A stretch of DNA of 64,000 nt from the NCBI RefSeq assembly GCF_022436485.1, contig NZ_JAKUDO010000001.1:1860001-1924000 (forward strand). Reading direction: 5' to 3'. The translations under genes and the position numbers were made by a program. This document shows, piece after piece, positions 1 to 64,000 of the stretch. The stretch is from Agrococcus sp. ARC_14 (lineage in GTDB: Bacteria > Actinomycetota > Actinomycetes > Actinomycetales > Microbacteriaceae). The first letter of the stretch is position 1; each line of letters starts with the position of its first letter. Under the pieces are notes generated by a model that saw only the letters and a program-made list of their open reading frames with translations, searched no databases and was not told the origin of the DNA.

Positions 1-1
1 T

Positions 2-367
2 GGCACGCTGAAGGCCCAGGGCCTCGAGGTCTTCGGCGACCCGATTCTGTCCAGCGAGGCCGTGCTCATCTCGAACGGCGGCAGCCACCCGGGGCTCGCG
101 ACCCTCAAGCGCCGCCTCGACGGTGTCATGGTCGCCCGCGACTACGTGCTCGTCGACTACGACATCGAGCGCTCGCGCCTCGACGCCGCGGTCAGCATCG
201 CCGAGGGCTTCGAGTCGGCCACCGTCAGCCCCCTGCAGAAGGAGGGCTGGGTCGCCGTGCGCGTCATGGTGCGCCGTGACGAGACGAACCAGATCATGGA
301 TGCGCTGGCAGACGCGGGCGCGCGGGCGATCATCGTCTCGCGAATCCACGCCGCCCGCATCTCGTGA
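2..367 (+). CDS. hisG: ATP phosphoribosyltransferase, C-terminal part
   Basis: This is the last 121 residues of HisG, which condenses ATP and PRPP in the first step of histidine synthesis; the start lies before the window. The visible part ends the catalytic domain ([18 protein letters not shown]) and then shows the C-terminal ACT-like domain with [10 protein letters not shown] and [17 protein letters not shown], which is the histidine-sensing domain of the long, HisZ-independent form. hisF starts 13 bp after its stop, so the two are very likely co-transcribed. The frame is open from base 2. Confidence 0.93.
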
Positions 368-380
368 GGGGCAGGATCTG

Positions 381-1139
381 ATGCTCGCCACCCGCGTCAT
401 CCCCTGCCTCGACGTCGCCCACGGACGCGTCGTCAAGGGCGTCAGGTTCCAGGGCCTGACGGACCAGGGCGACCCGGTCGAGCTCGCCGCGCGCTACGCC
501 GAGCAGGGTGCCGACGAGCTCACCTTCCTCGATGTGAAGGCGACGGTCGACGATGTCGGCACCATGCTCGCGGTCGTCGAGCGCTGCGCCGAGCAGATCT
601 TCATCCCGCTCACCGTCGGCGGCGGCGTGCGCAGCCGTGACGACGTCGCGCGCCTGCTCGCGCACGGTGCCGACAAGGTGGGCGTCAACTCCGCCGCAAT
701 CAGGGATCCCGCGCTCATCGACCGCATCGTGGCCGACTTCGGCTCGCAGGTGCTCGTGCTCTCGCTGGACGTGCGCCGCTCGAGCGAGCAGCCCAGCGGC
801 TTCGAGGTCACCACGCACGGCGGCAGCCGCGGCGCCGGTCTCGATGCGATCGAGTGGGCGAAGGAGGGCGTCTCGCGTGGCGTCGGCGAGCTGCTCGTCA
901 ACTCCATCGATGCCGACGGCACGAAGCAGGGCTTCGACCTCGAGCTGCTGCGGCTCGTGCGCGCGGCTGCCACGACGCCCGTCATCGCATCCGGAGGCGC
1001 GGGGGAGCCCGCGCACTTCGCGCCGGCGGTCGAGGCAGGGGCGGATGCGGTGCTCGCCGCCAGCATCTTCCACAGCGGGCAGTGCACGATCGGCGAGGTC
1101 AAGGGTGCGATGCGAGATGCAGGGGTGACAGTCCGATGA
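381..1139 (+). CDS. hisF: Imidazole glycerol phosphate synthase, cyclase subunit
   Basis: HisF is the TIM-barrel subunit that joins PRFAR and HisH-derived ammonia to give imidazole glycerol phosphate and AICAR. The 252-residue product has the expected length. It has the opening strand RVIPCLDV with catalytic Asp11, the phosphate loop LTVGGGVRS, and the second catalytic acid Asp130 in VLSLDV. I chose the ATG at 381 because it follows a GGGGCAGGA Shine-Dalgarno and gives this standard N-terminus; an in-frame ATG at 123 would add a low-complexity extension that overlaps hisG. Its stop overlaps the hisI start by 4 bp. hisH and hisA are not in the window. Confidence 0.96.
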
Positions 1140-1492
1140 GCGAGCTCACGATGCCGGATCTCAAGATGGACGCCGACGGCCTGGTGGCCGCGGTCATCCA
1201 GGACGACGCGAATGGCGACGTGCTGATGGTCGGCTACATGGACGACGAGGCGCTGCGCCGCACCGCTTCCGAGGGCCGCGTGACCTTCTGGTCGCGCTCG
1301 CGCCAGGAGTACTGGCGCAAGGGCGACACGAGCGGCAACATCCAGGTGCCGCGCTCGATCGCGCTCGACTGCGACGGCGACGCCCTGCTCATCCGGGTCG
1401 ATCAGACCGGCCCCGCGTGCCACACCGGCGCGCGCTCGTGCTTCTTCACGCCGGTCCCGATGACCGCGGCACCGGGAGGGACGGCGACGTGA
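1136..1492 (+). CDS. hisI: Phosphoribosyl-AMP cyclohydrolase
   Basis: HisI opens the purine ring of PR-AMP, the third step of histidine synthesis, using a metal ion. The 118-residue protein is the stand-alone cyclohydrolase without a HisE domain. It shows [18 protein letters not shown] and the zinc-ligand cysteines Cys79, Cys95 and Cys102 ([16 protein letters not shown]). The ATG overlaps the hisF stop as ATGA and the stop overlaps trpE as GTGA, so translation is coupled from histidine into tryptophan genes. The extra cysteine arrangement is normal for the family. Confidence 0.95.
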
Positions 1493-3003
1493 CCGACACC
1501 GAGCGCGGCGCCTTCGACGCGCTGCTCGCCGGCCACCGCGTCGTGCCGGTCATGCGCGAGGTCTTCCTCGACGCGGAGACGCCCGTCGGCGTCTACCGGC
1601 GCCTGGCGAACGGCCGACCGGGCAGCTTCCTGCTTGAATCGGCGCAGCAGGGCGTCTGGAACCGCTACTCGTTCGTCGGCGTCTCCTCCTTCGGCCAGCT
1701 CACGGCCGATCGTGGCAGCGTCGAATGGCGCTCCGAGCACGTGAGCCGCGAGCGGCTGCTGGGCGAGGACGCGCCCGAGGGCGGTCTCGCGACCGTCGAG
1801 CACGTGCTGCGCCGCTGGGCGACGCCGCGCATCGACGGCCTGCCCAGGCTCACGAGCGGCCTGATCGGTCACATCGGCTGGGAGGCCGTGCGCGAGATCG
1901 AGCGGTTGCCGAACGCACCGACGCGCGAGGTCGACGTGCCCGCGATCGCCATGAGCCTCACCGCCACCCTGGTCGTGCTCGACCATCGCACGGGCACCGC
2001 GCACCTGGTGGCGAACGTGCTCAACGACGGCGTCGACGACGCGGATGCGCTGTGGCGCGACGCGCAGGCACGGCTCGACGCGCTCGAGCACGACCTCACC
2101 CGCCCGCAGGCCGGCTCCATCGAGCGGCTCGACCGCGACGCGGAGCCCGACCCCACCCCGCGCGTGACGCCCGCCGACTTCCGCGCGATGGTCGAGACCT
2201 CCAAGCGGCACATCATCGACGGCGACGTCTTCCAGGTCGTGCTCTCGACCCGCTTCGACCTGCCGACCGACGCCGACCCGCTCGAGGTCTATCGCGCGCT
2301 GCGGGTGCTCAACCCCTCGCCCTACCTCTACCTGCTCAGCCTCGAGACCGCCGACGGCGAGCCCTACGCGGTGGTCGGCTCGAGCCCCGAGGCGCTCGTC
2401 ACGGTGCACGAGGGCCGGGCGACCATGCACCCGATCGCGGGCAGCCGCCCGCGCGGTGCCGACGCATCCGCTGACCGCGACCTCGCCGACGACCTGCTCG
2501 CCGACCCCAAGGAGCGCAGCGAGCACGTCATGCTCGTCGACCTCGCCCGCAACGACCTCGCGAAGGTCTGCCGGGCGGGCACCGTTGCGGTCACCGAGCT
2601 CATGGCGATCGAGCGGTTCAGCCACATCATGCACATCGTCTCGACCGTCGAGGGCGAGATGCGCGAGGGGGCCTCCGCCGTCGACGCGTTCCGCGCCACC
2701 TTCCCGGCCGGCACGCTCTCCGGCGCGCCGAAGCCCCGGGCGCTCGAGCTGATCGACGAGCTCGAGAGCGCTCAGCGCGGCGTCTACGGCGGGGTGGTCG
2801 GATGGTTCGATCTGGCCGGGGACGCCGACCTCGCGATCGCGATCCGCACCGTCACGATGCGCGCGGGCGTCGCCCACGTGCAGTCGGGCGCGGGGCTCGT
2901 CGCCGACAGCGACCCGGAGTCCGAGCTGCAGGAGGTGCGCACGAAGGCGGCCGCGCCGCTGCGCGCCGTCGCGGTGGCCTCCTCGATGCGGCGGCGCCCG
3001 TGA
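1489..3003 (+). CDS. trpE: Anthranilate synthase component I
   Basis: TrpE converts chorismate to anthranilate with ammonia supplied by a TrpG partner, the committed step to tryptophan. The GTG start overlaps the hisI stop and gives 504 residues, normal for the family. Visible are the tryptophan-feedback motif LLESA (residues 48-52) and the C-terminal chorismate-binding domain, with [43 protein letters not shown] and [14 protein letters not shown]. No trpG or trpD is next to it, so the glutamine amidotransferase subunit must be encoded elsewhere. The next gene overlaps its stop. Confidence 0.96.
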
Positions 3004-3560
3004 CGGGTCTGCTCGCGCGCGGCCGCGCGATCGCGGCGATCGGCCTGCTGCTGGCCGCGGGGCTCGGTCTGCTCGCGGCGACGCAGCCGTGGGGGAGCGC
3101 GACCCTGGTCGACGGCAGGGTGCTGAGCGCTGCCGGGCAGGATCTCGCTGGCAGCCTGACGATCGTGTCGCTCGCCTGCGCGGTGCTGGCGCTCGTGCTG
3201 CCGATCGCTGGTCGCATCTGGCGCTACATCCTGGGTGCCCTCGCGCTCGCGCTCGGCGCCGCGATCGTGCTCGACGTGCAGGCCTCGCGGGGCGAGGTCG
3301 GCCGGGCGATCGATGCGCTCGTGGCGGAGGCGACCGGGCTCGCAGGCTCCGCCCAGACCGCGGAGGTCGCCACGCTCACCGCGCACGGCTGGCCCGACGC
3401 CGGCATGGCGGCCGGCGTGCTGGCCGCGCTCGTCGGCATCTGGGTGCTGGCGACCGCCCACCGGTGGCCGGCGCGTGCCAAGCGCGCAGCCCGCTACGAG
3501 CGATCCGGATCCGGTCTTGCCTGGGATGTCATGGACGACGGCGAGGATCCGACTCGGTAG
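3000..3560 (+). CDS. Trp biosynthesis-associated membrane protein
   Basis: This 186-residue membrane protein belongs by position and layout to the actinobacterial Trp-operon-associated membrane proteins, whose biochemical role is not established. Four hydrophobic segments are visible at about 9-27, 53-72, 77-95 and 136-155, followed by a basic stretch (RWPARAKRAARYE) and a short acidic tail. The characteristic TQPW sequence follows the first segment. The GTG start overlaps the trpE stop. Its TAG stop is also the first three bases of a TAGACT box that may drive the next gene. Confidence 0.85.
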   Translation: MTGLLARGRAIAAIGLLLAAGLGLLAATQPWGSATLVDGRVLSAAGQDLAGSLTIVSLACAVLALVLPIAGRIWRYILGALALALGAAIVLDVQASRGEVGRAIDALVAEATGLAGSAQTAEVATLTAHGWPDAGMAAGVLAALVGIWVLATAHRWPARAKRAARYERSGSGLAWDVMDDGEDPTR

Positions 3561-3563
3561 ACT
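3558..3563 (+). promoter_or_regulatory. Possible -10 box (TAGACT)
   Basis: TAGACT matches the -10 boxes seen elsewhere in this window and lies 57 bp before the GTG of the following small gene, which has its own Shine-Dalgarno. It overlaps the TAG stop of the preceding gene. No -35 at proper spacing is seen, so a secondary promoter inside the trp operon is inferred only. Confidence 0.4.
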
Positions 3564-3620
3564 TGGCCGTGGCGCGCCCGCGCGCCCTGAGTTCGACCAG
3601 AGTTCGACCCGAGGAGCATC

Positions 3621-3887
3621 GTGAACGCACGCAACGGCATCAGCGAGGAGCACGCCGCCGAGCTGCACGTCGCCGACTACGACCCGCGATTCGTCGACCC
3701 GGGCCACGGCGACTCGAAGGCCGCCTGGATCAGCGTCGTCATCATGCTCGTCGCGGTCACCGCCGGCACCCTCTTCTTCTTCCTCGAGATGCCGATGCTC
3801 GTGTGGGCATCCGTCGCCCTGCTGGTCATCGGCTGGGTGCTCTGGCCCATCCTCGTGAAGGCCGGTCTCGGCCCGCAGGACCACTGA
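3621..3887 (+). CDS. Small HGxxPAAW-type membrane protein
   Basis: This 88-residue protein lies between the Trp-associated membrane protein and trpC, the usual position of a family named for the motif HGxxPAAW. Here the motif reads HGDSKAAW (residues 29-36), with Lys in place of Pro. Two hydrophobic segments follow, at about 37-55 and 60-80, so it is probably a two-helix inner-membrane protein with a polar N-terminus. The GTG at 3621 is preceded by GAGGAG at 3611. trpC begins 2 bp after its stop. Function is unknown; the conserved position suggests a link to tryptophan synthesis or to Lgt. Confidence 0.85.
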   Translation: MNARNGISEEHAAELHVADYDPRFVDPGHGDSKAAWISVVIMLVAVTAGTLFFFLEMPMLVWASVALLVIGWVLWPILVKAGLGPQDH

Positions 3888-3889
3888 GC

Positions 3890-4678
3890 GTGCTCGACGC
3901 GCTCACGGCGGGCGCGCTCGAGGACGCCGCTCGACGACGCGAGAGCCTGCCGCTCGCGCGCCTCGAGTCGTTGGCGCGCGCCTCGCGTCAGCCGCTCGAC
4001 GCCGTGGCCATCCTCGGCACGCCGAAGACCGACTCCGACGGCCCGCACATCATCGCCGAGGTGAAGCGTGCGAGCCCCTCCAAGGGCGCGCTCGCCGACA
4101 TCCCTGAGCCTGCGGTGCTGGCCGCCAGCTACCAGGCGGGCGGGGCGAGCACCATCAGCGTGCTCACCGAGGAGCGTCGCTTCCTCGGGAGCCTCGACGA
4201 CCTGCGTGCCGTGCGCGAGGCGGTCTCGGTGCCGGTGCTGCGCAAGGACTTCATCGCCGACGAGTACCAGTTGCTCGAGGCGCGCGCCTTCGGTGCCGAC
4301 GTCGTGCTGCTCATCGTCGCCGCGCTCGAGCCGCATCGACTCGTGCAGCTGCACGAGTTCGCCGTCGACCTCGGCCTGTCGGTGCTGGTCGAGGTGCACG
4401 ACGAGCGCGAGATCGACGCGGCGCTCGCTGCTGAGGCACGCATCCTCGGCGTCAACACCCGCGACCTCAAGACGTTCACCATGCATCCGGAGCGCTTCGC
4501 AGAGCTGCGCGCACGCATCCCCGCCGGCACCGTCGCGGTCGCCGAGTCGGGCGTGCGCGAGGTCGCCGACGTCGCCCGCTACCGCCAGGACGGCGCGGAT
4601 GCGGTGCTCGTCGGCGAGGCGCTCGTCACCGACGGCGACCCCGCGTCGCTCGTCGCAGAGTTCGGGAGGGCCTCATGA
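3890..4678 (+). CDS. trpC: Indole-3-glycerol phosphate synthase
   Basis: TrpC closes the indole ring, turning CdRP into indole-3-glycerol phosphate. The 262-residue TIM barrel has the signature [13 protein letters not shown] with the catalytic lysines, [30 protein letters not shown] and VAESGV. The GTG start at 3890 follows the previous stop by 2 bp and gives the typical N-terminus ([17 protein letters not shown]). It is monofunctional: no TrpF domain is fused, and no trpF was seen, in line with actinobacteria where PriA/HisA does both isomerisations. The stop overlaps trpB as ATGA. Confidence 0.96.
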
Positions 4679-5919
4679 CGCAGCCTGATCAGATGAAGCA
4701 GACAGACCAGACCGCACGGCTCCGCGAGCAGCACGGGCCGTGGTTCGGGGAGTTCGGCGGCGTCTTCATGCCGGAGCCGCTCATGGGCGCGATCGACGAG
4801 CTCGCCGCCTGCTACGCGGCATGCAAGGTCGACCCGGAGTTCCAGGCCGAGTTCGCGCGTCTGTCGCGCGACTACACCGGCCGACCCTCGCTGCTCACCG
4901 AGGCGACCCGCATGAGCGAGCAGGCCGGCGCCCGCATCCTGCTCAAGCGCGAGGATCTCAACCACACCGGCAGCCACAAGATCAACAACGTGCTCGGCCA
5001 GGCGCTCGTCGCGCAGCGGCTGGGCAAGACGCGGCTGATCGCCGAGACCGGCGCCGGCCAGCACGGCGTCGCCACGGCGACCGCGGCGGCGCTGTTCGGC
5101 ATGGAGTGCACCATCTACATGGGCGAGGTCGACACCGAGCGGCAGGCGCTCAACGTCGCTCGCATGCGGCTGCTCGGCGCCACCGTCGTGCCCGTCACGA
5201 GCGGCTCGCGCACGCTCAAGGACGCCATCAACGAGGGCCTGCGTGACTGGGTCGCCAACGTGGACACCACGCACTACCTGATGGGCACCGTCGCGGGCCC
5301 GCATCCGTTCCCCGAGATGGTGCGCGACTTCCACCGCGCGATCGGCGAGGAGGCGCGCGAGCAGACCATCGCGCTCACGGGCGGCCTGCCCGACGCCGTG
5401 CTCGCGTGCGTGGGAGGCGGCTCGAACGCCATGGGCATCTTCCACGCATTCCTCGACGACGCCGACGTGCGCCTGATCGGCCTCGAGGCGGCCGGCGACG
5501 GCGCAGAGACCGAGCGGCACGCGCTCTCCATCGAGCGGGGCGCGCCCGGCCTGCTGCACGGCATGCGCACCTACCTGCTGCAGGACGACGACGGCCAGAC
5601 GCTCGAGTCGCACTCGATCTCCGCCGGCCTCGACTACCCGGGCGTCGGCCCCGAGCACGCGTGGCTCCACGACATCGGTCGCGCCGAGTACCTGCCGGTG
5701 AGCGACGCGGAGGCGATGGATGCGTTCCTGGCGCTCACGCGCACCGAGGGCATCATCCCCGCGATCGAGTCGGCGCATGCGATCGCCGGCGCGCTGCGGC
5801 TCGCGAAGGAGCTGCCGGGCTCGACCCTGCTCGTCTCGCTCTCCGGGCGCGGCGACAAGGACGTCGCGACCGCGGGCCGCTGGTTCGACATGATCGATGA
5901 GGGAGCGCAGCAGCTGTGA
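4675..5919 (+). CDS. trpB: Tryptophan synthase beta chain
   Basis: TrpB condenses indole with serine to give tryptophan using PLP. The 414-residue protein has the PLP lysine in [11 protein letters not shown] (Lys102), the glycine-rich phosphate loop GGGSNAMG, and the TrpA-interacting region. It has the TrpB1 form expected beside trpA. The ATG overlaps the trpC stop and its own stop overlaps trpA, so trpC, trpB and trpA are translationally coupled, which suits an alpha-beta complex made in equal amounts. Confidence 0.97.
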
Positions 5920-6821
5920 GCAGTGTGCAGGCACCGAGCAGCGTCGAGGACGCGATCCGCGCGACCGGCAACCGGGCGCTGATCGGCTACCTGCCGGTCG
6001 GCTTCCCCGACTTCGCCACCAGTGTCGACGCCGTGGTCGCGCTGGCCGAGGCCGGCTGCACCGCCATCGAGCTCGGCGTGCCCTACTCGGACCCGGCGCT
6101 CGACGGTCCGGTCATCCAGGCCGCGACGCAGGCGACGCTCTCGCGCGGCTTCCGGCTCGAGGAGCTGTTCGACGCGCTCGAGGCGATCACGGCGAGAACC
6201 GATGTGCCCGTGCTGGTCATGACCTACTGGAACCCGGTGCTGCGATACGGCGTCGACCGCTTCGCGGAGCGCCTCAAGGCGTCAGGCGGGGCAGGCCTCA
6301 TCACGCCCGACCTGACGCCCGAGAACGCCGGTGCATGGCTGGCGGCGGCCGAGCGGCACGATCTCGACCACGTCTTCCTCGCCGCACCCTCGTCATCCGA
6401 TGCCCGCATCGATGCCGTGGTCGCGGCCTCCCGCGGCTTCGTCTACACCGTCGCCACCATGGGCACCACCGGCGCCCGCGCCGACGTCGATCAGGCAGCC
6501 CGCGTGCTCGCCGACCGCATCGCGGCGCGCGGCAGCCGTGACGCCCAGACGCTCCGCTGCGTGGGCATCGGCATCTCCACGCCCGAGCAGGTGCGCGACG
6601 TGCTGAGCTATGCCGACGGCGCCATCGTGGGCTCGGCGCTCGTGCGCGCGCTCGGCGAGGGCGGCGTCCCCGCGCTGCGCGAGCTCGCCGCGTCGCTCGC
6701 CCTGGGTACACTCGACGGCGGCGCTGCGGCGCCGGCCCCGGCATCGCAGACACAAGCCCCGGCGTCGCCGACGTCAGCCCCGGCGTCGCCGACACAAGCA
6801 CAGAAGGGCACCTCCGCGTGA
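5916..6821 (+). CDS. trpA: Tryptophan synthase alpha chain
   Basis: TrpA splits indole-3-glycerol phosphate into indole and glyceraldehyde 3-phosphate and passes indole to TrpB through the tunnel. The TIM barrel shows [15 protein letters not shown] with the catalytic Glu52 and Asp63, and [12 protein letters not shown]. The enzyme is usually about 265-270 residues; this one has 301 because a low-complexity Ala/Pro/Ser/Thr tail of about 35 residues is added. That tail is built from three 21-bp direct repeats at 6735-6797. The start overlaps trpB and the stop overlaps lgt. Confidence 0.96.
6735..6797 (+). repeat. Three 21-bp direct repeats in the trpA 3' end
   Basis: Units 6735-6755, 6756-6776 and 6777-6797 share GCCCCGGC(A/G)TCGC(A/C)GAC and encode [14 protein letters not shown] and APASPTQ. 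Because the period is seven codons, copy-number change would keep the reading frame and only lengthen or shorten the TrpA tail. Confidence 0.9.
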
Positions 6822-8008
6822 CCAGTCTCTTCCAGAGCATCCCCAGTCCGAGCCCCGAGTGGCAGCAGCTGGCGATCGGCCAGTGGCTCGAGGCGATCGG
6901 CGTGATGCCGCTCGTGCAGGGCTCGGTGCTCGGTGCCGTCATCTTCGGCCTCATCGTGGGCGCCATCATCGCCGCGATCGTCCTCGTCGTCTGGCTGCTG
7001 GTCGGCTCGCTGACCAGGAGGGACGCGGGCTGGACGATCCTGATGAGCCTGCTCTTCGGTGTCGCCCTCGGCTTCCTGCTGCGCATCGTCGGCCCGAGCT
7101 GGGGCGTGCAGACCTACGCGCTGTGCATCCTCGCCGGCATCGTGGTGGCGACGCTGCTCACCGGCTACCGGCTGCGGCAGCGCGGCGTCGAGGCGGGCTT
7201 CGTCATCGACATCGCCGTCTGGGCTGTGCTGCTCGGCATCGCCGCCGCGCGCGTCTTCCACGTGCTCACGCACCCGGACGACTACTTCGGTGCCGGGCGC
7301 GACCCGATGACGGCGTTCTACATCTGGGAGGGCGGCATCGCGATCTTCGGCGCCCTCATCGGCGGCGCGATCGGCATCTGGATCGGCTGCCGCCTCACGG
7401 GCCTGCGCTTCAGCACCTTCGTCGACGCGCTCGCCCCCGGCCTGCTGCTCGCACAGGCCTTCGGCCGGCTCGGCAACTGGTTCAACCACGAGCTCTTCGG
7501 CCAGCCGACCGACCTGCCGTGGGGCCTCGAGATCGAGGCGACGAACCCGGCGTTCCCCATCGGTCTGCCGGCAGAGACGCTGTTCCACCCGACCTTCGCC
7601 TACGAGATCCTCTGGAACGTGCTCGGTGCCGCCGTGCTGCTCTGGCTCGACCGCAAGCGCGACGTGCAGTGGGGTCGCCTGATCGCGCTCTACCTCATCT
7701 GGTACGGCCTGGGCCGCTCGGTCTTCGAGACCATCCGCCTCGACCCGTCCGAGCTCTTCCTCGGCATCCGCACGAACGTCTGGATGGCGTTCCTCGCCAT
7801 CGCGGTCGGCGTGATCGCCTGGGTCGTGCAGACACGCCGCCACCCCGGGCTGGAGCCCTCGCCGTGGACCGCAGGGCGCGAGCCCGGGTCTGACGAGGGC
7901 GTAGACTTCGAGGTCTACACGGACCTCCCCGAGTCCCGCACCCAGGACGACGTCGAGACCACCGCCGCAGATCCCGCGGCCGCAACCAGTAGTCCTGCGC
8001 GCACCTGA
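6818..8008 (+). CDS. lgt: Prolipoprotein diacylglyceryl transferase, with an N-terminal insertion
   Basis: Lgt transfers diacylglycerol from phosphatidylglycerol to the lipobox cysteine of prolipoproteins. The core signature [15 protein letters not shown] is at residues 216-230, and [14 protein letters not shown] lies near the end. The family's N-terminus is normally IPSP-...-YALCI in about 30 residues. Here SIPSPSPEW (7-15) and [12 protein letters not shown] (100-111) are separated by about 75 extra residues that contain two more hydrophobic segments (about 37-63 and 73-91). The C-terminus has a polar tail of about 50 residues. The GTG start overlaps the trpA stop. I am sure of the family; the insertion's role is unknown. 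Confidence 0.94.
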
Positions 8009-8064
8009 GCGCGCTTGCGGGCCGACGGCGTCCCGCTCCGAACGCAGTTGACAGCCACAGGAGC

Positions 8065-11000
8065 ATGATGCGCACGATCAGCGATCTCGATGGCGGGGGG
8101 CGCACCCCGCGCGGCATCGGCATGCCCGCTGCCTCCGGCATGTACGACCCGAGGCACGAGAAGGATTCCTGCGGTCTGGCCATGGTCGCCACGACGCGCG
8201 GCACGGCCGGCCACGACATCGTCGCGCTGGCGCTCGAGGCGCTGCGCAACCTCGAGCATCGCGGCGCGGTCGGCTCTGACGCGGGCACCGGTGACGGTGC
8301 GGGCATCCTGACGCAGATGCCCGATGCGTTCCTGCGGGCCGTGGTGGACTTCGAGCTGCCCGAGGCCGGGGCCTTCGCCGCGGGGCTCGTCTACCTGCCG
8401 CTCGACGACGCGGAGCGGGAGCGCATCAAGGAGCGCATCTGGGAGATCGCCGGCCAGGAGCGCCTGCGCGTGCTCGGCTGGCGCGAGGTGCCGACCGTGC
8501 CCGACGCGCTCGGCAAGCTCGCCCGCGCGGCGATGCCGTCGATCCACCAGCTCTTCGTCACGGGCGCCAACGGGCCGACGCGGGGCATCGAGCTCGACCG
8601 CCTCACCTGGCGCCTGCGCAAGCGCATCGAGCGCGAGCTGGGGGAGTACCTGCCGTCGCTCTCGAGCCGCACCATCACCTACAAGGGCATGGTGACGACC
8701 CTCCAGCTCGAGCCGTTCTACCCCGATCTGAGCGACGAGCGCTTCGAGACGAAGCTCGCGATCGTCCACTCTCGCTACTCGACGAACACCTTCCCCTCCT
8801 GGCCGCTCGCGCAGCCGCTGCGCATGATCGCCCACAACGGCGAGATCAACACGGTCGAGGGCAACCGCAACTGGATGCGCGCGCGCGAGTCGCAGCTGGC
8901 GAGCGAGCTGCTCGGCGACCTGCGCCCGCTGAAGCCCATCGTGACGCCCGGCATGAGCGACTCCTCGTCGTTCGACGAGGTGCTCGAGCTGCTGACGCTC
9001 GCCGGCCGCTCGCTGCCGCACTCGATCATGATGATGGTGCCGCCGGCGTGGGAGAACCAGCCGGACATGCCGCAGGAGCTGCGCGACTTCGCCGAGTACC
9101 ACTCGCTGCTCATGGAGCCGTGGGACGGCCCGGCGGCCATCAGCTTCACCGACGGGACGCTGGTCGGCGCGACGCTCGACCGCAACGGCCTGCGCCCCGG
9201 GCGCTGGCTCGAGACGGACGACGGGCTCGTCGTGCTGGCGAGCGAGACCGGTGTGCTGCCGATCGAGCCCAGCCGCGTCGTGCGCCGCGGCCGCCTGCAG
9301 CCGGGCGTGCTCTTCCTGGTCGACACCGAGGCGGGCCGCGTCGTGCCCGACGAGGAGATCAAGCGCGACCTCGCCGGCATGGAGCCCTGGGGTGAATGGC
9401 TCGAGTCGAGCCGCATCCACCTCGCCGACCTGCCGGAGCGCGAGCACGTCGCGCACACCGCCGCATCCGTCACGCGCCGGCAGCGCACCTTCGGCTACAC
9501 CGAGGAGGAGGTGAAGATCCTCATCGCGCCGATGGCAAAGACCGGCGCCGAGCCGCTGGGAGCGATGGGATCCGACACCCCCATCGCGGTGCTCGCCGAG
9601 CGCCCGCGGCTGCTCTTCGACTACTTCAAGCAGGCCTTCGCGCAGGTGACGAACCCGCCGCTCGACTCGCTGCGGGAGTCGATCGTGACGAGCATGACGA
9701 TGGGCCTGGGGCCGGTGCGCAACCTGCTCACGGCGACGCCCTCGCACGCGAGCCAGATCATCCTCGACTTCCCCGTGATCGACAACGACGCGCTGGCGAA
9801 GATCCGCTCGATCGACCGCACGCCCGGCTCGCGCCGCACCGTCGTGCTCAAGGGGCTCTACCGCGTCGATGACGGCACCGCTTCGACGCAGGCCGAGGCG
9901 ATGGAGCGCAGGCTCGAGGAGATGTGCCGCGAGGTCGACGAGGCCATCGTCGATGGCGCGCAGTACGTCATCCTCTCCGACCGCGACTCCACCGATCAGC
10001 TCGCGCCGATCCCGACCCTGCTCATGACGAGCGCCGTGCACCACCACCTCATCAAGGCATCCACGCGCATGCGCGTCGGCATCGTCGTCGAGGCCGGCGA
10101 CGTGCGCGAGGTGCACCACGTGGCGCTGCTGATCGGCTATGGCGCGAGCGCCATCAACCCCTACCTGGCGATGGAGACGGCCGAGCAGCTCGCGCTCTCC
10201 GGCCAGCTGGGCGCCGACGTCGAGACCGCGGTGCGCAACGTCATCAAGGGGCTCGGCAAGGGCGTGACGAAGATCATGTCGAAGATGGGCATCTCGACCG
10301 TCGGCTCCTACGGCGGCGCGCAGGCGTTCGAGGCCGTCGGGCTCTCGCAAGAGCTCGTCGACCGCTACTTCACGGGCACGCACTCGCCGCTCGGCGGCGT
10401 CGACCTGGGCGTGATCGCCGAGGAGAACCGGCTGCGACACCGGGCCGCCTATCCCGACGAGCGGGCGCCCTTCGCACACGAGCGGCTCGCGACCGGCGGC
10501 GAGTACCAGTGGCGCCGCGACGGCGCCCCGCACCTGTTCAACCCGGAGACGGTGTTCAAGCTGCAGCACGCGACCCGCACCGGCCGCTACGAGGTGTTCC
10601 AGGAGTACACGCAGCTCGTCGACGACCAGACGGCCGAGCTCAAGACGCTGCGCGGTCTCATGCGGCTGCGCACCGACGCCTCGACCGCGATCCCGATCGA
10701 CGAGGTCGAGCCGATCTCCGAGATCGTCAAGCGCTTCTCCACCGGCGCGATGAGCTACGGCTCCATCTCGAAGGAGGCGCACGAGACGCTCGCGATCGCC
10801 ATGAACCGGCTGGGCGCGAAGTCGAACACCGGCGAGGGCGGTGAGGATGCCGACCGGCTGCTCGACCCCGAGCGCCGCAGCGCGATCAAGCAGGTCGCCT
10901 CCGGGCGCTTCGGCGTGACGAGCATGTACCTCACGCACGCCGACGACATCCAGATCAAGATGGCGCAGGGCGCGAAGCCCGGCGAGGGCGGCCAGCTGCC

Positions 11001-12648
11001 GCCGGGCAAGGTCTACCCCTGGGTCGCCCGCACGCGGCACGCGACTGCGGGCGTCGGCCTCATCTCGCCGCCGCCGCACCACGACATCTACTCGATCGAG
11101 GATCTCAAGCAGCTGATCTTCGACCTCAAGCGCGCCAACACATCCGCCCGTGTGCACGTGAAGCTCGTCTCGCAGTCGGGCATCGGCGCGGTCGCGGCGG
11201 GCGTGGCGAAGGCGAAGGCGGATGTCGTGCTCGTCTCCGGCCACGACGGCGGCACGGGCGCGAGCCCGCTGAACTCGCTGAAGCACGCCGGCACGCCGTG
11301 GGAGATCGGCCTGGCCGAGACGCAGCACACGCTGATGATGAACGGCCTGCGCGAGCGCGTGAGCGTGCAGGTCGACGGTCAGCTGAAGACCGGCCGCGAC
11401 GTCATCATCGGCGCGCTGCTCGGCGCGGAGGAGTTCGGGTTCGCGACCGCACCGCTCGTGGTCTCCGGCTGCATCATGATGCGCGTCTGCCACCTCGACA
11501 CCTGCCCCGTGGGCGTCGCGACGCAGAACCCCGTGCTGCGACAGCGCTTCACCGGCAAGCCTGAGTTCGTCATCCAGTTCTTCGAGTTCCTCGCGCAGCA
11601 GGTGCGCGAGCTGCTCGCCGAGCTCGGCCTGCGCTCGATCGACGAGGCGATCGGCCGCTCGGACCTGCTCGACGTCGACCCGGCCATCCAGCACTGGAAG
11701 GCCGACGGGCTCGACCTCGCACCGGTGCTCACGCGGCCAGCGGGTGCGCACGGCGCACCTCGGCGGATGACCGAGCAGGATCACGAGCTCGAGCAGCAGC
11801 TCGACACGCGACTCCTCCCGCAGCTCGAGCAGGCGCTCGACGCGGGGGAGCGGCTCGTGCTCGAGCTCGAGATCGCGAACACCGACCGCGCGCTCGGCAC
11901 GATGCTCGGCAACGCCATCACGCTCCGCGCAGGCGAGGACGGCCTCGCGCCCGGCACGGTCGACCTGACGCTGCACGGCTCCGCGGGCCAGTCGCTCGGC
12001 GCCTTCGTGCCGCGCGGCATCGCGCTGCGGCTGCACGGCGACGCCAACGACTACGTCGGCAAGGGCCTCTCCGGCGGTCTCATCACCGTGCGGCCTCCTG
12101 CCGACGCCGCGCTCGTCGCCGAGCACAACGTCATCGCAGGCAACGTGATCGGCTACGGCGCCACGAGCGGCGAGCTCTACCTGCGCGGCGTCGTGGGCGA
12201 GCGCTTCCTGGTGCGCAACTCCGGCGCGACCGCCGTGTGCGAAGGCGCCGGCGACCACGCCCTCGAGTACATGACCGGCGGCATCGCCGTCATCCTCGGC
12301 ACCACCGGCCGCAACATCGGCGCCGGCATGTCCGGCGGCTGCGCCTACATCCTCGACCTCGATCAACGGCTGCTCAACCAGGACTCGTTCCACCAGGGCG
12401 AGCTGCGGGTCGAGGGTCTCGCCGAGGAGGACAGCATCGAGCTGCGCGCGATCCTCTCCCGGCACGTCGAGCTGACGGGCTCCGCGGTCGCCGCGGCGCT
12501 GCTCGAGTCCGACCTGCAGCGCATCTCGAAGCTCGTGCCCCGCGACTGGGCGATGGTGCGATCCATCCGACTCGACGCCGAGAAGCAGGGCGTCGATCCC
12601 GACTCTGACAACATCTGGCGCAAGATCCTGGAGGTGACCGGTGGCTGA
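8065..12648 (+). CDS. gltB: Glutamate synthase (NADPH) large subunit
   Basis: GltB makes two glutamates from glutamine and 2-oxoglutarate. The 1527-residue protein has a class II amidotransferase domain whose nucleophile Cys36 ([11 protein letters not shown]) would be exposed after removal of the first 35 residues. A central domain follows, then the FMN-binding synthase domain ([36 protein letters not shown]), the 3Fe-4S cysteines Cys1136, Cys1142 and Cys1147, and the C-terminal beta-helix with many Gly repeats. The ATG at 8065 follows AGGAGC. gltD overlaps its 3' end by 8 bp. Confidence 0.97.
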
Positions 12649-14092
12649 TCCCCGTGGATTCCTGAAGGTGACGGAGCGCGAGCTCCCGAAGAAGCGCCCG
12701 GTGCCGGTGCGCATCCTCGACTGGCGCGAGATCGGCGAACCGGGCGACAAGGCCGTGCTCAAGCGGCAGGCGGGGCGCTGCATGGACTGCGGCGTGCCCT
12801 TCTGCCACCAGGGCTGCCCGCTCGGCAACCTCATCCCCGAGTGGAACGACCTCACCTGGCGCGGCGAGGGCCGCGCGGCGAGCGACCGCCTGCACGCCAC
12901 GAACAACTTCCCGGAGCTCACGGGCCGGCTGTGCCCTGCGCCCTGCGAGTCGTCGTGCGTGCTCGGCATCAACCAGCCTGCCGTCACGATCAAGTCGATC
13001 GAGCAGACGATCGCCGACGAGGCGTTCGCGAACGGCTGGACCGAGCCGCATCCGCCCGCACGCCTCACCGGCAAGACGGTCGCCGTGGTCGGCTCCGGGC
13101 CCGCGGGGCTCGCCGCCGCCCAGCAGCTCACGCGCGCGGGCCACACCGTCGCCGTGTACGAGCGCGACGACCGCATCGGTGGCCTGCTGCGCTACGGCAT
13201 CCCCGACTTCAAGCTCGAGAAGAAGACCATCGATGCCAGGCTCGCGCAGATGACCGCAGAGGGCACCCGCTTCCGCGCGGGCGTCCAGATCGGCCGCGAC
13301 ATCAGCTGGGACGAGCTCTCCGAGCGCTTCGACGCCGTCGTGGTCGCAACGGGCGCGCCTGTGGCGCGCGAGCTCGACATCCCGGGTCGCGAGCTCGACG
13401 GGGTGCACCTGGCGATGGAGTACCTCGTGCAGCAGAACCGCACGGTCGCCGGCACCCATCCCGCCAATCAGATCTCCGCGGAGGGCAAGCACGTGGTCGT
13501 GCTCGGCGGCGGCGACACCGGCTCCGACTGCATCGGCACCGCGCACCGCCAGGGCGCGCTCTCGGTGACGAACCTCGCGATCGGCGTGCAGCCGCCCACC
13601 GAGCGGCCCGAGCACCAGCCGTGGCCCGTGCACCCGACCCTGTTCGAGGTGCAGACCAGCCACGAGGAGGGCGGCGAGCGCGAGTACCTCGCCTCGACCG
13701 TCGAGTTCGTCGCGAACAAGGCCGGCGAGGTGCGCGCACTGAAGATCGCCGAGACCGAGATCGTCGACGGCACGCGCCGCCCGAAGGCCGGCACCGAGCG
13801 CGAGATCCCCGCAGACCTCGTGCTGCTGGCGCTGGGCTTCACGGGTGCGGATGCGTCGATCGGCGAGGCGCTCGAGGTCCCGTTCGAGCGCGGCGTGCCG
13901 AAGCGGCAGGCAGACTTCTCGACCGAGCGTCCGGGCGTGTTCGTCGCCGGCGACGCCGGCCGTGGCGCATCGCTCATCGTCTGGGCGATCGCGGAGGGCC
14001 GCGCGGCCGCCGCAGCGGTCGACGCATACCTCGAAGGATCAAGCGAGCTGCCGGCGCCCGTGAAGGCGACAGACCGCGCCTTCGCGGCCTGA
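12641..14092 (+). CDS. gltD: Glutamate synthase small subunit
   Basis: GltD oxidises NADPH and passes electrons to GltB. The 483-residue protein has the N-terminal 4Fe-4S ligands Cys47, Cys50, Cys55 and Cys59 ([14 protein letters not shown]) and a second set in [10 protein letters not shown]. The FAD-binding motif [15 protein letters not shown] and the NADPH motif [13 protein letters not shown] follow. The GTG start lies inside the gltB end, preceded by GGAGGTGACC, so the subunits are translationally coupled. A strong hairpin follows the stop. Confidence 0.97.
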
Positions 14093-14094
14093 GC

Positions 14095-14123
14095 GGGGCG
14101 CCCGGGCCATTCCCGGGCGCTCC
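14095..14123 (+). terminator. Hairpin terminator after gltD
   Basis: A 12-bp stem (14095-14106 with 14112-14123) with one G-T pair and a 5-nt loop follows the gltD stop directly. There is no T tract, so this is an intrinsic-terminator-like hairpin of the kind common in GC-rich actinobacteria. Confidence 0.7.
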
Positions 14124-14169
14124 ACTGGCAAGATGGAACCGTTCGTGCCGAACCCACCCAGGCGGCGCG

Positions 14170-14193
14170 ATGACGAAAGCGAGTGACTTGTGA
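14170..14193 (+). CDS. Possible 7-codon leader peptide before pyk
   Basis: ATG at 14170 opens MTKASDL and stops with a TGA that overlaps the pyk GTG (sequence TTGTGA at 14188-14193). The overlap is like the coupled starts elsewhere in the window. No good Shine-Dalgarno precedes either start, so this may be chance. Confidence 0.25.
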   Translation: MTKASDL

Positions 14194-15677
14194 GACGAGC
14201 CAAGATCGTCGCGACGTGGGGGCCGGCCCTTGCCGGCTACGAGAACACGAAGGCCGCTATCGCGGCCGGCGTGAACGTCGCGCGAATGAACCTGAGCCAT
14301 GGCGACCGCAGCGTGCACGAGGAGGTGTACGCGAACATCCGCAGGGCCTCCGACGAGCTGCGCACGCCGGTCGGCATCCTGGTCGACCTGCAGGGCCCGA
14401 AGATCCGCCTCGGCAAGATCCCCGGCGGCCCCTTCGAGCTCGTCGAGGGCGCGCGCTTCACGATCACCACCGATGAGATCGAGGGCGACGCCGAGCGCGC
14501 CGGCACGACCTTCAAGGGCCTGCCAGCCGACGTCAAGGCGGGCGACCCGCTGCTGATCGACGACGGACGCATCGCGCTGCGCGCCGTGGAGGTCACCGAG
14601 ACCGAGGTGATCACCGAGGTGGTCGTCGGCGGACCGGTGAGCTCCAACAAGGGCATCAACCTGCCCGGTGTGGCCGTGAACGTGCCCGCCCTGAGCGAGA
14701 AGGACGAATCCGATCTGCGCTGGGCGCTCGACCTGGGCGCCGACATCATCGCGCTCTCGTTCGTGCGCGACGCATCCGACATCGATCGCGTGCACGAGAT
14801 CATGGCCGAGGAGGGCAGGAAGCTGCCCGTCGTCGCCAAGATCGAGAAGCCGCAGGCCGTCGAGAACCTGGCCGGCATCATCGACGCGTTCGACGCCATC
14901 ATGGTCGCCCGAGGCGACCTGGGCGTCGAGCTGCCCCTCGAGCAGGTGCCGCTGGTGCAGAAGCGGGCGGTCGAGATGGCGCGCCGCTGGGCGAAGCCGG
15001 TCATCGTCGCCACGCAGGTGCTCGAGTCGATGATCGAGAACCCACGCCCCACGCGCGCAGAGGCGAGCGACTGCGCCAACGCGATCCTGGACGGCGCGGA
15101 TGCGGTGATGCTCTCGGGCGAGACGAGCGTCGGCAAGCACGCCATCACCACGATCGAGACCATGGCGCGCATCGTCACGGCGGTGGAGGAGCAGGGCCTC
15201 GGCCGCATCCCTCCGCTCGGCACGAAGCCCCGCACGCAGGGCGGTGCCATGACGCTCGCAGCCCTCGAGGTCGCCGACTTCGTGGACGCCGCGGCCATCG
15301 TGGTCTTCACCGAGTCGGGTGACTCGGCGCGCCGCATGTCGCGACTGCGCACCAAGATCCCCACCTTCGGCTTCACCCCCGACCCCGAGGTCGAGTGCCG
15401 GATGCAGATGGTCTGGGGCATGCAGACGCATCTGGTCGACCGCGTCACCCACACCGACGACATGATCGCGCAGGTGGATGACGTGCTGATCGGCAAGGGT
15501 CTGGTCGCGGTGGGCGAGAAGGTCGTCGTGATCTCCGGCATGCCGCCAGGCATCTCCGGCTCCACCAATGACCTGCGCGTGCATCGCGTCGGCGACGTGC
15601 ACGCGGAGGCCGCCCCGGCCTACCACGGCAAGCGCCGCATCGAGGTCGTGCACTCGGTCCCGACGCCCGAGGGCTGA
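14190..15677 (+). CDS. pyk: Pyruvate kinase
   Basis: Pyruvate kinase makes pyruvate and ATP from PEP and ADP in the last step of glycolysis. The 495-residue protein has the normal length. It has RRAKIVATWGPA at the start, ARMNLSHG, the B-domain, the active-site signature AKIEKPQAVENL, MVARGDLGVELP for metal and substrate binding, and the C-terminal allosteric domain. The GTG at 14190 is chosen because the family starts with (M)RRAKI(V/L); it has no clear Shine-Dalgarno, which leaves room for coupling to the small upstream frame. Confidence 0.95.
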   Translation: MRRAKIVATWGPALAGYENTKAAIAAGVNVARMNLSHGDRSVHEEVYANIRRASDELRTPVGILVDLQGPKIRLGKIPGGPFELVEGARFTITTDEIEGDAERAGTTFKGLPADVKAGDPLLIDDGRIALRAVEVTETEVITEVVVGGPVSSNKGINLPGVAVNVPALSEKDESDLRWALDLGADIIALSFVRDASDIDRVHEIMAEEGRKLPVVAKIEKPQAVENLAGIIDAFDAIMVARGDLGVELPLEQVPLVQKRAVEMARRWAKPVIVATQVLESMIENPRPTRAEASDCANAILDGADAVMLSGETSVGKHAITTIETMARIVTAVEEQGLGRIPPLGTKPRTQGGAMTLAALEVADFVDAAAIVVFTESGDSARRMSRLRTKIPTFGFTPDPEVECRMQMVWGMQTHLVDRVTHTDDMIAQVDDVLIGKGLVAVGEKVVVISGMPPGISGSTNDLRVHRVGDVHAEAAPAYHGKRRIEVVHSVPTPEG

Positions 15678-15700
15678 GCTCTGTCGGTCGAGCCCCTCCA

Positions 15701-15736
15701 CGCTGGTCGAGGAGGCCTCTAGGGCCGAATCGAGAC
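15701..15736. repeat. Dispersed intergenic repeat, copy 1
   Basis: A 36-bp element beginning CGCTGGTCGAG and ending TCGAGAC, between pyk and the convergent tRNA gene. It matches the element at 15747-15782 at most positions and shares its ends with 50465-50501. It looks like the short, imperfectly palindromic elements often seen between convergent genes in Micrococcales. Confidence 0.65.
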
Positions 15737-15746
15737 TCCACCATCA

Positions 15747-15782
15747 CGCTGGTCGAGCAGGCCCGCAGGGCCGTATCGAGAC
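15747..15782. repeat. Dispersed intergenic repeat, copy 2
   Basis: Second 36-bp element, same orientation as copy 1, with an internal GGCCC-GCA-GGGCC hairpin and ends CGCTGGTCGAG / CGTATCGAGAC. It lies directly beside the terminator hairpin. Confidence 0.7.
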
Positions 15783-15783
15783 C

Positions 15784-15817
15784 AGAACGGCCCGCCCCTC
15801 GCAGGGCGGGCCGTTCT
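15784..15817. terminator. Bidirectional terminator between pyk and tRNA-Leu
   Basis: A perfect 14-bp stem (15784-15797 with 15804-15817) with a 6-nt loop. The stem runs from AGAACGGCC to GGCCGTTCT, so each strand ends in TTCT and could stop pyk transcripts as well as the minus-strand tRNA transcript. Confidence 0.85.
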
Positions 15818-15821
15818 GCTG

Positions 15822-15903
15822 TGCCGGTGGTGGGACTCGAACCCACAATCCTTGCGGAAGCGCATTTTGAGTGCGCCGCGTATGCCAATTCCGCCACACC
15901 GGC
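15822..15903 (-). tRNA. tRNA-Leu (anticodon CAA)
   Basis: Read on the minus strand this folds as a class II tRNA. The acceptor stem GCCGGTG pairs with CACCGGC, with discriminator A at 15822. The D arm contains GCGGAATTGGCATACGC. The anticodon stem-loop is GCGCA-CTCAAAA-TGCGC with anticodon CAA, which reads TTG. A long variable arm (TTCCGCAAGGA) identifies it as Leu, and the T arm is GTGGGTTCGAGTCCCAC. The 3' CCA is not encoded. Confidence 0.95.
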
Positions 15904-15937
15904 TCTCGACCCGGCAGAGCAGGGCCGTCGCGAACAC

Positions 15938-15943
15938 TAGGCT
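15938..15943 (+). promoter_or_regulatory. -10 box TAGGCT, leaderless start
   Basis: TAGGCT ends 7 nt before the ATG at 15951, so the transcript should begin at or next to the start codon. No Shine-Dalgarno is present. No clear -35. Confidence 0.65.
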
Positions 15944-15950
15944 AGTGGTC

Positions 15951-16595
15951 ATGACCGACGACCTCTTCGCAGAGCCCCAGATCGACACGGCAGCTGTCGC
16001 CCCGAGCGCCACCACGGCCCGCACGGTGCTCGTCGCCGAGGACGAGTCGCTCATCCGCCTCGACATCGTCGAGACGCTGGAGGCTGCCGGGTTCAACGTC
16101 ATCGGCGAGGCCGGCGACGGTGAGCGCGCTGTCGAGCTCGCGACCGAGCTCAAGCCCGACCTCGTGGTCATGGATGTGAAGATGCCCAAGATGGACGGCA
16201 TCACCGCAGCCGAGAAGATCGGCGCCGCGAAGATCGCGCCCGTCGTGCTGCTCACTGCCTTCAGCCAGAAGGAGCTCGTGGAGCGAGCCGGTGAGGCAGG
16301 GGCGCTCGCCTACGTGGTGAAGCCGTTCACGCAGAACGACCTGCTGCCGGCGATCGAGATCGCGCTGGCACGCTGGGATCAGATCCGCGCGCTCGAGTCT
16401 GAGGTCGCCGACTTCGCTGACCGCTTCGAGACCCGCAAGCTCGTCGACCGGGCCAAGGGCCTGCTCAACCAGCGCATGGGCCTGGCAGAGCCTGAGGCGT
16501 TCCGCTGGATCCAGAAGGCCTCGATGGATCGCCGCCTCACGATGGGCGAGGTCGCACAGGCCGTCATCGAGCAGCTGGGCACCGCCAAGAAGTAA
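15951..16595 (+). CDS. pdtaR: ANTAR-domain response regulator (PdtaR-like)
   Basis: A 214-residue response regulator with an N-terminal receiver domain (about 25-140) and a C-terminal ANTAR domain (about 150-208). The receiver has the acidic pair in VLVAEDES, phospho-acceptor Asp75 in VVMDVKMP, Thr in LLTAFS and Lys in YVVKPFT. The ANTAR part (KLVDRAKGLLNQRMGLAEPEAFRWIQ) binds tandem hairpins in nascent RNA to allow antitermination. It matches mycobacterial PdtaR (Rv1626) in layout and in position between pyk and polA. No sensor kinase is adjacent. The first 25 residues are a disordered Ala/Thr extension. Confidence 0.9.
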   Translation: MTDDLFAEPQIDTAAVAPSATTARTVLVAEDESLIRLDIVETLEAAGFNVIGEAGDGERAVELATELKPDLVVMDVKMPKMDGITAAEKIGAAKIAPVVLLTAFSQKELVERAGEAGALAYVVKPFTQNDLLPAIEIALARWDQIRALESEVADFADRFETRKLVDRAKGLLNQRMGLAEPEAFRWIQKASMDRRLTMGEVAQAVIEQLGTAKK

Positions 16596-16600
16596 CCCCC

Positions 16601-16790
16601 CCCTCACGTGAGTGGCGCCCCCCGCACCTGAGTGGCGCCTCCGGCAGGTGAGTGGCGCCTCCCGCACGTGAGTGGCGGCTGCCGCGCCTGAGTGGCGGCT
16701 GCCGCGCCTGAGTGGCGCCTGCCGCGCCTGAGTGGCGGCTGCCGCGCCTGAGTGGCGGCTGCCGCGCCTGAGTGGCGCCTCCCGCACCGA
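16601..16790. repeat. 20-bp tandem repeat array 1
   Basis: Nine consecutive units of exactly 20 bp (16611-16790) plus part of a tenth at 16601-16610, starting 6 bp after the regulator's stop. The units read AGTGGCGCCTCCCGCACCTG in the form closest to array 2. Most internal units instead read AGTGGCGGCTGCCGCGCCTG, which holds a small inverted repeat GCGGC-T-GCCGC. The CACSTG-like joint varies (CACGTG, CACCTG, CAGGTG). The reverse complement of array 2 differs from the consensus at one base. A 20-bp period cannot keep a reading frame, so it is not coding. The 74 bp from 16791 to the gene hold nothing I can name. Confidence 0.95.
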
Positions 16791-16863
16791 CGGCGCATTC
16801 CGAACGGCGGCCCTCCACAGCAACGCCCTGCTCGCCCGCCGCGGTTGCGCGGCATCGACCACC

Positions 16864-17754
16864 ATGCCGCGCATGGATTCCTCCCACGGCTTCACTGTCC
16901 GAGACGGTCTCGACCGCGGCTACACGTCCGCAGAGCTCCGCTCCATGGCGTTCACCTCGCCTGCGCGCGGCACCCGCATCACTGCGGCGATCGGCGATGA
17001 GGCGCAGGCGCTCTTCGAGGCAGTCCGCGTCCTCGCCCTCGACGACCAGTTCTTCTCGCACTCGACGGCCGCGCGTATCCATGGCATGCCGCTTCCGACG
17101 CGGCTCGAGACCGACCGCAAGGTCCACCTCTCCTCGCCGACTGGCCGGGCCCGTATGCAACGACCCGGCGTCGTGGGTCACCGCCTCAAGTCGCAGACGG
17201 TCGAGGTCGACGGGGTGCGGGTCGAGTCGCGTCCGGACGTCTTCGTGCACCTGGCCACCATGCTGACCGTCGAGGAACTGGTCATGGTGGGTGACTGGCT
17301 CGTCTCGCCCAAGCGCCGCGCGCCGCTCACGGTTGAGGATCTGAGGGATGCGCTGCGGCGCTACGACGGGGCACGCGGGCTCCAGCGCGCACGGCATGCG
17401 CTTTCACTCGTGAGGGTCGGCGCTGAGTCTCCGAGGGAGAGCCTCGTGCGGCTGCTCGTGACCGGCTGCCTGCCTGAGCCGACATTGCAGCATGAAGTCT
17501 TCGACCCATCCGGAACCTTTGTCGCACGTCTCGACCTGAGCTGGCCGAGGCTCAAGCTCGGCGTCGAGTACGACGGCGAGCATCACACCGAGCCAGAGCA
17601 GCACGCCCGGGACCAGGCTCGGATCGGGCGACTGCGCGCCCTCGGGTGGCACATCATCACGGTCACCAAGCACGACCTGGAGGATGGCGGCACACGACTG
17701 CTCGCGGCGATCGTGGCCGCGCACCGCCGCTACTCCACGTGGACTGCTGCTTGA
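16864..17754 (+). CDS. DUF559/Vsr-like nuclease-domain protein (AbiEi-antitoxin-like layout)
   Basis: A 296-residue protein of a type common in actinobacteria. The N-terminal two thirds, with SHSTAARIHGMPLP and GRARMQRPGVVGHRL, resemble AbiEi-like proteins. The C-terminus is a DUF559 domain of the restriction-endonuclease-like fold: LDLSWP with Asp224, LGVEYDGEHH with Glu235 and Asp237, then RIGRLRALGWHIITVT. The putative catalytic acids are present. The start is uncertain: ATG at 16864 or 16873, with no Shine-Dalgarno. It stands alone between two inverted 20-bp repeat arrays and interrupts an otherwise conserved core region, which suggests transfer. Function is unknown; defence, repair or repeat-targeted cutting are all open. 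Confidence 0.8.
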   Translation: MPRMDSSHGFTVRDGLDRGYTSAELRSMAFTSPARGTRITAAIGDEAQALFEAVRVLALDDQFFSHSTAARIHGMPLPTRLETDRKVHLSSPTGRARMQRPGVVGHRLKSQTVEVDGVRVESRPDVFVHLATMLTVEELVMVGDWLVSPKRRAPLTVEDLRDALRRYDGARGLQRARHALSLVRVGAESPRESLVRLLVTGCLPEPTLQHEVFDPSGTFVARLDLSWPRLKLGVEYDGEHHTEPEQHARDQARIGRLRALGWHIITVTKHDLEDGGTRLLAAIVAAHRRYSTWTAA

Positions 17755-17790
17755 GTACCTCGTGAGTCGCACCGCTGGCTCGCTTGAGCC

Positions 17791-18060
17791 GCCACCCACT
17801 TGCGGGAGGTGCCAGTCACCTGCGGGAGGCGCCAGTCAGGTGCGGGAGGCGCCAGTCAGGTGCGGGAGGCGCCAGTCAGGTGCGGGAGGCGCCAGTCAGG
17901 TGCGGGAGGCGCCAGTCAGGTGCGGGAGGCGCCAGTCAGGTGCGGGAGGCGCCAGTCAGGTGTGGGAGGCGCCAGTCAGGTGTGGGAGGCGCCAGTCAGG
18001 TGTGGGAGGCGCCAGTCAGGTGCGGGAGGCGCCAGTCAGGTGCGGGAGGCGCCAGTCACC
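17791..18060. repeat. 20-bp tandem repeat array 2
   Basis: Thirteen consecutive 20-bp units at 17801-18060, with a part-unit at 17791-17800. The main unit is TGCGGGAGGCGCCAGTCAGG. Its reverse complement matches the array 1 consensus at 19 of 20 positions, so the arrays lie as an inverted pair around the DUF559 gene. Three neighbouring units (17961-18020) share TGTGGG instead of TGCGGG, and the two end units have ACC instead of AGG. From 17755 to 17790 there is only a small GGCTC-GCTT-GAGCC hairpin. The array ends 10 bp before the thioesterase stop. Confidence 0.96.
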
Positions 18061-18070
18061 GGCGCGCGCG

Positions 18071-18517
18071 TCAGCGCGACTTGATGAAGTTCGTGATGCG
18101 CAGCGTCGAGGCGCGGCGGCCCTCGTCGTCGGTGCAGACGATCTCGTGCACGGTCATGGACCTCCCGAGGTGCACCGCCTTGCACTCTGCCGTCACCCAT
18201 CCGCTCTGGATCGAGCGCGTGTGCGTGGCGTTGATGTCGGTGCCGACGGCATACCGGCCCTCGCCCGCGTGGATGTTCGCGCTCACGGAGCCGAGCGTCT
18301 CGGCGATCACGCAATAGGCGCCGCCGTGCACGTAGCCGACCGGCTGCAGGTTGCCGTCCGCGGGCATGCGCGCGATCGAGTGCTCGGCAGAGAGCTTGAG
18401 GAACTCGATGCCCATCCGCTCGGCGAGCTGGCCGCCGATCCGACCCTCGCGCCGCTCCATCAACGCCCTCGTCGCCTCGTCGGGGGCGGGGATGTCGGAC
18501 TCGGTTGGCAGGGTCAT
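18071..18517 (-). CDS. Hotdog-fold thioesterase (PaaI-like)
   Basis: A 148-residue protein of the acyl-CoA thioesterase hotdog family. It shows YVHGGAYCVIAETLGSVSAN, with the HGG turn and the downstream acid of the PaaI/YbgC-like active site, followed by the central beta strands (GTDINATHTRSIQSGWVTAECKA, given here only as the region about 85-110). It probably hydrolyses acyl-CoA or aryl-CoA esters in the cytosol; the substrate cannot be read from sequence. The ATG at 18517 follows GGAG. It is divergent from polA, whose -10 box lies 49 bp away. Confidence 0.85.
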   Translation of the reverse strand: MTLPTESDIPAPDEATRALMERREGRIGGQLAERMGIEFLKLSAEHSIARMPADGNLQPVGYVHGGAYCVIAETLGSVSANIHAGEGRYAVGTDINATHTRSIQSGWVTAECKAVHLGRSMTVHEIVCTDDEGRRASTLRITNFIKSR

Positions 18518-18565
18518 GGCGGCTCCGCTCGGGGGACGGTCAGTGGGGGTGTCGGCCGCCGGCAC

Positions 18566-18571
18566 TAGGCT
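18566..18571 (+). promoter_or_regulatory. -10 box TAGGCT, leaderless start of polA
   Basis: TAGGCT ends 7 nt before the GTG at 18579. No Shine-Dalgarno and no -35 are seen, as for the other leaderless candidates. The box is what decides the polA start. Confidence 0.65.
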
Positions 18572-18578
18572 GGCTGCC

Positions 18579-21224
18579 GTGTCGGACACGAAGCCTATCC
18601 TCATGGTCATCGACGGGCATTCGCTCGCTTTCAGGGCGTTCTTCGCGCTCCCACTGGAGAACTTCGTGAACTCCGATGGGCAGCACACGAACGCCATCCA
18701 CGGATTCCTCTCGATGCTCCTGAAGCTGCTGCAGGATCACAAGCCGACGCACCTCGCCGTCGCGTTCGACATCTCCCGCTTCTCTTTCCGCACCCGCGAG
18801 TACCCGGAGTACAAGGGCACGCGCGACGAGACGCCGAAGGAGTTCAAGGGGCAGATCCCGCTGCTCGAGGAGGCGCTCCACGCGATGGGCGTGCGCACGC
18901 TCTCGAAGGAGGACTACGAGGCCGACGACATCCTCGCGACGCTCTCCGTCGAGGGCCCGAAGGCCGGCATGGATGTGTTCGTCGTCTCGGGCGACCGCGA
19001 CACCATCCAGCTCGTCAACGACGAGGTGACGCTGCTGTACCCCTCGGTGCGCGGCGTCTCAGAGCTCAAGCACTACACGCCGGAGGCCGTCCGCGAGCGC
19101 TACGGCATCGAGCCGGAGCAGTACCCCGAGATCGCGGCACTGGTCGGCGAGACGAGCGACAACCTGATCGGCATCGACAAGGTCGGCGAGAAGACCGCCG
19201 TCAAGTGGATCAAGGAGTACGGCACCGTCGCGAACCTGCTCGAGCACGCCGACGACATCAAGGGCGTGGTGGGCAACAACCTGCGCGAGCAGCGCGAGCG
19301 CGCCGAGCGCAACCGCAGGCTCAACCGGCTGCTGACCGACGTCGAGCTGGGCGTGCAGATCGACGAGCTCACCCGCGGCCAGGTCGACGAGGCGAAGCTG
19401 CGCGATGTCTTCCAGCGGCTGCAGTTCCGCACGCTGCTCGACCGGGTGCTGAAGCAGGAGGGCAGCGGCGAGGCCACAGCGGCGCTCGAGCCGGAGGTGC
19501 AGGCGCCCGCCGTGCAGAAGCTCGTCGACGAGGAGCTCGACCTGTGGCTCTCGCGCGCCACGAGCACCGCCGCCGTCTCGATCGCGCCCGACGGCCTGGG
19601 CGGCATCGCAGGCTTCGGCGTCGCCACCGAGGGCGCGAGCGCCTACGTGCCCTACAAGGCGGGCACGGGTGACTACGACGGATTCGTGACGTGGCTCGCG
19701 TCGGACGCCCCGAAGGCGCTCCACGACGTGAAGGCCGCCATCAAGTCGCTCGACCGGGCGGGGCTCTCGCTCGGCGGCGCGGTCCACGACACTCGCGTAG
19801 CCGCGTGGCTGGCGACGCCGACGGCACCTCCGAAGACCTTCGATCTCGACTGGCAGACCGAGGCGCTGCTGGGCGCGCCGCTGCCGGCGCCCGACCCGAA
19901 CCAGCTGGTGCCCGAGATCGCTCCGGAGGAGCTGGGCACCGTCGCCTGGCTGACGGGCGAGCTCTCGCGCCTGCAGCGGCCGCGGCTCGACGAGGGCACG
20001 CTCGGCGTGCTCGACGACATCGAGCTGCCGCTCATGCCGGTGCTCTGCCGCATGGAGCGCCAGGGCGTGCAGATGGACCGCGAGGTGCTGCAGCGCATCC
20101 ACGACACCATGCGCGAGCAGGCGGCCGGCCACGCGGAGGCTGCGTACGCGGAGATCGGCCACGAGGTGAACCTCGGCAGCCCGAAGCAGCTGCAGACGGT
20201 GCTCTTCGAAGAGCTCGACATGCCGAAGACCCGCGCGACGAAGACCGGCTACTCCACCGACGCGCAGTCGCTCGCCGACCTGCAGGAGACGAACCCGCAT
20301 CCGTTCCTGAACCTGCTGCTGCAGCACCGCGAGACCACGAAGCTCGCGCAGATCATCGAGACGCTGCTCAAGGCCATCCAGGAGGACGGGCGCATCCGCA
20401 CCCGCTACGACCAGACGGGTTCCGCATCCGGTCGTCTCTCCTCCAACGACCCCAATCTGCAGAACATCCCGGTGCGCACCGAGGTGAGCCGCGAGATCCG
20501 CTCCGCATTCGTGCACGGGCCCGAGTTCGAGACCATGCTCACAGCCGACTACTCGCAGATCGAGATGCGCATCATGGCGCACCTCTCGGGCGACGAGGGC
20601 CTCATCGAGGCGTTCCGCTCTGGCGAGGACCTGCACCGCTTCGTCGGCTCCCGCATCTTCGGTGTCGAGCCGAGCGAGGTGACGGCCCTGCAGCGTGTCA
20701 AGGTCAAGGCCATGAGCTACGGCCTCGCCTACGGACTGAGCGCGTTCGGCCTCTCGAAGCAGCTGCGCATCACGCAGGCGGAGGCGAAGGCGCTCATGCT
20801 GGAGTACTTCCAGCGCTTCGGCGGCATCCGCGACTACCTGCGGGGCGTCGTGCAGCAGGCCAAGGAGGACGGCTACACGACCACGATCTACGGCCGTCGA
20901 CGCCCGTTCCCCGACCTTGCGTCGTCGAACCGCGTGCTGCGCGAGAACGCCGAGCGCGCCGCGCTCAACTCGCCGATCCAAGGCTCGGCCGCAGACATCA
21001 TCAAGCGCGCGATGCTCGCGATCGATCGCCGCATCGTCGACGAGGGCCTGGGGTCGCGCATGCTGCTGCAGGTGCACGACGAGCTCGTCTTCGAGGTCGC
21101 GACGGGGGAGCGTGCGACGCTCGAGGCGATCGTCCGCGAGGAGATGGGCGGCGCAGCAGAGCTCTCCGTCCCGCTCGACGTGCAGGTGGGCGTGGGGCCG
21201 AACTGGGACGCCGCGGCCCACTGA
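18579..21224 (+). CDS. polA: DNA polymerase I
   Basis: PolA fills gaps and removes RNA primers during replication and excision repair. The 881-residue protein has an N-terminal 5'-3' exonuclease (about 1-290, with MVIDGHSLAFRAFFALP, EADDILATL, VSGDRD, GETSDNLIGI), a middle exonuclease-like domain (about 300-480) and the polymerase domain. Polymerase motifs are ADYSQIEMRIMAHLSGD (A), RVKVKAMSYGLAYGLS (B) and LLQVHDELVFEV (C). The middle domain lacks the D-x-E metal motif, so proofreading is probably absent, as in other actinobacterial PolA. The GTG is chosen from the leaderless box and the family N-terminus. UvrABC genes lie downstream. Confidence 0.97.
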   Translation: MSDTKPILMVIDGHSLAFRAFFALPLENFVNSDGQHTNAIHGFLSMLLKLLQDHKPTHLAVAFDISRFSFRTREYPEYKGTRDETPKEFKGQIPLLEEALHAMGVRTLSKEDYEADDILATLSVEGPKAGMDVFVVSGDRDTIQLVNDEVTLLYPSVRGVSELKHYTPEAVRERYGIEPEQYPEIAALVGETSDNLIGIDKVGEKTAVKWIKEYGTVANLLEHADDIKGVVGNNLREQRERAERNRRLNRLLTDVELGVQIDELTRGQVDEAKLRDVFQRLQFRTLLDRVLKQEGSGEATAALEPEVQAPAVQKLVDEELDLWLSRATSTAAVSIAPDGLGGIAGFGVATEGASAYVPYKAGTGDYDGFVTWLASDAPKALHDVKAAIKSLDRAGLSLGGAVHDTRVAAWLATPTAPPKTFDLDWQTEALLGAPLPAPDPNQLVPEIAPEELGTVAWLTGELSRLQRPRLDEGTLGVLDDIELPLMPVLCRMERQGVQMDREVLQRIHDTMREQAAGHAEAAYAEIGHEVNLGSPKQLQTVLFEELDMPKTRATKTGYSTDAQSLADLQETNPHPFLNLLLQHRETTKLAQIIETLLKAIQEDGRIRTRYDQTGSASGRLSSNDPNLQNIPVRTEVSREIRSAFVHGPEFETMLTADYSQIEMRIMAHLSGDEGLIEAFRSGEDLHRFVGSRIFGVEPSEVTALQRVKVKAMSYGLAYGLSAFGLSKQLRITQAEAKALMLEYFQRFGGIRDYLRGVVQQAKEDGYTTTIYGRRRPFPDLASSNRVLRENAERAALNSPIQGSAADIIKRAMLAIDRRIVDEGLGSRMLLQVHDELVFEVATGERATLEAIVREEMGGAAELSVPLDVQVGVGPNWDAAAH

Positions 21225-21265
21225 CGCTCCGACAGCTGGTGTGCGAGGCGGGGCCGGCACCGGCT

Positions 21266-21271
21266 TAGGCT
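21266..21271 (+). promoter_or_regulatory. -10 box TAGGCT, leaderless start
   Basis: TAGGCT ends 6 nt before the ATG at 21278, with no Shine-Dalgarno between. Confidence 0.65.
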
Positions 21272-21277
21272 GGCGTC

Positions 21278-22288
21278 ATGACCGCTGACGCACTCCGATT
21301 CGGCCTGTTCATCCCGCAGGGCTGGCGCCTCGACCTGGTCGGCATCGACCCCGCAGAGCAGTGGCAGCGGATGCTCGAGGTGGCGAAGGCCGCGGATGCC
21401 GGCCCGTGGGACTCGGTCTGGGTCTACGACCACTTCCACACCACCCCGCAGCCGACCGCGGAGGCGACGCACGAGGCGTGGTCGCTCATGGCGGCGCTTG
21501 CGGCGTCCACCGATCGCGTGCGCCTGGGCCAGATGTGCACGTGCATCGGCTACCGCAACCCCGCCTACCTGGCGAAGGTCGCGGCGACCGTCGACGTGAT
21601 CTCTGGGGGCCGCGTCGAGTTCGGCATCGGCGCGGGCTGGTACGAGCACGAGTGGCGCGCGTACGGCTACGGATTCCCGGGCGTCGGCGAGCGCATCTCG
21701 GCGCTGCGGGACGGCGTGCAGATCATCCAGCGGCTCTGGGCAGATGGCGAGGCGTCGGTCGAGTCGGAGACCTTCACGGTCGACGGCGCGATCTGTCGCC
21801 CGCAGCCGCTGCAGCTCGGTCGCGACGGCAGGCCACGCATCCCCACCTGGATCGCCGGCGGCGGCGAGAAGCGAACCCTGCGCTATGCCGCGAAGTGGGC
21901 CGACGCGACGAACTTCGGCGGCAGTCCGGAGCAGTTCGCCCGCAAGCGCGACATCCTGCGCGAGCACCTCGACCGCGAGGGCAGGGATCCGGCAGAGGTG
22001 CGCCTGACCTCCAACCTCAACATCGTGGTGCGCGAGACCGAGGCGGAGGCGCTGCGCGTGGTCGACGAGGTCAACGCCCGCGCCGACTCGGCGATGCCGG
22101 CAGCGCACGCAGGCACCGGCTTCTCGACGAAGGGCGCCGTCGTCGGCACGCCGCAGCAGGTGCTCGACCACGTCGGCGCGCTGCGCGAGGCAGGGCTCGG
22201 CACGCTCATCTCCTACATGCCTGACGTCGCCTATGACCGCACCGGCATGGAGCTCTACGAGCGCGAGGTCATTCCGGCGCTGGCCTGA
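21278..22288 (+). CDS. LLM-class F420-dependent oxidoreductase
   Basis: A 336-residue luciferase-like TIM-barrel protein. It shows RFGLFIPQGW at the first strand, VWVYDHFHTTP, the LLM-class turn RVRLGQMCTCIGYRNPAYLAK, ISGGRVEFGIGAGWYEHEWRAYG and IPTWIAGGGEKRTLRYAAKWAD. This layout is typical of actinobacterial F420-dependent enzymes, which move hydride between F420 and a small organic substrate. An FMN cofactor cannot be fully excluded. The substrate is unknown. It has its own leaderless promoter box, and so does the next gene, so they are probably independent units. Confidence 0.85.
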   Translation: MTADALRFGLFIPQGWRLDLVGIDPAEQWQRMLEVAKAADAGPWDSVWVYDHFHTTPQPTAEATHEAWSLMAALAASTDRVRLGQMCTCIGYRNPAYLAKVAATVDVISGGRVEFGIGAGWYEHEWRAYGYGFPGVGERISALRDGVQIIQRLWADGEASVESETFTVDGAICRPQPLQLGRDGRPRIPTWIAGGGEKRTLRYAAKWADATNFGGSPEQFARKRDILREHLDREGRDPAEVRLTSNLNIVVRETEAEALRVVDEVNARADSAMPAAHAGTGFSTKGAVVGTPQQVLDHVGALREAGLGTLISYMPDVAYDRTGMELYEREVIPALA

Positions 22289-22305
22289 GCGGTGTCCCAG
22301 CGCCA

Positions 22306-22311
22306 TAGGCT
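22306..22311 (+). promoter_or_regulatory. -10 box TAGGCT, leaderless start
   Basis: TAGGCT ends 7 nt before the ATG at 22319. It lies in the 30-bp gap after the oxidoreductase gene. Confidence 0.65.
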
Positions 22312-22318
22312 GGTCGGC

Positions 22319-24010
22319 ATGACAGCAGAGAACGTCGGCGCACCGTCGCGCCCGCAGACCGACATCGACCGCATCGCGGAGGAGTACGTCCACCGCACCG
22401 CCGCGCTGAACCCTGAGATCAACGTCTACGTCGGCCTCGAGGGCGACAAGGCAGGCTACGGCGACTACTCGCCCGCCGGTCGCGAGGCGACCGCAGCGCT
22501 CACGCGCGATGCGCTCGCCACGCTCCAGGCAGCCGAGCCGACCGACGACATCGACTGGGTGACCAAGACCGATCTCGCGCGCGAGCTGCAGCTCGAGCTC
22601 GACATCGAGGCCGCGGGCTGGAACGACCGCGATCTCAACAACCTCGCGAGCCCCGCGAGCGGCATCCGCGACATCTTCGACCTCATGCCCACGGCGGGCG
22701 AGCAGGACTGGGACGACATCGCCCAGCGCATGCGCAACGTGCCCGCCGCGTTCGACGGCTACATCGCCTCGCTGCGCGCCGGCATCGCGAACGGCAACAC
22801 GCCGGCGGCCCGCCAGATCGACAACGTGCTCGAGCAGTTCGAGGACTACGCGCCCGGCGTCGGCTTCTTCCACGAGTTCGCCAAGACCGCGAAGGCCGGC
22901 GAGGCCGAGCTGCCCGAGTCGCTCAAGCGCGACCTGGAGCAGGCGGCGGGGGAGGCGACCGAGGCCCACGCGCGCTTCGCGGGCTTCCTGCGCGACGAGC
23001 TCGCCGCATCCGCCAACCCCGTCGACGCCGTCGGCCGGGAGTTCTACTCGCTCATGTCGCGCCGCTTCCTGGGCGCGGACGTCGACCTCGACGAGACCTA
23101 CGCGTGGGGCATCGAGGAACTCGATCGGATGCGCTCCGAGCAGGAGGCGATCGCGAACGAGATCAAGGCCGGCGCCAGCGTGCAGGAGGCGATCGCGTTC
23201 CTCGACGGCGACGAGAGCCGCAAGCTGCACGGCACCGACGCGCTGAAGGCGTGGATGCAGCGCACGAGCGACCAGGCGGTCGAAGAGCTCGGCAGGTCGC
23301 ACTTCGACATCGCCGAGCCCATCAAGGCGCTCGAGTGCATGATCGCGCCGACCGAGACGGGCGGCATCTACTACACCGGCCCCGCCGACGACTTCTCGCG
23401 CCCGGGCCGCATGTGGTGGTCAGTGCCGAAGGGCGTCACCGAGTTCGACACCTGGCGCGAGCTCACGACCGTGTACCACGAGGGCGTTCCCGGCCACCAC
23501 CTGCAGATCGCGCAGCAGACCTTCAACCGCGGCGAGCTCAACCTCTGGCGCCGTGCCTTCGCCGGCACCTCGGGCCACGCGGAGGGCTGGGCGCTCTACG
23601 CCGAGCGCCTGATGGAGTCGCTCGGCTACCTCGACGACCCGGCAGACCGGCTCGGCATGCTCGACGGGCAGCGGATGCGCGCGGCGCGCGTCGTGCTCGA
23701 CATCGGCGTGCACCTGGGCAAGCCGCGCCTCGACGGCACGGGGGAGTGGGACTTCGACTACGCGTTCGAGTTCATGCGCGAGAACGTGAACATGAACGAG
23801 CCGTTCGTGCGCTTCGAGGTGAACCGCTACTTCGGCTGGCCGGGCCAGGCGCCGTCCTACAAGATCGGCCAGCGCATCTTCGAGCAGATCCGCGATGAGG
23901 CGCAGGAGGCGGAGGGCGACGCCTTCGACCTCAAGCGCTTCCACATGCGCGTGCTCAACATCGGCGGCGTCGGCCTCGACACGCTGCGCCAGGCGGTCCT
24001 GCGCGGCTAG
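22319..24010 (+). CDS. DUF885-family protein, probable metallohydrolase
   Basis: A 563-residue soluble protein of the DUF885 family. The hallmark is HEGVPGHH at 387-394, a zinc-peptidase-like H-E-x-x-P-G-H-H motif inside a mostly helical protein. A second conserved stretch, SGHAEGWALYAERLMESLGY, lies about 30 residues later and supplies the likely third metal ligand (the Glu of EGWALY). No signal peptide is visible, so it is probably cytosolic. The family is usually described as putative peptidases or carboxypeptidases; no substrate is suggested by the neighbours. An in-frame GTG at 22292 is rejected because it would span the -10 box. Confidence 0.85.
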   Translation: MTAENVGAPSRPQTDIDRIAEEYVHRTAALNPEINVYVGLEGDKAGYGDYSPAGREATAALTRDALATLQAAEPTDDIDWVTKTDLARELQLELDIEAAGWNDRDLNNLASPASGIRDIFDLMPTAGEQDWDDIAQRMRNVPAAFDGYIASLRAGIANGNTPAARQIDNVLEQFEDYAPGVGFFHEFAKTAKAGEAELPESLKRDLEQAAGEATEAHARFAGFLRDELAASANPVDAVGREFYSLMSRRFLGADVDLDETYAWGIEELDRMRSEQEAIANEIKAGASVQEAIAFLDGDESRKLHGTDALKAWMQRTSDQAVEELGRSHFDIAEPIKALECMIAPTETGGIYYTGPADDFSRPGRMWWSVPKGVTEFDTWRELTTVYHEGVPGHHLQIAQQTFNRGELNLWRRAFAGTSGHAEGWALYAERLMESLGYLDDPADRLGMLDGQRMRAARVVLDIGVHLGKPRLDGTGEWDFDYAFEFMRENVNMNEPFVRFEVNRYFGWPGQAPSYKIGQRIFEQIRDEAQEAEGDAFDLKRFHMRVLNIGGVGLDTLRQAVLRG

Positions 24011-24016
24011 CTCTGC

Positions 24017-24655
24017 TCAGCCCTGCTGGGCCGTCGCGAGCGTGAGCCCGCGGCGGCCCAGCTCCCATTCCAGCGCCTGCACGACCCGCCCGAACTCGGC
24101 GTCGTCGGCGAAGGGCCCCGCGAGGCACTCCACGACGGATGCGTCATCGAGCGTGAGCGCGACGGTGCGGTGGGCGTCGAGGCCGGCGCGCGTCATCAGG
24201 CGTCGGCCGATGCGGTTGCCGAGCACGCCGCCCGGGGTGACTGCCGGCGCGCGGCGCACGGCCTGCCAGCGGACCGTCGCGCCGCGCACGCGCTCGAAGG
24301 GGATGGGCCCGGTGCCCGGCCCTTCGACGTGCGCGGGCCCGACCGCCAGCAGAGCGGCGCCGAGGGGGAAGCGCCGACGGATCGTGCGCACGACATCCCA
24401 CATCGCGCCCGCGAAGATGGCCACGAGGATGCTCATGAAGAAGCCGACGGAGCCCAGGGCGAGCAGCGCGGTGCCGTCCAGGTCGCCGAAGCCGCCGCCC
24501 ACGACGGCCGCCGCCAGGCACGCGAGGAACCACGCCATGCCCCAGCCGGCCACGACCGTGAGCACGATGGCGATGATGCGGAAGTGCCGCTCTGCGACCC
24601 TCCTGCGCGGCTCGTCGACGATGATCCTGAGGGCGGTGCCATCGGCTGTCAGCAT
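24017..24655 (-). CDS. Hypothetical two-helix membrane protein
   Basis: A 212-residue protein that I do not recognise. After a short basic N-terminus it has two long hydrophobic segments (about 24-50 and 64-86), then a cytosolic part of about 120 residues with predicted beta-rich stretches (GAALLAVGPAHVEG, TVALTLDDASVVECLAG) and a terminal amphipathic helix (RVVQALEWELGRRGL). That arrangement, two helices followed by a small beta domain, is seen in many actinobacterial PH-like membrane proteins, but I cannot confirm it. The ATG at 24655 lies 6 nt after TACGCT. It is divergent from rpsA and convergent with the DUF885 gene. Confidence 0.7.
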   Translation of the reverse strand: MLTADGTALRIIVDEPRRRVAERHFRIIAIVLTVVAGWGMAWFLACLAAAVVGGGFGDLDGTALLALGSVGFFMSILVAIFAGAMWDVVRTIRRRFPLGAALLAVGPAHVEGPGTGPIPFERVRGATVRWQAVRRAPAVTPGGVLGNRIGRRLMTRAGLDAHRTVALTLDDASVVECLAGPFADDAEFGRVVQALEWELGRRGLTLATAQQG

Positions 24656-24661
24656 GACGCG

Positions 24662-24667
24662 AGCGTA
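24662..24667 (-). promoter_or_regulatory. -10 box TACGCT, leaderless start (minus strand)
   Basis: On the minus strand TACGCT is followed by 6 nt and then the ATG at 24655. It lies back to back with the rpsA promoter. Confidence 0.5.
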
Positions 24668-24681
24668 GGCGCGAAGCCTGG

Positions 24682-24710
24682 TTGTCTGCCTCCTGAGCCC
24701 GGTGTAGGCT
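24682..24710 (+). promoter_or_regulatory. rpsA promoter (TTGTCT-N17-TAGGCT)
   Basis: This is the most complete promoter in the window: -35 TTGTCT (24682-24687), a 17-bp spacer, and -10 TAGGCT (24705-24710). Transcription would start near 24717, giving a leader of about 95 nt before rpsA. Confidence 0.75.
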
Positions 24711-24712
24711 TG

Positions 24713-24810
24713 ACCGGTCACTCGTGTGACGCATGAACCCATTCGAATCGCTGGATGCGCATCCGCATGCCTCCGGCCCGACGTCCCCCATCAAAGGCAA
24801 CTTGAACTCT
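24713..24810 (+). promoter_or_regulatory. rpsA: rpsA leader with short palindromes
   Basis: The untranslated leader holds overlapping inverted repeats: TGACCGGTCA, GTCAC-TCGT-GTGAC and the perfect palindrome GGATGCGCATCC, then a purine-poor stretch with no strong Shine-Dalgarno. S1 represses its own mRNA in E. coli, so a structured, weak-SD leader here may serve autogenous control. This is inference. Confidence 0.45.
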
Positions 24811-26271
24811 ATGACCACTGCAACGACCACGGCTCCCAAGCAGGTCGCTGTGAACGACATCGGCTCTGCCGACGACTTCATGGCCGCCGTTGAGAAGACC
24901 CTGAAGTTCTTCAATGACGGCGACCTGATCGAGGGCACCGTCGTCAAGATCGACCGCGACGAGGTCCTTCTTGATGTCGGCTACAAGACCGAGGGCGTCA
25001 TCCCCTCGCGCGAGCTCTCGATCAAGCACGACGTCGACCCCACCGAGGTCGTCGAGGTCGGCGACACGGTCGAGGCGCTCGTCCTCCAGAAGGAGGACAA
25101 GGAGGGGCGTCTGATCCTCTCGAAGAAGCGTGCGCAGTACGAGCGCGCCTGGGGCGATGTCGAGCGCATCAAGGACGAGGACGGCGTCGTCACCGGCACC
25201 GTCATCGAGGTCGTCAAGGGTGGCCTCATCGTCGACATCGGCCTGCGCGGCTTCCTGCCTGCGTCGCTCATCGAGCTGCGCCGCGTCCGCGACCTCACGC
25301 CGTACCTCGGCCAGGAGATCGAGGCGAAGATCCTCGAGCTCGACAAGAACCGCAACAACGTCGTGCTCTCGCGCCGTGCGCTCCTCGAGGAGACGCAGTC
25401 GGCGTCGCGCGGTGCCTTCCTGCAGTCGCTGCAGAAGGGCCAGGTCCGCAAGGGCGTCGTCTCGTCGATCGTCAACTTCGGTGCGTTCGTCGACCTGGGT
25501 GGCGTTGACGGCCTCGTGCACGTCTCGGAGCTCTCGTGGAAGCACATCGAGCACGCCTCCGAGGTCGTCGAGGTCGGCCAGGAGGTCACCGTCGAGATCC
25601 TCACCGTCGAGCTCGACCGCGAGCGCGTCTCGCTGTCGCTCAAGGCGACGCAGGAGGACCCGTGGCAGATCTTCGCCCGCACCCACGCCATCGGCCAGGT
25701 CGCACCGGGCAAGGTCACGAAGCTCGTCACCTTCGGTGCGTTCGTGCGCGTCGCGGATGGCATCGAGGGCCTCGTGCACATCTCGGAGCTCTCGTCGAAG
25801 CACGTCGAGACCGCTGACCAGGTCGTGGCGGTCAATGACGAGGTCTTCGTCAAGATCATCGACATCGACCTCGAGCGTCGCCGCATCTCGCTCTCGCTGA
25901 AGCAGGCGAACGAGGGCGTCGACCCCGACGGCACCGACTTCGACCCGGCGCTCTACGGCATGCTCGCCGAGTACGACGAGCAGGGCAACTACAAGTTCCC
26001 GGAGGGCTTCGACCCCGAGACGAACGAGTGGCGCGAGGGCTTCGACGCCCAGCGCGAGGCCTGGGAGGCCGAGTACACCGCAGCGCAGACGCGCTGGGAG
26101 GCGCACAAGGCCCAGGTCTCGACCGCTCGCGAGGTCGAGCTCACCTCGAACGACGTGCCCTCGGGCGCACAGTCGTTCGGCGGCTCGACGGAGGAGACCG
26201 GCGCCGGCACGCTCGCCGACGATGAGGCGCTCGCCGCTCTGCGCGAGAAGCTCACCGGCTCCGCCGAGTAA
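24811..26271 (+). CDS. rpsA: 30S ribosomal protein S1
   Basis: S1 helps the ribosome bind and unfold mRNA. The 486-residue product has four S1 RNA-binding domains at about 34-105, 122-187, 208-276 and 293-362; each shows the G-x-V-x-x-I/V pattern followed by GAFVDLGGVDGLVH or a variant. A long acidic tail follows. Four domains are normal for actinobacteria, against six in E. coli. I chose the ATG at 24811 (MTTATTTAPKQ) because it matches the family N-terminus. An in-frame ATG at 24733 would add 26 poorly conserved residues that lie over the structured leader. Confidence 0.96.
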   Translation: MTTATTTAPKQVAVNDIGSADDFMAAVEKTLKFFNDGDLIEGTVVKIDRDEVLLDVGYKTEGVIPSRELSIKHDVDPTEVVEVGDTVEALVLQKEDKEGRLILSKKRAQYERAWGDVERIKDEDGVVTGTVIEVVKGGLIVDIGLRGFLPASLIELRRVRDLTPYLGQEIEAKILELDKNRNNVVLSRRALLEETQSASRGAFLQSLQKGQVRKGVVSSIVNFGAFVDLGGVDGLVHVSELSWKHIEHASEVVEVGQEVTVEILTVELDRERVSLSLKATQEDPWQIFARTHAIGQVAPGKVTKLVTFGAFVRVADGIEGLVHISELSSKHVETADQVVAVNDEVFVKIIDIDLERRRISLSLKQANEGVDPDGTDFDPALYGMLAEYDEQGNYKFPEGFDPETNEWREGFDAQREAWEAEYTAAQTRWEAHKAQVSTAREVELTSNDVPSGAQSFGGSTEETGAGTLADDEALAALREKLTGSAE

Positions 26272-26285
26272 GCACGCACACACGC

Positions 26286-26315
26286 AGCGGGTCGCGCCTT
26301 CGGGTGCGGCCCGCT
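26286..26315 (+). terminator. Terminator after rpsA
   Basis: A 13-bp stem with two G-T pairs (26286-26298 with 26303-26315) closed by a stable TTCG loop, 14 bp after the rpsA stop, followed by a short T/C stretch. Confidence 0.85.
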
Positions 26316-26352
26316 TCGCGTTGCGCGGGGGCCGGGTGTCGGGGATCGATGC

Positions 26353-26358
26353 GAGGAT
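26353..26358 (+). promoter_or_regulatory. -10 box GAGGAT, leaderless start
   Basis: GAGGAT (a TAGGAT-like box) ends 6 nt before the ATG at 26365. Confidence 0.4.
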
Positions 26359-26364
26359 CGACCC

Positions 26365-27729
26365 ATGCCTGCACACGATTCGGTCGACCGCGCCCTCGCC
26401 TACGCAGACCGCTGGCTTGCCTATCGCCGGTGGCGGCTCCGGATCCCCGGCGTGCAGGCCGCCGTGCGGGTCGGCGGCGAGCTGCTGCTCGACACCGCGC
26501 ACGGGGTGGCGGATGCGTCCACGGGCGAGCCGCTGACGACCGGGCACCGCTTCCGCATCGCCTCGCACTCGAAGTCGCTCGCCGCGCTCGCCGCCCTGCG
26601 GCTCGTCGACGACGGCCGCCTGCGGCTCGACGACGCGGCAGCGGTGCACGCGCCATCGCTGCGCGGCACCGACGCGGGCGCGCTGCTCGTGCGTGAGCTG
26701 CTCTCGCACGGCGGCGGCGCGGTGCGCGATGGGGATGACGTCTCGTTCTGGCATCTGCTCGCCGACTTCCCGGACCCGGAGCGCCTGCGCGCGATCGCGA
26801 CCTCCGGGGTGGAGCGCGTGCCCGCATCCACCGAGTTCAAGTACTCCAACATCGGATTCGGGCTGCTCGGCCTCGTCATCGAGGGGGTGACGGACACGGG
26901 CTACGCCGCGGCGCTCGATCGCCTCGTGCTGCAGCCGCTCGGGCTCGCGGGGATGCGTGCCGATCTGGTCGACGGCGACCCCGGATCACTCGTGACGGGT
27001 CACTCCGGACTGCACTCGAGTGCGGAGCGCGCGGTGCTCGACAGCCCGAACGCGGGCGCGCTGGCCGCCGCGACCGGCGCGATCGCCACCGCCGGCGAGC
27101 TGACGGATGCGCTGCGCGCCGTCACCGAGGCAGACGACCGGCTGCTGAGCGCCGGCGCTCGGCGCCGCATGCGGCAGCGGCAGTGGACGACGACGGGGCG
27201 CGACGGCGGCACGGCGGGCTACGGGCTCGGCCTGATGCTGGGCTCAGTCGACGAGCGCGAATGGGTCGGCCACGGCGGCGCGTGGACCGGGCAGGCGACG
27301 CGCACGCTCGTCGACGCCGAGCGCGACATCGTCGTCAGCGTGCTGACGAACGCGATCGATGCGCCCGCAGAGGAGCTCGCCGTCGGCGTCGCCCGCATCC
27401 TGGGCGCCGCGCAGCGCCCGCAGCCCGACCCGATCACTGCAGGGCTCGAGCGCTCGCGCTCGTTCGAGGGCACCTTCTCGAGCTTCTGGGCACGGGTCGA
27501 CGTGGTCGAGATCGGCGGCCGACTGCTCGGCATCGCTCCGACCGCCGCAGACCCCTTGCAGGCGGTCGACGTGCTGGAGCCGATCGGCGACGACCGCGTG
27601 CGCATCACGGCCGCGACGGGCATGGGTGCCGGCCATGAGATCGCGACTGCGGAGCGGGATGCCGCGGGGCGCGTCGTGCGGTGGCGCGGCGCGTGGCACC
27701 TCGACCGCGTGGAGCAGCCCGCGGGCTAA
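26365..27729 (+). CDS. Serine beta-lactamase-fold hydrolase (class C/EstB-like)
   Basis: A 454-residue protein with the class C beta-lactamase/D-alanyl carboxypeptidase fold. The three active-site motifs are visible: S-x-x-K as Ser67-His-Ser-Lys70 (RIASHSKS), Y-x-N in FKYSNIGFG, and the HGG box in EWVGHGGAWTG. A smaller C-terminal domain of about 110 residues follows. There is no signal peptide, which speaks against a secreted antibiotic resistance enzyme and in favour of a cytosolic esterase or peptidase. The gene stands alone and converges on the DUF4126 gene with a 3-bp overlap of the stop codons. Confidence 0.85.
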   Translation: MPAHDSVDRALAYADRWLAYRRWRLRIPGVQAAVRVGGELLLDTAHGVADASTGEPLTTGHRFRIASHSKSLAALAALRLVDDGRLRLDDAAAVHAPSLRGTDAGALLVRELLSHGGGAVRDGDDVSFWHLLADFPDPERLRAIATSGVERVPASTEFKYSNIGFGLLGLVIEGVTDTGYAAALDRLVLQPLGLAGMRADLVDGDPGSLVTGHSGLHSSAERAVLDSPNAGALAAATGAIATAGELTDALRAVTEADDRLLSAGARRRMRQRQWTTTGRDGGTAGYGLGLMLGSVDEREWVGHGGAWTGQATRTLVDAERDIVVSVLTNAIDAPAEELAVGVARILGAAQRPQPDPITAGLERSRSFEGTFSSFWARVDVVEIGGRLLGIAPTAADPLQAVDVLEPIGDDRVRITAATGMGAGHEIATAERDAAGRVVRWRGAWHLDRVEQPAG

Positions 27730-28349
27730 CCCGACGAGAGCCGGTCGGTCGCGGGGCGGAGATCGACGTTCCTGCGCTTGCGCGCGCTGCGCCAGATCGA
27801 CCACCCGAGCAGGGCGAGCAGCGCGAGCGCCAGCAGCACCAGCACGGGGGCGACGATCGCGAGCAGGGACATCCCCACTGCTCCGACATCCTCGATGGTC
27901 GAGACGACGGGGGCCGCGGCGCCCGCGGTGGCGAGGTTGGCTGCGGGCCGCAGGGCGGTCTTGCCGACGTGCACGGTGAGTGCGATGACCGCGCCGACGA
28001 CGATCGGCACCCACTGGTTGGAGGCGAAGAACTCGGCCGGGTCGGTGACGGCGACCGTCGACGCGGTGGAGGACGAGCCGAAGACGAGGCCGCCCGCGGT
28101 CGGGCGCACGATGGTCTGGATCACGTCGTTGACGCTGTCGACAGCCGGGATCTTGTCAGCGACGAGCTCGACGATCAGCAGCACGGCGAGGATGCCCAGC
28201 ACCCACCAGTTCGAGATCCACGCCCAGCCCTCCGGCAGGGCGAGGGCATCGGGGAAGAAGCGGTTCGCCACACCCACCACGAGCAGCGGGATGTAGGCGT
28301 TCATGCCCGCAGCCGCGGCAAGACCCGAGCCCGTCAGGAACTCCAGCAT
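27726..28349 (-). CDS. DUF4126 membrane protein
   Basis: A 207-residue membrane protein of the DUF4126 family, function unknown. The N-terminal signature LTGSGLAAAAGMNAYIPLLVVG is followed by further hydrophobic segments at about 45-62, 110-130 and 165-190, and a basic C-terminus (RSARKRRNVDLR). The ATG at 28349 follows GAGGAGGAGTCAC, one of the best Shine-Dalgarno sequences in the window. It is divergent from the sensor kinase gene and probably independent. Confidence 0.85.
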   Translation of the reverse strand: MLEFLTGSGLAAAAGMNAYIPLLVVGVANRFFPDALALPEGWAWISNWWVLGILAVLLIVELVADKIPAVDSVNDVIQTIVRPTAGGLVFGSSSTASTVAVTDPAEFFASNQWVPIVVGAVIALTVHVGKTALRPAANLATAGAAAPVVSTIEDVGAVGMSLLAIVAPVLVLLALALLALLGWSIWRSARKRRNVDLRPATDRLSSG

Positions 28350-28436
28350 GTGACTCCTCCTCGTACGGCGGTGTGCGCCGCTTCGGCGATGGTAGCCCCG
28401 GCCGCCGGGAAGCACATGCGAGCGGTGCGCGCGCGG

Positions 28437-28442
28437 TACCTT
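28437..28442 (+). promoter_or_regulatory. -10 box TACCTT, leaderless start
   Basis: TACCTT ends 6 nt before the ATG at 28449. It fits the spacing rule of the TAGGCT boxes but is a weaker match. Confidence 0.45.
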
Positions 28443-28448
28443 CAACCT

Positions 28449-30070
<1,622 letters not shown>

Positions 30071-30074
<4 letters not shown>

Positions 30075-31282
30075 TCCTCGATCCCGACACGGTCAAGCTC
30101 ATCACCGCGCTCGTCGTGCATGTCGCCGGCGGCGTGTTCGTGCTCGAGACCATGCTGCGCAAGGACGACCGCGCAGGTCGCGTCTGGGCGCTCGGCTTCA
30201 TCTCGGGCATGATCGCCACCGAGGCATACCTGCTCGACGCGGTGACGGATGCCGGTTGGTGGCCCATCGCGGTCGGCAACGCCGCCTGGGTGGCGACGCT
30301 CGGGCTGCTCTGGATCGGCTGTCGCGTGTTCAACGGCAGGCAGGCTCGCGGTAGTGCCGTCCTGGTGGCGGCCGCTGCCGTGCTGGCATGCGCCGCCGTG
30401 CTGCTCGAAGGGCCAGAGGTCGGCCGATGGTCGGGCGCGTGGGTCATGTTCGCGGCGAACGCCGCGTTCGCGGGGCTCGGCACGATCGAGTCGCTGCGGG
30501 GCACGATGAGCCGAACGCGCACGGCCCTCGGCCTGGGCGGCGTGCTCGCGCTCGCGTGCGTGTTCCAGCTCATCCGACTGGTGAGCGCCCTGACCCTCGG
30601 CACGGACCACGAGCTCTTCCGCGAGTGGGTCAGCAGCGGCGTCGCCGGCGTCGCCACGATCTGCCTCGTGATCATCGCGGTCGTCACCGCATCCGTGCTG
30701 CGCGCGGAGCAGGTGCGCCTGCGGGGCACCGAGGACTCCTCACTGATGGCGATCGCACCCGATGGCGTCCTGCTCGTGCCGTCGTTCGTGCGCGTCCTCG
30801 GCGGCCGACTCATGCGCGCCAACCGCCGCGCAGAGCTCTTCGCCGTGCTCGTGATCAGCATCGGCTCGCTCACCCGCATCGCGACCGCCTTCGGCGCCGA
30901 CGAGGCGGAGCACGTGCGCCAGGCGGCGCGTGCGGCGGCCCGCAGGCTGTCGCCGACGACCGCGGCGCTCGGCACCGACGACCACGGCACGCTCATGCTC
31001 GCCTTCCAGCCCACATCGCCAGCGGACGCCAGGCAGCTCGCCACGCGCATGCATCGGGCGATGCTCGATCAGCTCGCGACCGCAGGAGTGCCGGTGGTGC
31101 CGCCCATCGGCATGGGCGTCAGCCTCACGAGCATCAGCGGCTACGACCGCGACGCGCTGCTCGACGCTGCGCGTGCTGCCGCGAACCGCGCCATCGCGAG
31201 CGATGACGTCACCGTGGTGGTGGCAGGCGAGGACGACGAGACGGAGGGCCCCGCCGTCGGCGGTCAGGACGTGCGGCGGTAG
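30071..31282 (+). CDS. Seven-helix membrane protein with degenerate GGDEF-like domain
   Basis: A 403-residue protein with about seven hydrophobic segments (about 8-210) and a cytosolic domain (about 235-385) whose pattern resembles a GGDEF diguanylate cyclase. Where the GGDEF motif should be, the sequence is G301-T-D-D-H305, so cyclase activity is not expected; no RxxD inhibitory site was seen. It overlaps the kinase gene by 4 bp and ends inside the convergent response regulator gene by 19 bp. I infer a regulatory or sensory role linked to that kinase. The domain call is tentative because it rests on pattern alone. Confidence 0.7.
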
Positions 31283-32094
31283 CCCACGCCTCGCACGGTC
31301 TCGATCCAGCGGGGATCGGAGGGCGACTCGCCGAGCTTGCGCCGCAGGTTCGCGACGTGCACCTCGATCGCGCGGGCGTCGTGCTCGCTCAGGTAATGAT
31401 CGGGTTCGCCGCGCTCGCCGCGCAGCATGCCGGCGAGCTGCATCTTGCTCACGACGCGGCGGCCGGAGCTCAGCAGCATCCGCAGGATGTCGAACTCGCT
31501 GCGCGTCAGCTCGACCTCCGCGCCGTCGAGCTCGACGACCCTGGCGCCGGGCTCGAGGCGCAGCCCGCGGTGCTCGAGCAGCGCGGGCTCGGCGTCGCCC
31601 TCGCCCCACGGGGCACCGGTGAGGTCGACCGAACCGGTCTCCGACGCGACGTGCGAGACAGCGTCGGTCGCGCCGAATGCCTGTGGGGCCGAGGGATGCG
31701 GAGGAGAGGGATGCGTCGATGCGAGCACCCGCGGCCTGCGCATCATCGCCTCGATGCGGGCGCGCAGCTCGCGCGGCCGGAAGGGCTTGACGATGTAGTC
31801 GTCCGCGCCCGTCTGCAGCCCCACGAGCGTGTCGATCTCGTCGCCGCGCGCCGTGATCATCACGATGTATGCGGTGCTGATCGCGCGCACCTGGCGAGCG
31901 GTCTCGAAGCCGTCGATGCCGGGCATGTTCACATCGATCGTGACGACGATCGGGTCGTGCTCGCGCACGAGCTCGACACCTGTCGCGCCGTCGGCCGCGG
32001 CGTGCACGACGAATCCGCCCTGGGTCAGCACCTGGGCAAGCAGCTCACGGATGTCTTCGCCATCCTCGATGACGACTGCGACGTCCTCGCTCAT
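31264..32094 (-). CDS. OmpR/PhoB-family response regulator
   Basis: A 276-residue regulator with a receiver domain (about 1-120; phospho-acceptor Asp54 in VTIDVNMPG, Lys in DYIVKPF) and a C-terminal winged-helix DNA-binding domain (about 180-276; SEFDILRMLLSSGRRVVSK, VHVANLRRKLG, IETVRGVGYR). The two are joined by an unusually long linker of about 60 residues rich in Ser, Pro and His. The receiver has IEDGED instead of the usual V-D-D pair, keeping Glu10 and Asp11. The start at 32094 follows AAGGAG. It is convergent with the kinase pair, the likely cognate partners. Confidence 0.92.
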   Translation of the reverse strand: MSEDVAVVIEDGEDIRELLAQVLTQGGFVVHAAADGATGVELVREHDPIVVTIDVNMPGIDGFETARQVRAISTAYIVMITARGDEIDTLVGLQTGADDYIVKPFRPRELRARIEAMMRRPRVLASTHPSPPHPSAPQAFGATDAVSHVASETGSVDLTGAPWGEGDAEPALLEHRGLRLEPGARVVELDGAEVELTRSEFDILRMLLSSGRRVVSKMQLAGMLRGERGEPDHYLSEHDARAIEVHVANLRRKLGESPSDPRWIETVRGVGYRRTS

Positions 32095-32196
32095 CGGGTC
32101 TCCTTGCATCTGCACCGCGCGGCGGGTGCACTGTGGCCGATGCTACTCGTCGTCGCTGACAGCGCCGTCGCCGGACCTGCAGGGCCCGCGACGTGC

Positions 32197-32202
32197 CAGA
32201 CT
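32197..32202 (+). promoter_or_regulatory. -10 box CAGACT, leaderless start of coaE
   Basis: CAGACT ends 6 nt before the coaE ATG at 32209, with no Shine-Dalgarno between. Confidence 0.45.
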
Positions 32203-32208
32203 CGAGCC

Positions 32209-32826
32209 ATGCCTCTCGTCGCGCTCACCGGCGGCATCGCCTCCGGGAAGTCCACGATCGCCCGCGGGCTCGCGGCGCACGGCGCGGTGATCGTCGATGC
32301 CGACGCCCTCGTGCGCGAGCTGCAGCAGCCCGGCATGCCCGTGCTCGCCGCGATCGCCGCCGAGTTCGGTGAGCACCTGCTGCTGCCAGACGGCTCGCTC
32401 GATCGCGGGGCGCTCGGCGCGGTGATCTTCCACGATCCCGGCGCTCGTCACCGTCTGAACGCGATCGTGCACCCGGCCGTCGCGGAGGAGTCCGGTCGAC
32501 GGTTCCGTGCCGCGTTCGCCGTCGATCCCGCGGCGGTCGTCGTGTACGACGTGCCGCTGCTGGTCGAGGCGCGGCCCGACGACCCCTGGGACCTCGTGGT
32601 CGTCGCCCACGCGCCTGCGGACATCCGCGTGGCGCGTCTCATGGAGCTGCGCGGCATGGACGAGGCGGATGCGCGGGCGCGCGTCACGTCGCAGGCGAGC
32701 GACGAGCGTCGGCTCGCGATCGCCGACGTCGTGATCGACACCGCTGGCGAGCTGTCGGCGACGATCGAGCAGGTCGATGCCCTCTGGGAGCGACTGGCCG
32801 AGCAGCGTGTGGGTGGCCGCTCCTAG
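32209..32826 (+). CDS. coaE: Dephospho-CoA kinase
   Basis: CoaE phosphorylates the 3'-hydroxyl of dephospho-CoA in the last step of CoA synthesis. The 205-residue protein has the P-loop GGIASGKST (residues 8-16), DADALVREL, and VYDVPLLVEA of the LID/CoA region. The longer C-terminal domain seen in some mycobacterial CoaE is absent. The ATG is set by the P-loop position and the -10 box. Its TAG stop is the first half of the uvrB -10 box. Confidence 0.95.
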   Translation: MPLVALTGGIASGKSTIARGLAAHGAVIVDADALVRELQQPGMPVLAAIAAEFGEHLLLPDGSLDRGALGAVIFHDPGARHRLNAIVHPAVAEESGRRFRAAFAVDPAAVVVYDVPLLVEARPDDPWDLVVVAHAPADIRVARLMELRGMDEADARARVTSQASDERRLAIADVVIDTAGELSATIEQVDALWERLAEQRVGGRS

Positions 32827-32829
32827 GCT
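32824..32829 (+). promoter_or_regulatory. -10 box TAGGCT, leaderless start of uvrB
   Basis: TAGGCT overlaps the coaE TAG stop and ends 6 nt before the uvrB ATG. Confidence 0.6.
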
Positions 32830-32835
32830 GGGGGC

Positions 32836-34887
<2,052 letters not shown>

Positions 34888-34925
34888 GAGCGGCGGCCCG
34901 TTCCGAGCCGCAGAGGGGATCCCTG

Positions 34926-35024
34926 ATGACCGACGCACCGCTGCGGGCCGGTGCCTCTGCGCCGACATGGACGGGCGCGCACTCGATCGGCCCGGTCTTC
35001 GCCGTCCAGGCGGTGGCAGCATGA
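34926..35024 (+). CDS. Possible 32-residue peptide coupled to pxpA
   Basis: ATG at 34926 opens a 32-codon frame beginning [15 protein letters not shown] whose TGA overlaps the pxpA ATG as ATGA. A purine-rich AGAGGGGAT lies just upstream. The peptide matches nothing I know. It could be a leader peptide or a translated relay to pxpA, or simply chance in GC-rich DNA. Confidence 0.35.
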
Positions 35025-35791
35025 GCGTCATCGACCTGAACTCCGATCTGGGCGAGAACGTGCCCGACCGCATGGTGAGCGATGACGCAGCGATGCTGCG
35101 CATCGTCACGAGCGCCAACGTGTCGTGCGGCTTCCATGCCGGCAGTCCGGAGGGCATCGCGGCGACGCTGCGTGCGGCGGTAGAGCAGGGCGTCGCCATC
35201 GGTGCCCACCCCGGCTACCGCGACTACGAGGGCTTCGGCCGAGTGGCGCGCGATGTCGACTCGGCGACACTCCAGGCGCACGTCGAATACCAGCTCGGCG
35301 CGCTCCAGGCGCTGGCCGGCGCTGCGGGCGGCCGTGCGGTGTACGTGAAGCCGCACGGCGCCCTCTACAACACCATCGCGCGGCATGAGCGCCAGGCGAA
35401 GGACGTGGTCGCGGCGATCCGCGCCGTCGACCCCTCCCTCGTGTTGCTGGGACTCGCGGGCGCCGTCGTGCTCGACATCGCCGAGCGGGCGGGGCTCGCG
35501 ACCGCCGCGGAGGCCTTCGCCGATCGCGCCTACACCTCCGAGGGGCTGCTGGTCTCCCGCAACGAGCGGGGTTCCGTGCTGCATGACCCGATGCTCGTCG
35601 CCTCCCGCATGGTGCGGCTCGCGCGGGAGGGAGTCGTCGAGGCCATCGACGGCACCGACGTCGCGGTGCGCGCCGAGTCGATCTGCGTGCACGGTGACAG
35701 CGCCGGTGCGATCGCGATGGCCCGGGCCACGCGCGAGGCCCTCGAGGCCGCTGGGGTGACCATCGCGCCGTTCGCGGGGCCGCGCCCGTGA
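35021..35791 (+). CDS. pxpA: 5-oxoprolinase subunit A (LamB/YcsF family)
   Basis: PxpA, with PxpB and PxpC, forms an ATP-dependent 5-oxoprolinase that opens 5-oxoproline to glutamate. The 256-residue protein has the family's marks: [37 protein letters not shown] and [14 protein letters not shown]. The ATG overlaps the stop of a possible 32-residue peptide. A hairpin (35788-35794 with 35804-35810) covers the stop codon. The fused pxpBC gene starts 73 bp downstream and a biotin carboxylase follows. Confidence 0.93.
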
Positions 35792-35864
35792 CGGCCCGGT
35801 CATCCGTCACTTGGCTCGGCCGTGCGCGCGTCGCGCGGGCGGGCTGCCGCGCCGCAGGCGCCGC

Positions 35865-37454
35865 ATGACGCGCGTGCGCACCGCGGCCGACACCGCGCTG
35901 CTGCTGGAGGCGGCCGATCTCGACGAGTCGATGCGGCTGCTGCCCGCGCTCGCCGCGGCAGCGCTGCCTGGCGTCACCGAGCTCGTGCCCGCCGCTCGCA
36001 CGATCCTCGTGCGCTTCGATCCCACCTTGATCGCCGCCGACGAGCTGAGCGAGCGCCTGCTCGCCATCGACCCTGCGGCCACCCGTGCGCAGAGCACCGA
36101 CGCTGTCACGATCCCCGTCCGCTACGACGGCGAGGACCTCGCCGAGGTCGCATCGCTGCTCGGCGTGACCCCCGACGAGCTCGTCAGCAGGCACCGGGCG
36201 TCCACCTGGACGGTCGCCTTCACGGGCTTCGCGCCCGGCTTCGGCTACCTGGTCGGCGACGACCCGCTGTTCGACGTGCCGCGCCGACCCTCCCCGCGCA
36301 CCCGCATCCCCGTCGGCTCCGTCGCCCTCGCCGGGCGCTTCTCGGGCATCTACCCGAAGCAGAGCCCCGGCGGCTGGCAGCTCATCGGCCGCACGGATGC
36401 CGCCATGTGGGACCTCGACCGCGAGCCCCCTGCGCTGCTGAGCCCGGGCACGACGGTGCGATTCGAGCGCGTCGACCGCGAGCTGCACGTGCTCGGCGCC
36501 GGAGCGCGTGCCGAGGTCGACGCACCGCACACCCTGGAGGTCGTGCGCCCGGGGCTGCAGCTGCTGCTGCAGGATCTGGGCAGGCCCGGCATGGCCGCCA
36601 TGGGCGTCGCCGCCTCCGGCACCGCCGACCGCGCCGCCCTCACAGAGGCGAATCGCGCCGTCGGCAACGCGCCCGGCGAGGCGGGCCTCGAGCTCGCCGG
36701 CGGGGGAGCGGTGCTGCGCTTCCAGGGGGCCGCGGTGATCGCCCTCACGGGGGCGCTGGCGGATGCAACGGTGCGGGCCGATGCTGACGGGCATGCAGCC
36801 GCAGCGATCCACCCCGTCGAGCCCGGCCGCGCCATCGCCATCGAAGACGGCGACGAGCTGCGCATCGGCGCGGTGCGGGACGGCCTGCGCGTGCTCGTCG
36901 CGATCCGCGGCGGCGTCGCGCTCGAGCCGGTGCTGGGCAGCCTCGCCACCGACACGCTCGCCCACCTCGGCCCCGCGCAGCTGAGCGCCGGCGATGTGCT
37001 GCCGCTGCGCGGCCCCGCGCACGGCGCGACCGCCGTCGAGCGCACCCGCGCCCCGCGCATCCCCCTGCCGAAGACGGGTGAGACCGTCGAGCTCGCGATC
37101 GTGCTCGGCCCGCGCGAGGACTGGTTCACCGCCGCAGCCCTGCGCACGCTCCTCGCGCAGGAGTGGGAGGTCACCTCTCGCTCCGATCGCGTCGGCGTGC
37201 GCCTGCGCGGCGAGGCCCCGCTCGAGCGCGCGCGCGACGGCGAGCTCGAGAGCGAGGGCGCCGTCACGGGCGCCATCCAGGTGCCGCCGGACGGCCAGCC
37301 GGTGCTCTTCCTGCCCGACCATCCGCTCACGGGCGGCTACCCGATCATCGGGGCGGTCATCGACCGCGACCTCGACCGCGCAGGCCAGCTCCCACCCGGC
37401 TCGCGCATCCGCTTCCGCATCGCCGAGCCCACCGCCGGCTCGCACACCGACTGA
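35865..37454 (+). CDS. pxpBC: Fused 5-oxoprolinase subunits B and C (AHS1-AHS2)
   Basis: A 529-residue fusion of PxpB (AHS1, about 1-205) and PxpC (AHS2, about 220-525), usually two proteins. PxpB shows [13 protein letters not shown] (119-131) and [17 protein letters not shown]; PxpC shows [20 protein letters not shown] and [11 protein letters not shown]. The same pair of domains forms the carboxyltransferase part of urea carboxylase. The ATG at 35865 gives the normal N-terminus; a longer frame from 35811 begins with Arg-rich low-complexity sequence. The next gene starts 11 bp after its stop, so they are co-transcribed. Confidence 0.92.
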
Positions 37455-37465
37455 CAGGAGGGGTC

Positions 37466-39184
37466 GTGCAGAAGATCCTCATCGCCAACCGCGGAGAGAT
37501 CGCCGTCCGCGTCGCACGCGCTTGCGCAGAGGCCGGCTACCGCTCGGTGGCCGTCTACGCCGACCAGGATGTCGACGCCATGCACGTGCGCCACGCCGAC
37601 GAGGCCGTGGCGCTGGGCGGCTCGACGGCCGCCGACAGCTACCTGAGCATCGAGGCGCTGCTCGCTGCTGCGCGCACCTCCGGCGCGGATGCGGTGCACC
37701 CCGGCTACGGCTTCCTCTCCGAGAGCGCCGCCTTCGCGCGCGCCGTCGAGGCGGCAGGCATGACCTGGATCGGCCCGGCTCCCGAGACCATCGAGGCGCT
37801 CGGCGACAAGGTGACTGCGCGCGCGATCGCCCTCGAGACCGGCGCACCGCTCGCGCCCGGCACCGATCGGCCGCTCGCCGATGCCGACGAGGCCGTCGCC
37901 TTCGCCCGCGAGCACGGACTGCCCGTGGTCGTGAAGGCGGCCTTCGGCGGCGGCGGCCGCGGGCTCAAGGTGGCCCACACGATCGAGGAGGTGGCGGATG
38001 CGTTCGGCTCTGCCACGCGCGAGGCCATCGCGGCGTTCGGGCGGGGGGAGTGCTTCATCGAGCGCTACCTCGAGCATCCGCGCCACGTCGAGGCGCAGGT
38101 GCTGGGCGATGGCAGGGGTCGGGTGGTCGTCGTCGGCGATCGCGACTGCTCGCTGCAGCGCCGCAGCCAGAAGCTCGTCGAGGAGGCGCCGGCCCCGGGG
38201 CTCACCGATGAGCAGCGCGCCCGCATCCACGCGGCAGCACGCGACATCTGCGCGGCGGTCGACTACCGCGGCGCAGGCACCGTCGAGTTCCTGCTCGGGG
38301 TCGACGGCACCATCTCGTTCCTGGAGGTCAACACCCGGCTGCAGGTCGAACATCCGGTCACCGAGGCCGTCACGGGCGTCGACCTCGTGCGGGAGCAGTT
38401 CCGCATCGCCGAGGGCCTCGGCCCGTCGTTCGACGAGACGCCCACGCCGGTCGGCCACGCGATCGAGCTGCGGCTGAACGCCGAGGATCCCGGTCGCGGC
38501 TTCCTGCCGAGCCCCGGTCGGGTCGAGACGCTGCGCGTGCCTGCCGGTCCAGGCATCCGCTGGGATGCGGGGGTCGAGGCCGGCGACTCCGTGGAGGCCG
38601 CGTTCGACTCGTTGGCGGCAAAGCTCATCGTGCACGCGCCCGATCGCGACGCCGCGCTCGTGCGCATGCGCAGGGCGCTGCGCGAGCTCGAGCTCACCGG
38701 CATCGCGACCGTCGCGCCCTTCGCCGTGGCGCTGCTGGACGAGCCCGACTTCTCGACCGCCGGCTTCGCGGTCTCGACGCAGTGGATCGAGTCGACGCTC
38801 ATGCCGCGGCTCTCGCCGCAGGGCAGGCCCGCCCCCTCCCTCGCCACCGGTCTGAGGCGCCTGGCCGTCGAGGTCGATGGCCGCCGCGTGGTGCTGGGGC
38901 TGCCGGATGCGCTGCTCGCCGCCGCCGCTGGCGCGGCGCCGCGGTCGGGTGCGGCTGCGCTGATGCGCGACGAGGGCGAGCTCGGCGCGCCCGTGCCCGG
39001 CACGCTCGTGCGCTGGAGCGTCGACGACGGCGCAGCGGTCGAGCCCGGCCAAGAGGTGGCCGTGCTCGATGCGATGAAGATGGAGACGACGGTGCTCGCC
39101 CACCGGGCAGGCATCCTCACCCGCCTGGTCGAGCAGGGCGGCGGCGTCTCCGTCGACCAGCCGATCGCCCGCATCGTGGAGTGA
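37466..39184 (+). CDS. Biotin carboxylase fused to biotin carboxyl carrier domain
   Basis: A 572-residue protein with an ATP-grasp biotin carboxylase (about 1-445: [55 protein letters not shown]) and a C-terminal lipoyl-like carrier domain with the biotin site DAMKMET (Lys538). The GTG follows CAGGAGGGG. It is close to AccA-type alpha chains, but no acyl-CoA carboxyltransferase is near. Instead it lies 11 bp after pxpBC, whose domains equal the carboxyltransferase of urea carboxylase. I infer that it works with PxpBC rather than in fatty acid synthesis. Confidence 0.9.
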
Positions 39185-39224
39185 GCCATGGGCGAACGGG
39201 AGCGTGCGTGTTGGTGGCCGAACG

Positions 39225-39230
39225 TAGACT
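39225..39230 (+). promoter_or_regulatory. -10 box TAGACT, leaderless start of uvrA
   Basis: TAGACT ends 6 nt before the uvrA GTG at 39237. No SOS (LexA) box was recognised in the 52-bp gap. Confidence 0.6.
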
Positions 39231-39236
39231 CATGAG

Positions 39237-42109
<2,873 letters not shown>

Positions 42110-42113
<4 letters not shown>

Positions 42114-44038
42114 CGCCTGCAGGCTCGCAGCCGGCGCCGGTCTCGAGGACGGTGCCGTACAAGCCGGCCGCAGGGACCATCCCGACGGCGCCCGGCGTCT
42201 ATCGCTTCCGCGACGAGCACGAGCGCGTGCTCTACGTGGGCAAGGCGAAGAACCTGCGACAGCGGCTGGCGAACTACTTCCAGCCGCTCGAGACGCTGCA
42301 CGAGCGCACCCGGCGGATGGTGCTCACGGCAGTGCGCGTCGAGTGGACGATCGTCGCGAGCGAGTTCGAGGCGCTGCAGCTCGAGTTCACCTGGATCAAG
42401 GAGTACGAACCGCCGTTCAACGTGCAGTTCCGGGACGACAAGTCCTACCCCTACCTCGCGGTCCTGATGGGCGACGACGTGCCGAGGGCGCTCATCACCC
42501 GCAACCACGGCATGCGGGGTGCGCGCTACTTCGGGCCCTACACGAAGGTCTGGGCGATCCGTGAGACGCTCGACCTGCTGCTGAAGGCGTTCCCGATGCG
42601 CTCCTGCAGCCAGTCGGTCTACGACCGCGCAGAGCGCTCTGGCCGGCCATGCCTGCTGGGCGACATCGGCAAGTGCTCCGCGCCCTGCGTCGGCCGGGTG
42701 ACGCAGGCAGAGCACCGTGCCACGGCGCGCGATCTCGTCGCGTTCATGAACGGTGGCGACCAGGACTTCGTCGATCGGGTGCGCGAGGAGATGCAGCGGG
42801 CAAGTGCGCGGCTCGAGTTCGAGCGCGCTGCCCGGCTGCGGGATCAGCTCGCCGCCCTCGAGACGGTGCTGGAGCGCACGAGCGTCGTGCTCTCGGATCG
42901 CGTCGACGCCGACGTCTTCGGGCTCGTGCACGACGAGCTGAGCGCCGCGGTGCACCTGTTCGCCGTGCGCGGTGGCCGCATCCGAGGCACGAAGTCATGG
43001 GTGGTCGACACCGAGATCGACCTCACCGACAACGAGCTCGCCACCCAGATCCTGCGCATCGCCTACGACGGCGGCGACCCGCCGGCGCGTGAGGTGCTGC
43101 TGCCGAAGCAGCCGGATGCGCCGGAGGTGGTCGAGACCTGGCTCACCGACCGCCGCGCCGACCATGGGCTCACAGGTCGCGTCGCGGTGCGCGTCCCGCA
43201 GCGGGGGGAGAAGCGCAAGCTCGCCGACTCCGCCCTCGTCAACGCTGCGCACGCGCTGCAGGTGGCGCGCACGAAGCGCACGAGCGACTACGTCACCCGC
43301 ACGCAGGCTCTCGGCGACCTGCAGGAGGCGCTCGGCATGAGCGAGGCGCCGCTGCGCATCGAGTGCTTCGACGTCTCGCACCTGGGGGGCACCGGCGTGG
43401 TCGCCTCCATGGTGGTCTTCGAGGACGGCCTGCCCCGCAAGGATCAGTACCGCAAGTTCTCGATCGCCGAGACGACCGACGACACCGACTCCATCCACCA
43501 GATCATCACGCGCAGGGCGAAGTACATCGTCGACGGTGATCCCGAGGAGACCGGCACGCGCTTCGCATACACGCCGCAGCTGCTCCTCGTCGACGGCGGC
43601 AGGCCGCAGGTGCAGGCCGCCAAGCGCGCGCTCGACGAGGCCGGTGTGCGCGGCGTCGCGCTCGCCGGCATCGCGAAGCGGCTCGAGGAGCTGTGGCTGC
43701 CGGGCGAGGAGTATCCCGTGATCCTGCCGCGCACGAGCGAGGCGCTCTACCTCGTGCAGCGGCTGCGCGATGAGGCCCACCGGGTGGCGATCAGCTACCA
43801 GCGCACGAAGCGCTCGAGCGCGATCGAGTCGGAGCTGAGCGGCATCCCGGGGCTGGGCCCGAACCGCGTGCGGGCGCTGCTCAAGCACTTCGGCTCAGCG
43901 AAGCGCGTGCGTGCGGCGACCGCCGAGCAGCTGGCCGAGGTGCAGGGCATCGGCCCGGCACTGGCAGCGACCGTGGCGCGCAGGCTCAGCGCCGATACGA
44001 TGGACGGAGCAGCCGAGCGACAGGGACCGAACGCGTGA
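42110..44038 (+). CDS. uvrC: Excinuclease ABC subunit C
   Basis: UvrC makes both incisions around the lesion. The 642-residue protein has the N-terminal GIY-YIG nuclease (GVY at 29-31, YVG at 42-44, with KAKNLRQRL), a UVR helix that binds UvrB ([18 protein letters not shown]), the RNase H-like endonuclease region ([34 protein letters not shown]) and C-terminal helix-hairpin-helix motifs ([29 protein letters not shown]). It overlaps uvrA at its start and rapZ at its end by 4 bp. A TACGAT at 43996-44001 might be an internal promoter for rapZ. Confidence 0.98.
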
Positions 44039-44898
44039 ACGCAAGAGAGATCGTCATCATCACCGGAATGTCCGGTGCTGGTCGGACGACCGTCGCCAAC
44101 GCACTCGAGGACCTCGGCTGGTTCGTGGTCGACAACCTGCCTCCCACCATGCTGCGCGCCCTCGTGCGCACGGCCGCCACCAACGCATCCACCGAGGCCA
44201 GGCTCGCGATCGTCGTCGACGTGCGCGGTGGCGTGCTCTTCGATGACGCCAAGCGATTCGTCGAGATGCTGCGCGCCGAGCACTCGGTGCGCGTGCTGTT
44301 CCTCGAGGCGAGCGACGCAGAGCTCGTGCGTCGCTACGAGCAGGTGCGCAGGCCGCACCCGCTGCAGGGCGACGGCACGATCCTCGACGGCATCCGCATG
44401 GAGCGCACGCGGCTCGAGCCGCTGCGCGGCATGGCCGACGATCTGCTCGACACGACGGGCCTCAACCCGCACCAGCTCACCACCAGGGTGGGGGAGCGCT
44501 TCGCCCCCGGCGGCGAGCTCGAGGTCACCCTCACGGTCATGAGCTTCGGCTTCAAGTACGGGCTGCCGGTCGACGCCGACCTGGTCGCCGACATGCGCTT
44601 CCTCCCGAATCCGTTCTGGATCTCCGAGCTCCGCGGGCACGACGGCACCGAGGCCGTCGTCGCCGACTACGTCCTCCAGCAGGAGGGCGCGCAGGAGTTC
44701 GTCGACCGCTACGTCGAGGCGCTCCGGCCTGTGCTGGCCGGCTACGCCCGCGAGAACAAGCTGCACGCCGTGCTGGGCGTAGGGTGCACCGGTGGCAAGC
44801 ACCGCTCGGTCGCGACGGCGGAGCATCTGGCCAAGCGGCTGTCGGGGACCCCCGGGCTGCGCGTCGCGGTGAAGCACAGAGACCTGGGGCGCGAATGA
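44035..44898 (+). CDS. rapZ: RNase adapter protein RapZ (nucleotide-binding)
   Basis: RapZ/YvcJ-family P-loop protein, 287 residues. In E. coli it guides RNase E to a small RNA that controls amino-sugar synthesis; in Gram-positives the role is less clear. The Walker A reads GMSGAGRTT (11-19), with Arg17 where most P-loops have Lys. The C-terminal substrate-binding domain has [25 protein letters not shown] and [10 protein letters not shown]. The GTG overlaps uvrC and the stop overlaps a possible whiA start region. The uvrC-rapZ-whiA order is common in Gram-positive genomes. Confidence 0.94.
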
Positions 44899-44912
44899 CG
44901 AGAGGAGCAGGC

Positions 44913-45890
44913 GTGGCATTGACCGACGACGTCAAGGAGGAGCTCGCGCGAGTTCGCGTGACTCGACCCCAGACGAAGGCGGCCGAAGTCGCGACGCTGC
45001 TGCGGTTCGCCGGCGGGCTGCACGTGATCTCGAGCCGAGTGGCGGTCGAGAGCGAGCTCGACTCCGCCGCGGCTGCCCGCAGGCTGGCCAGGAGCATCCT
45101 CGAGCTCTACGGCGTGCGTGCAGAGATCGCCAAGATCTCCTCCTCCTCGAACCGCACGAGCGGCGCCTACCTCGTCCGCGTCATCGCCGAGGGCGAGACG
45201 CTCGCGAGGCAGACCGGGCTGATGGATGCCCGGCGGCGTCCCGTGCGCGGGCTCCCCAACAAGGTCACCACCGGCTCCCTCGAGGATCTGGCGGGCATCT
45301 GGCGCGGCGCGTTCCTCGCGCAGGGCTCGCTCTCCGACCCCGGTCGCTCCGCGGCCCTCGAGGTCGCCTGCCCGGGCAACGAGGCCGCGATGGCGCTCGT
45401 CGGCGCGGCCGGCAGGCTCGGCATCCCCGCCAAGTCGCGCGAGGTGCGCGGTGCGCACCGCGTCGTGATCCGCGAGGGCGAGCCGATCTCGCGCATGCTC
45501 ACGACCATGGGCGCGCACGAGACCGTGCAGGCATGGGCAGAGCTGCGCCAGCGCCGCGAGGTGCGGGCGACCGCCAACCGGCTCGTGAACTTCGACGACG
45601 CCAACCTGCGCCGCAGCGCGCAGGCCGCGGTCGCCGCATGCGCGCGCATCGAGCGAGCGCTCGAGATCCTCGGGCCGGAGGTGCCGGAGCACCTGTCCTA
45701 CGCGGGCAGGCTGCGCCTCGAGCACCGCGATGCGAGCCTCGACGAGCTCGGCCATGTGGCGAGCCCGAACATGACGAAGGATGCGGTCGCCGGCCGCATC
45801 CGACGTCTGCTGGCGATGGCCGATCGCGCCGCGGCAGACCAGGGCATCCCGAACACCGAGGCTGCCGTGCCGGACGACATCGACGTGTGA
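44913..45890 (+). CDS. whiA: Sporulation/cell-division regulator WhiA
   Basis: WhiA is a DNA-binding protein that, in Streptomyces, activates sporulation septation genes with WhiB; non-sporulating relatives use it in division control. The 325-residue protein has the LAGLIDADG-like N-terminal domain ([40 protein letters not shown]) and the C-terminal helix-turn-helix ([26 protein letters not shown]). I prefer the GTG at 44913, which follows AGAGGAGCAGGC and gives the family N-terminus [11 protein letters not shown]. The ATG at 44895, overlapping the rapZ stop, would add six residues. Confidence 0.94.
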
Positions 45891-45900
45891 CGAAGACCCT

Positions 45901-45928
45901 CCGGCGCATGCCATGCGCGGTGCGCCGG
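45901..45928 (+). terminator. Hairpin after whiA
   Basis: CCGGCGCA (45901-45908) pairs with TGCGCCGG (45921-45928) over a 12-nt loop; an alternative GCGCAT-GCC-ATGCGC hairpin lies inside. It follows the whiA stop by 10 bp and precedes the sodA promoter. No T tract. Confidence 0.5.
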
Positions 45929-45932
45929 TGGC

Positions 45933-45938
45933 TAGGAT
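45933..45938 (+). promoter_or_regulatory. sodA -10 box TAGGAT
   Basis: TAGGAT lies 49 bp before the sodA ATG, giving a leader of about 43 nt with a Shine-Dalgarno (AGAGGAGAG at about 45971-45979). No -35 was recognised. Confidence 0.55.
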
Positions 45939-45987
45939 CGAAACTGACCAATCGGCGCGCTGAGCGCGCAAGAGAGGAGAGCCTCCC

Positions 45988-46611
45988 ATGGCCGTCTACA
46001 CCCTTCCTGACCTGCCCTACGACTACGCATCGCTCGAGCCCCACATCTCCGCGAAGATCATGGAGCTGCACCACGACAAGCACCACAAGGCCTATGTCGA
46101 CGGTGCGAACACCGCGCTGGAGAAGCTGCAGGCAGCGCGCGACGGCGATGACTTCGGTGCCATCAACAAGCTCGAGAAGGACCTTGCGTTCAACCTCGGC
46201 GGGCACACGAACCACACGGTCTTCTGGAACAACCTCTCCGGTGACGGCGGCGGTGAGCCCGAGGGCGAGCTGCAGGCCGCGATCTCCGAGTTCTTCGGCG
46301 ACTTCGCAAAGTTCCAGGCGCACTTCACGGCCAACGCCACGGGCATCCAGGGCTCCGGCTGGTCGGTCCTCGCGTGGGACTCGATCGCCTCGCGCCTCAA
46401 CGTCTTCCAGCTGTTCGACCAGCAGGGCAACGTGCCGGTCGGTGCCCAGCCGATCCTGATGCTCGACATGTGGGAGCACGCGTTCTACCTCGACTACCTC
46501 AACGTCAAGGCCGACTACGTCAAGGCGTTCTGGAACATCGTCAACTGGCAGGATGCGCAGGCCCGCTTCGACGCGGCGAAGGCGCAGACCGCGGGACTCA
46601 TCGTCCGCTGA
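45988..46611 (+). CDS. sodA: Superoxide dismutase (Fe/Mn type)
   Basis: This enzyme dismutates superoxide to oxygen and hydrogen peroxide. The 207-residue protein has the Fe/Mn family signature: ELHHDKHH with metal ligand His28, GGHTNHTVFW with the second His, and LDMWEHAFYLDY with the Asp and His ligands. There is no signal peptide, so it is cytosolic. Residues near the site (GSGWSVLAWD and Gly rather than Gln patterns) suggest the Mn form, but metal choice cannot be settled by sequence. It is monocistronic: own promoter, strong terminator. Confidence 0.95.
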   Translation: MAVYTLPDLPYDYASLEPHISAKIMELHHDKHHKAYVDGANTALEKLQAARDGDDFGAINKLEKDLAFNLGGHTNHTVFWNNLSGDGGGEPEGELQAAISEFFGDFAKFQAHFTANATGIQGSGWSVLAWDSIASRLNVFQLFDQQGNVPVGAQPILMLDMWEHAFYLDYLNVKADYVKAFWNIVNWQDAQARFDAAKAQTAGLIVR

Positions 46612-47700
<1,089 letters not shown>

Positions 47701-47705
47701 TCCCG

Positions 47706-48926
47706 ATGGCGATCCGCACCCTCGCATCGCTCGGCGATCTCGCCGGGAAGACCGTCCTGATCCGCTGCGACTTCAACGTGCCGCTGCAGGACGGCGTCAT
47801 CACCGACGAGGGCCGGATCGTCGCCTCGCTGCCCACCCTTCGCGCCCTGCTCGAGCAGGGCGCGAAGGTGGTGGCGATGTCGCACCTCGGCCGCCCGAAG
47901 GGCGCGCCTGAGGCGCAGTACTCGCTCGCTCCGGTCGCAGCGCGACTGGCAGCGCTGCTCGGCGCAGACGTCGCGTTCGCGACCGACACCGTCGGGGAGG
48001 ATGCCGCGCGCGTCCGCTCCGCGCTGCAGGACGGGCAGCTCGCGCTGCTCGAGAACCTGCGCTTCAACCCTGGCGAGACGAGCAAGGACGCCGCGGAGCG
48101 CGCCGCCTTCGCCGCCGAGCTCGCGCAGGGTGCCGATGCCTTCGTCTCCGACGGCTTCGGCGTCGTGCACCGCGAGCAGGCGAGCGTGTTCGAGATCGCG
48201 GCAGCGCTGCCCAGCGGTGCTGGGCTGCTGGTGCAGCGCGAGCTCGAGGTGCTCTCGCGACTCACCGAGTCACCCGAGCGGCCGTACGCCGTCGTGCTCG
48301 GCGGCTCCAAGGTGAGCGACAAGCTGGGCGTGATCGAGCACCTGCTGCCGCGCATCGACCGTCTGCTCATCGGCGGCGGCATGCTCTTCACGTTCCTCAA
48401 GGCGCAGGGCCTCGGTGTGGCCGCGAGCCTGCTGGAGGAGGATCAGCTCGACCGCGTGCGCGGCTACATCGCGCAGGCGGAGGAGCTCGGCGTCGAGCTG
48501 TTGCTGCCCACCGACGTCGTGGTCGCGGCCGCCTTCGACGCCGACGCCGAGCACGAGACCGTCGCTGCCGACGCCATCGAGGAGTCCAGCTTCGGCACGG
48601 CCGGCATCGGACTCGACATCGGCCCTGATTCGGCCGCGGCATTCGCCGAGGCGATCCGTGGCGCCACCACCGTCTTCTGGAACGGCCCGATGGGCGTGTT
48701 CGAGATGGAGGCGTTCGCCGCAGGCACCAAGGCGGTCGCGCAGGCGCTCTCCGAGGTGCAGGGCCTCGCGGTGGTGGGTGGCGGCGACTCGGCCGCCGCC
48801 GTCCGTCAGCTCGGCTTCGCCGACGACGCGTTCGGCCACATCTCGACCGGCGGGGGAGCGAGCCTCGAGTTCCTCGAGGGCGCACGCCTGCCGGGCTTGG
48901 AAGCACTCGGATGGGAAGGACAGTGA
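47706..48926 (+). CDS. pgk: Phosphoglycerate kinase
   Basis: Pgk transfers the acyl phosphate of 1,3-bisphosphoglycerate to ADP. The 406-residue protein has the signature VLIRCDFNVPL, the substrate loop SHLGRPKG, VLGGSKVSDK and the nucleotide-binding GGGDSAAAVRQLG in the C-terminal domain. The ATG comes 5 bp after the gap stop, without a strong Shine-Dalgarno, so re-initiation after gap is likely. Its stop overlaps the tpiA ATG. Confidence 0.97.
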   Translation: MAIRTLASLGDLAGKTVLIRCDFNVPLQDGVITDEGRIVASLPTLRALLEQGAKVVAMSHLGRPKGAPEAQYSLAPVAARLAALLGADVAFATDTVGEDAARVRSALQDGQLALLENLRFNPGETSKDAAERAAFAAELAQGADAFVSDGFGVVHREQASVFEIAAALPSGAGLLVQRELEVLSRLTESPERPYAVVLGGSKVSDKLGVIEHLLPRIDRLLIGGGMLFTFLKAQGLGVAASLLEEDQLDRVRGYIAQAEELGVELLLPTDVVVAAAFDADAEHETVAADAIEESSFGTAGIGLDIGPDSAAAFAEAIRGATTVFWNGPMGVFEMEAFAAGTKAVAQALSEVQGLAVVGGGDSAAAVRQLGFADDAFGHISTGGGASLEFLEGARLPGLEALGWEGQ

Positions 48927-49711
48927 TGGCAGACCGCACACCGCTCATCGCGGGCAACTGGAAGCTCAATCAGGATCATCTGCAGGCGATCGCGCTCGTG
49001 CAGAAGACCGCCTGGGCGCTGCAGGACGGCAAGCACGACCACAGCGCAGTCGAGGTCGCGGTGTTCCCGCCGTTCACCGACCTGCGCAGCGTGCAGACCC
49101 TCATCTCTGCCGAGAAGTTCGAGCTGCGCTTCGGCGCGCAGGATGTCTCGCAGCACGAATCCGGCGCCCACACGGGCGAGGTCTCTGCAGCGATGCTCGC
49201 CAAGCTCGAGTGCAGCTACGTGATCGTCGGGCACTCCGAGCGCAGGCAGGAGCACGGTGAGACGGATGCGCTGATCGGCAAGAAGTCGGCAGCCGCCATC
49301 GCGCGCGGCGTCACGCCGGTGATCTGCGTGGGCGAGACGGCCGAGGATCTCGAGCAGCACGGTGCCGCTGCGGTGCCGGTGCAGCAGCTGCGCGACGTGC
49401 TCGCCGAGCTGCCTGCCAGCGGCGAGATCGTGGTCGCGTACGAGCCGGTCTGGGCCATCGGCTCCGGCCAGGCGGCAACGTCGGCACAGGCGCAGCAGGT
49501 CTGCCAGGCGCTGCGGCAGACGATCGCCGAGGTGCGTGGCGACGAGGCGGCTGCCGCCACGCGCATCCTCTACGGCGGCAGCGTCAAGTCGGGCAACATC
49601 GCCGGCTTCATGCGCGAGCCCGACGTCGACGGTGCGCTCGTGGGCGGCGCGAGCCTCGATGCGGCGGAGTTCGCGGCCATCGCCAGGTTCCAGCACCACG
49701 TCGGCACCTGA
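48926..49711 (+). CDS. tpiA: Triosephosphate isomerase
   Basis: TpiA interconverts dihydroxyacetone phosphate and glyceraldehyde 3-phosphate. The 261-residue TIM barrel shows AGNWKLN with the catalytic Lys (Leu in place of the common Met), IVGHSERR with the catalytic His, AYEPVWAIGSG with the catalytic Glu and the flexible loop, and LYGGSVK for phosphate binding. I chose the ATG that overlaps the pgk stop and follows GGAAGGA; an ATG 15 bp earlier would add five residues inside pgk. Confidence 0.97.
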   Translation: MADRTPLIAGNWKLNQDHLQAIALVQKTAWALQDGKHDHSAVEVAVFPPFTDLRSVQTLISAEKFELRFGAQDVSQHESGAHTGEVSAAMLAKLECSYVIVGHSERRQEHGETDALIGKKSAAAIARGVTPVICVGETAEDLEQHGAAAVPVQQLRDVLAELPASGEIVVAYEPVWAIGSGQAATSAQAQQVCQALRQTIAEVRGDEAAAATRILYGGSVKSGNIAGFMREPDVDGALVGGASLDAAEFAAIARFQHHVGT

Positions 49712-49754
49712 GCGGCTCGCGGGGACTCCACCCGACAGTCGGGAATCCCTGCGA

Positions 49755-49760
49755 TAGGAT
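49755..49760 (+). promoter_or_regulatory. -10 box TAGGAT before secG
   Basis: TAGGAT lies 79 bp before the secG GTG, after a small CCCGAC-AG-TCGGG inverted repeat that may end the gap operon. An in-frame ATG at 49759 overlaps the box and so is not a start. Confidence 0.55.
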
Positions 49761-49839
49761 GCTCGTTGGACTTCACGCGGGCACGCGTCAGCGCGCGCTC
49801 GTGGAATCGGCCTCGGTCGAAGAATTGAGAAGAGGGCTA

Positions 49840-50091
49840 GTGGAGATTCTCCAGATCATCATGCAGGTGATCCTCGGCATCACCTCGGTGCTGCTGACGC
49901 TGTTCATCCTGCTGCACAAGGGACGAGGCGGCGGCCTGTCCGACATGTTCGGCGGGGGCATGGGCGGCGGATCCATCGGCTCGTCGGGTGTGGCTGAGCG
50001 CAACCTCAACGCCCTCACGGTCATCGTGAGCCTCGCTTGGCTCGCATCGATCGTCGTCCTCGGTCTCATCACGAAGTTTGCGAGCCTCTGA
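49840..50091 (+). CDS. secG: Preprotein translocase subunit SecG
   Basis: SecG is the small auxiliary subunit of the SecYEG channel. The 83-residue protein has two hydrophobic segments (about 4-25 and 58-79) joined by a Gly-rich cytosolic loop (KGRGGGLSDMFGGGMGGG), which is the family's hallmark. The GTG at 49840 follows AGAGGG. Upstream in-frame codons back to 49759 would add 27 polar residues before the first helix, which is not normal. The stop overlaps the rbpA ATG. Confidence 0.93.
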   Translation: MEILQIIMQVILGITSVLLTLFILLHKGRGGGLSDMFGGGMGGGSIGSSGVAERNLNALTVIVSLAWLASIVVLGLITKFASL

Positions 50092-50447
50092 TGGCATCCG
50101 GAGGCAGCGCGATCCGCGGCTCGCGCGTCGGCGCGGGCCCCATGGGCGAGCAGGACAGGGGCTTCCACGCAGAGCGCGTGGCGATCTCCTATTGGGACGC
50201 CATGGGCAACGAGACGGTCCGCTACTTCGCGGCCGACCTACCCGTGGACGAGATCCCCGAGATCATCGACTCGCCGTCGACCGGTCTTCCGGCCGGCCGC
50301 GACAAGGAGAACCCGCCATCGGTGGCGAAGAACGAGCCCTACAAGACGCACCTCGCCTACGTGAAGGAGCGTCGCGCCCCCGAGGAGGCCACGCAGCTGC
50401 TCGACGAGGCGCTGCAGAAGCTCCGCTCGGCTGAGGGCCGCGGCTGA
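50091..50447 (+). CDS. rbpA: RNA polymerase-binding protein RbpA
   Basis: RbpA binds RNA polymerase and the principal sigma factor in actinobacteria and stabilises open promoters. The 118-residue protein has the N-terminal GGSAIRGSRVGAGPMGEQDRG and the C-terminal sigma-interacting part NEPYKTHLAYVKERR. In Streptomyces RbpA the core domain carries zinc-ligand cysteines; here those places read SYWDAMGNE and IIDSPSTGLPAG, and the protein has no Cys at all. The ATG overlaps the secG stop. Confidence 0.93.
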   Translation: MASGGSAIRGSRVGAGPMGEQDRGFHAERVAISYWDAMGNETVRYFAADLPVDEIPEIIDSPSTGLPAGRDKENPPSVAKNEPYKTHLAYVKERRAPEEATQLLDEALQKLRSAEGRG

Positions 50448-50464
50448 GCCGCACCACACCACCG

Positions 50465-50501
50465 GTCGTCGAGTAGCGCTGCGGGCGCGTATCGAGACGA
50501 C
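50465..50501. repeat. Dispersed intergenic repeat, copy 3
   Basis: GTCGTC (50465-50470) and GACGAC (50496-50501) bracket an element sharing TCGAG and CGTATCGAGAC with the repeats at 15701-15782. It fills the gap between the convergent rbpA and pgl genes. Confidence 0.6.
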
Positions 50502-50507
50502 AACCGC

Positions 50508-51224
50508 TCAGCGGCCGCTCTCCTCCAGGAGGGCGGCCGCTTCGGCGTCCAGCAGCATGAGCGTCTCGCGCGTGCCACGAGCGGTGCCCGCCGGCGCCAG
50601 CTCGGCAGCCGCCCCACCGCGCACGAGCGCGACGGCGTCCGCCTTGTCGGCACCGGCCACCACGAGCCAGACGCGGTCGGATGCGTTGATCGCGCCGACC
50701 GTGAAGCTCAGCCGTGCGGGCGGCGGCTTGGGGGAGTCGGTGACCGCGATCACGGCGACCCCGGCCTCGTGCACGCCCGGCAGGCCAGGGAAGAGCGACG
50801 CGATGTGCGCATCCGGGCCCATGCCCAGCAGCGTCAGATCGATCGTGCCGAGCCCGCGCAGCAGCGCGGTGCCAGCCGCGGCGGCCTCCTCGAGGGGAGT
50901 GCCGTCGTCGGCGGGCAGCTCGTGCACGTTCGCGGCCGGGATCGGCACGCGGTCGAGCAGGGCATCGCGTGCCTGCAGCGCGTTGCGGTCAGGGGAGTCG
51001 GCGGGCACGTAGCGCTCGTCGCTCCACGTGACGTGCACGTGCTGCCAGTCGATCTCGCGGCCGACGAGTGCCGCGAGCAGCTCGATGCCGACGGAGCCGC
51101 CGGTGAGCGCGACCGTCGCATGACCCTGCTCGGCGATGAGCTCGACCAGCAGGCCAGAGAGCCTGTCGGCGGTCTCGGCGACGAGAGCAGCGCGATCGGG
51201 GGAGACGGTGACGACGGCGCTCAT
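50508..51224 (-). CDS. pgl: 6-phosphogluconolactonase
   Basis: Pgl hydrolyses 6-phosphogluconolactone, the second step of the oxidative pentose phosphate pathway. The 238-residue protein is of the DevB/NagB-like type: VALTGGSVG, HVTWSDERYVPADSPDRN, DLTLLGMGPDAHIASLFPG and RLSFTVGAINASD. The ATG at 51224 overlaps the opcA stop, so it is the last gene of the tkt-tal-pgi-zwf-opcA-pgl operon. Confidence 0.95.
   Translation of the reverse strand: MSAVVTVSPDRAALVAETADRLSGLLVELIAEQGHATVALTGGSVGIELLAALVGREIDWQHVHVTWSDERYVPADSPDRNALQARDALLDRVPIPAANVHELPADDGTPLEEAAAAGTALLRGLGTIDLTLLGMGPDAHIASLFPGLPGVHEAGVAVIAVTDSPKPPPARLSFTVGAINASDRVWLVVAGADKADAVALVRGGAAAELAPAGTARGTRETLMLLDAEAAALLEESGR
50510..50541 (-). 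terminator. Hairpin at the end of the tkt-pgl operon
   Basis: A perfect 9-bp stem, AGCGGCCGC (50510-50518) with GCGGCCGCT (50533-50541), at the very 3' end of pgl over its stop codon. It may stop or stabilise the operon transcript. Confidence 0.4.
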
Positions 51225-52159
51225 CGCGGCGCCCCCGCGATCGAGAGCAGCACTTGTCGGTACATGTCGTCGGCGTCGAGCTTGCGCAGCTCCTCGGCCA
51301 GCTGATCCTCGAGGCCGCGGGTCGAGAGCGCCACATGGTGCTCGGGCTGGCCGGGCTGCACGAGCACGCCGACTGAGTCGCGCACGCGCGTCAGCGACGA
51401 GGAGCCGCTGTCGCGCCGCATCTCGACCGAGTGCAGCCCGCTCGAGCCCGTCGGGGTGTCGCTCGCCTCGACCTTCTCGATCGGCACCTGCAGCCGCAGC
51501 TGCAGCCAGGCGGCCATCAGCTGCAGGCTGGGATTGTCGAGATCGCCCGCGACGACGCCGGAGTGCACCGGCTCGTAGGGCGGCTGGTCGAGCAGCGCAG
51601 CCATGTGCGCGCGCCAGTTCGTGAGCCTGGTCCACGCCAGATCGGTGTCGCCGGGGGCATAGCAGTCGGCGAGCGAGAGGATCGCCTGGTGCGGGTCTGC
51701 CTGCTTGCCAGAGTCGGTGATGCGACGCTGCGAGATCTGGCCGAGCTGCGACGCCGACGGGGTGTCTGGCATGAAGCTCGGCCACCAGGCGACCACCGGG
51801 GCGTCGGGCAGCAGCAGGCCCTGCACGATGCCGAGCAGGTGCGAGCCGAGCTCGCCGTAGCACTGCAGCAGCACGACCTCGCTGGCTCCCGCGTCTGCGC
51901 CCACGCGCAGCTCGGCGTCGAGGCGTGGCTCCTCGCCGGCATTGACGTGGTCGGGGTTCCGGGAGACGACGATCACGCGCATCGGATGCTCGCGCGACGC
52001 CTGGTTGGCGGCGCGGATCGCCTCCTCCTCACCGCCGATCTGCGTGTGGATCACGAGGGTGAGGACACGTCCGAGCGCGACGACGCCGCCCTCGTCGCGG
52101 ATCTCGAGCATCCGTCGCTGCACCTCTGCGGTGTTCGTGCGGGAGAGTCGGATGATCAC
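51221..52159 (-). CDS. opcA: Glucose-6-phosphate dehydrogenase assembly protein OpcA
   Basis: OpcA is needed for full activity of glucose-6-phosphate dehydrogenase in actinobacteria and cyanobacteria, and binds the enzyme as an allosteric partner. The 312-residue protein has the family's N-terminus IIRLSRTNTAEVQRRML, then HPMRVIVVS, and PDAPVVAWWPSFMP. The GTG at 52159 overlaps the zwf stop and its own stop overlaps pgl. Its place between zwf and pgl is the usual one. Confidence 0.94.
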   Translation of the reverse strand: MIIRLSRTNTAEVQRRMLEIRDEGGVVALGRVLTLVIHTQIGGEEEAIRAANQASREHPMRVIVVSRNPDHVNAGEEPRLDAELRVGADAGASEVVLLQCYGELGSHLLGIVQGLLLPDAPVVAWWPSFMPDTPSASQLGQISQRRITDSGKQADPHQAILSLADCYAPGDTDLAWTRLTNWRAHMAALLDQPPYEPVHSGVVAGDLDNPSLQLMAAWLQLRLQVPIEKVEASDTPTGSSGLHSVEMRRDSGSSSLTRVRDSVGVLVQPGQPEHHVALSTRGLEDQLAEELRKLDADDMYRQVLLSIAGAPR

Positions 52160-53739
52160 GGTCGCCTCCAGTGCCTGCCATCGCGCTCGAGCAGCTCGTG
52201 CGCGCCTCGCGGGCCCCACGAGCCCGGCTCGTACTGCTCCACAGGGCCGCCTGCGGCATCCCAGTGGTCCTCGATCGGGTCGAGGATCTTCCAGGAGAGC
52301 TCGACCTCCTCGTGCCGCGGGAAGAGCGGCGGGTCGCCCAGCAGCACGTCGAGGATGAGGCGCTCGTAGGCCTCGGGGCTCTCCTCGGTGAAGGCGTGGC
52401 CGTAGCCGAAGTCCATCGTCACGTCGCGCACGTGCATGCCGGGTCCCGGCACCTTCGAGCCGAAGCGCATGGACACGCCCTCGTCGGGCTGCACGCGGAT
52501 GACGAGCGCGTTCTCGCCCATCGTGCGCAGATTGGATGCCTCGAAGAGATACTGCGAGGCGCGCTTGAAGACGATGGCGATCTCGGTGACCCTGCGCCCC
52601 AGCCGCTTGCCGGCGCGCAGGTAGAAGGGCACGCCCGACCACCGACGCGTGTCGACCTCGAGCTTGATCGCGGCGTAGGTCTCAGTCGCAGAGTCAGCAC
52701 GCATGCCGTCCTCCTGCAGGAAGCCCTTCACCTGCGCGCCGCCGTGCCAGCCACCGGCGTACTGCCCGCGGGCCGCGGAGTCCTCGAGGGGGAGCGGCAC
52801 GCGCGCGGCGCGCAGCACCTTCTCCTTCTCGGCGCGCAGATCGGCGGCGTCGAACGACACCGGCTCCTCCATCGCGGTGAGCGCGAACAGCTGCAGCAGG
52901 TGGTTCTGGATGACGTCGCGCGCCGCACCGATGCCGTCGTAGTAGCCGGCGCGGCCGCCCACGCCGATGTCCTCGGCCATCGTGATCTGCACGTGGTCGA
53001 TGTGACTGGCGTTCCAGATCGGCTCCCACAGCTCGTTCGCGAAGCGCAGCGCGAGGATGTTCTGCACCGTCTCCTTGCCGAGGTAGTGGTCGATGCGGAA
53101 GACGCTGTCGGCGGGGAAGACCGACTCGACGACCTCGTTCAGCTCGCGCGCGGATGTCAGGTCGTGCCCGAACGGCTTCTCGATCACGACGCGGCGCCAG
53201 CGGTCGCCCTCGCCCTCGGCAAGACCCGAGCGCTTGAGCTGCTGCGTCACGAGCGGGAAGGCATTCGGCGGGATCGAGAGGTAGAAGGCGTGGTTGCCCA
53301 TCGTGCCGCGCGTGGTGTCGAGCTCTGCGAGCACCTCCGCGAGCCGGTCGAAGGCCGCGTCGTCATCGAAGTCGCCCTGCACGAAGCGGATGCCGTCGGC
53401 GAGCTGTCGCCAGACCGACTCGCGGAACGACGTGCGCGCATGCTGCTGCACGGCCTCGCGCACCACCCCCGCGAACTGCTCGTGGCTCCAGTCGCGGCGG
53501 CCGAAGCCCACCAGGCCGAAGCCCGGCGGCAGCAGGCCGCGGTTGGCGAGGTCGTACACGGCGGGCAGCAGCTTCTTGCGCGCCAGGTCACCCGTGACGC
53601 CGAAGAAGGTCATCGCGTTCGGGCCCGGGATGCGCGTCAGACGCTGGTCGCTCGCGTCGCGCAGCGGGTTGTGGCCGGCGGCGATCGAAACCGTCGGGGC
53701 GGCCGCCTCGGCCTCCGCCCCGACCGTCTCTGTCGTCAT
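52156..53739 (-). CDS. zwf: Glucose-6-phosphate 1-dehydrogenase
   Basis: Zwf oxidises glucose 6-phosphate to the lactone and makes NADPH. The 527-residue protein has the dinucleotide motif FFGVTGDLARKKLLPA, EKPFGHDL, and the active-site signature RIDHYLGKE with the substrate-binding His and Lys. About 30 extra Ala/Glu-rich residues precede the core, in keeping with many actinobacterial Zwf. The ATG overlaps the pgi stop by 4 bp and opcA overlaps the 3' end. Confidence 0.97.
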   Translation of the reverse strand: MTTETVGAEAEAAAPTVSIAAGHNPLRDASDQRLTRIPGPNAMTFFGVTGDLARKKLLPAVYDLANRGLLPPGFGLVGFGRRDWSHEQFAGVVREAVQQHARTSFRESVWRQLADGIRFVQGDFDDDAAFDRLAEVLAELDTTRGTMGNHAFYLSIPPNAFPLVTQQLKRSGLAEGEGDRWRRVVIEKPFGHDLTSARELNEVVESVFPADSVFRIDHYLGKETVQNILALRFANELWEPIWNASHIDHVQITMAEDIGVGGRAGYYDGIGAARDVIQNHLLQLFALTAMEEPVSFDAADLRAEKEKVLRAARVPLPLEDSAARGQYAGGWHGGAQVKGFLQEDGMRADSATETYAAIKLEVDTRRWSGVPFYLRAGKRLGRRVTEIAIVFKRASQYLFEASNLRTMGENALVIRVQPDEGVSMRFGSKVPGPGMHVRDVTMDFGYGHAFTEESPEAYERLILDVLLGDPPLFPRHEEVELSWKILDPIEDHWDAAGGPVEQYEPGSWGPRGAHELLERDGRHWRRP

Positions 53740-55331
53740 CGCGCCGCAGCGGCGAGGAGCCGATCGAGGCCCTCGTCCAGGTCATCGAGCGTGAGCGTCA
53801 GCACGGGGCGTCCGTGCTCGGCGAGCACGCTCGCGTCGCCGGCGGCCTGCGCCTGGATCAGCTGGCCGAACGTGAACGGCCGACCCGGGATGTCGAGATC
53901 CTCGTGCGGCGTGCCGAGCAGCTGCAGGAACACGCCGTCGGGCGTGCCGCCCTTGTGGAACTGCCCGGTGGAGTGCAGGAAGCGCGGGCCCCAGCCGAAC
54001 GTGACGGGGCGGCCGGTGCGCGCCGCGAACGCCTGACGCAGGCGCTCGAAGCGCGGCTGGCCGGAGCGGTCGAGGTAGGCGTGGATCGCCACGTAGCCGC
54101 CGTCGCCGAGCTGCGCGAGCAGGGCGTCGATGGATGCGTCGACCGTGTCGAGCGCGACGGCGTCTGTGCCGCGCACCTCGATGCCGCCATCGACGGCGAC
54201 GGGCGCCGCAGGGGGCTTGAGGTCGTCGAGCAGGCCGCGGGCCGCGATCTTCGCCGACTCCACGTCGGGCTGGTCGAACGGGTTGATGCCGAGGATGCGT
54301 CCTGCGACGGCGACCGCGAACTCCCACACGAGCAGCTGCGCGCCGAGCGTGCCGGCGACCTCCACCTCGCCGTCGGCGACCTCGCGCGCCTCGCGCGCGG
54401 AGCCGACGAGCCGGATGACCTGCAGGTCTGCCAGGCCGGCGGAGAGCTCGGGGGCGTCCTTCTCGAGCACGACGGGGAGCAGGCCCAGTCCCTCCTTGCC
54501 GGTCGACTCGGCGATGAGCTGCTCGGCCCACTCGCCGAGGCCCACGATGTGCGTGCCGTCGGTGACGATGCCGGTCTTGTCGCGCAGCGGCTTGGTGGCT
54601 GCGATGGCCGCGGCCAGCTGCAGGCCGGGGTTGTCGTCCGCGTCCTCGCTGATCTCCGGCAGCACCGCGATCGCCTCATCGATGAGCTCGCGCACGTCGA
54701 CGCCGGCGAGGCCGGAGGGCACGATGCCGAAGGCCGTCAGCGCCGAGTATCGGCCGCCGACGTTGGGGTCGGCGTTGAACACGCGGTAGCCGGCGCGCCG
54801 GGCGTCGGCGTCGAGCGGCGAGCCCGGGTCGGTCACCACGATGATGCGGTCTGCCGGATCGATCCCGACCTCGCGGTACGCGGCCTCGAAGGCCCTGCGC
54901 TGGCTGTCGGTCTCGAGCGTGGAGCCCGACTTCGACGAGACCACGAGCGCCGTGCGGGCGATCCCGTCGCGGAGCGCGCGGCGCACCTGGCCAGGCTCGG
55001 TCGAGTCGAGCACGGTCAGGTCGACGCCCTCGGTGCGGGTGATGACCTCCGGTGCGAGCGACGAGCCGCCCATGCCGGCGAGCGCGATGCGGTCGACGCC
55101 CTGCTCGCGGAGCTGCTTGCGCAGCGCCTCGATGTCGTCGACGAGGCCGCGGCTGCCCGCTGCCGCCTCGATCCAGCCGAGCCGGATCGCTGCCTCGGCC
55201 TCAGCGGCCTCGCCCCAGAGGGTCGCGTCGCCGGAGACGAGGCGACCGGCGACGCCGTCGGCCACGAGCTGCGGCACGACTCGCTCGATGGCCTCGGCTG
55301 CGGCGCCGGAGGCCGTGATCGTGAACGTCAT
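53736..55331 (-). CDS. pgi: Glucose-6-phosphate isomerase
   Basis: Pgi interconverts glucose 6-phosphate and fructose 6-phosphate, joining this pentose phosphate operon to glycolysis. The 531-residue protein shows [25 protein letters not shown], the central [17 protein letters not shown] and [10 protein letters not shown]. This is the form found next to transaldolase in actinobacteria (in some genomes fused to it); here tal and pgi are separate and overlap by 4 bp. The start at 55331 gives a protein of typical length. Confidence 0.95.
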
Positions 55332-56443
55332 CGCTCGGCTCCCGGGTGGTCGATGTGGTCCTGCACCGTCTGCACGAGCTCCCCCCACGAGGCGTCGAAC
55401 TTCTCGAGCCCCTCGGTCTCGAGCAGCGCGACGACATCCGTGTACGAGACGCCGACGCTGTCGAGCGCGTCGAGCACGCCCTCGGCGTCGTCGAAGCCGC
55501 TTGCGATCGTGTCGCCAGTGACGCGGCCGTGGTCGGCCAGCGCCTCGAGCGTCTTCTCGGGCATCGTGTTGACCGTCTGCGGCGCGACCAGCTCGGTCAC
55601 GTAGAGCGTGTCCGGCAGCGAGGGGTCCTTGACGCCGGTCGAGGCCCACAGCGGACGCTGCGTGTTGGCGCCTGCAGCGAGCAGCGTCTGCGCGCGCTCG
55701 GTGGAGAAGGCCTCCTGCCAGACGCGGTAGGCGAGGCGGGCGTTCGCGATGCCCGCCTTGCTCTTGAGCGCCGTCGCCTCCTCGGTGCCGATCGCATCGA
55801 GTCGCTTGTCGATCTCGCTGTCGACGCGCGACACGAAGAACGAGGCGACCGAGTGGATCTTCGACAGGTCGATGCCGGCCTGCTGCGCGCGCTCGAGCCC
55901 CGTGAGGTAGGCGTTGATGACGTCGCGGTAGCGGTCGAGCGAGAAGATCAGCGTCACGTTGACGCTGATGCCTGCTGCGGTCGTCGTGGCGATCGCCTCG
56001 AGGCCCTCCTGCGTCGCGGGGATCTTGATCAGCACGTTCTCGCGGGCGACGCGCTCGTGCAGCGCCGCGGCCTGCGCGATCGTGCCTGCCGTGTCGCGGG
56101 CGAGGCCCGGCTCGACCTCGATCGAGACGCGGCCGTCCACGCCGCCCGACTGCGTGTAGACGTCGGCGAAGATGTCGCAGGCATCCGCCACGTCAGAGGT
56201 GGTCAGCGCGGTGATGACCTCGTCGACGGTCGCGCCGTTCCCGGCGAGCTCCCGCACGGCCGCCTCGTAGGACTCGCCTGCGGCGATCGCATTCGCGAAG
56301 ATCGTCGGGTTGGTGGTCACGCCAACGACGTTCCGCTCCGTGATGAGCGCAGCGAGGCTGCCGCTGGTGAGGCGCTCGCGTGAGAGGTCGTCGAGCCAGA
56401 TGCTGACGCCGGCGGCGCTGAGGGCTGTGGTGTTCTCGTTCAT
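55328..56443 (-). CDS. tal: Transaldolase
   Basis: Transaldolase moves a dihydroxyacetone unit between sugar phosphates in the non-oxidative pentose phosphate pathway. The 371-residue protein is the longer actinobacterial form. It has [22 protein letters not shown], the Schiff-base Lys140 in [12 protein letters not shown], and [12 protein letters not shown]. The ATG at 56443 follows a strong GGAGGCAAGGAT. tkt ends 20 bp upstream, and pgi overlaps the 3' end. Confidence 0.97.
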
Positions 56444-56463
56444 ATCCTTGCCTCCTGGCTCGC

Positions 56464-58578
56464 TCAGCGAGCCGCTTCGATGGATGCGCGAGCGGCCTCG
56501 ACCACGGCCTCTGCCGTGAAGCCGAACTCGCGGAACAGGGTCTGGTAGTCGGCGCTGGCGCCGAAGTGGTCGATCGCGACCGTGCGGCCGGCGTCGCCGA
56601 CGATGCCGTGCCAGCTGAGCGCCGAGCCGGCCTCGACCGACACGCGGGCCTTGACGGCTGCGGGCAGCACCGAGGCGCGGTACGCCTCCGGCTGCTCCGC
56701 GAACCACTCGAGCGAGGGTGCAGCGACGACGCGCGCAGCGATGCCGTCAGCCTGCAGCTGCTCGCGTGCGGCGAGCGCGAGCTGGACCTCGGAGCCGGTC
56801 GCGATGAGCAGCACGTCGGGGGAGCCGCCGGCCGCCTCTGCGAGCACGTAGGCACCCTTCGCGATGTTCGACGCGGCCGCCAGCGTGTCGCCGGATGCCT
56901 CGCCATCGCCGCGCTCGAGCACCGGCAGGTTCTGGCGCGTCAGCGCGATGCCCACCGGACGGTCGCGGCGCTCGAGGATGGTCTTCCACGCCCACGCGGT
57001 CTCGTTGGCGTCCGAGGGGCGCACGACCTCGAATCCGGGGATCGCGCGCAGCGTGGCGAGCTGCTCGACCGGCTGGTGCGTCGGGCCGTCCTCGCCGAGC
57101 GCCACCGAGTCGTGCGTCCAGACGAAGATCGGGTGCACGCCCATGAGCGCGGCCAGGCGCAGCGCGGGGCGCTGGTAGTCACTGAAGATCAGGAACGTGC
57201 CGCCGTAGACGCGCGTCGGGCCGTGCAGCACGATGCCGTTGAGGATCGCCGCCATGGCGTGCTCGCGGATGCCGAAGTGCAGCGTGCGGCCCGCTGCGGA
57301 TGCGTGGGGCCACGCGGTCGTGCCGTGCTCGGCCGGTGCGAACGAGCCCTTGCCCTCGAGCGTGGTGTTGTTCGACTCGGCGAGGTCGGCGGAGCCGCCC
57401 CAGAGCTCAGGGAGCACCTCGGCGAGGGCGTTGAGCACCTTGCCCGATGCGGCACGGGTGGAGACCTCGGTGCCTGCCTCGAACACGGGCAGCGCATCCT
57501 CGACGCCGTCCGGCAGCGCGCCGGTGAGCAGGCGGTCGAGCAGCGCCTTGCGCTCGGGCTGCGCAGCGGCCCAGGCGTCGAAGCGGCCCTGCCAGGCGTG
57601 GCGCGCCTGCTGGGCGCGCTCGGCGGCGTTGCCGCGCGTGTAGGACAGCACGGCGTCGTCGACCTGGAACGACTGCTCGGGGTCGAAGCCCAGCACCTGC
57701 TTGACGGCAGCGACCTCGTCCGTGCCCAGCTTCGAGCCGTGGATCTTGCCCGTGCCCTGCTTGCTCGGGGCGGGCCATCCGATGATCGTCTTCAGGATCA
57801 CGAGCGACGGCTTGCCGGTCTCGGCCTTCGCCTGCTCGATGGCGGTGTGCAGCGCGTCGACGTCCTCGACGTAGTCGTTCGCGGTGGGGTCGTCGCCCTG
57901 GCGCCACGAGACCTCGAGCACCTGCCAGCCGTAGGCCTCGTAGCGGCCCTTGACGTCTTCGGTGAAGGCGATGTTGACGTCGTCCTCGATCGAGATCGCG
58001 TTGGAGTCGTAGATCGCGATCAGGCGACCGAGCTGCTGGTGGCCGGCGAGCGACCCGGCCTCGCTCGTGACGCCCTCCTGCAGGTCGCCGTCGCCGGCGA
58101 TCACGTAGGTGTAGTGGTCGAACGGGCTCGCGCCCTCTGCCGTGTCGGGGTCGAGCAGCGAGCGCTCGAAGCGCTGCGCGTAGGCGAAGCCGACAGCGGA
58201 TGCGAGCCCCTGGCCGAGCGGGCCGGTCGTGATCTCGACGCCCTTGGTGTGGCCGTACTCGGGGTGGCCGGGCGTGAGGGATCCCCACGTGCGGAGCGAG
58301 GAGATGTCGCTCTTCTCGAGGCCTGAGCCGGTCAGGTAGAGCTGGATGTACTGCGTCAGCGAGGAGTGGCCGACGGAGAGGATGAACCGGTCGCGGCCGA
58401 GCCACGTGTCATCGGCCGGGTCGCGGTCCATGACCTTCTGGAACAGCAGGTGCGCGACGGGCGCGAGGCTCATCGCCGTGCCCGGGTGGCCGTTGCCGAC
58501 CTTCTCCACGGCGTCGGCCGCGAGCACGCGCGCGGTGTCGACTGCCTGCTGGTCGTTGGGGGTCCATTCGAATGCCAA
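56464..58578 (-). CDS. tkt: Transketolase
   Basis: Transketolase moves two-carbon units using thiamine diphosphate. The 704-residue protein has [13 protein letters not shown], the cofactor-binding [33 protein letters not shown] in the pyrimidine-binding domain and [11 protein letters not shown] in the C-terminal domain. I place the start at TTG 58578 because AAGGAG lies 5 nt upstream and the product begins (M)[22 protein letters not shown], as the family does; no in-frame ATG or GTG fits. It is the first gene of the minus-strand operon. Confidence 0.95.
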
Positions 58579-58648
58579 GGAGGCTCCTTCATCGGGCGGC
58601 CCGCGCGGAAGTGGAGGACCGCGGCGGGGCGGACTTTGCGACCTGTCC

Positions 58649-58654
58649 AGCATA
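58649..58654 (-). promoter_or_regulatory. Possible tkt -10 box (TATGCT)
   Basis: On the minus strand TATGCT lies about 70 bp before the tkt TTG start. No -35 is clear. It is back to back with the ctaB box. Confidence 0.45.
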
Positions 58655-58711
58655 GTGAGCAAGCGCATCCGCCTCCGATCCGATTCCCGCATCATGACCT
58701 CGCGCGTCAGA

Positions 58712-58717
58712 TAGGAT
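58712..58717 (+). promoter_or_regulatory. ctaB -10 box TAGGAT
   Basis: TAGGAT lies 50 bp before the ctaB ATG. The 190-bp divergent region between tkt and ctaB holds this and the tkt box; no operator repeat stands out. Confidence 0.5.
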
Positions 58718-58767
58718 GAAGGCTGGCCTTCGAGCCATGTCGACCTCTCCTGAACGGATCCCGCTGC

Positions 58768-59712
58768 ATGTCCAACGCGACTTCGCCCGGCGTCACCACG
58801 CCTGTGGACGGAGGGCGGCAGCAGGAGTCGCGGATCGCGATCAAGGCGAAGGCCTACGTCGCGCTGACCAAGCCGCGCGTCATCGAGCTGCTGCTCGTGA
58901 CGGCGCTGCCGACGATGTTCCTCGCGGCTGGCGGTGTGCCCCCGCTGGGGGCGCTGACGGCGACGCTCATCGGCGGCTTCCTGAGCGCCGGCAGCGCGAA
59001 CGCGTTCAACATGATCCTCGATCGAGACATCGATCGCGTGATGCACCGCACGCAGCAGCGCCCGCTCGTGACCGGCACGCTCTCGGTCACCGAGGCGCGC
59101 GTGTTCGCCTGGACGCTCGCGGTCGTCTCCACGGTCGTGCTCGCCCTCTTCGCCACCTGGCTCGCTGCGGCGCTGTCGGTGGCGGCGATCGCCTTCTACG
59201 TGCTGATCTACACGATGCTGCTGAAGCGCCGCACCGAGCAGAACATCGTCTGGGGCGGCATCGCCGGATGCTTCCCGGTCGTGATCGGCTGGGCCGGCGT
59301 GACGGGCACGCTCGACTGGCCCGCGTGGATCCTCTTCACGCTCGTCTTCCTCTGGACCCCGGCGCACTACTGGCCGCTGTCGATGAAGTACCGCAACGAC
59401 TACGAGGCCGCCCACGTGCCGATGCTGGGCGTCGTGCGCGGCAAGCACATGGTCGGCATCCAGGTGATCCTCTACGCGTGGGCCTCGCTCGCCTGCACGC
59501 TGCTGCTGATCCCGGTCGGCGGCATGGGGCTGCTCTACTCGGGCGTCGCGATCATCGCGGGCGCCTGGTTCGTCGGTGAGGCGCACGGGCTCTACAGCCG
59601 TGCGATCCAGGGTGTGGCCGAGCTGCGTCCGATGCGTGTCTTCCACGCCTCGAACACCTACCTGACGCTGGTCTTCCTCGCGGTCGGCGTCGACCCGCTG
59701 CTGCCCTTCTAG
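58768..59712 (+). CDS. ctaB: Protoheme IX farnesyltransferase (heme O synthase)
   Basis: CtaB adds a farnesyl group to heme B, making heme O for cytochrome oxidases. The 314-residue UbiA-family membrane protein has about nine hydrophobic segments. The prenyl-binding motif NMILDRDIDRVMHRTQQRPL and the second acidic motif region (HYWPLSMKYRNDYEAAHVPM) are present. The ATG gives the family N-terminus with a polar 30-residue lead. ctaA, the next enzyme, lies 2 kb away on the opposite strand. Confidence 0.96.
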   Translation: MSNATSPGVTTPVDGGRQQESRIAIKAKAYVALTKPRVIELLLVTALPTMFLAAGGVPPLGALTATLIGGFLSAGSANAFNMILDRDIDRVMHRTQQRPLVTGTLSVTEARVFAWTLAVVSTVVLALFATWLAAALSVAAIAFYVLIYTMLLKRRTEQNIVWGGIAGCFPVVIGWAGVTGTLDWPAWILFTLVFLWTPAHYWPLSMKYRNDYEAAHVPMLGVVRGKHMVGIQVILYAWASLACTLLLIPVGGMGLLYSGVAIIAGAWFVGEAHGLYSRAIQGVAELRPMRVFHASNTYLTLVFLAVGVDPLLPF

Positions 59713-59768
59713 CAATTGCTCCCTGAGCCGCTTCATCGCCGAAGTCCGCAGAGCGTGTCGAAGGGCGC
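59713..59768. repeat. Intergenic element between convergent ctaB and GNAT gene
   Basis: The 56-bp gap contains CCTGAGCC and GTCGAAGGGCGCTCAG, which resemble the 'CCTGAG...GTCGAAGG' short repeats scattered between convergent actinobacterial genes. Only one copy is in the window, so its repeat nature is from general knowledge. Confidence 0.35.
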
Positions 59769-60275
59769 TCAGCGCACCTCGTACTTGAAGCCGCGGTGCG
59801 AGCCGACGAAGCCGAGTCGCTCGTAGAAGCGATGCGCGTCGACGCGCTGCTGGTCCGACGTGAGCTGCACGAGGGAGCAGCCTGTGGCCCGGGCGGCAGC
59901 GCCCATCGCCCACCGCATCATCGCTCTGCCGAGGCCCGCAGACCGGTGGGCGGCACCGACGCGCACGGCCTCGATGAGCAGGCGCGTCGTGCCGCGCCGA
60001 GCCAGTCCGGGGATGCGCGTCAGCTGCAGGGTCGCCACCACCGCATCGTGCCCGTCGACCGCCACCACGATCTCGTTCGACGGCTCGGCGACAGCCTCGG
60101 CGAGGGCCGCCCGGTAGTCGTCGACAGCAGTCGCGTCATCGGTGTCGCCCCTGGCTGCGGCGATCGGGTCGTCCGCGAGCAGCGCGATCAGCGACGCGAG
60201 GTCGTCCGCCGTCGCGCGGCGCAGCCGATAGCCGGCGACGGGCAGCGCGCACGGCAGCTCGAGCGTGGCGATCAT
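59769..60275 (-). CDS. GNAT-family N-acetyltransferase
   Basis: A 168-residue acetyltransferase of the GNAT fold. The acetyl-CoA loop is seen in VGAAHRSAGLGRAMMRWA, and the C-terminal strand-helix in LVQLTSDQQRVDAHRFYERLGFV, a pattern common in enzymes acting on small amines or amino acids. The substrate is unknown. Its ATG lies 2 bp after the ppx stop on the same strand, so it is probably translated from the ppx transcript. Confidence 0.85.
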   Translation of the reverse strand: MIATLELPCALPVAGYRLRRATADDLASLIALLADDPIAAARGDTDDATAVDDYRAALAEAVAEPSNEIVVAVDGHDAVVATLQLTRIPGLARRGTTRLLIEAVRVGAAHRSAGLGRAMMRWAMGAAARATGCSLVQLTSDQQRVDAHRFYERLGFVGSHRGFKYEVR

Positions 60276-60277
60276 CG

Positions 60278-61312
60278 CTAGACCCGGTCGAGCATCTGCA
60301 GCAGCCTGCCCTCGCGCAGCGCCCAGGGGCTCACGTCGAGCTGCTTCACGCCGAACGCGCGCATGGTCTCCGACAGCACGATGCCGCCTGCCACGATCTG
60401 GAAGGTGCGATCCGGCGTGATGCCCGGCAGCGCGGCACGCGAGGCGGCGTCCATCTTCGCGAGCCTCGGCACCCAGTCGTCGAGCTGCTTGCGCGTGAGC
60501 ACGGCGCGATCGGCGTCGCCGACGCCCGGCATGAGGTTTCCGGCCAGTCGGGCAAGGGAGCGGATGGTCTTCGACGAGCCGATCACGTGGTCGGCGTGCC
60601 CGAAGGGCTTCACCTGCGCGACCGCGTCATCGAGCACGCCCTTGGCGTAGAGCCGCAGTGCGCGCTGATCCTGCGGCGTCGGGGGATCGGCGTGGAAGAA
60701 GCCCACGGTCGAGCGGCCGGCGCCCAGCGGCACCGAGAGCGCGACGTCGGGCTCCTCGTCCTGTCCGATCGCGATCTCGAGCGAGCCACCGCCGATGTCG
60801 AGCAGCAGGATCCGCCCTGCAGACCAGCCGAACCAGCGGCGCACGGCCAGGAAGGTCAGCCTCGCCTCGTCGGGCCCGGAGAGGATGTCGAGCGACACCT
60901 TCGCCTCGCGCTCGATGCGCGCGATCACCTGCTCGCCGTTGCTCGCCTCGCGCAGCGCGCTCGTCGCCATGACGACGAAGTCGTCGAGGTGCTCGCCGCG
61001 CGCGATCTCCGCGCACTCGCTGATCGCCGAGAGCAGCGCCGCGACGCCCTCGTCATCGATCGCGCCGTCCTCGCCGAGGTAGCGCATCAGCCGGAGCGTC
61101 AGCTTGTGCGACCGCTGCGGCACGGGACGACCGCCGAGCCGCACGTCGACGATGAGCAGGTGCACGGTGTTCGAGCCGATGTCGAGCACGCCGAGTCGGG
61201 TCCCGTGCTGGACGGCGCCCAGCGCGCCGTCCTCCGGCCGGGCGGTGCTCGGTGCACCCGTCTCGGGTGCAGCGGTGCCGTCGTGCTGCGGTCGGGCGAT
61301 GGAGCTCGTCAT
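60278..61312 (-). CDS. ppx: Ppx/GppA-family phosphatase
   Basis: A 344-residue protein of the exopolyphosphatase/guanosine pentaphosphate phosphatase family, in the ASKHA fold. Phosphate motifs are GVLDIGSNTVHLLIVDV and ILLLDIGGGSLEIAIG; the catalytic Glu is expected near MATSALREASNG. It is the short actinobacterial form without a C-terminal HD domain. Whether it acts on polyphosphate or (p)ppGpp cannot be told from sequence. The start at 61312 follows CAGGAT by 7 nt and leaves about 40 disordered residues before the core. Confidence 0.88.
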   Translation of the reverse strand: MTSSIARPQHDGTAAPETGAPSTARPEDGALGAVQHGTRLGVLDIGSNTVHLLIVDVRLGGRPVPQRSHKLTLRLMRYLGEDGAIDDEGVAALLSAISECAEIARGEHLDDFVVMATSALREASNGEQVIARIEREAKVSLDILSGPDEARLTFLAVRRWFGWSAGRILLLDIGGGSLEIAIGQDEEPDVALSVPLGAGRSTVGFFHADPPTPQDQRALRLYAKGVLDDAVAQVKPFGHADHVIGSSKTIRSLARLAGNLMPGVGDADRAVLTRKQLDDWVPRLAKMDAASRAALPGITPDRTFQIVAGGIVLSETMRAFGVKQLDVSPWALREGRLLQMLDRV

Positions 61313-61319
61313 GCGCCCG

Positions 61320-61325
61320 ATCCTG
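61320..61325 (-). promoter_or_regulatory. -10 box CAGGAT, leaderless start of ppx
   Basis: On the minus strand CAGGAT is followed by 7 nt and the ppx ATG. The box lies in the short gap after ctaA. Confidence 0.45.
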
Positions 61326-61328
61326 CCA

Positions 61329-62276
61329 TCAGGCCTCGGCGTGCGCCTCCGAGACCTGCCGTGCACCGCCTGCGCGGCCGACCCCATCCGTCGTCTGCGC
61401 ATCCCTCGACCCGACCGCCGCGGGCCGCAGCGACAGCACCACGGCGGCCCCGATCGCGGTCGTCACGACCGAGATCACCATGTGGATGCCGACCAGCAGG
61501 ATGGGCAGGCCGGTGTTCGACTGGATGATGCCGACCAGGATCTGCACCAGGATCACGCCGAGCAGCGCGAGCGTCCACCGCAGGTGCGCGCTCGGACCGC
61601 GCTTCGCCGCGAGCGCGACGACGGCGAGCACGAGCGCGAGCAGCGCGTAGCCCGGCCACGCGTGCACGTGCTGCATGATCGCCGGGTCGAGGCCGTTGCG
61701 GGCCGCGCCACCATCGCCCGCGTGCGGGCCCGATCCGGTCGTGAGCACGCCGACGGCGATCACGATGGCGAGCACGAGCGTCATGGCGTGCACGACCAGC
61801 GACTGCGACCTGGGCGCAGTGCGGGGTCCTGCCGGACCGACGACGACCTTCCAGGTGAGCACCGCAGAGATCGCCACCAGGATCACCGAGAGGAAGAAAT
61901 GGATGCCGACGGTGTCGGGCCGCAGATGCATCCAGACCACGACGGCACCGATGAGCGCCTGCGCGATCGTGAGCCCCACCACCAGCGAGGCGAGCAGCAC
62001 GATGGTCCTGCCGGCGCGCTTGCGCAGCGCCATGACGAGCAGGACGACGGCGAGCAAAACCACGATGCCGCCCCACACGCGGTTGGAGAACTCGATGATG
62101 CCGTGGATGCCCTGCTCTGGCACGGGCGTGAACGACTCGGGTGTGCAGTTGGGCCATTCCGAGCAGCCGAGCCCGGATCCCGTGAGTCGGACGGCGCCGC
62201 CGGTGCCGACGATGACGATCTGCGCCACCAGGGACGTCCAGGCCGCGACACCCAGGCTGCGTGAGCGCGTGAGCAA
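61329..62276 (-). CDS. ctaA: Heme A synthase (COX15/CtaA)
   Basis: CtaA oxidises heme O to heme A. The 315-residue protein has about eight hydrophobic segments and the conserved GGAVRLTGSGLGCSEWPNC near the N-terminus, EFSNRVWGG, GIHFFLS and MQHVHAWPGY, which hold heme-ligand histidines. The start appears to be TTG at 62276, with AGGAG upstream on the minus strand. The protein ends in a polar tail of about 25 residues. It is divergent from the suf operon. Confidence 0.94.
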   Translation of the reverse strand: MLTRSRSLGVAAWTSLVAQIVIVGTGGAVRLTGSGLGCSEWPNCTPESFTPVPEQGIHGIIEFSNRVWGGIVVLLAVVLLVMALRKRAGRTIVLLASLVVGLTIAQALIGAVVVWMHLRPDTVGIHFFLSVILVAISAVLTWKVVVGPAGPRTAPRSQSLVVHAMTLVLAIVIAVGVLTTGSGPHAGDGGAARNGLDPAIMQHVHAWPGYALLALVLAVVALAAKRGPSAHLRWTLALLGVILVQILVGIIQSNTGLPILLVGIHMVISVVTTAIGAAVVLSLRPAAVGSRDAQTTDGVGRAGGARQVSEAHAEA

Positions 62277-62301
62277 GATGCACCTCTCCTGCCGTTCGCG
62301 A

Positions 62302-62307
62302 TAGGAT
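62302..62307 (+). promoter_or_regulatory. suf operon -10 box TAGGAT
   Basis: TAGGAT lies 159 bp before sufB, so the transcript has a leader of about 150 nt. The leader includes a GGAGCC-CATC-GGCTCC hairpin near its 5' end and a GC-rich inverted repeat around 62385. No sufR gene precedes sufB here. Confidence 0.5.
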
Positions 62308-62465
62308 CATGGGGAGCCCATCGGCTCCGAACCCCCGTGCCGCAAGAAGCGGCGAGGCATGTGCGAAGGCCCTTCATTATGGCCCGACCGCGGCGGTCCG
62401 GGAGCCGCGCGGAATGCCACGGAGCACCGCCGGGTTGTAGATGTGAAGCGTAAGAAGGGGGAGCG

Positions 62466-63884
62466 ATGTCTGATGTCTTGATCGACCGGCCCGAGCTCGA
62501 GAGTCTGGGGCAGTACGAATTCGGCTGGCATGACTCCGACGAGGCCGGAGCAATCGCGAAGCGCGGCCTGAGCGAGCAGGTGGTGCGTGAGATCTCCGCA
62601 CTGAAGTCCGAGAGCGACTGGATGCTCGAGCGCCGCCTCAAGGGGCTGCAGCTGTTCGAGCGCAAGCCGATGCCGACGTGGGGTGCCGACATCTCCGGCA
62701 TCGACTTCGACAACATCAAGTACTTCGTGCGCTCCACCGAGCGCCAGGCGCAGACCTGGGAAGACCTGCCTGAGGACATCCGAAACACCTACGACCGCCT
62801 CGGCATCCCGGAGGCTGAGAAGAAGCGGCTCGTCTCCGGCGTCGCCGCGCAGTACGAGTCGGAGGTGGTGTTCCACTCGATCCAGAAGGATCTGGAGGAG
62901 CAGGGCGTCATCTTCATGGACACCGACACGGCGCTCAAGGAGCACCCGGAGTTCTTCGAGGAGTACTTCGGCACCATCATCCCGTCCGGCGACAACAAGT
63001 TCGCTGCGCTGAACACTGCCGTGTGGTCCGGTGGCTCCTTCGTGTACGTGCCCAAGGGCGTCCACGTGGAGATCCCGCTGCAGGCCTACTTCCGCATCAA
63101 CACCGAGAACATGGGCCAGTTCGAGCGCACGCTCATCATCGCGGACGAGGGCTCGTACGTGCACTACATCGAGGGCTGCACCGCCCCGATCTACTCGTCT
63201 GACTCGCTGCACTCCGCGGTCGTCGAGATCGTCGTGAAGAAGAACGCCCGCGTGCGCTACACGACCATCCAGAACTGGTCGAACAACGTCTACAACCTCG
63301 TCACCAAGCGCGCCATCGCAGAAGAGGGCGCGACGATGGAGTGGATCGACGGCAACATCGGCTCCAAGGTCACCATGAAGTACCCGTCGATCTACCTGGT
63401 CGGCGAGCGCGCGAAGGGCGAGACGCTCTCGGTGGCCTTCGCCGGCCCCGGTCAGCACCAGGACGCCGGCGCGAAGATGATCCACATGGCGCCGTACACG
63501 ACGTCGTCGATCGTCTCGAAGTCGATCGCCCGAGGTGGTGGCCGCGCCGGCTACCGCGGCGAGGTGCGGGTGGATGCGAACGCGCACCACTCGGCCAACA
63601 GCGTCGTCTGCGACGCGCTGCTGGTCGACACGCAGTCGCGATCCGACACCTACCCCTCCATCGACATCCGTGTCGATGACGTGGTGCTCGGTCACGAGGC
63701 GACGGTGTCGAAGGTCAGCGCGGAGCAGCTGTTCTACCTGATGTCGCGCGGTCTCGAGGAGACCGAGGCCATGGCCATGATCGTGCGCGGGTTCATCGAG
63801 CCGATCGCCCGCGAGCTGCCGATGGAGTACGCGCTCGAGCTCAACAAGCTCATCGAGATGAGCATGGAAGGATCCGTCGGCTGA
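62466..63884 (+). CDS. sufB: Fe-S cluster assembly protein SufB
   Basis: SufB is the scaffold subunit of the SufBC2D complex where new Fe-S clusters form. The 472-residue protein has the expected N-terminal helical part and the long right-handed beta-helix, with [35 protein letters not shown] and the conserved Cys in [15 protein letters not shown]. The ATG follows AAGAAGGGGGAGCG, an excellent Shine-Dalgarno. There is no intein, unlike mycobacterial SufB. sufD starts one base after its stop. Confidence 0.97.
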
Positions 63885-63885
63885 T

Positions 63886-64000
63886 ATGACTGCGACTGAC
63901 ACGCCCACCGCCCCCCACCTGGCGACGGCAGAGCGCTTCGTGCCCATCCAGACCCGCTCCGAGCGACCGACGTCGTTCGACCCGACCGACTTCGGCACCC
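63886..64000 (+). CDS. sufD: Fe-S cluster assembly protein SufD, N-terminal part
   Basis: The first 38 codons of the next suf gene, cut by the window end. The sequence begins MTATDTPTAPHLATAERFVP and continues with TRSERPTSFDPTDFG, which is like the start of actinobacterial SufD. It begins 1 bp after the sufB stop, as expected in a sufB-sufD-sufC operon. The call leans on position, because so little is visible. Confidence 0.75.
   Translation, partial: MTATDTPTAPHLATAERFVPIQTRSERPTSFDPTDFGT

Follow-up and report, generated by a model that had tools for sequence, protein, structure and literature searches.

Inverted repeat arrays around a DUF559-type gene of Agrococcus and a candidate palindrome-endonuclease system of Actinobacteria

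Introduction

What links a gene coding for a nuclease-like protein with the two inverted arrays of a 20-bp repeat that enclose it? The question is raised by a locus of Agrococcus sp. ARC_14 (genome G000) located in the window analysed here, a stretch of 64 kb. We report the composition of this locus, its fate in the genus, the sequences that enclose related genes in other Actinobacteria and the distribution of these sequences in the genomes. Genomes, contigs and loci are designated by G, C and L numbers where they have to be told apart.

Results

The window locus and its protein

An earlier note on this DNA had described two inverted arrays with a 20-bp period around one gene, and TRF recovered both of them in opposite orientation, with 9.4 copies of period 20 and a match of 89% for array 1, and 12.9 copies of period 20 and a match of 97% for array 2. 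The units are carried by opposite strands and the two arrays face each other (Table 1). Of the 23 matches to a degenerate pattern of the unit in the 64-kb window, 22 lay within the two arrays; in the shuffled window the mean number of matches was 2.35 and the highest 7. The array-gene block is located where a pdtaR-type regulator and a hotdog thioesterase converge. The search of positions 16300-18300 against Rfam gave no match with E up to 1. A known defence system at the locus was considered and rejected, PADLOC giving weak matches only (E 0.008 and 0.011).

Table 1 Features of the window locus (window positions)
Feature	Position	Strand	Remarks
pdtaR-type response regulator (Response_reg + ANTAR)	15951..16595	+	Pfam; convergent neighbour
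Array 1	16601..16788	+	about 9 tandem 20-bp units, consensus TGAGTGGCGCCTCCCGCACC, directed at the gene
DUF559/MTES_1575-type gene	16864..17754	+	296 aa, between the two arrays
Array 2	17801..18058	-	about 13 tandem 20-bp units of the array 1 type, consensus TGACTGGCGCCTCCCGCACC, directed at the gene
Hotdog-fold thioesterase	18071..18517	-	convergent neighbour

The window protein scored 25 bits against PF18741 and 19.5 bits against PF04480 (DUF559), below the curated Pfam cut-offs of 38.2 and 20.6, respectively. Many of its homologs carry PF18741/PF04480 domains, and these homologs together with the predicted model support its probable assignment to the DUF559/MTES_1575 family. The structure model, with a pLDDT of 94.7, matched the AbiEi antitoxin (winged-helix and antitoxin fold) over residues 6-184 and the homing endonuclease I-Bth0305I and Vsr over residues 189-292, I-Bth0305I being the best nuclease match. 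The putative catalytic residues E192, D224, H241 and D250 were invariant in 50 aligned sequences. The nuclease-like C-terminal domain proposed in the earlier note was thus recovered; it is predicted to have a fold of the Vsr/EDxHD superfamily with conserved catalytic residues, and the protein would presumably cleave DNA. We found no DUF1814 (AbiEii) toxin partner beside the window gene, the neighbours at this locus being the two genes of Table 1. There was no sign of an HUH Y1 transposase of IS200/IS605 descent, since Pfam showed only PF18741/PF04480 and the structure only AbiEi and Vsr/I-Bth0305I. PF04480 matches were present in 83 of the 118 sampled genomes of the class.

The locus in the genus

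The gene was found at 63-87% identity in 15 of the 23 other genomes of the genus, and TRF detected arrays on both sides at 12 of those 15 orthologous loci. Degenerate units were present at the orthologous loci L061 and L062, and at L057 of G014 (2479-2856) about two units are followed by what we read as an insertion sequence up to the end of the contig. The ortholog of G005 (L067, 1501-2016 and upstream) is split, with an in-frame TGA and two overlapping matches; its flanking arrays and four gene-less arrays of their type persist despite the split gene.

Three types of unit occur in the genus: GG-CG, GG-CC and GG-TC. At all 13 loci where both arrays could be read, the window locus among them, the two flanks of the gene were of one type. 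The earlier note had suggested a self-contained cassette. This did not hold, as arrays of the same 20-mer family were present in the window's own genome at no fewer than nine further places, where no such gene was found. All nine gene-less places consist of a plus and a minus array, that is, of an inverted pair, the ninth with a diverged minus array. The smaller contig C3 of this genome (147 kb; L045, L046) holds two of these gene-less inverted array pairs.

The type of these dispersed arrays follows that of the gene flanks: GGCGCC-type flanks go with GGCGCC-type arrays and GGTCAC species with GGTCAC arrays in 26 of the 27 arrays listed from four genomes. Gene-less arrays were of the GG-CG type in G000 (9/9) and G011 (8/9, the remaining one being of the other subtype), and of the GGTCAC type in G005 (4/4) and, among the matches listed, in G001 (5/5); the sole array of G010 was mixed. 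These counts concern clusters of at least two units and omit G018, G020 and G013; the single units dropped (four in G011, three in G005 and at least eight in G001) include other types, as chance expects from the control columns. The sequence type of the dispersed copies thus differs between species of one genus. The earlier note had held that repeats found mostly without a nearby DUF559 gene would reveal an accidental association. Formally, this is what was found; yet in each species the copies without a gene follow the type of its gene, and therefore the association of array and gene is not accidental.

Paralogs of the window gene

A protein search of the same genome revealed three further related genes, the nearest paralogs, each located between two copies of its own, different palindrome (the right-hand copy at L004 being recognised by eye only). 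The four repeats that enclose the window gene and these paralogs are all different. The palindromes of two paralogs had 9 and 7 gene-less copies elsewhere in the genome, the weakest of which (E 0.29) were confirmed by eye, and that of L004 had none in this genome beyond the flanks of its gene. Two of the nine gene-less L002-type palindromes, 1.6 kb apart on contig C2 (L318, 122900-125100), bracket two genes that we take to be ArsR-like and SRPBCC-like; a palindrome pair alone therefore does not mark this gene family. The PF04480 search of the genome gave five matches, at least three of them frames other than the four enclosed genes, and one of the further frames (L311) exhibited only a weak direct flank match of 19.5.

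Matching flanks around related genes of other genera

The left and right flanks matched each other with a score of at least 16 at 50 of 68 loci, compared to 8 of 408 control windows. The 68 loci are those with enough flank among 72 (L086-L157), the controls are windows of identical layout drawn from this set, and no motif was assumed. The link between repeats and gene suspected in the earlier note is thus real and recurrent. A first, simpler flank test gave scores of at least 16 at 69 of 123 usable loci. When the strongest PF04480 loci were drawn class-wide, 11 of 28 had matching flanks, four of them scoring only 16-19.5, versus 2.5% of mismatched pairs. The mismatched-pair nulls of the earlier flank tests admit related pairs and have a heavy tail, and the test relied on is that with windows of the same loci. 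Flanks did not match at 18 of the 68 loci of the latter test and at 17 of the 28 loci of the class-wide draw. Double flanking by palindromes is general in Actinobacteria, not universal.

The palindromes are mostly 42-74 bp long with arms of about 20 bp, and in 22 palindromes checked GTAG/CTAC was never found at most one base from an end. We first considered that DUF559 genes might generally be accompanied by 20-bp arrays, and dropped this idea because TRF, run on L078-L157, found inverted 20-bp arrays only in Agrococcus loci; the other loci have single palindromes. The window array looks like a multiplied form of the palindrome arm seen around many related genes. At L068 of G029 (1260-2670), a relative of another family, units of 31-bp period with a GGCCACTTTTGGTAAGTCGA core lie beside the gene, corresponding to three helical turns and not two. 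A contig of Williamsia (L109, flagged for unverified contamination) and one of Kitasatospora (L121) carry a similar gene with nearly the same palindrome, through either transfer or contamination.

Palindromes and their own genomes

Fifteen joined palindromes from 13 genomes were searched in 16 genomes, with at most 32 candidates scored per genome. Among the matches listed, each palindrome was found only in its genome of origin, with one exception: the palindrome of the G015 gene also occurred in G003, at nine places or more. Many G015-type palindromes occur in G003 (L178, L074, L195-L197), though the two genes found in this genome have other palindromes; a gene cognate to the G015 type was not found in its assembly, which is 78% complete. 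In the same way, nine palindromes from Rhodococcus, Mycobacterium, Mycolicibacterium, Rathayibacter, Curtobacterium, Williamsia (taken from L109, a different Williamsia from the genome searched), a Nocardioidaceae MAG, a Microbacteriaceae MAG and actinobacterium LLX17 were compared with ten genomes, and the matches listed were all on the diagonal. Most of these genomes contained several dispersed copies; among the matches listed, G162 had one copy and G160 two, and the genome of the window had none.

Over 47 loci, arm similarity was correlated with protein identity (Mantel r 0.645), and this held for the loci outside the pdtaR clade (r 0.414) as well as for those within it (r 0.701); in each of the three tests, none of 5000 permutations reached the observed value. 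The 47 arms were hand-picked, and five of the 52 tree proteins (L068, L072, L160, L176 and L177), which have no one clear arm, were omitted. Shared descent partly accounts for this correlation; the agreement of the two flanks and that of distant copies are not readily given by descent alone.

Presence and absence of palindromes

G015 contains many near-identical gene-less copies of one palindrome. One of these sites is uninterrupted in G003, with a clean 58-bp difference in surrounding DNA that is about 90% identical. In total, 13 sites of G015 were queried in G003, of which one was a clean empty site, one was occupied in both genomes, two had other DNA and nine were one-sided or unread. No target-site duplication was recognised at the one clean site. 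One intergenic place (L184 versus L230) has its own palindrome in G015 and a palindrome of a different family in G003, as if intergenic gaps of this kind were shared landing places. Compared with the relatives G019 and G011, the dispersed sites of the window's genome lacked the palindrome in the relative wherever readable, the intergenic DNA being too diverged for clean borders; the query comprised 14 of 25 prepared sites (4204 of 7500 bases), and 12 site-relative pairs, from 7 sites, were aligned.

The pdtaR-thioesterase gap was searched in ten relatives. The earlier note had proposed a comparison of these intervals for empty sites, and the gap of G012 (Agrococcus-like) indeed has neither gene nor palindrome. 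A related gene lies in the gap of G008, G017, G021 and G023. The gap contains a gene-less copy of the palindrome of its other gene in G002, a gene-less palindrome of another sequence in G009 and a short hairpin only in G003; for G015 and G024, neither gene nor palindrome was recognised within the 520 bases read.

Discussion

A possible working of the system

The reading that we favour, to which we give a probability of about 0.6, is that of an endonuclease specific to its palindrome and responsible for the maintenance or spread of the repeats, REP/RAYT-like in its working and made of unrelated parts. The window gene and its arrays would be one locus of a palindrome-endonuclease system present in many Actinobacteria. 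Its protein would combine an AbiEi-antitoxin-like DNA-binding half with a Vsr/homing-endonuclease-like nuclease half, whose putative active site is conserved, and would recognise a private palindrome of two arms of about 20-23 bp. This fits the double flanking, the likeness of the two flanks, the dispersal of the palindromes and the match of the dispersed copies to the local gene type. At the window locus the arms would have been multiplied into tandem arrays, with one 20-bp unit per half-site; the unit fits an AbiEi-type half-site. The gene-less copies dispersed through the same genome would be further sites of this kind. The protein may bind the arms and its nuclease may act there or close by; aided by repair or replication of the host, this activity might make the palindromes spread or stay alike, as is thought for RAYTs and REPs; the one precise case of presence and absence is consistent with such mobilisation.

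Alternative readings

The alternative that survives best, which we nevertheless regard as unlikely, is an AbiEi-like autoregulator with a nuclease tail, for which the flanking palindromes would serve as operators and the dispersed copies as decoys or as the sites of a small regulon. The N-terminal half of the model is similar to AbiEi. According to the available text of PMC7319586, AbiEi and Rv2827c repress their own promoters by binding 23-bp inverted repeats that occur in pairs with a spacing of 3 or 13 bp, and this geometry is close to that of the palindromes described here. A palindrome is, however, present also downstream of the gene, where an operator is unneeded, and the change in sequence type of the dispersed copies between congeneric species would be fast for a regulon. 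The setting of the gene-less sites also argues against operators: at the 12 of 25 own-genome sites with both neighbours readable, by a rough GC3 call of orientation, the neighbours were convergent at eight, in the same direction at three and divergent at one. Autoregulation through the flanking palindromes may well coexist with a palindrome-specific endonuclease.

Rather improbable, in our view, is a selfish gene of the homing type, in which cleavage of a palindrome by the nuclease would let the gene itself, rather than the repeats, be copied into it, with a palindrome left on either side. The best nuclease match is a homing endonuclease, the gene lies between two copies wherever flanks match, and many genomes have several paralogs, all of which speaks for such a gene. 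Yet at the pdtaR site the gene seems to be of long standing and to have been inherited vertically within the genus, the genomes searched hold more copies without the gene than with it, and the near-identical copies of G015 are repeats without a gene.

We consider it slightly less probable still that the palindromes are stable hairpins ending transcription between convergent genes and that the gene is merely located there. Their palindromic nature and frequent position between convergent genes, as well as the gene-less palindromes in the pdtaR-thioesterase gap of two relatives, would agree with terminators, but an ordinary terminator has no need of a long sequence that is shared by both sides of a gene, unrelated from one gene to the next and in keeping with the gene type of the species. 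Chance or hitch-hiking of slippage-prone GC-rich minisatellites is very improbable, for although the window arrays alone resemble one, the pattern recurs far above controls around paralogs with unrelated repeats and in other families; this reading is already contradicted by the shuffle and flank control tests.

Comparison with known systems

The favoured palindrome-specific endonuclease brings to mind REP/REPIN-RAYT systems (REPtrons), whose extragenic palindromes, as described in the accessible parts of PMC3116915 and PMC3733652, are likewise dispersed, form inverted pairs separated by a spacer and now and then tandem clusters, and fall into families tied to the genes that they flank. The comparison made in the earlier note was the right lead, as here too the cognate palindromes both flank the gene and disperse in its genome; the observation in that note is right, yet understates what is present. 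The enzymes differ: the RAYT (TnpA-REP) is an HUH Y1 transposase, whereas the nuclease described here is Vsr/PD-(D/E)XK-like and joined to an AbiEi-like half. Unlike REPs, the palindromes, at the lengths given above, lack the GTAG tag, and their hosts are Actinobacteria; the available text of PMC3733652 contains no word starting with 'actino' or 'mycobacter'. Having neither an HUH Y1 enzyme nor a GTAG tag, the system is not filed under REP/RAYT.

In contrast to the type IV antitoxins AbiEi and Rv2827c, the window protein is fused to a nuclease and has no DUF1814 toxin partner beside its gene, and its sites are dispersed in the genome and present on both sides of the gene. I-Bth0305I is an intron-encoded enzyme. 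The window protein differs from it and from the Vsr mismatch endonuclease by its AbiEi-like half and by the location of its gene between palindromes, its own palindrome being the probable target. The domain family of its C-terminal half is shared with the MTES_1575 REase (PF18741) and DUF559 (PF04480), and the available text of PMC3710099 describes MTES_1575 as an REase of the Vsr type that forms part of a HEPN fusion protein. Judged by titles and starts of abstracts, the open literature showed no link of DUF559, MTES_1575 or Vsr with palindromic repeats, and we recognised no paper making the nuclease-palindrome link in the open REP/RAYT and dispersed-repeat literature; an earlier description of the DUF559-palindrome link may exist.

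Significance

A wider proposal, which we put forward tentatively and at somewhat less than even odds, is that a second class of bacterial palindrome-mobilising enzymes evolved independently in the form of the AbiEi-DUF559 proteins, in which an antitoxin DNA-binding fold was captured by a nuclease of the homing-endonuclease type. Many species-specific extragenic palindromes in Actinobacteria would owe their origin and their uniformity to these proteins, and the tandem multiplication of half-sites, as at the window locus, would be one outcome of this activity. If the palindrome-endonuclease reading is true, dispersed palindromes across a bacterial class would gain a cognate enzyme and a testable mechanism, and the REP/RAYT design would have arisen again from unrelated parts. 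Many members of DUF559, a domain of unknown function, would then act as palindrome-specific nucleases with naturally diverged specificities that could be read from the flanks of the genes.
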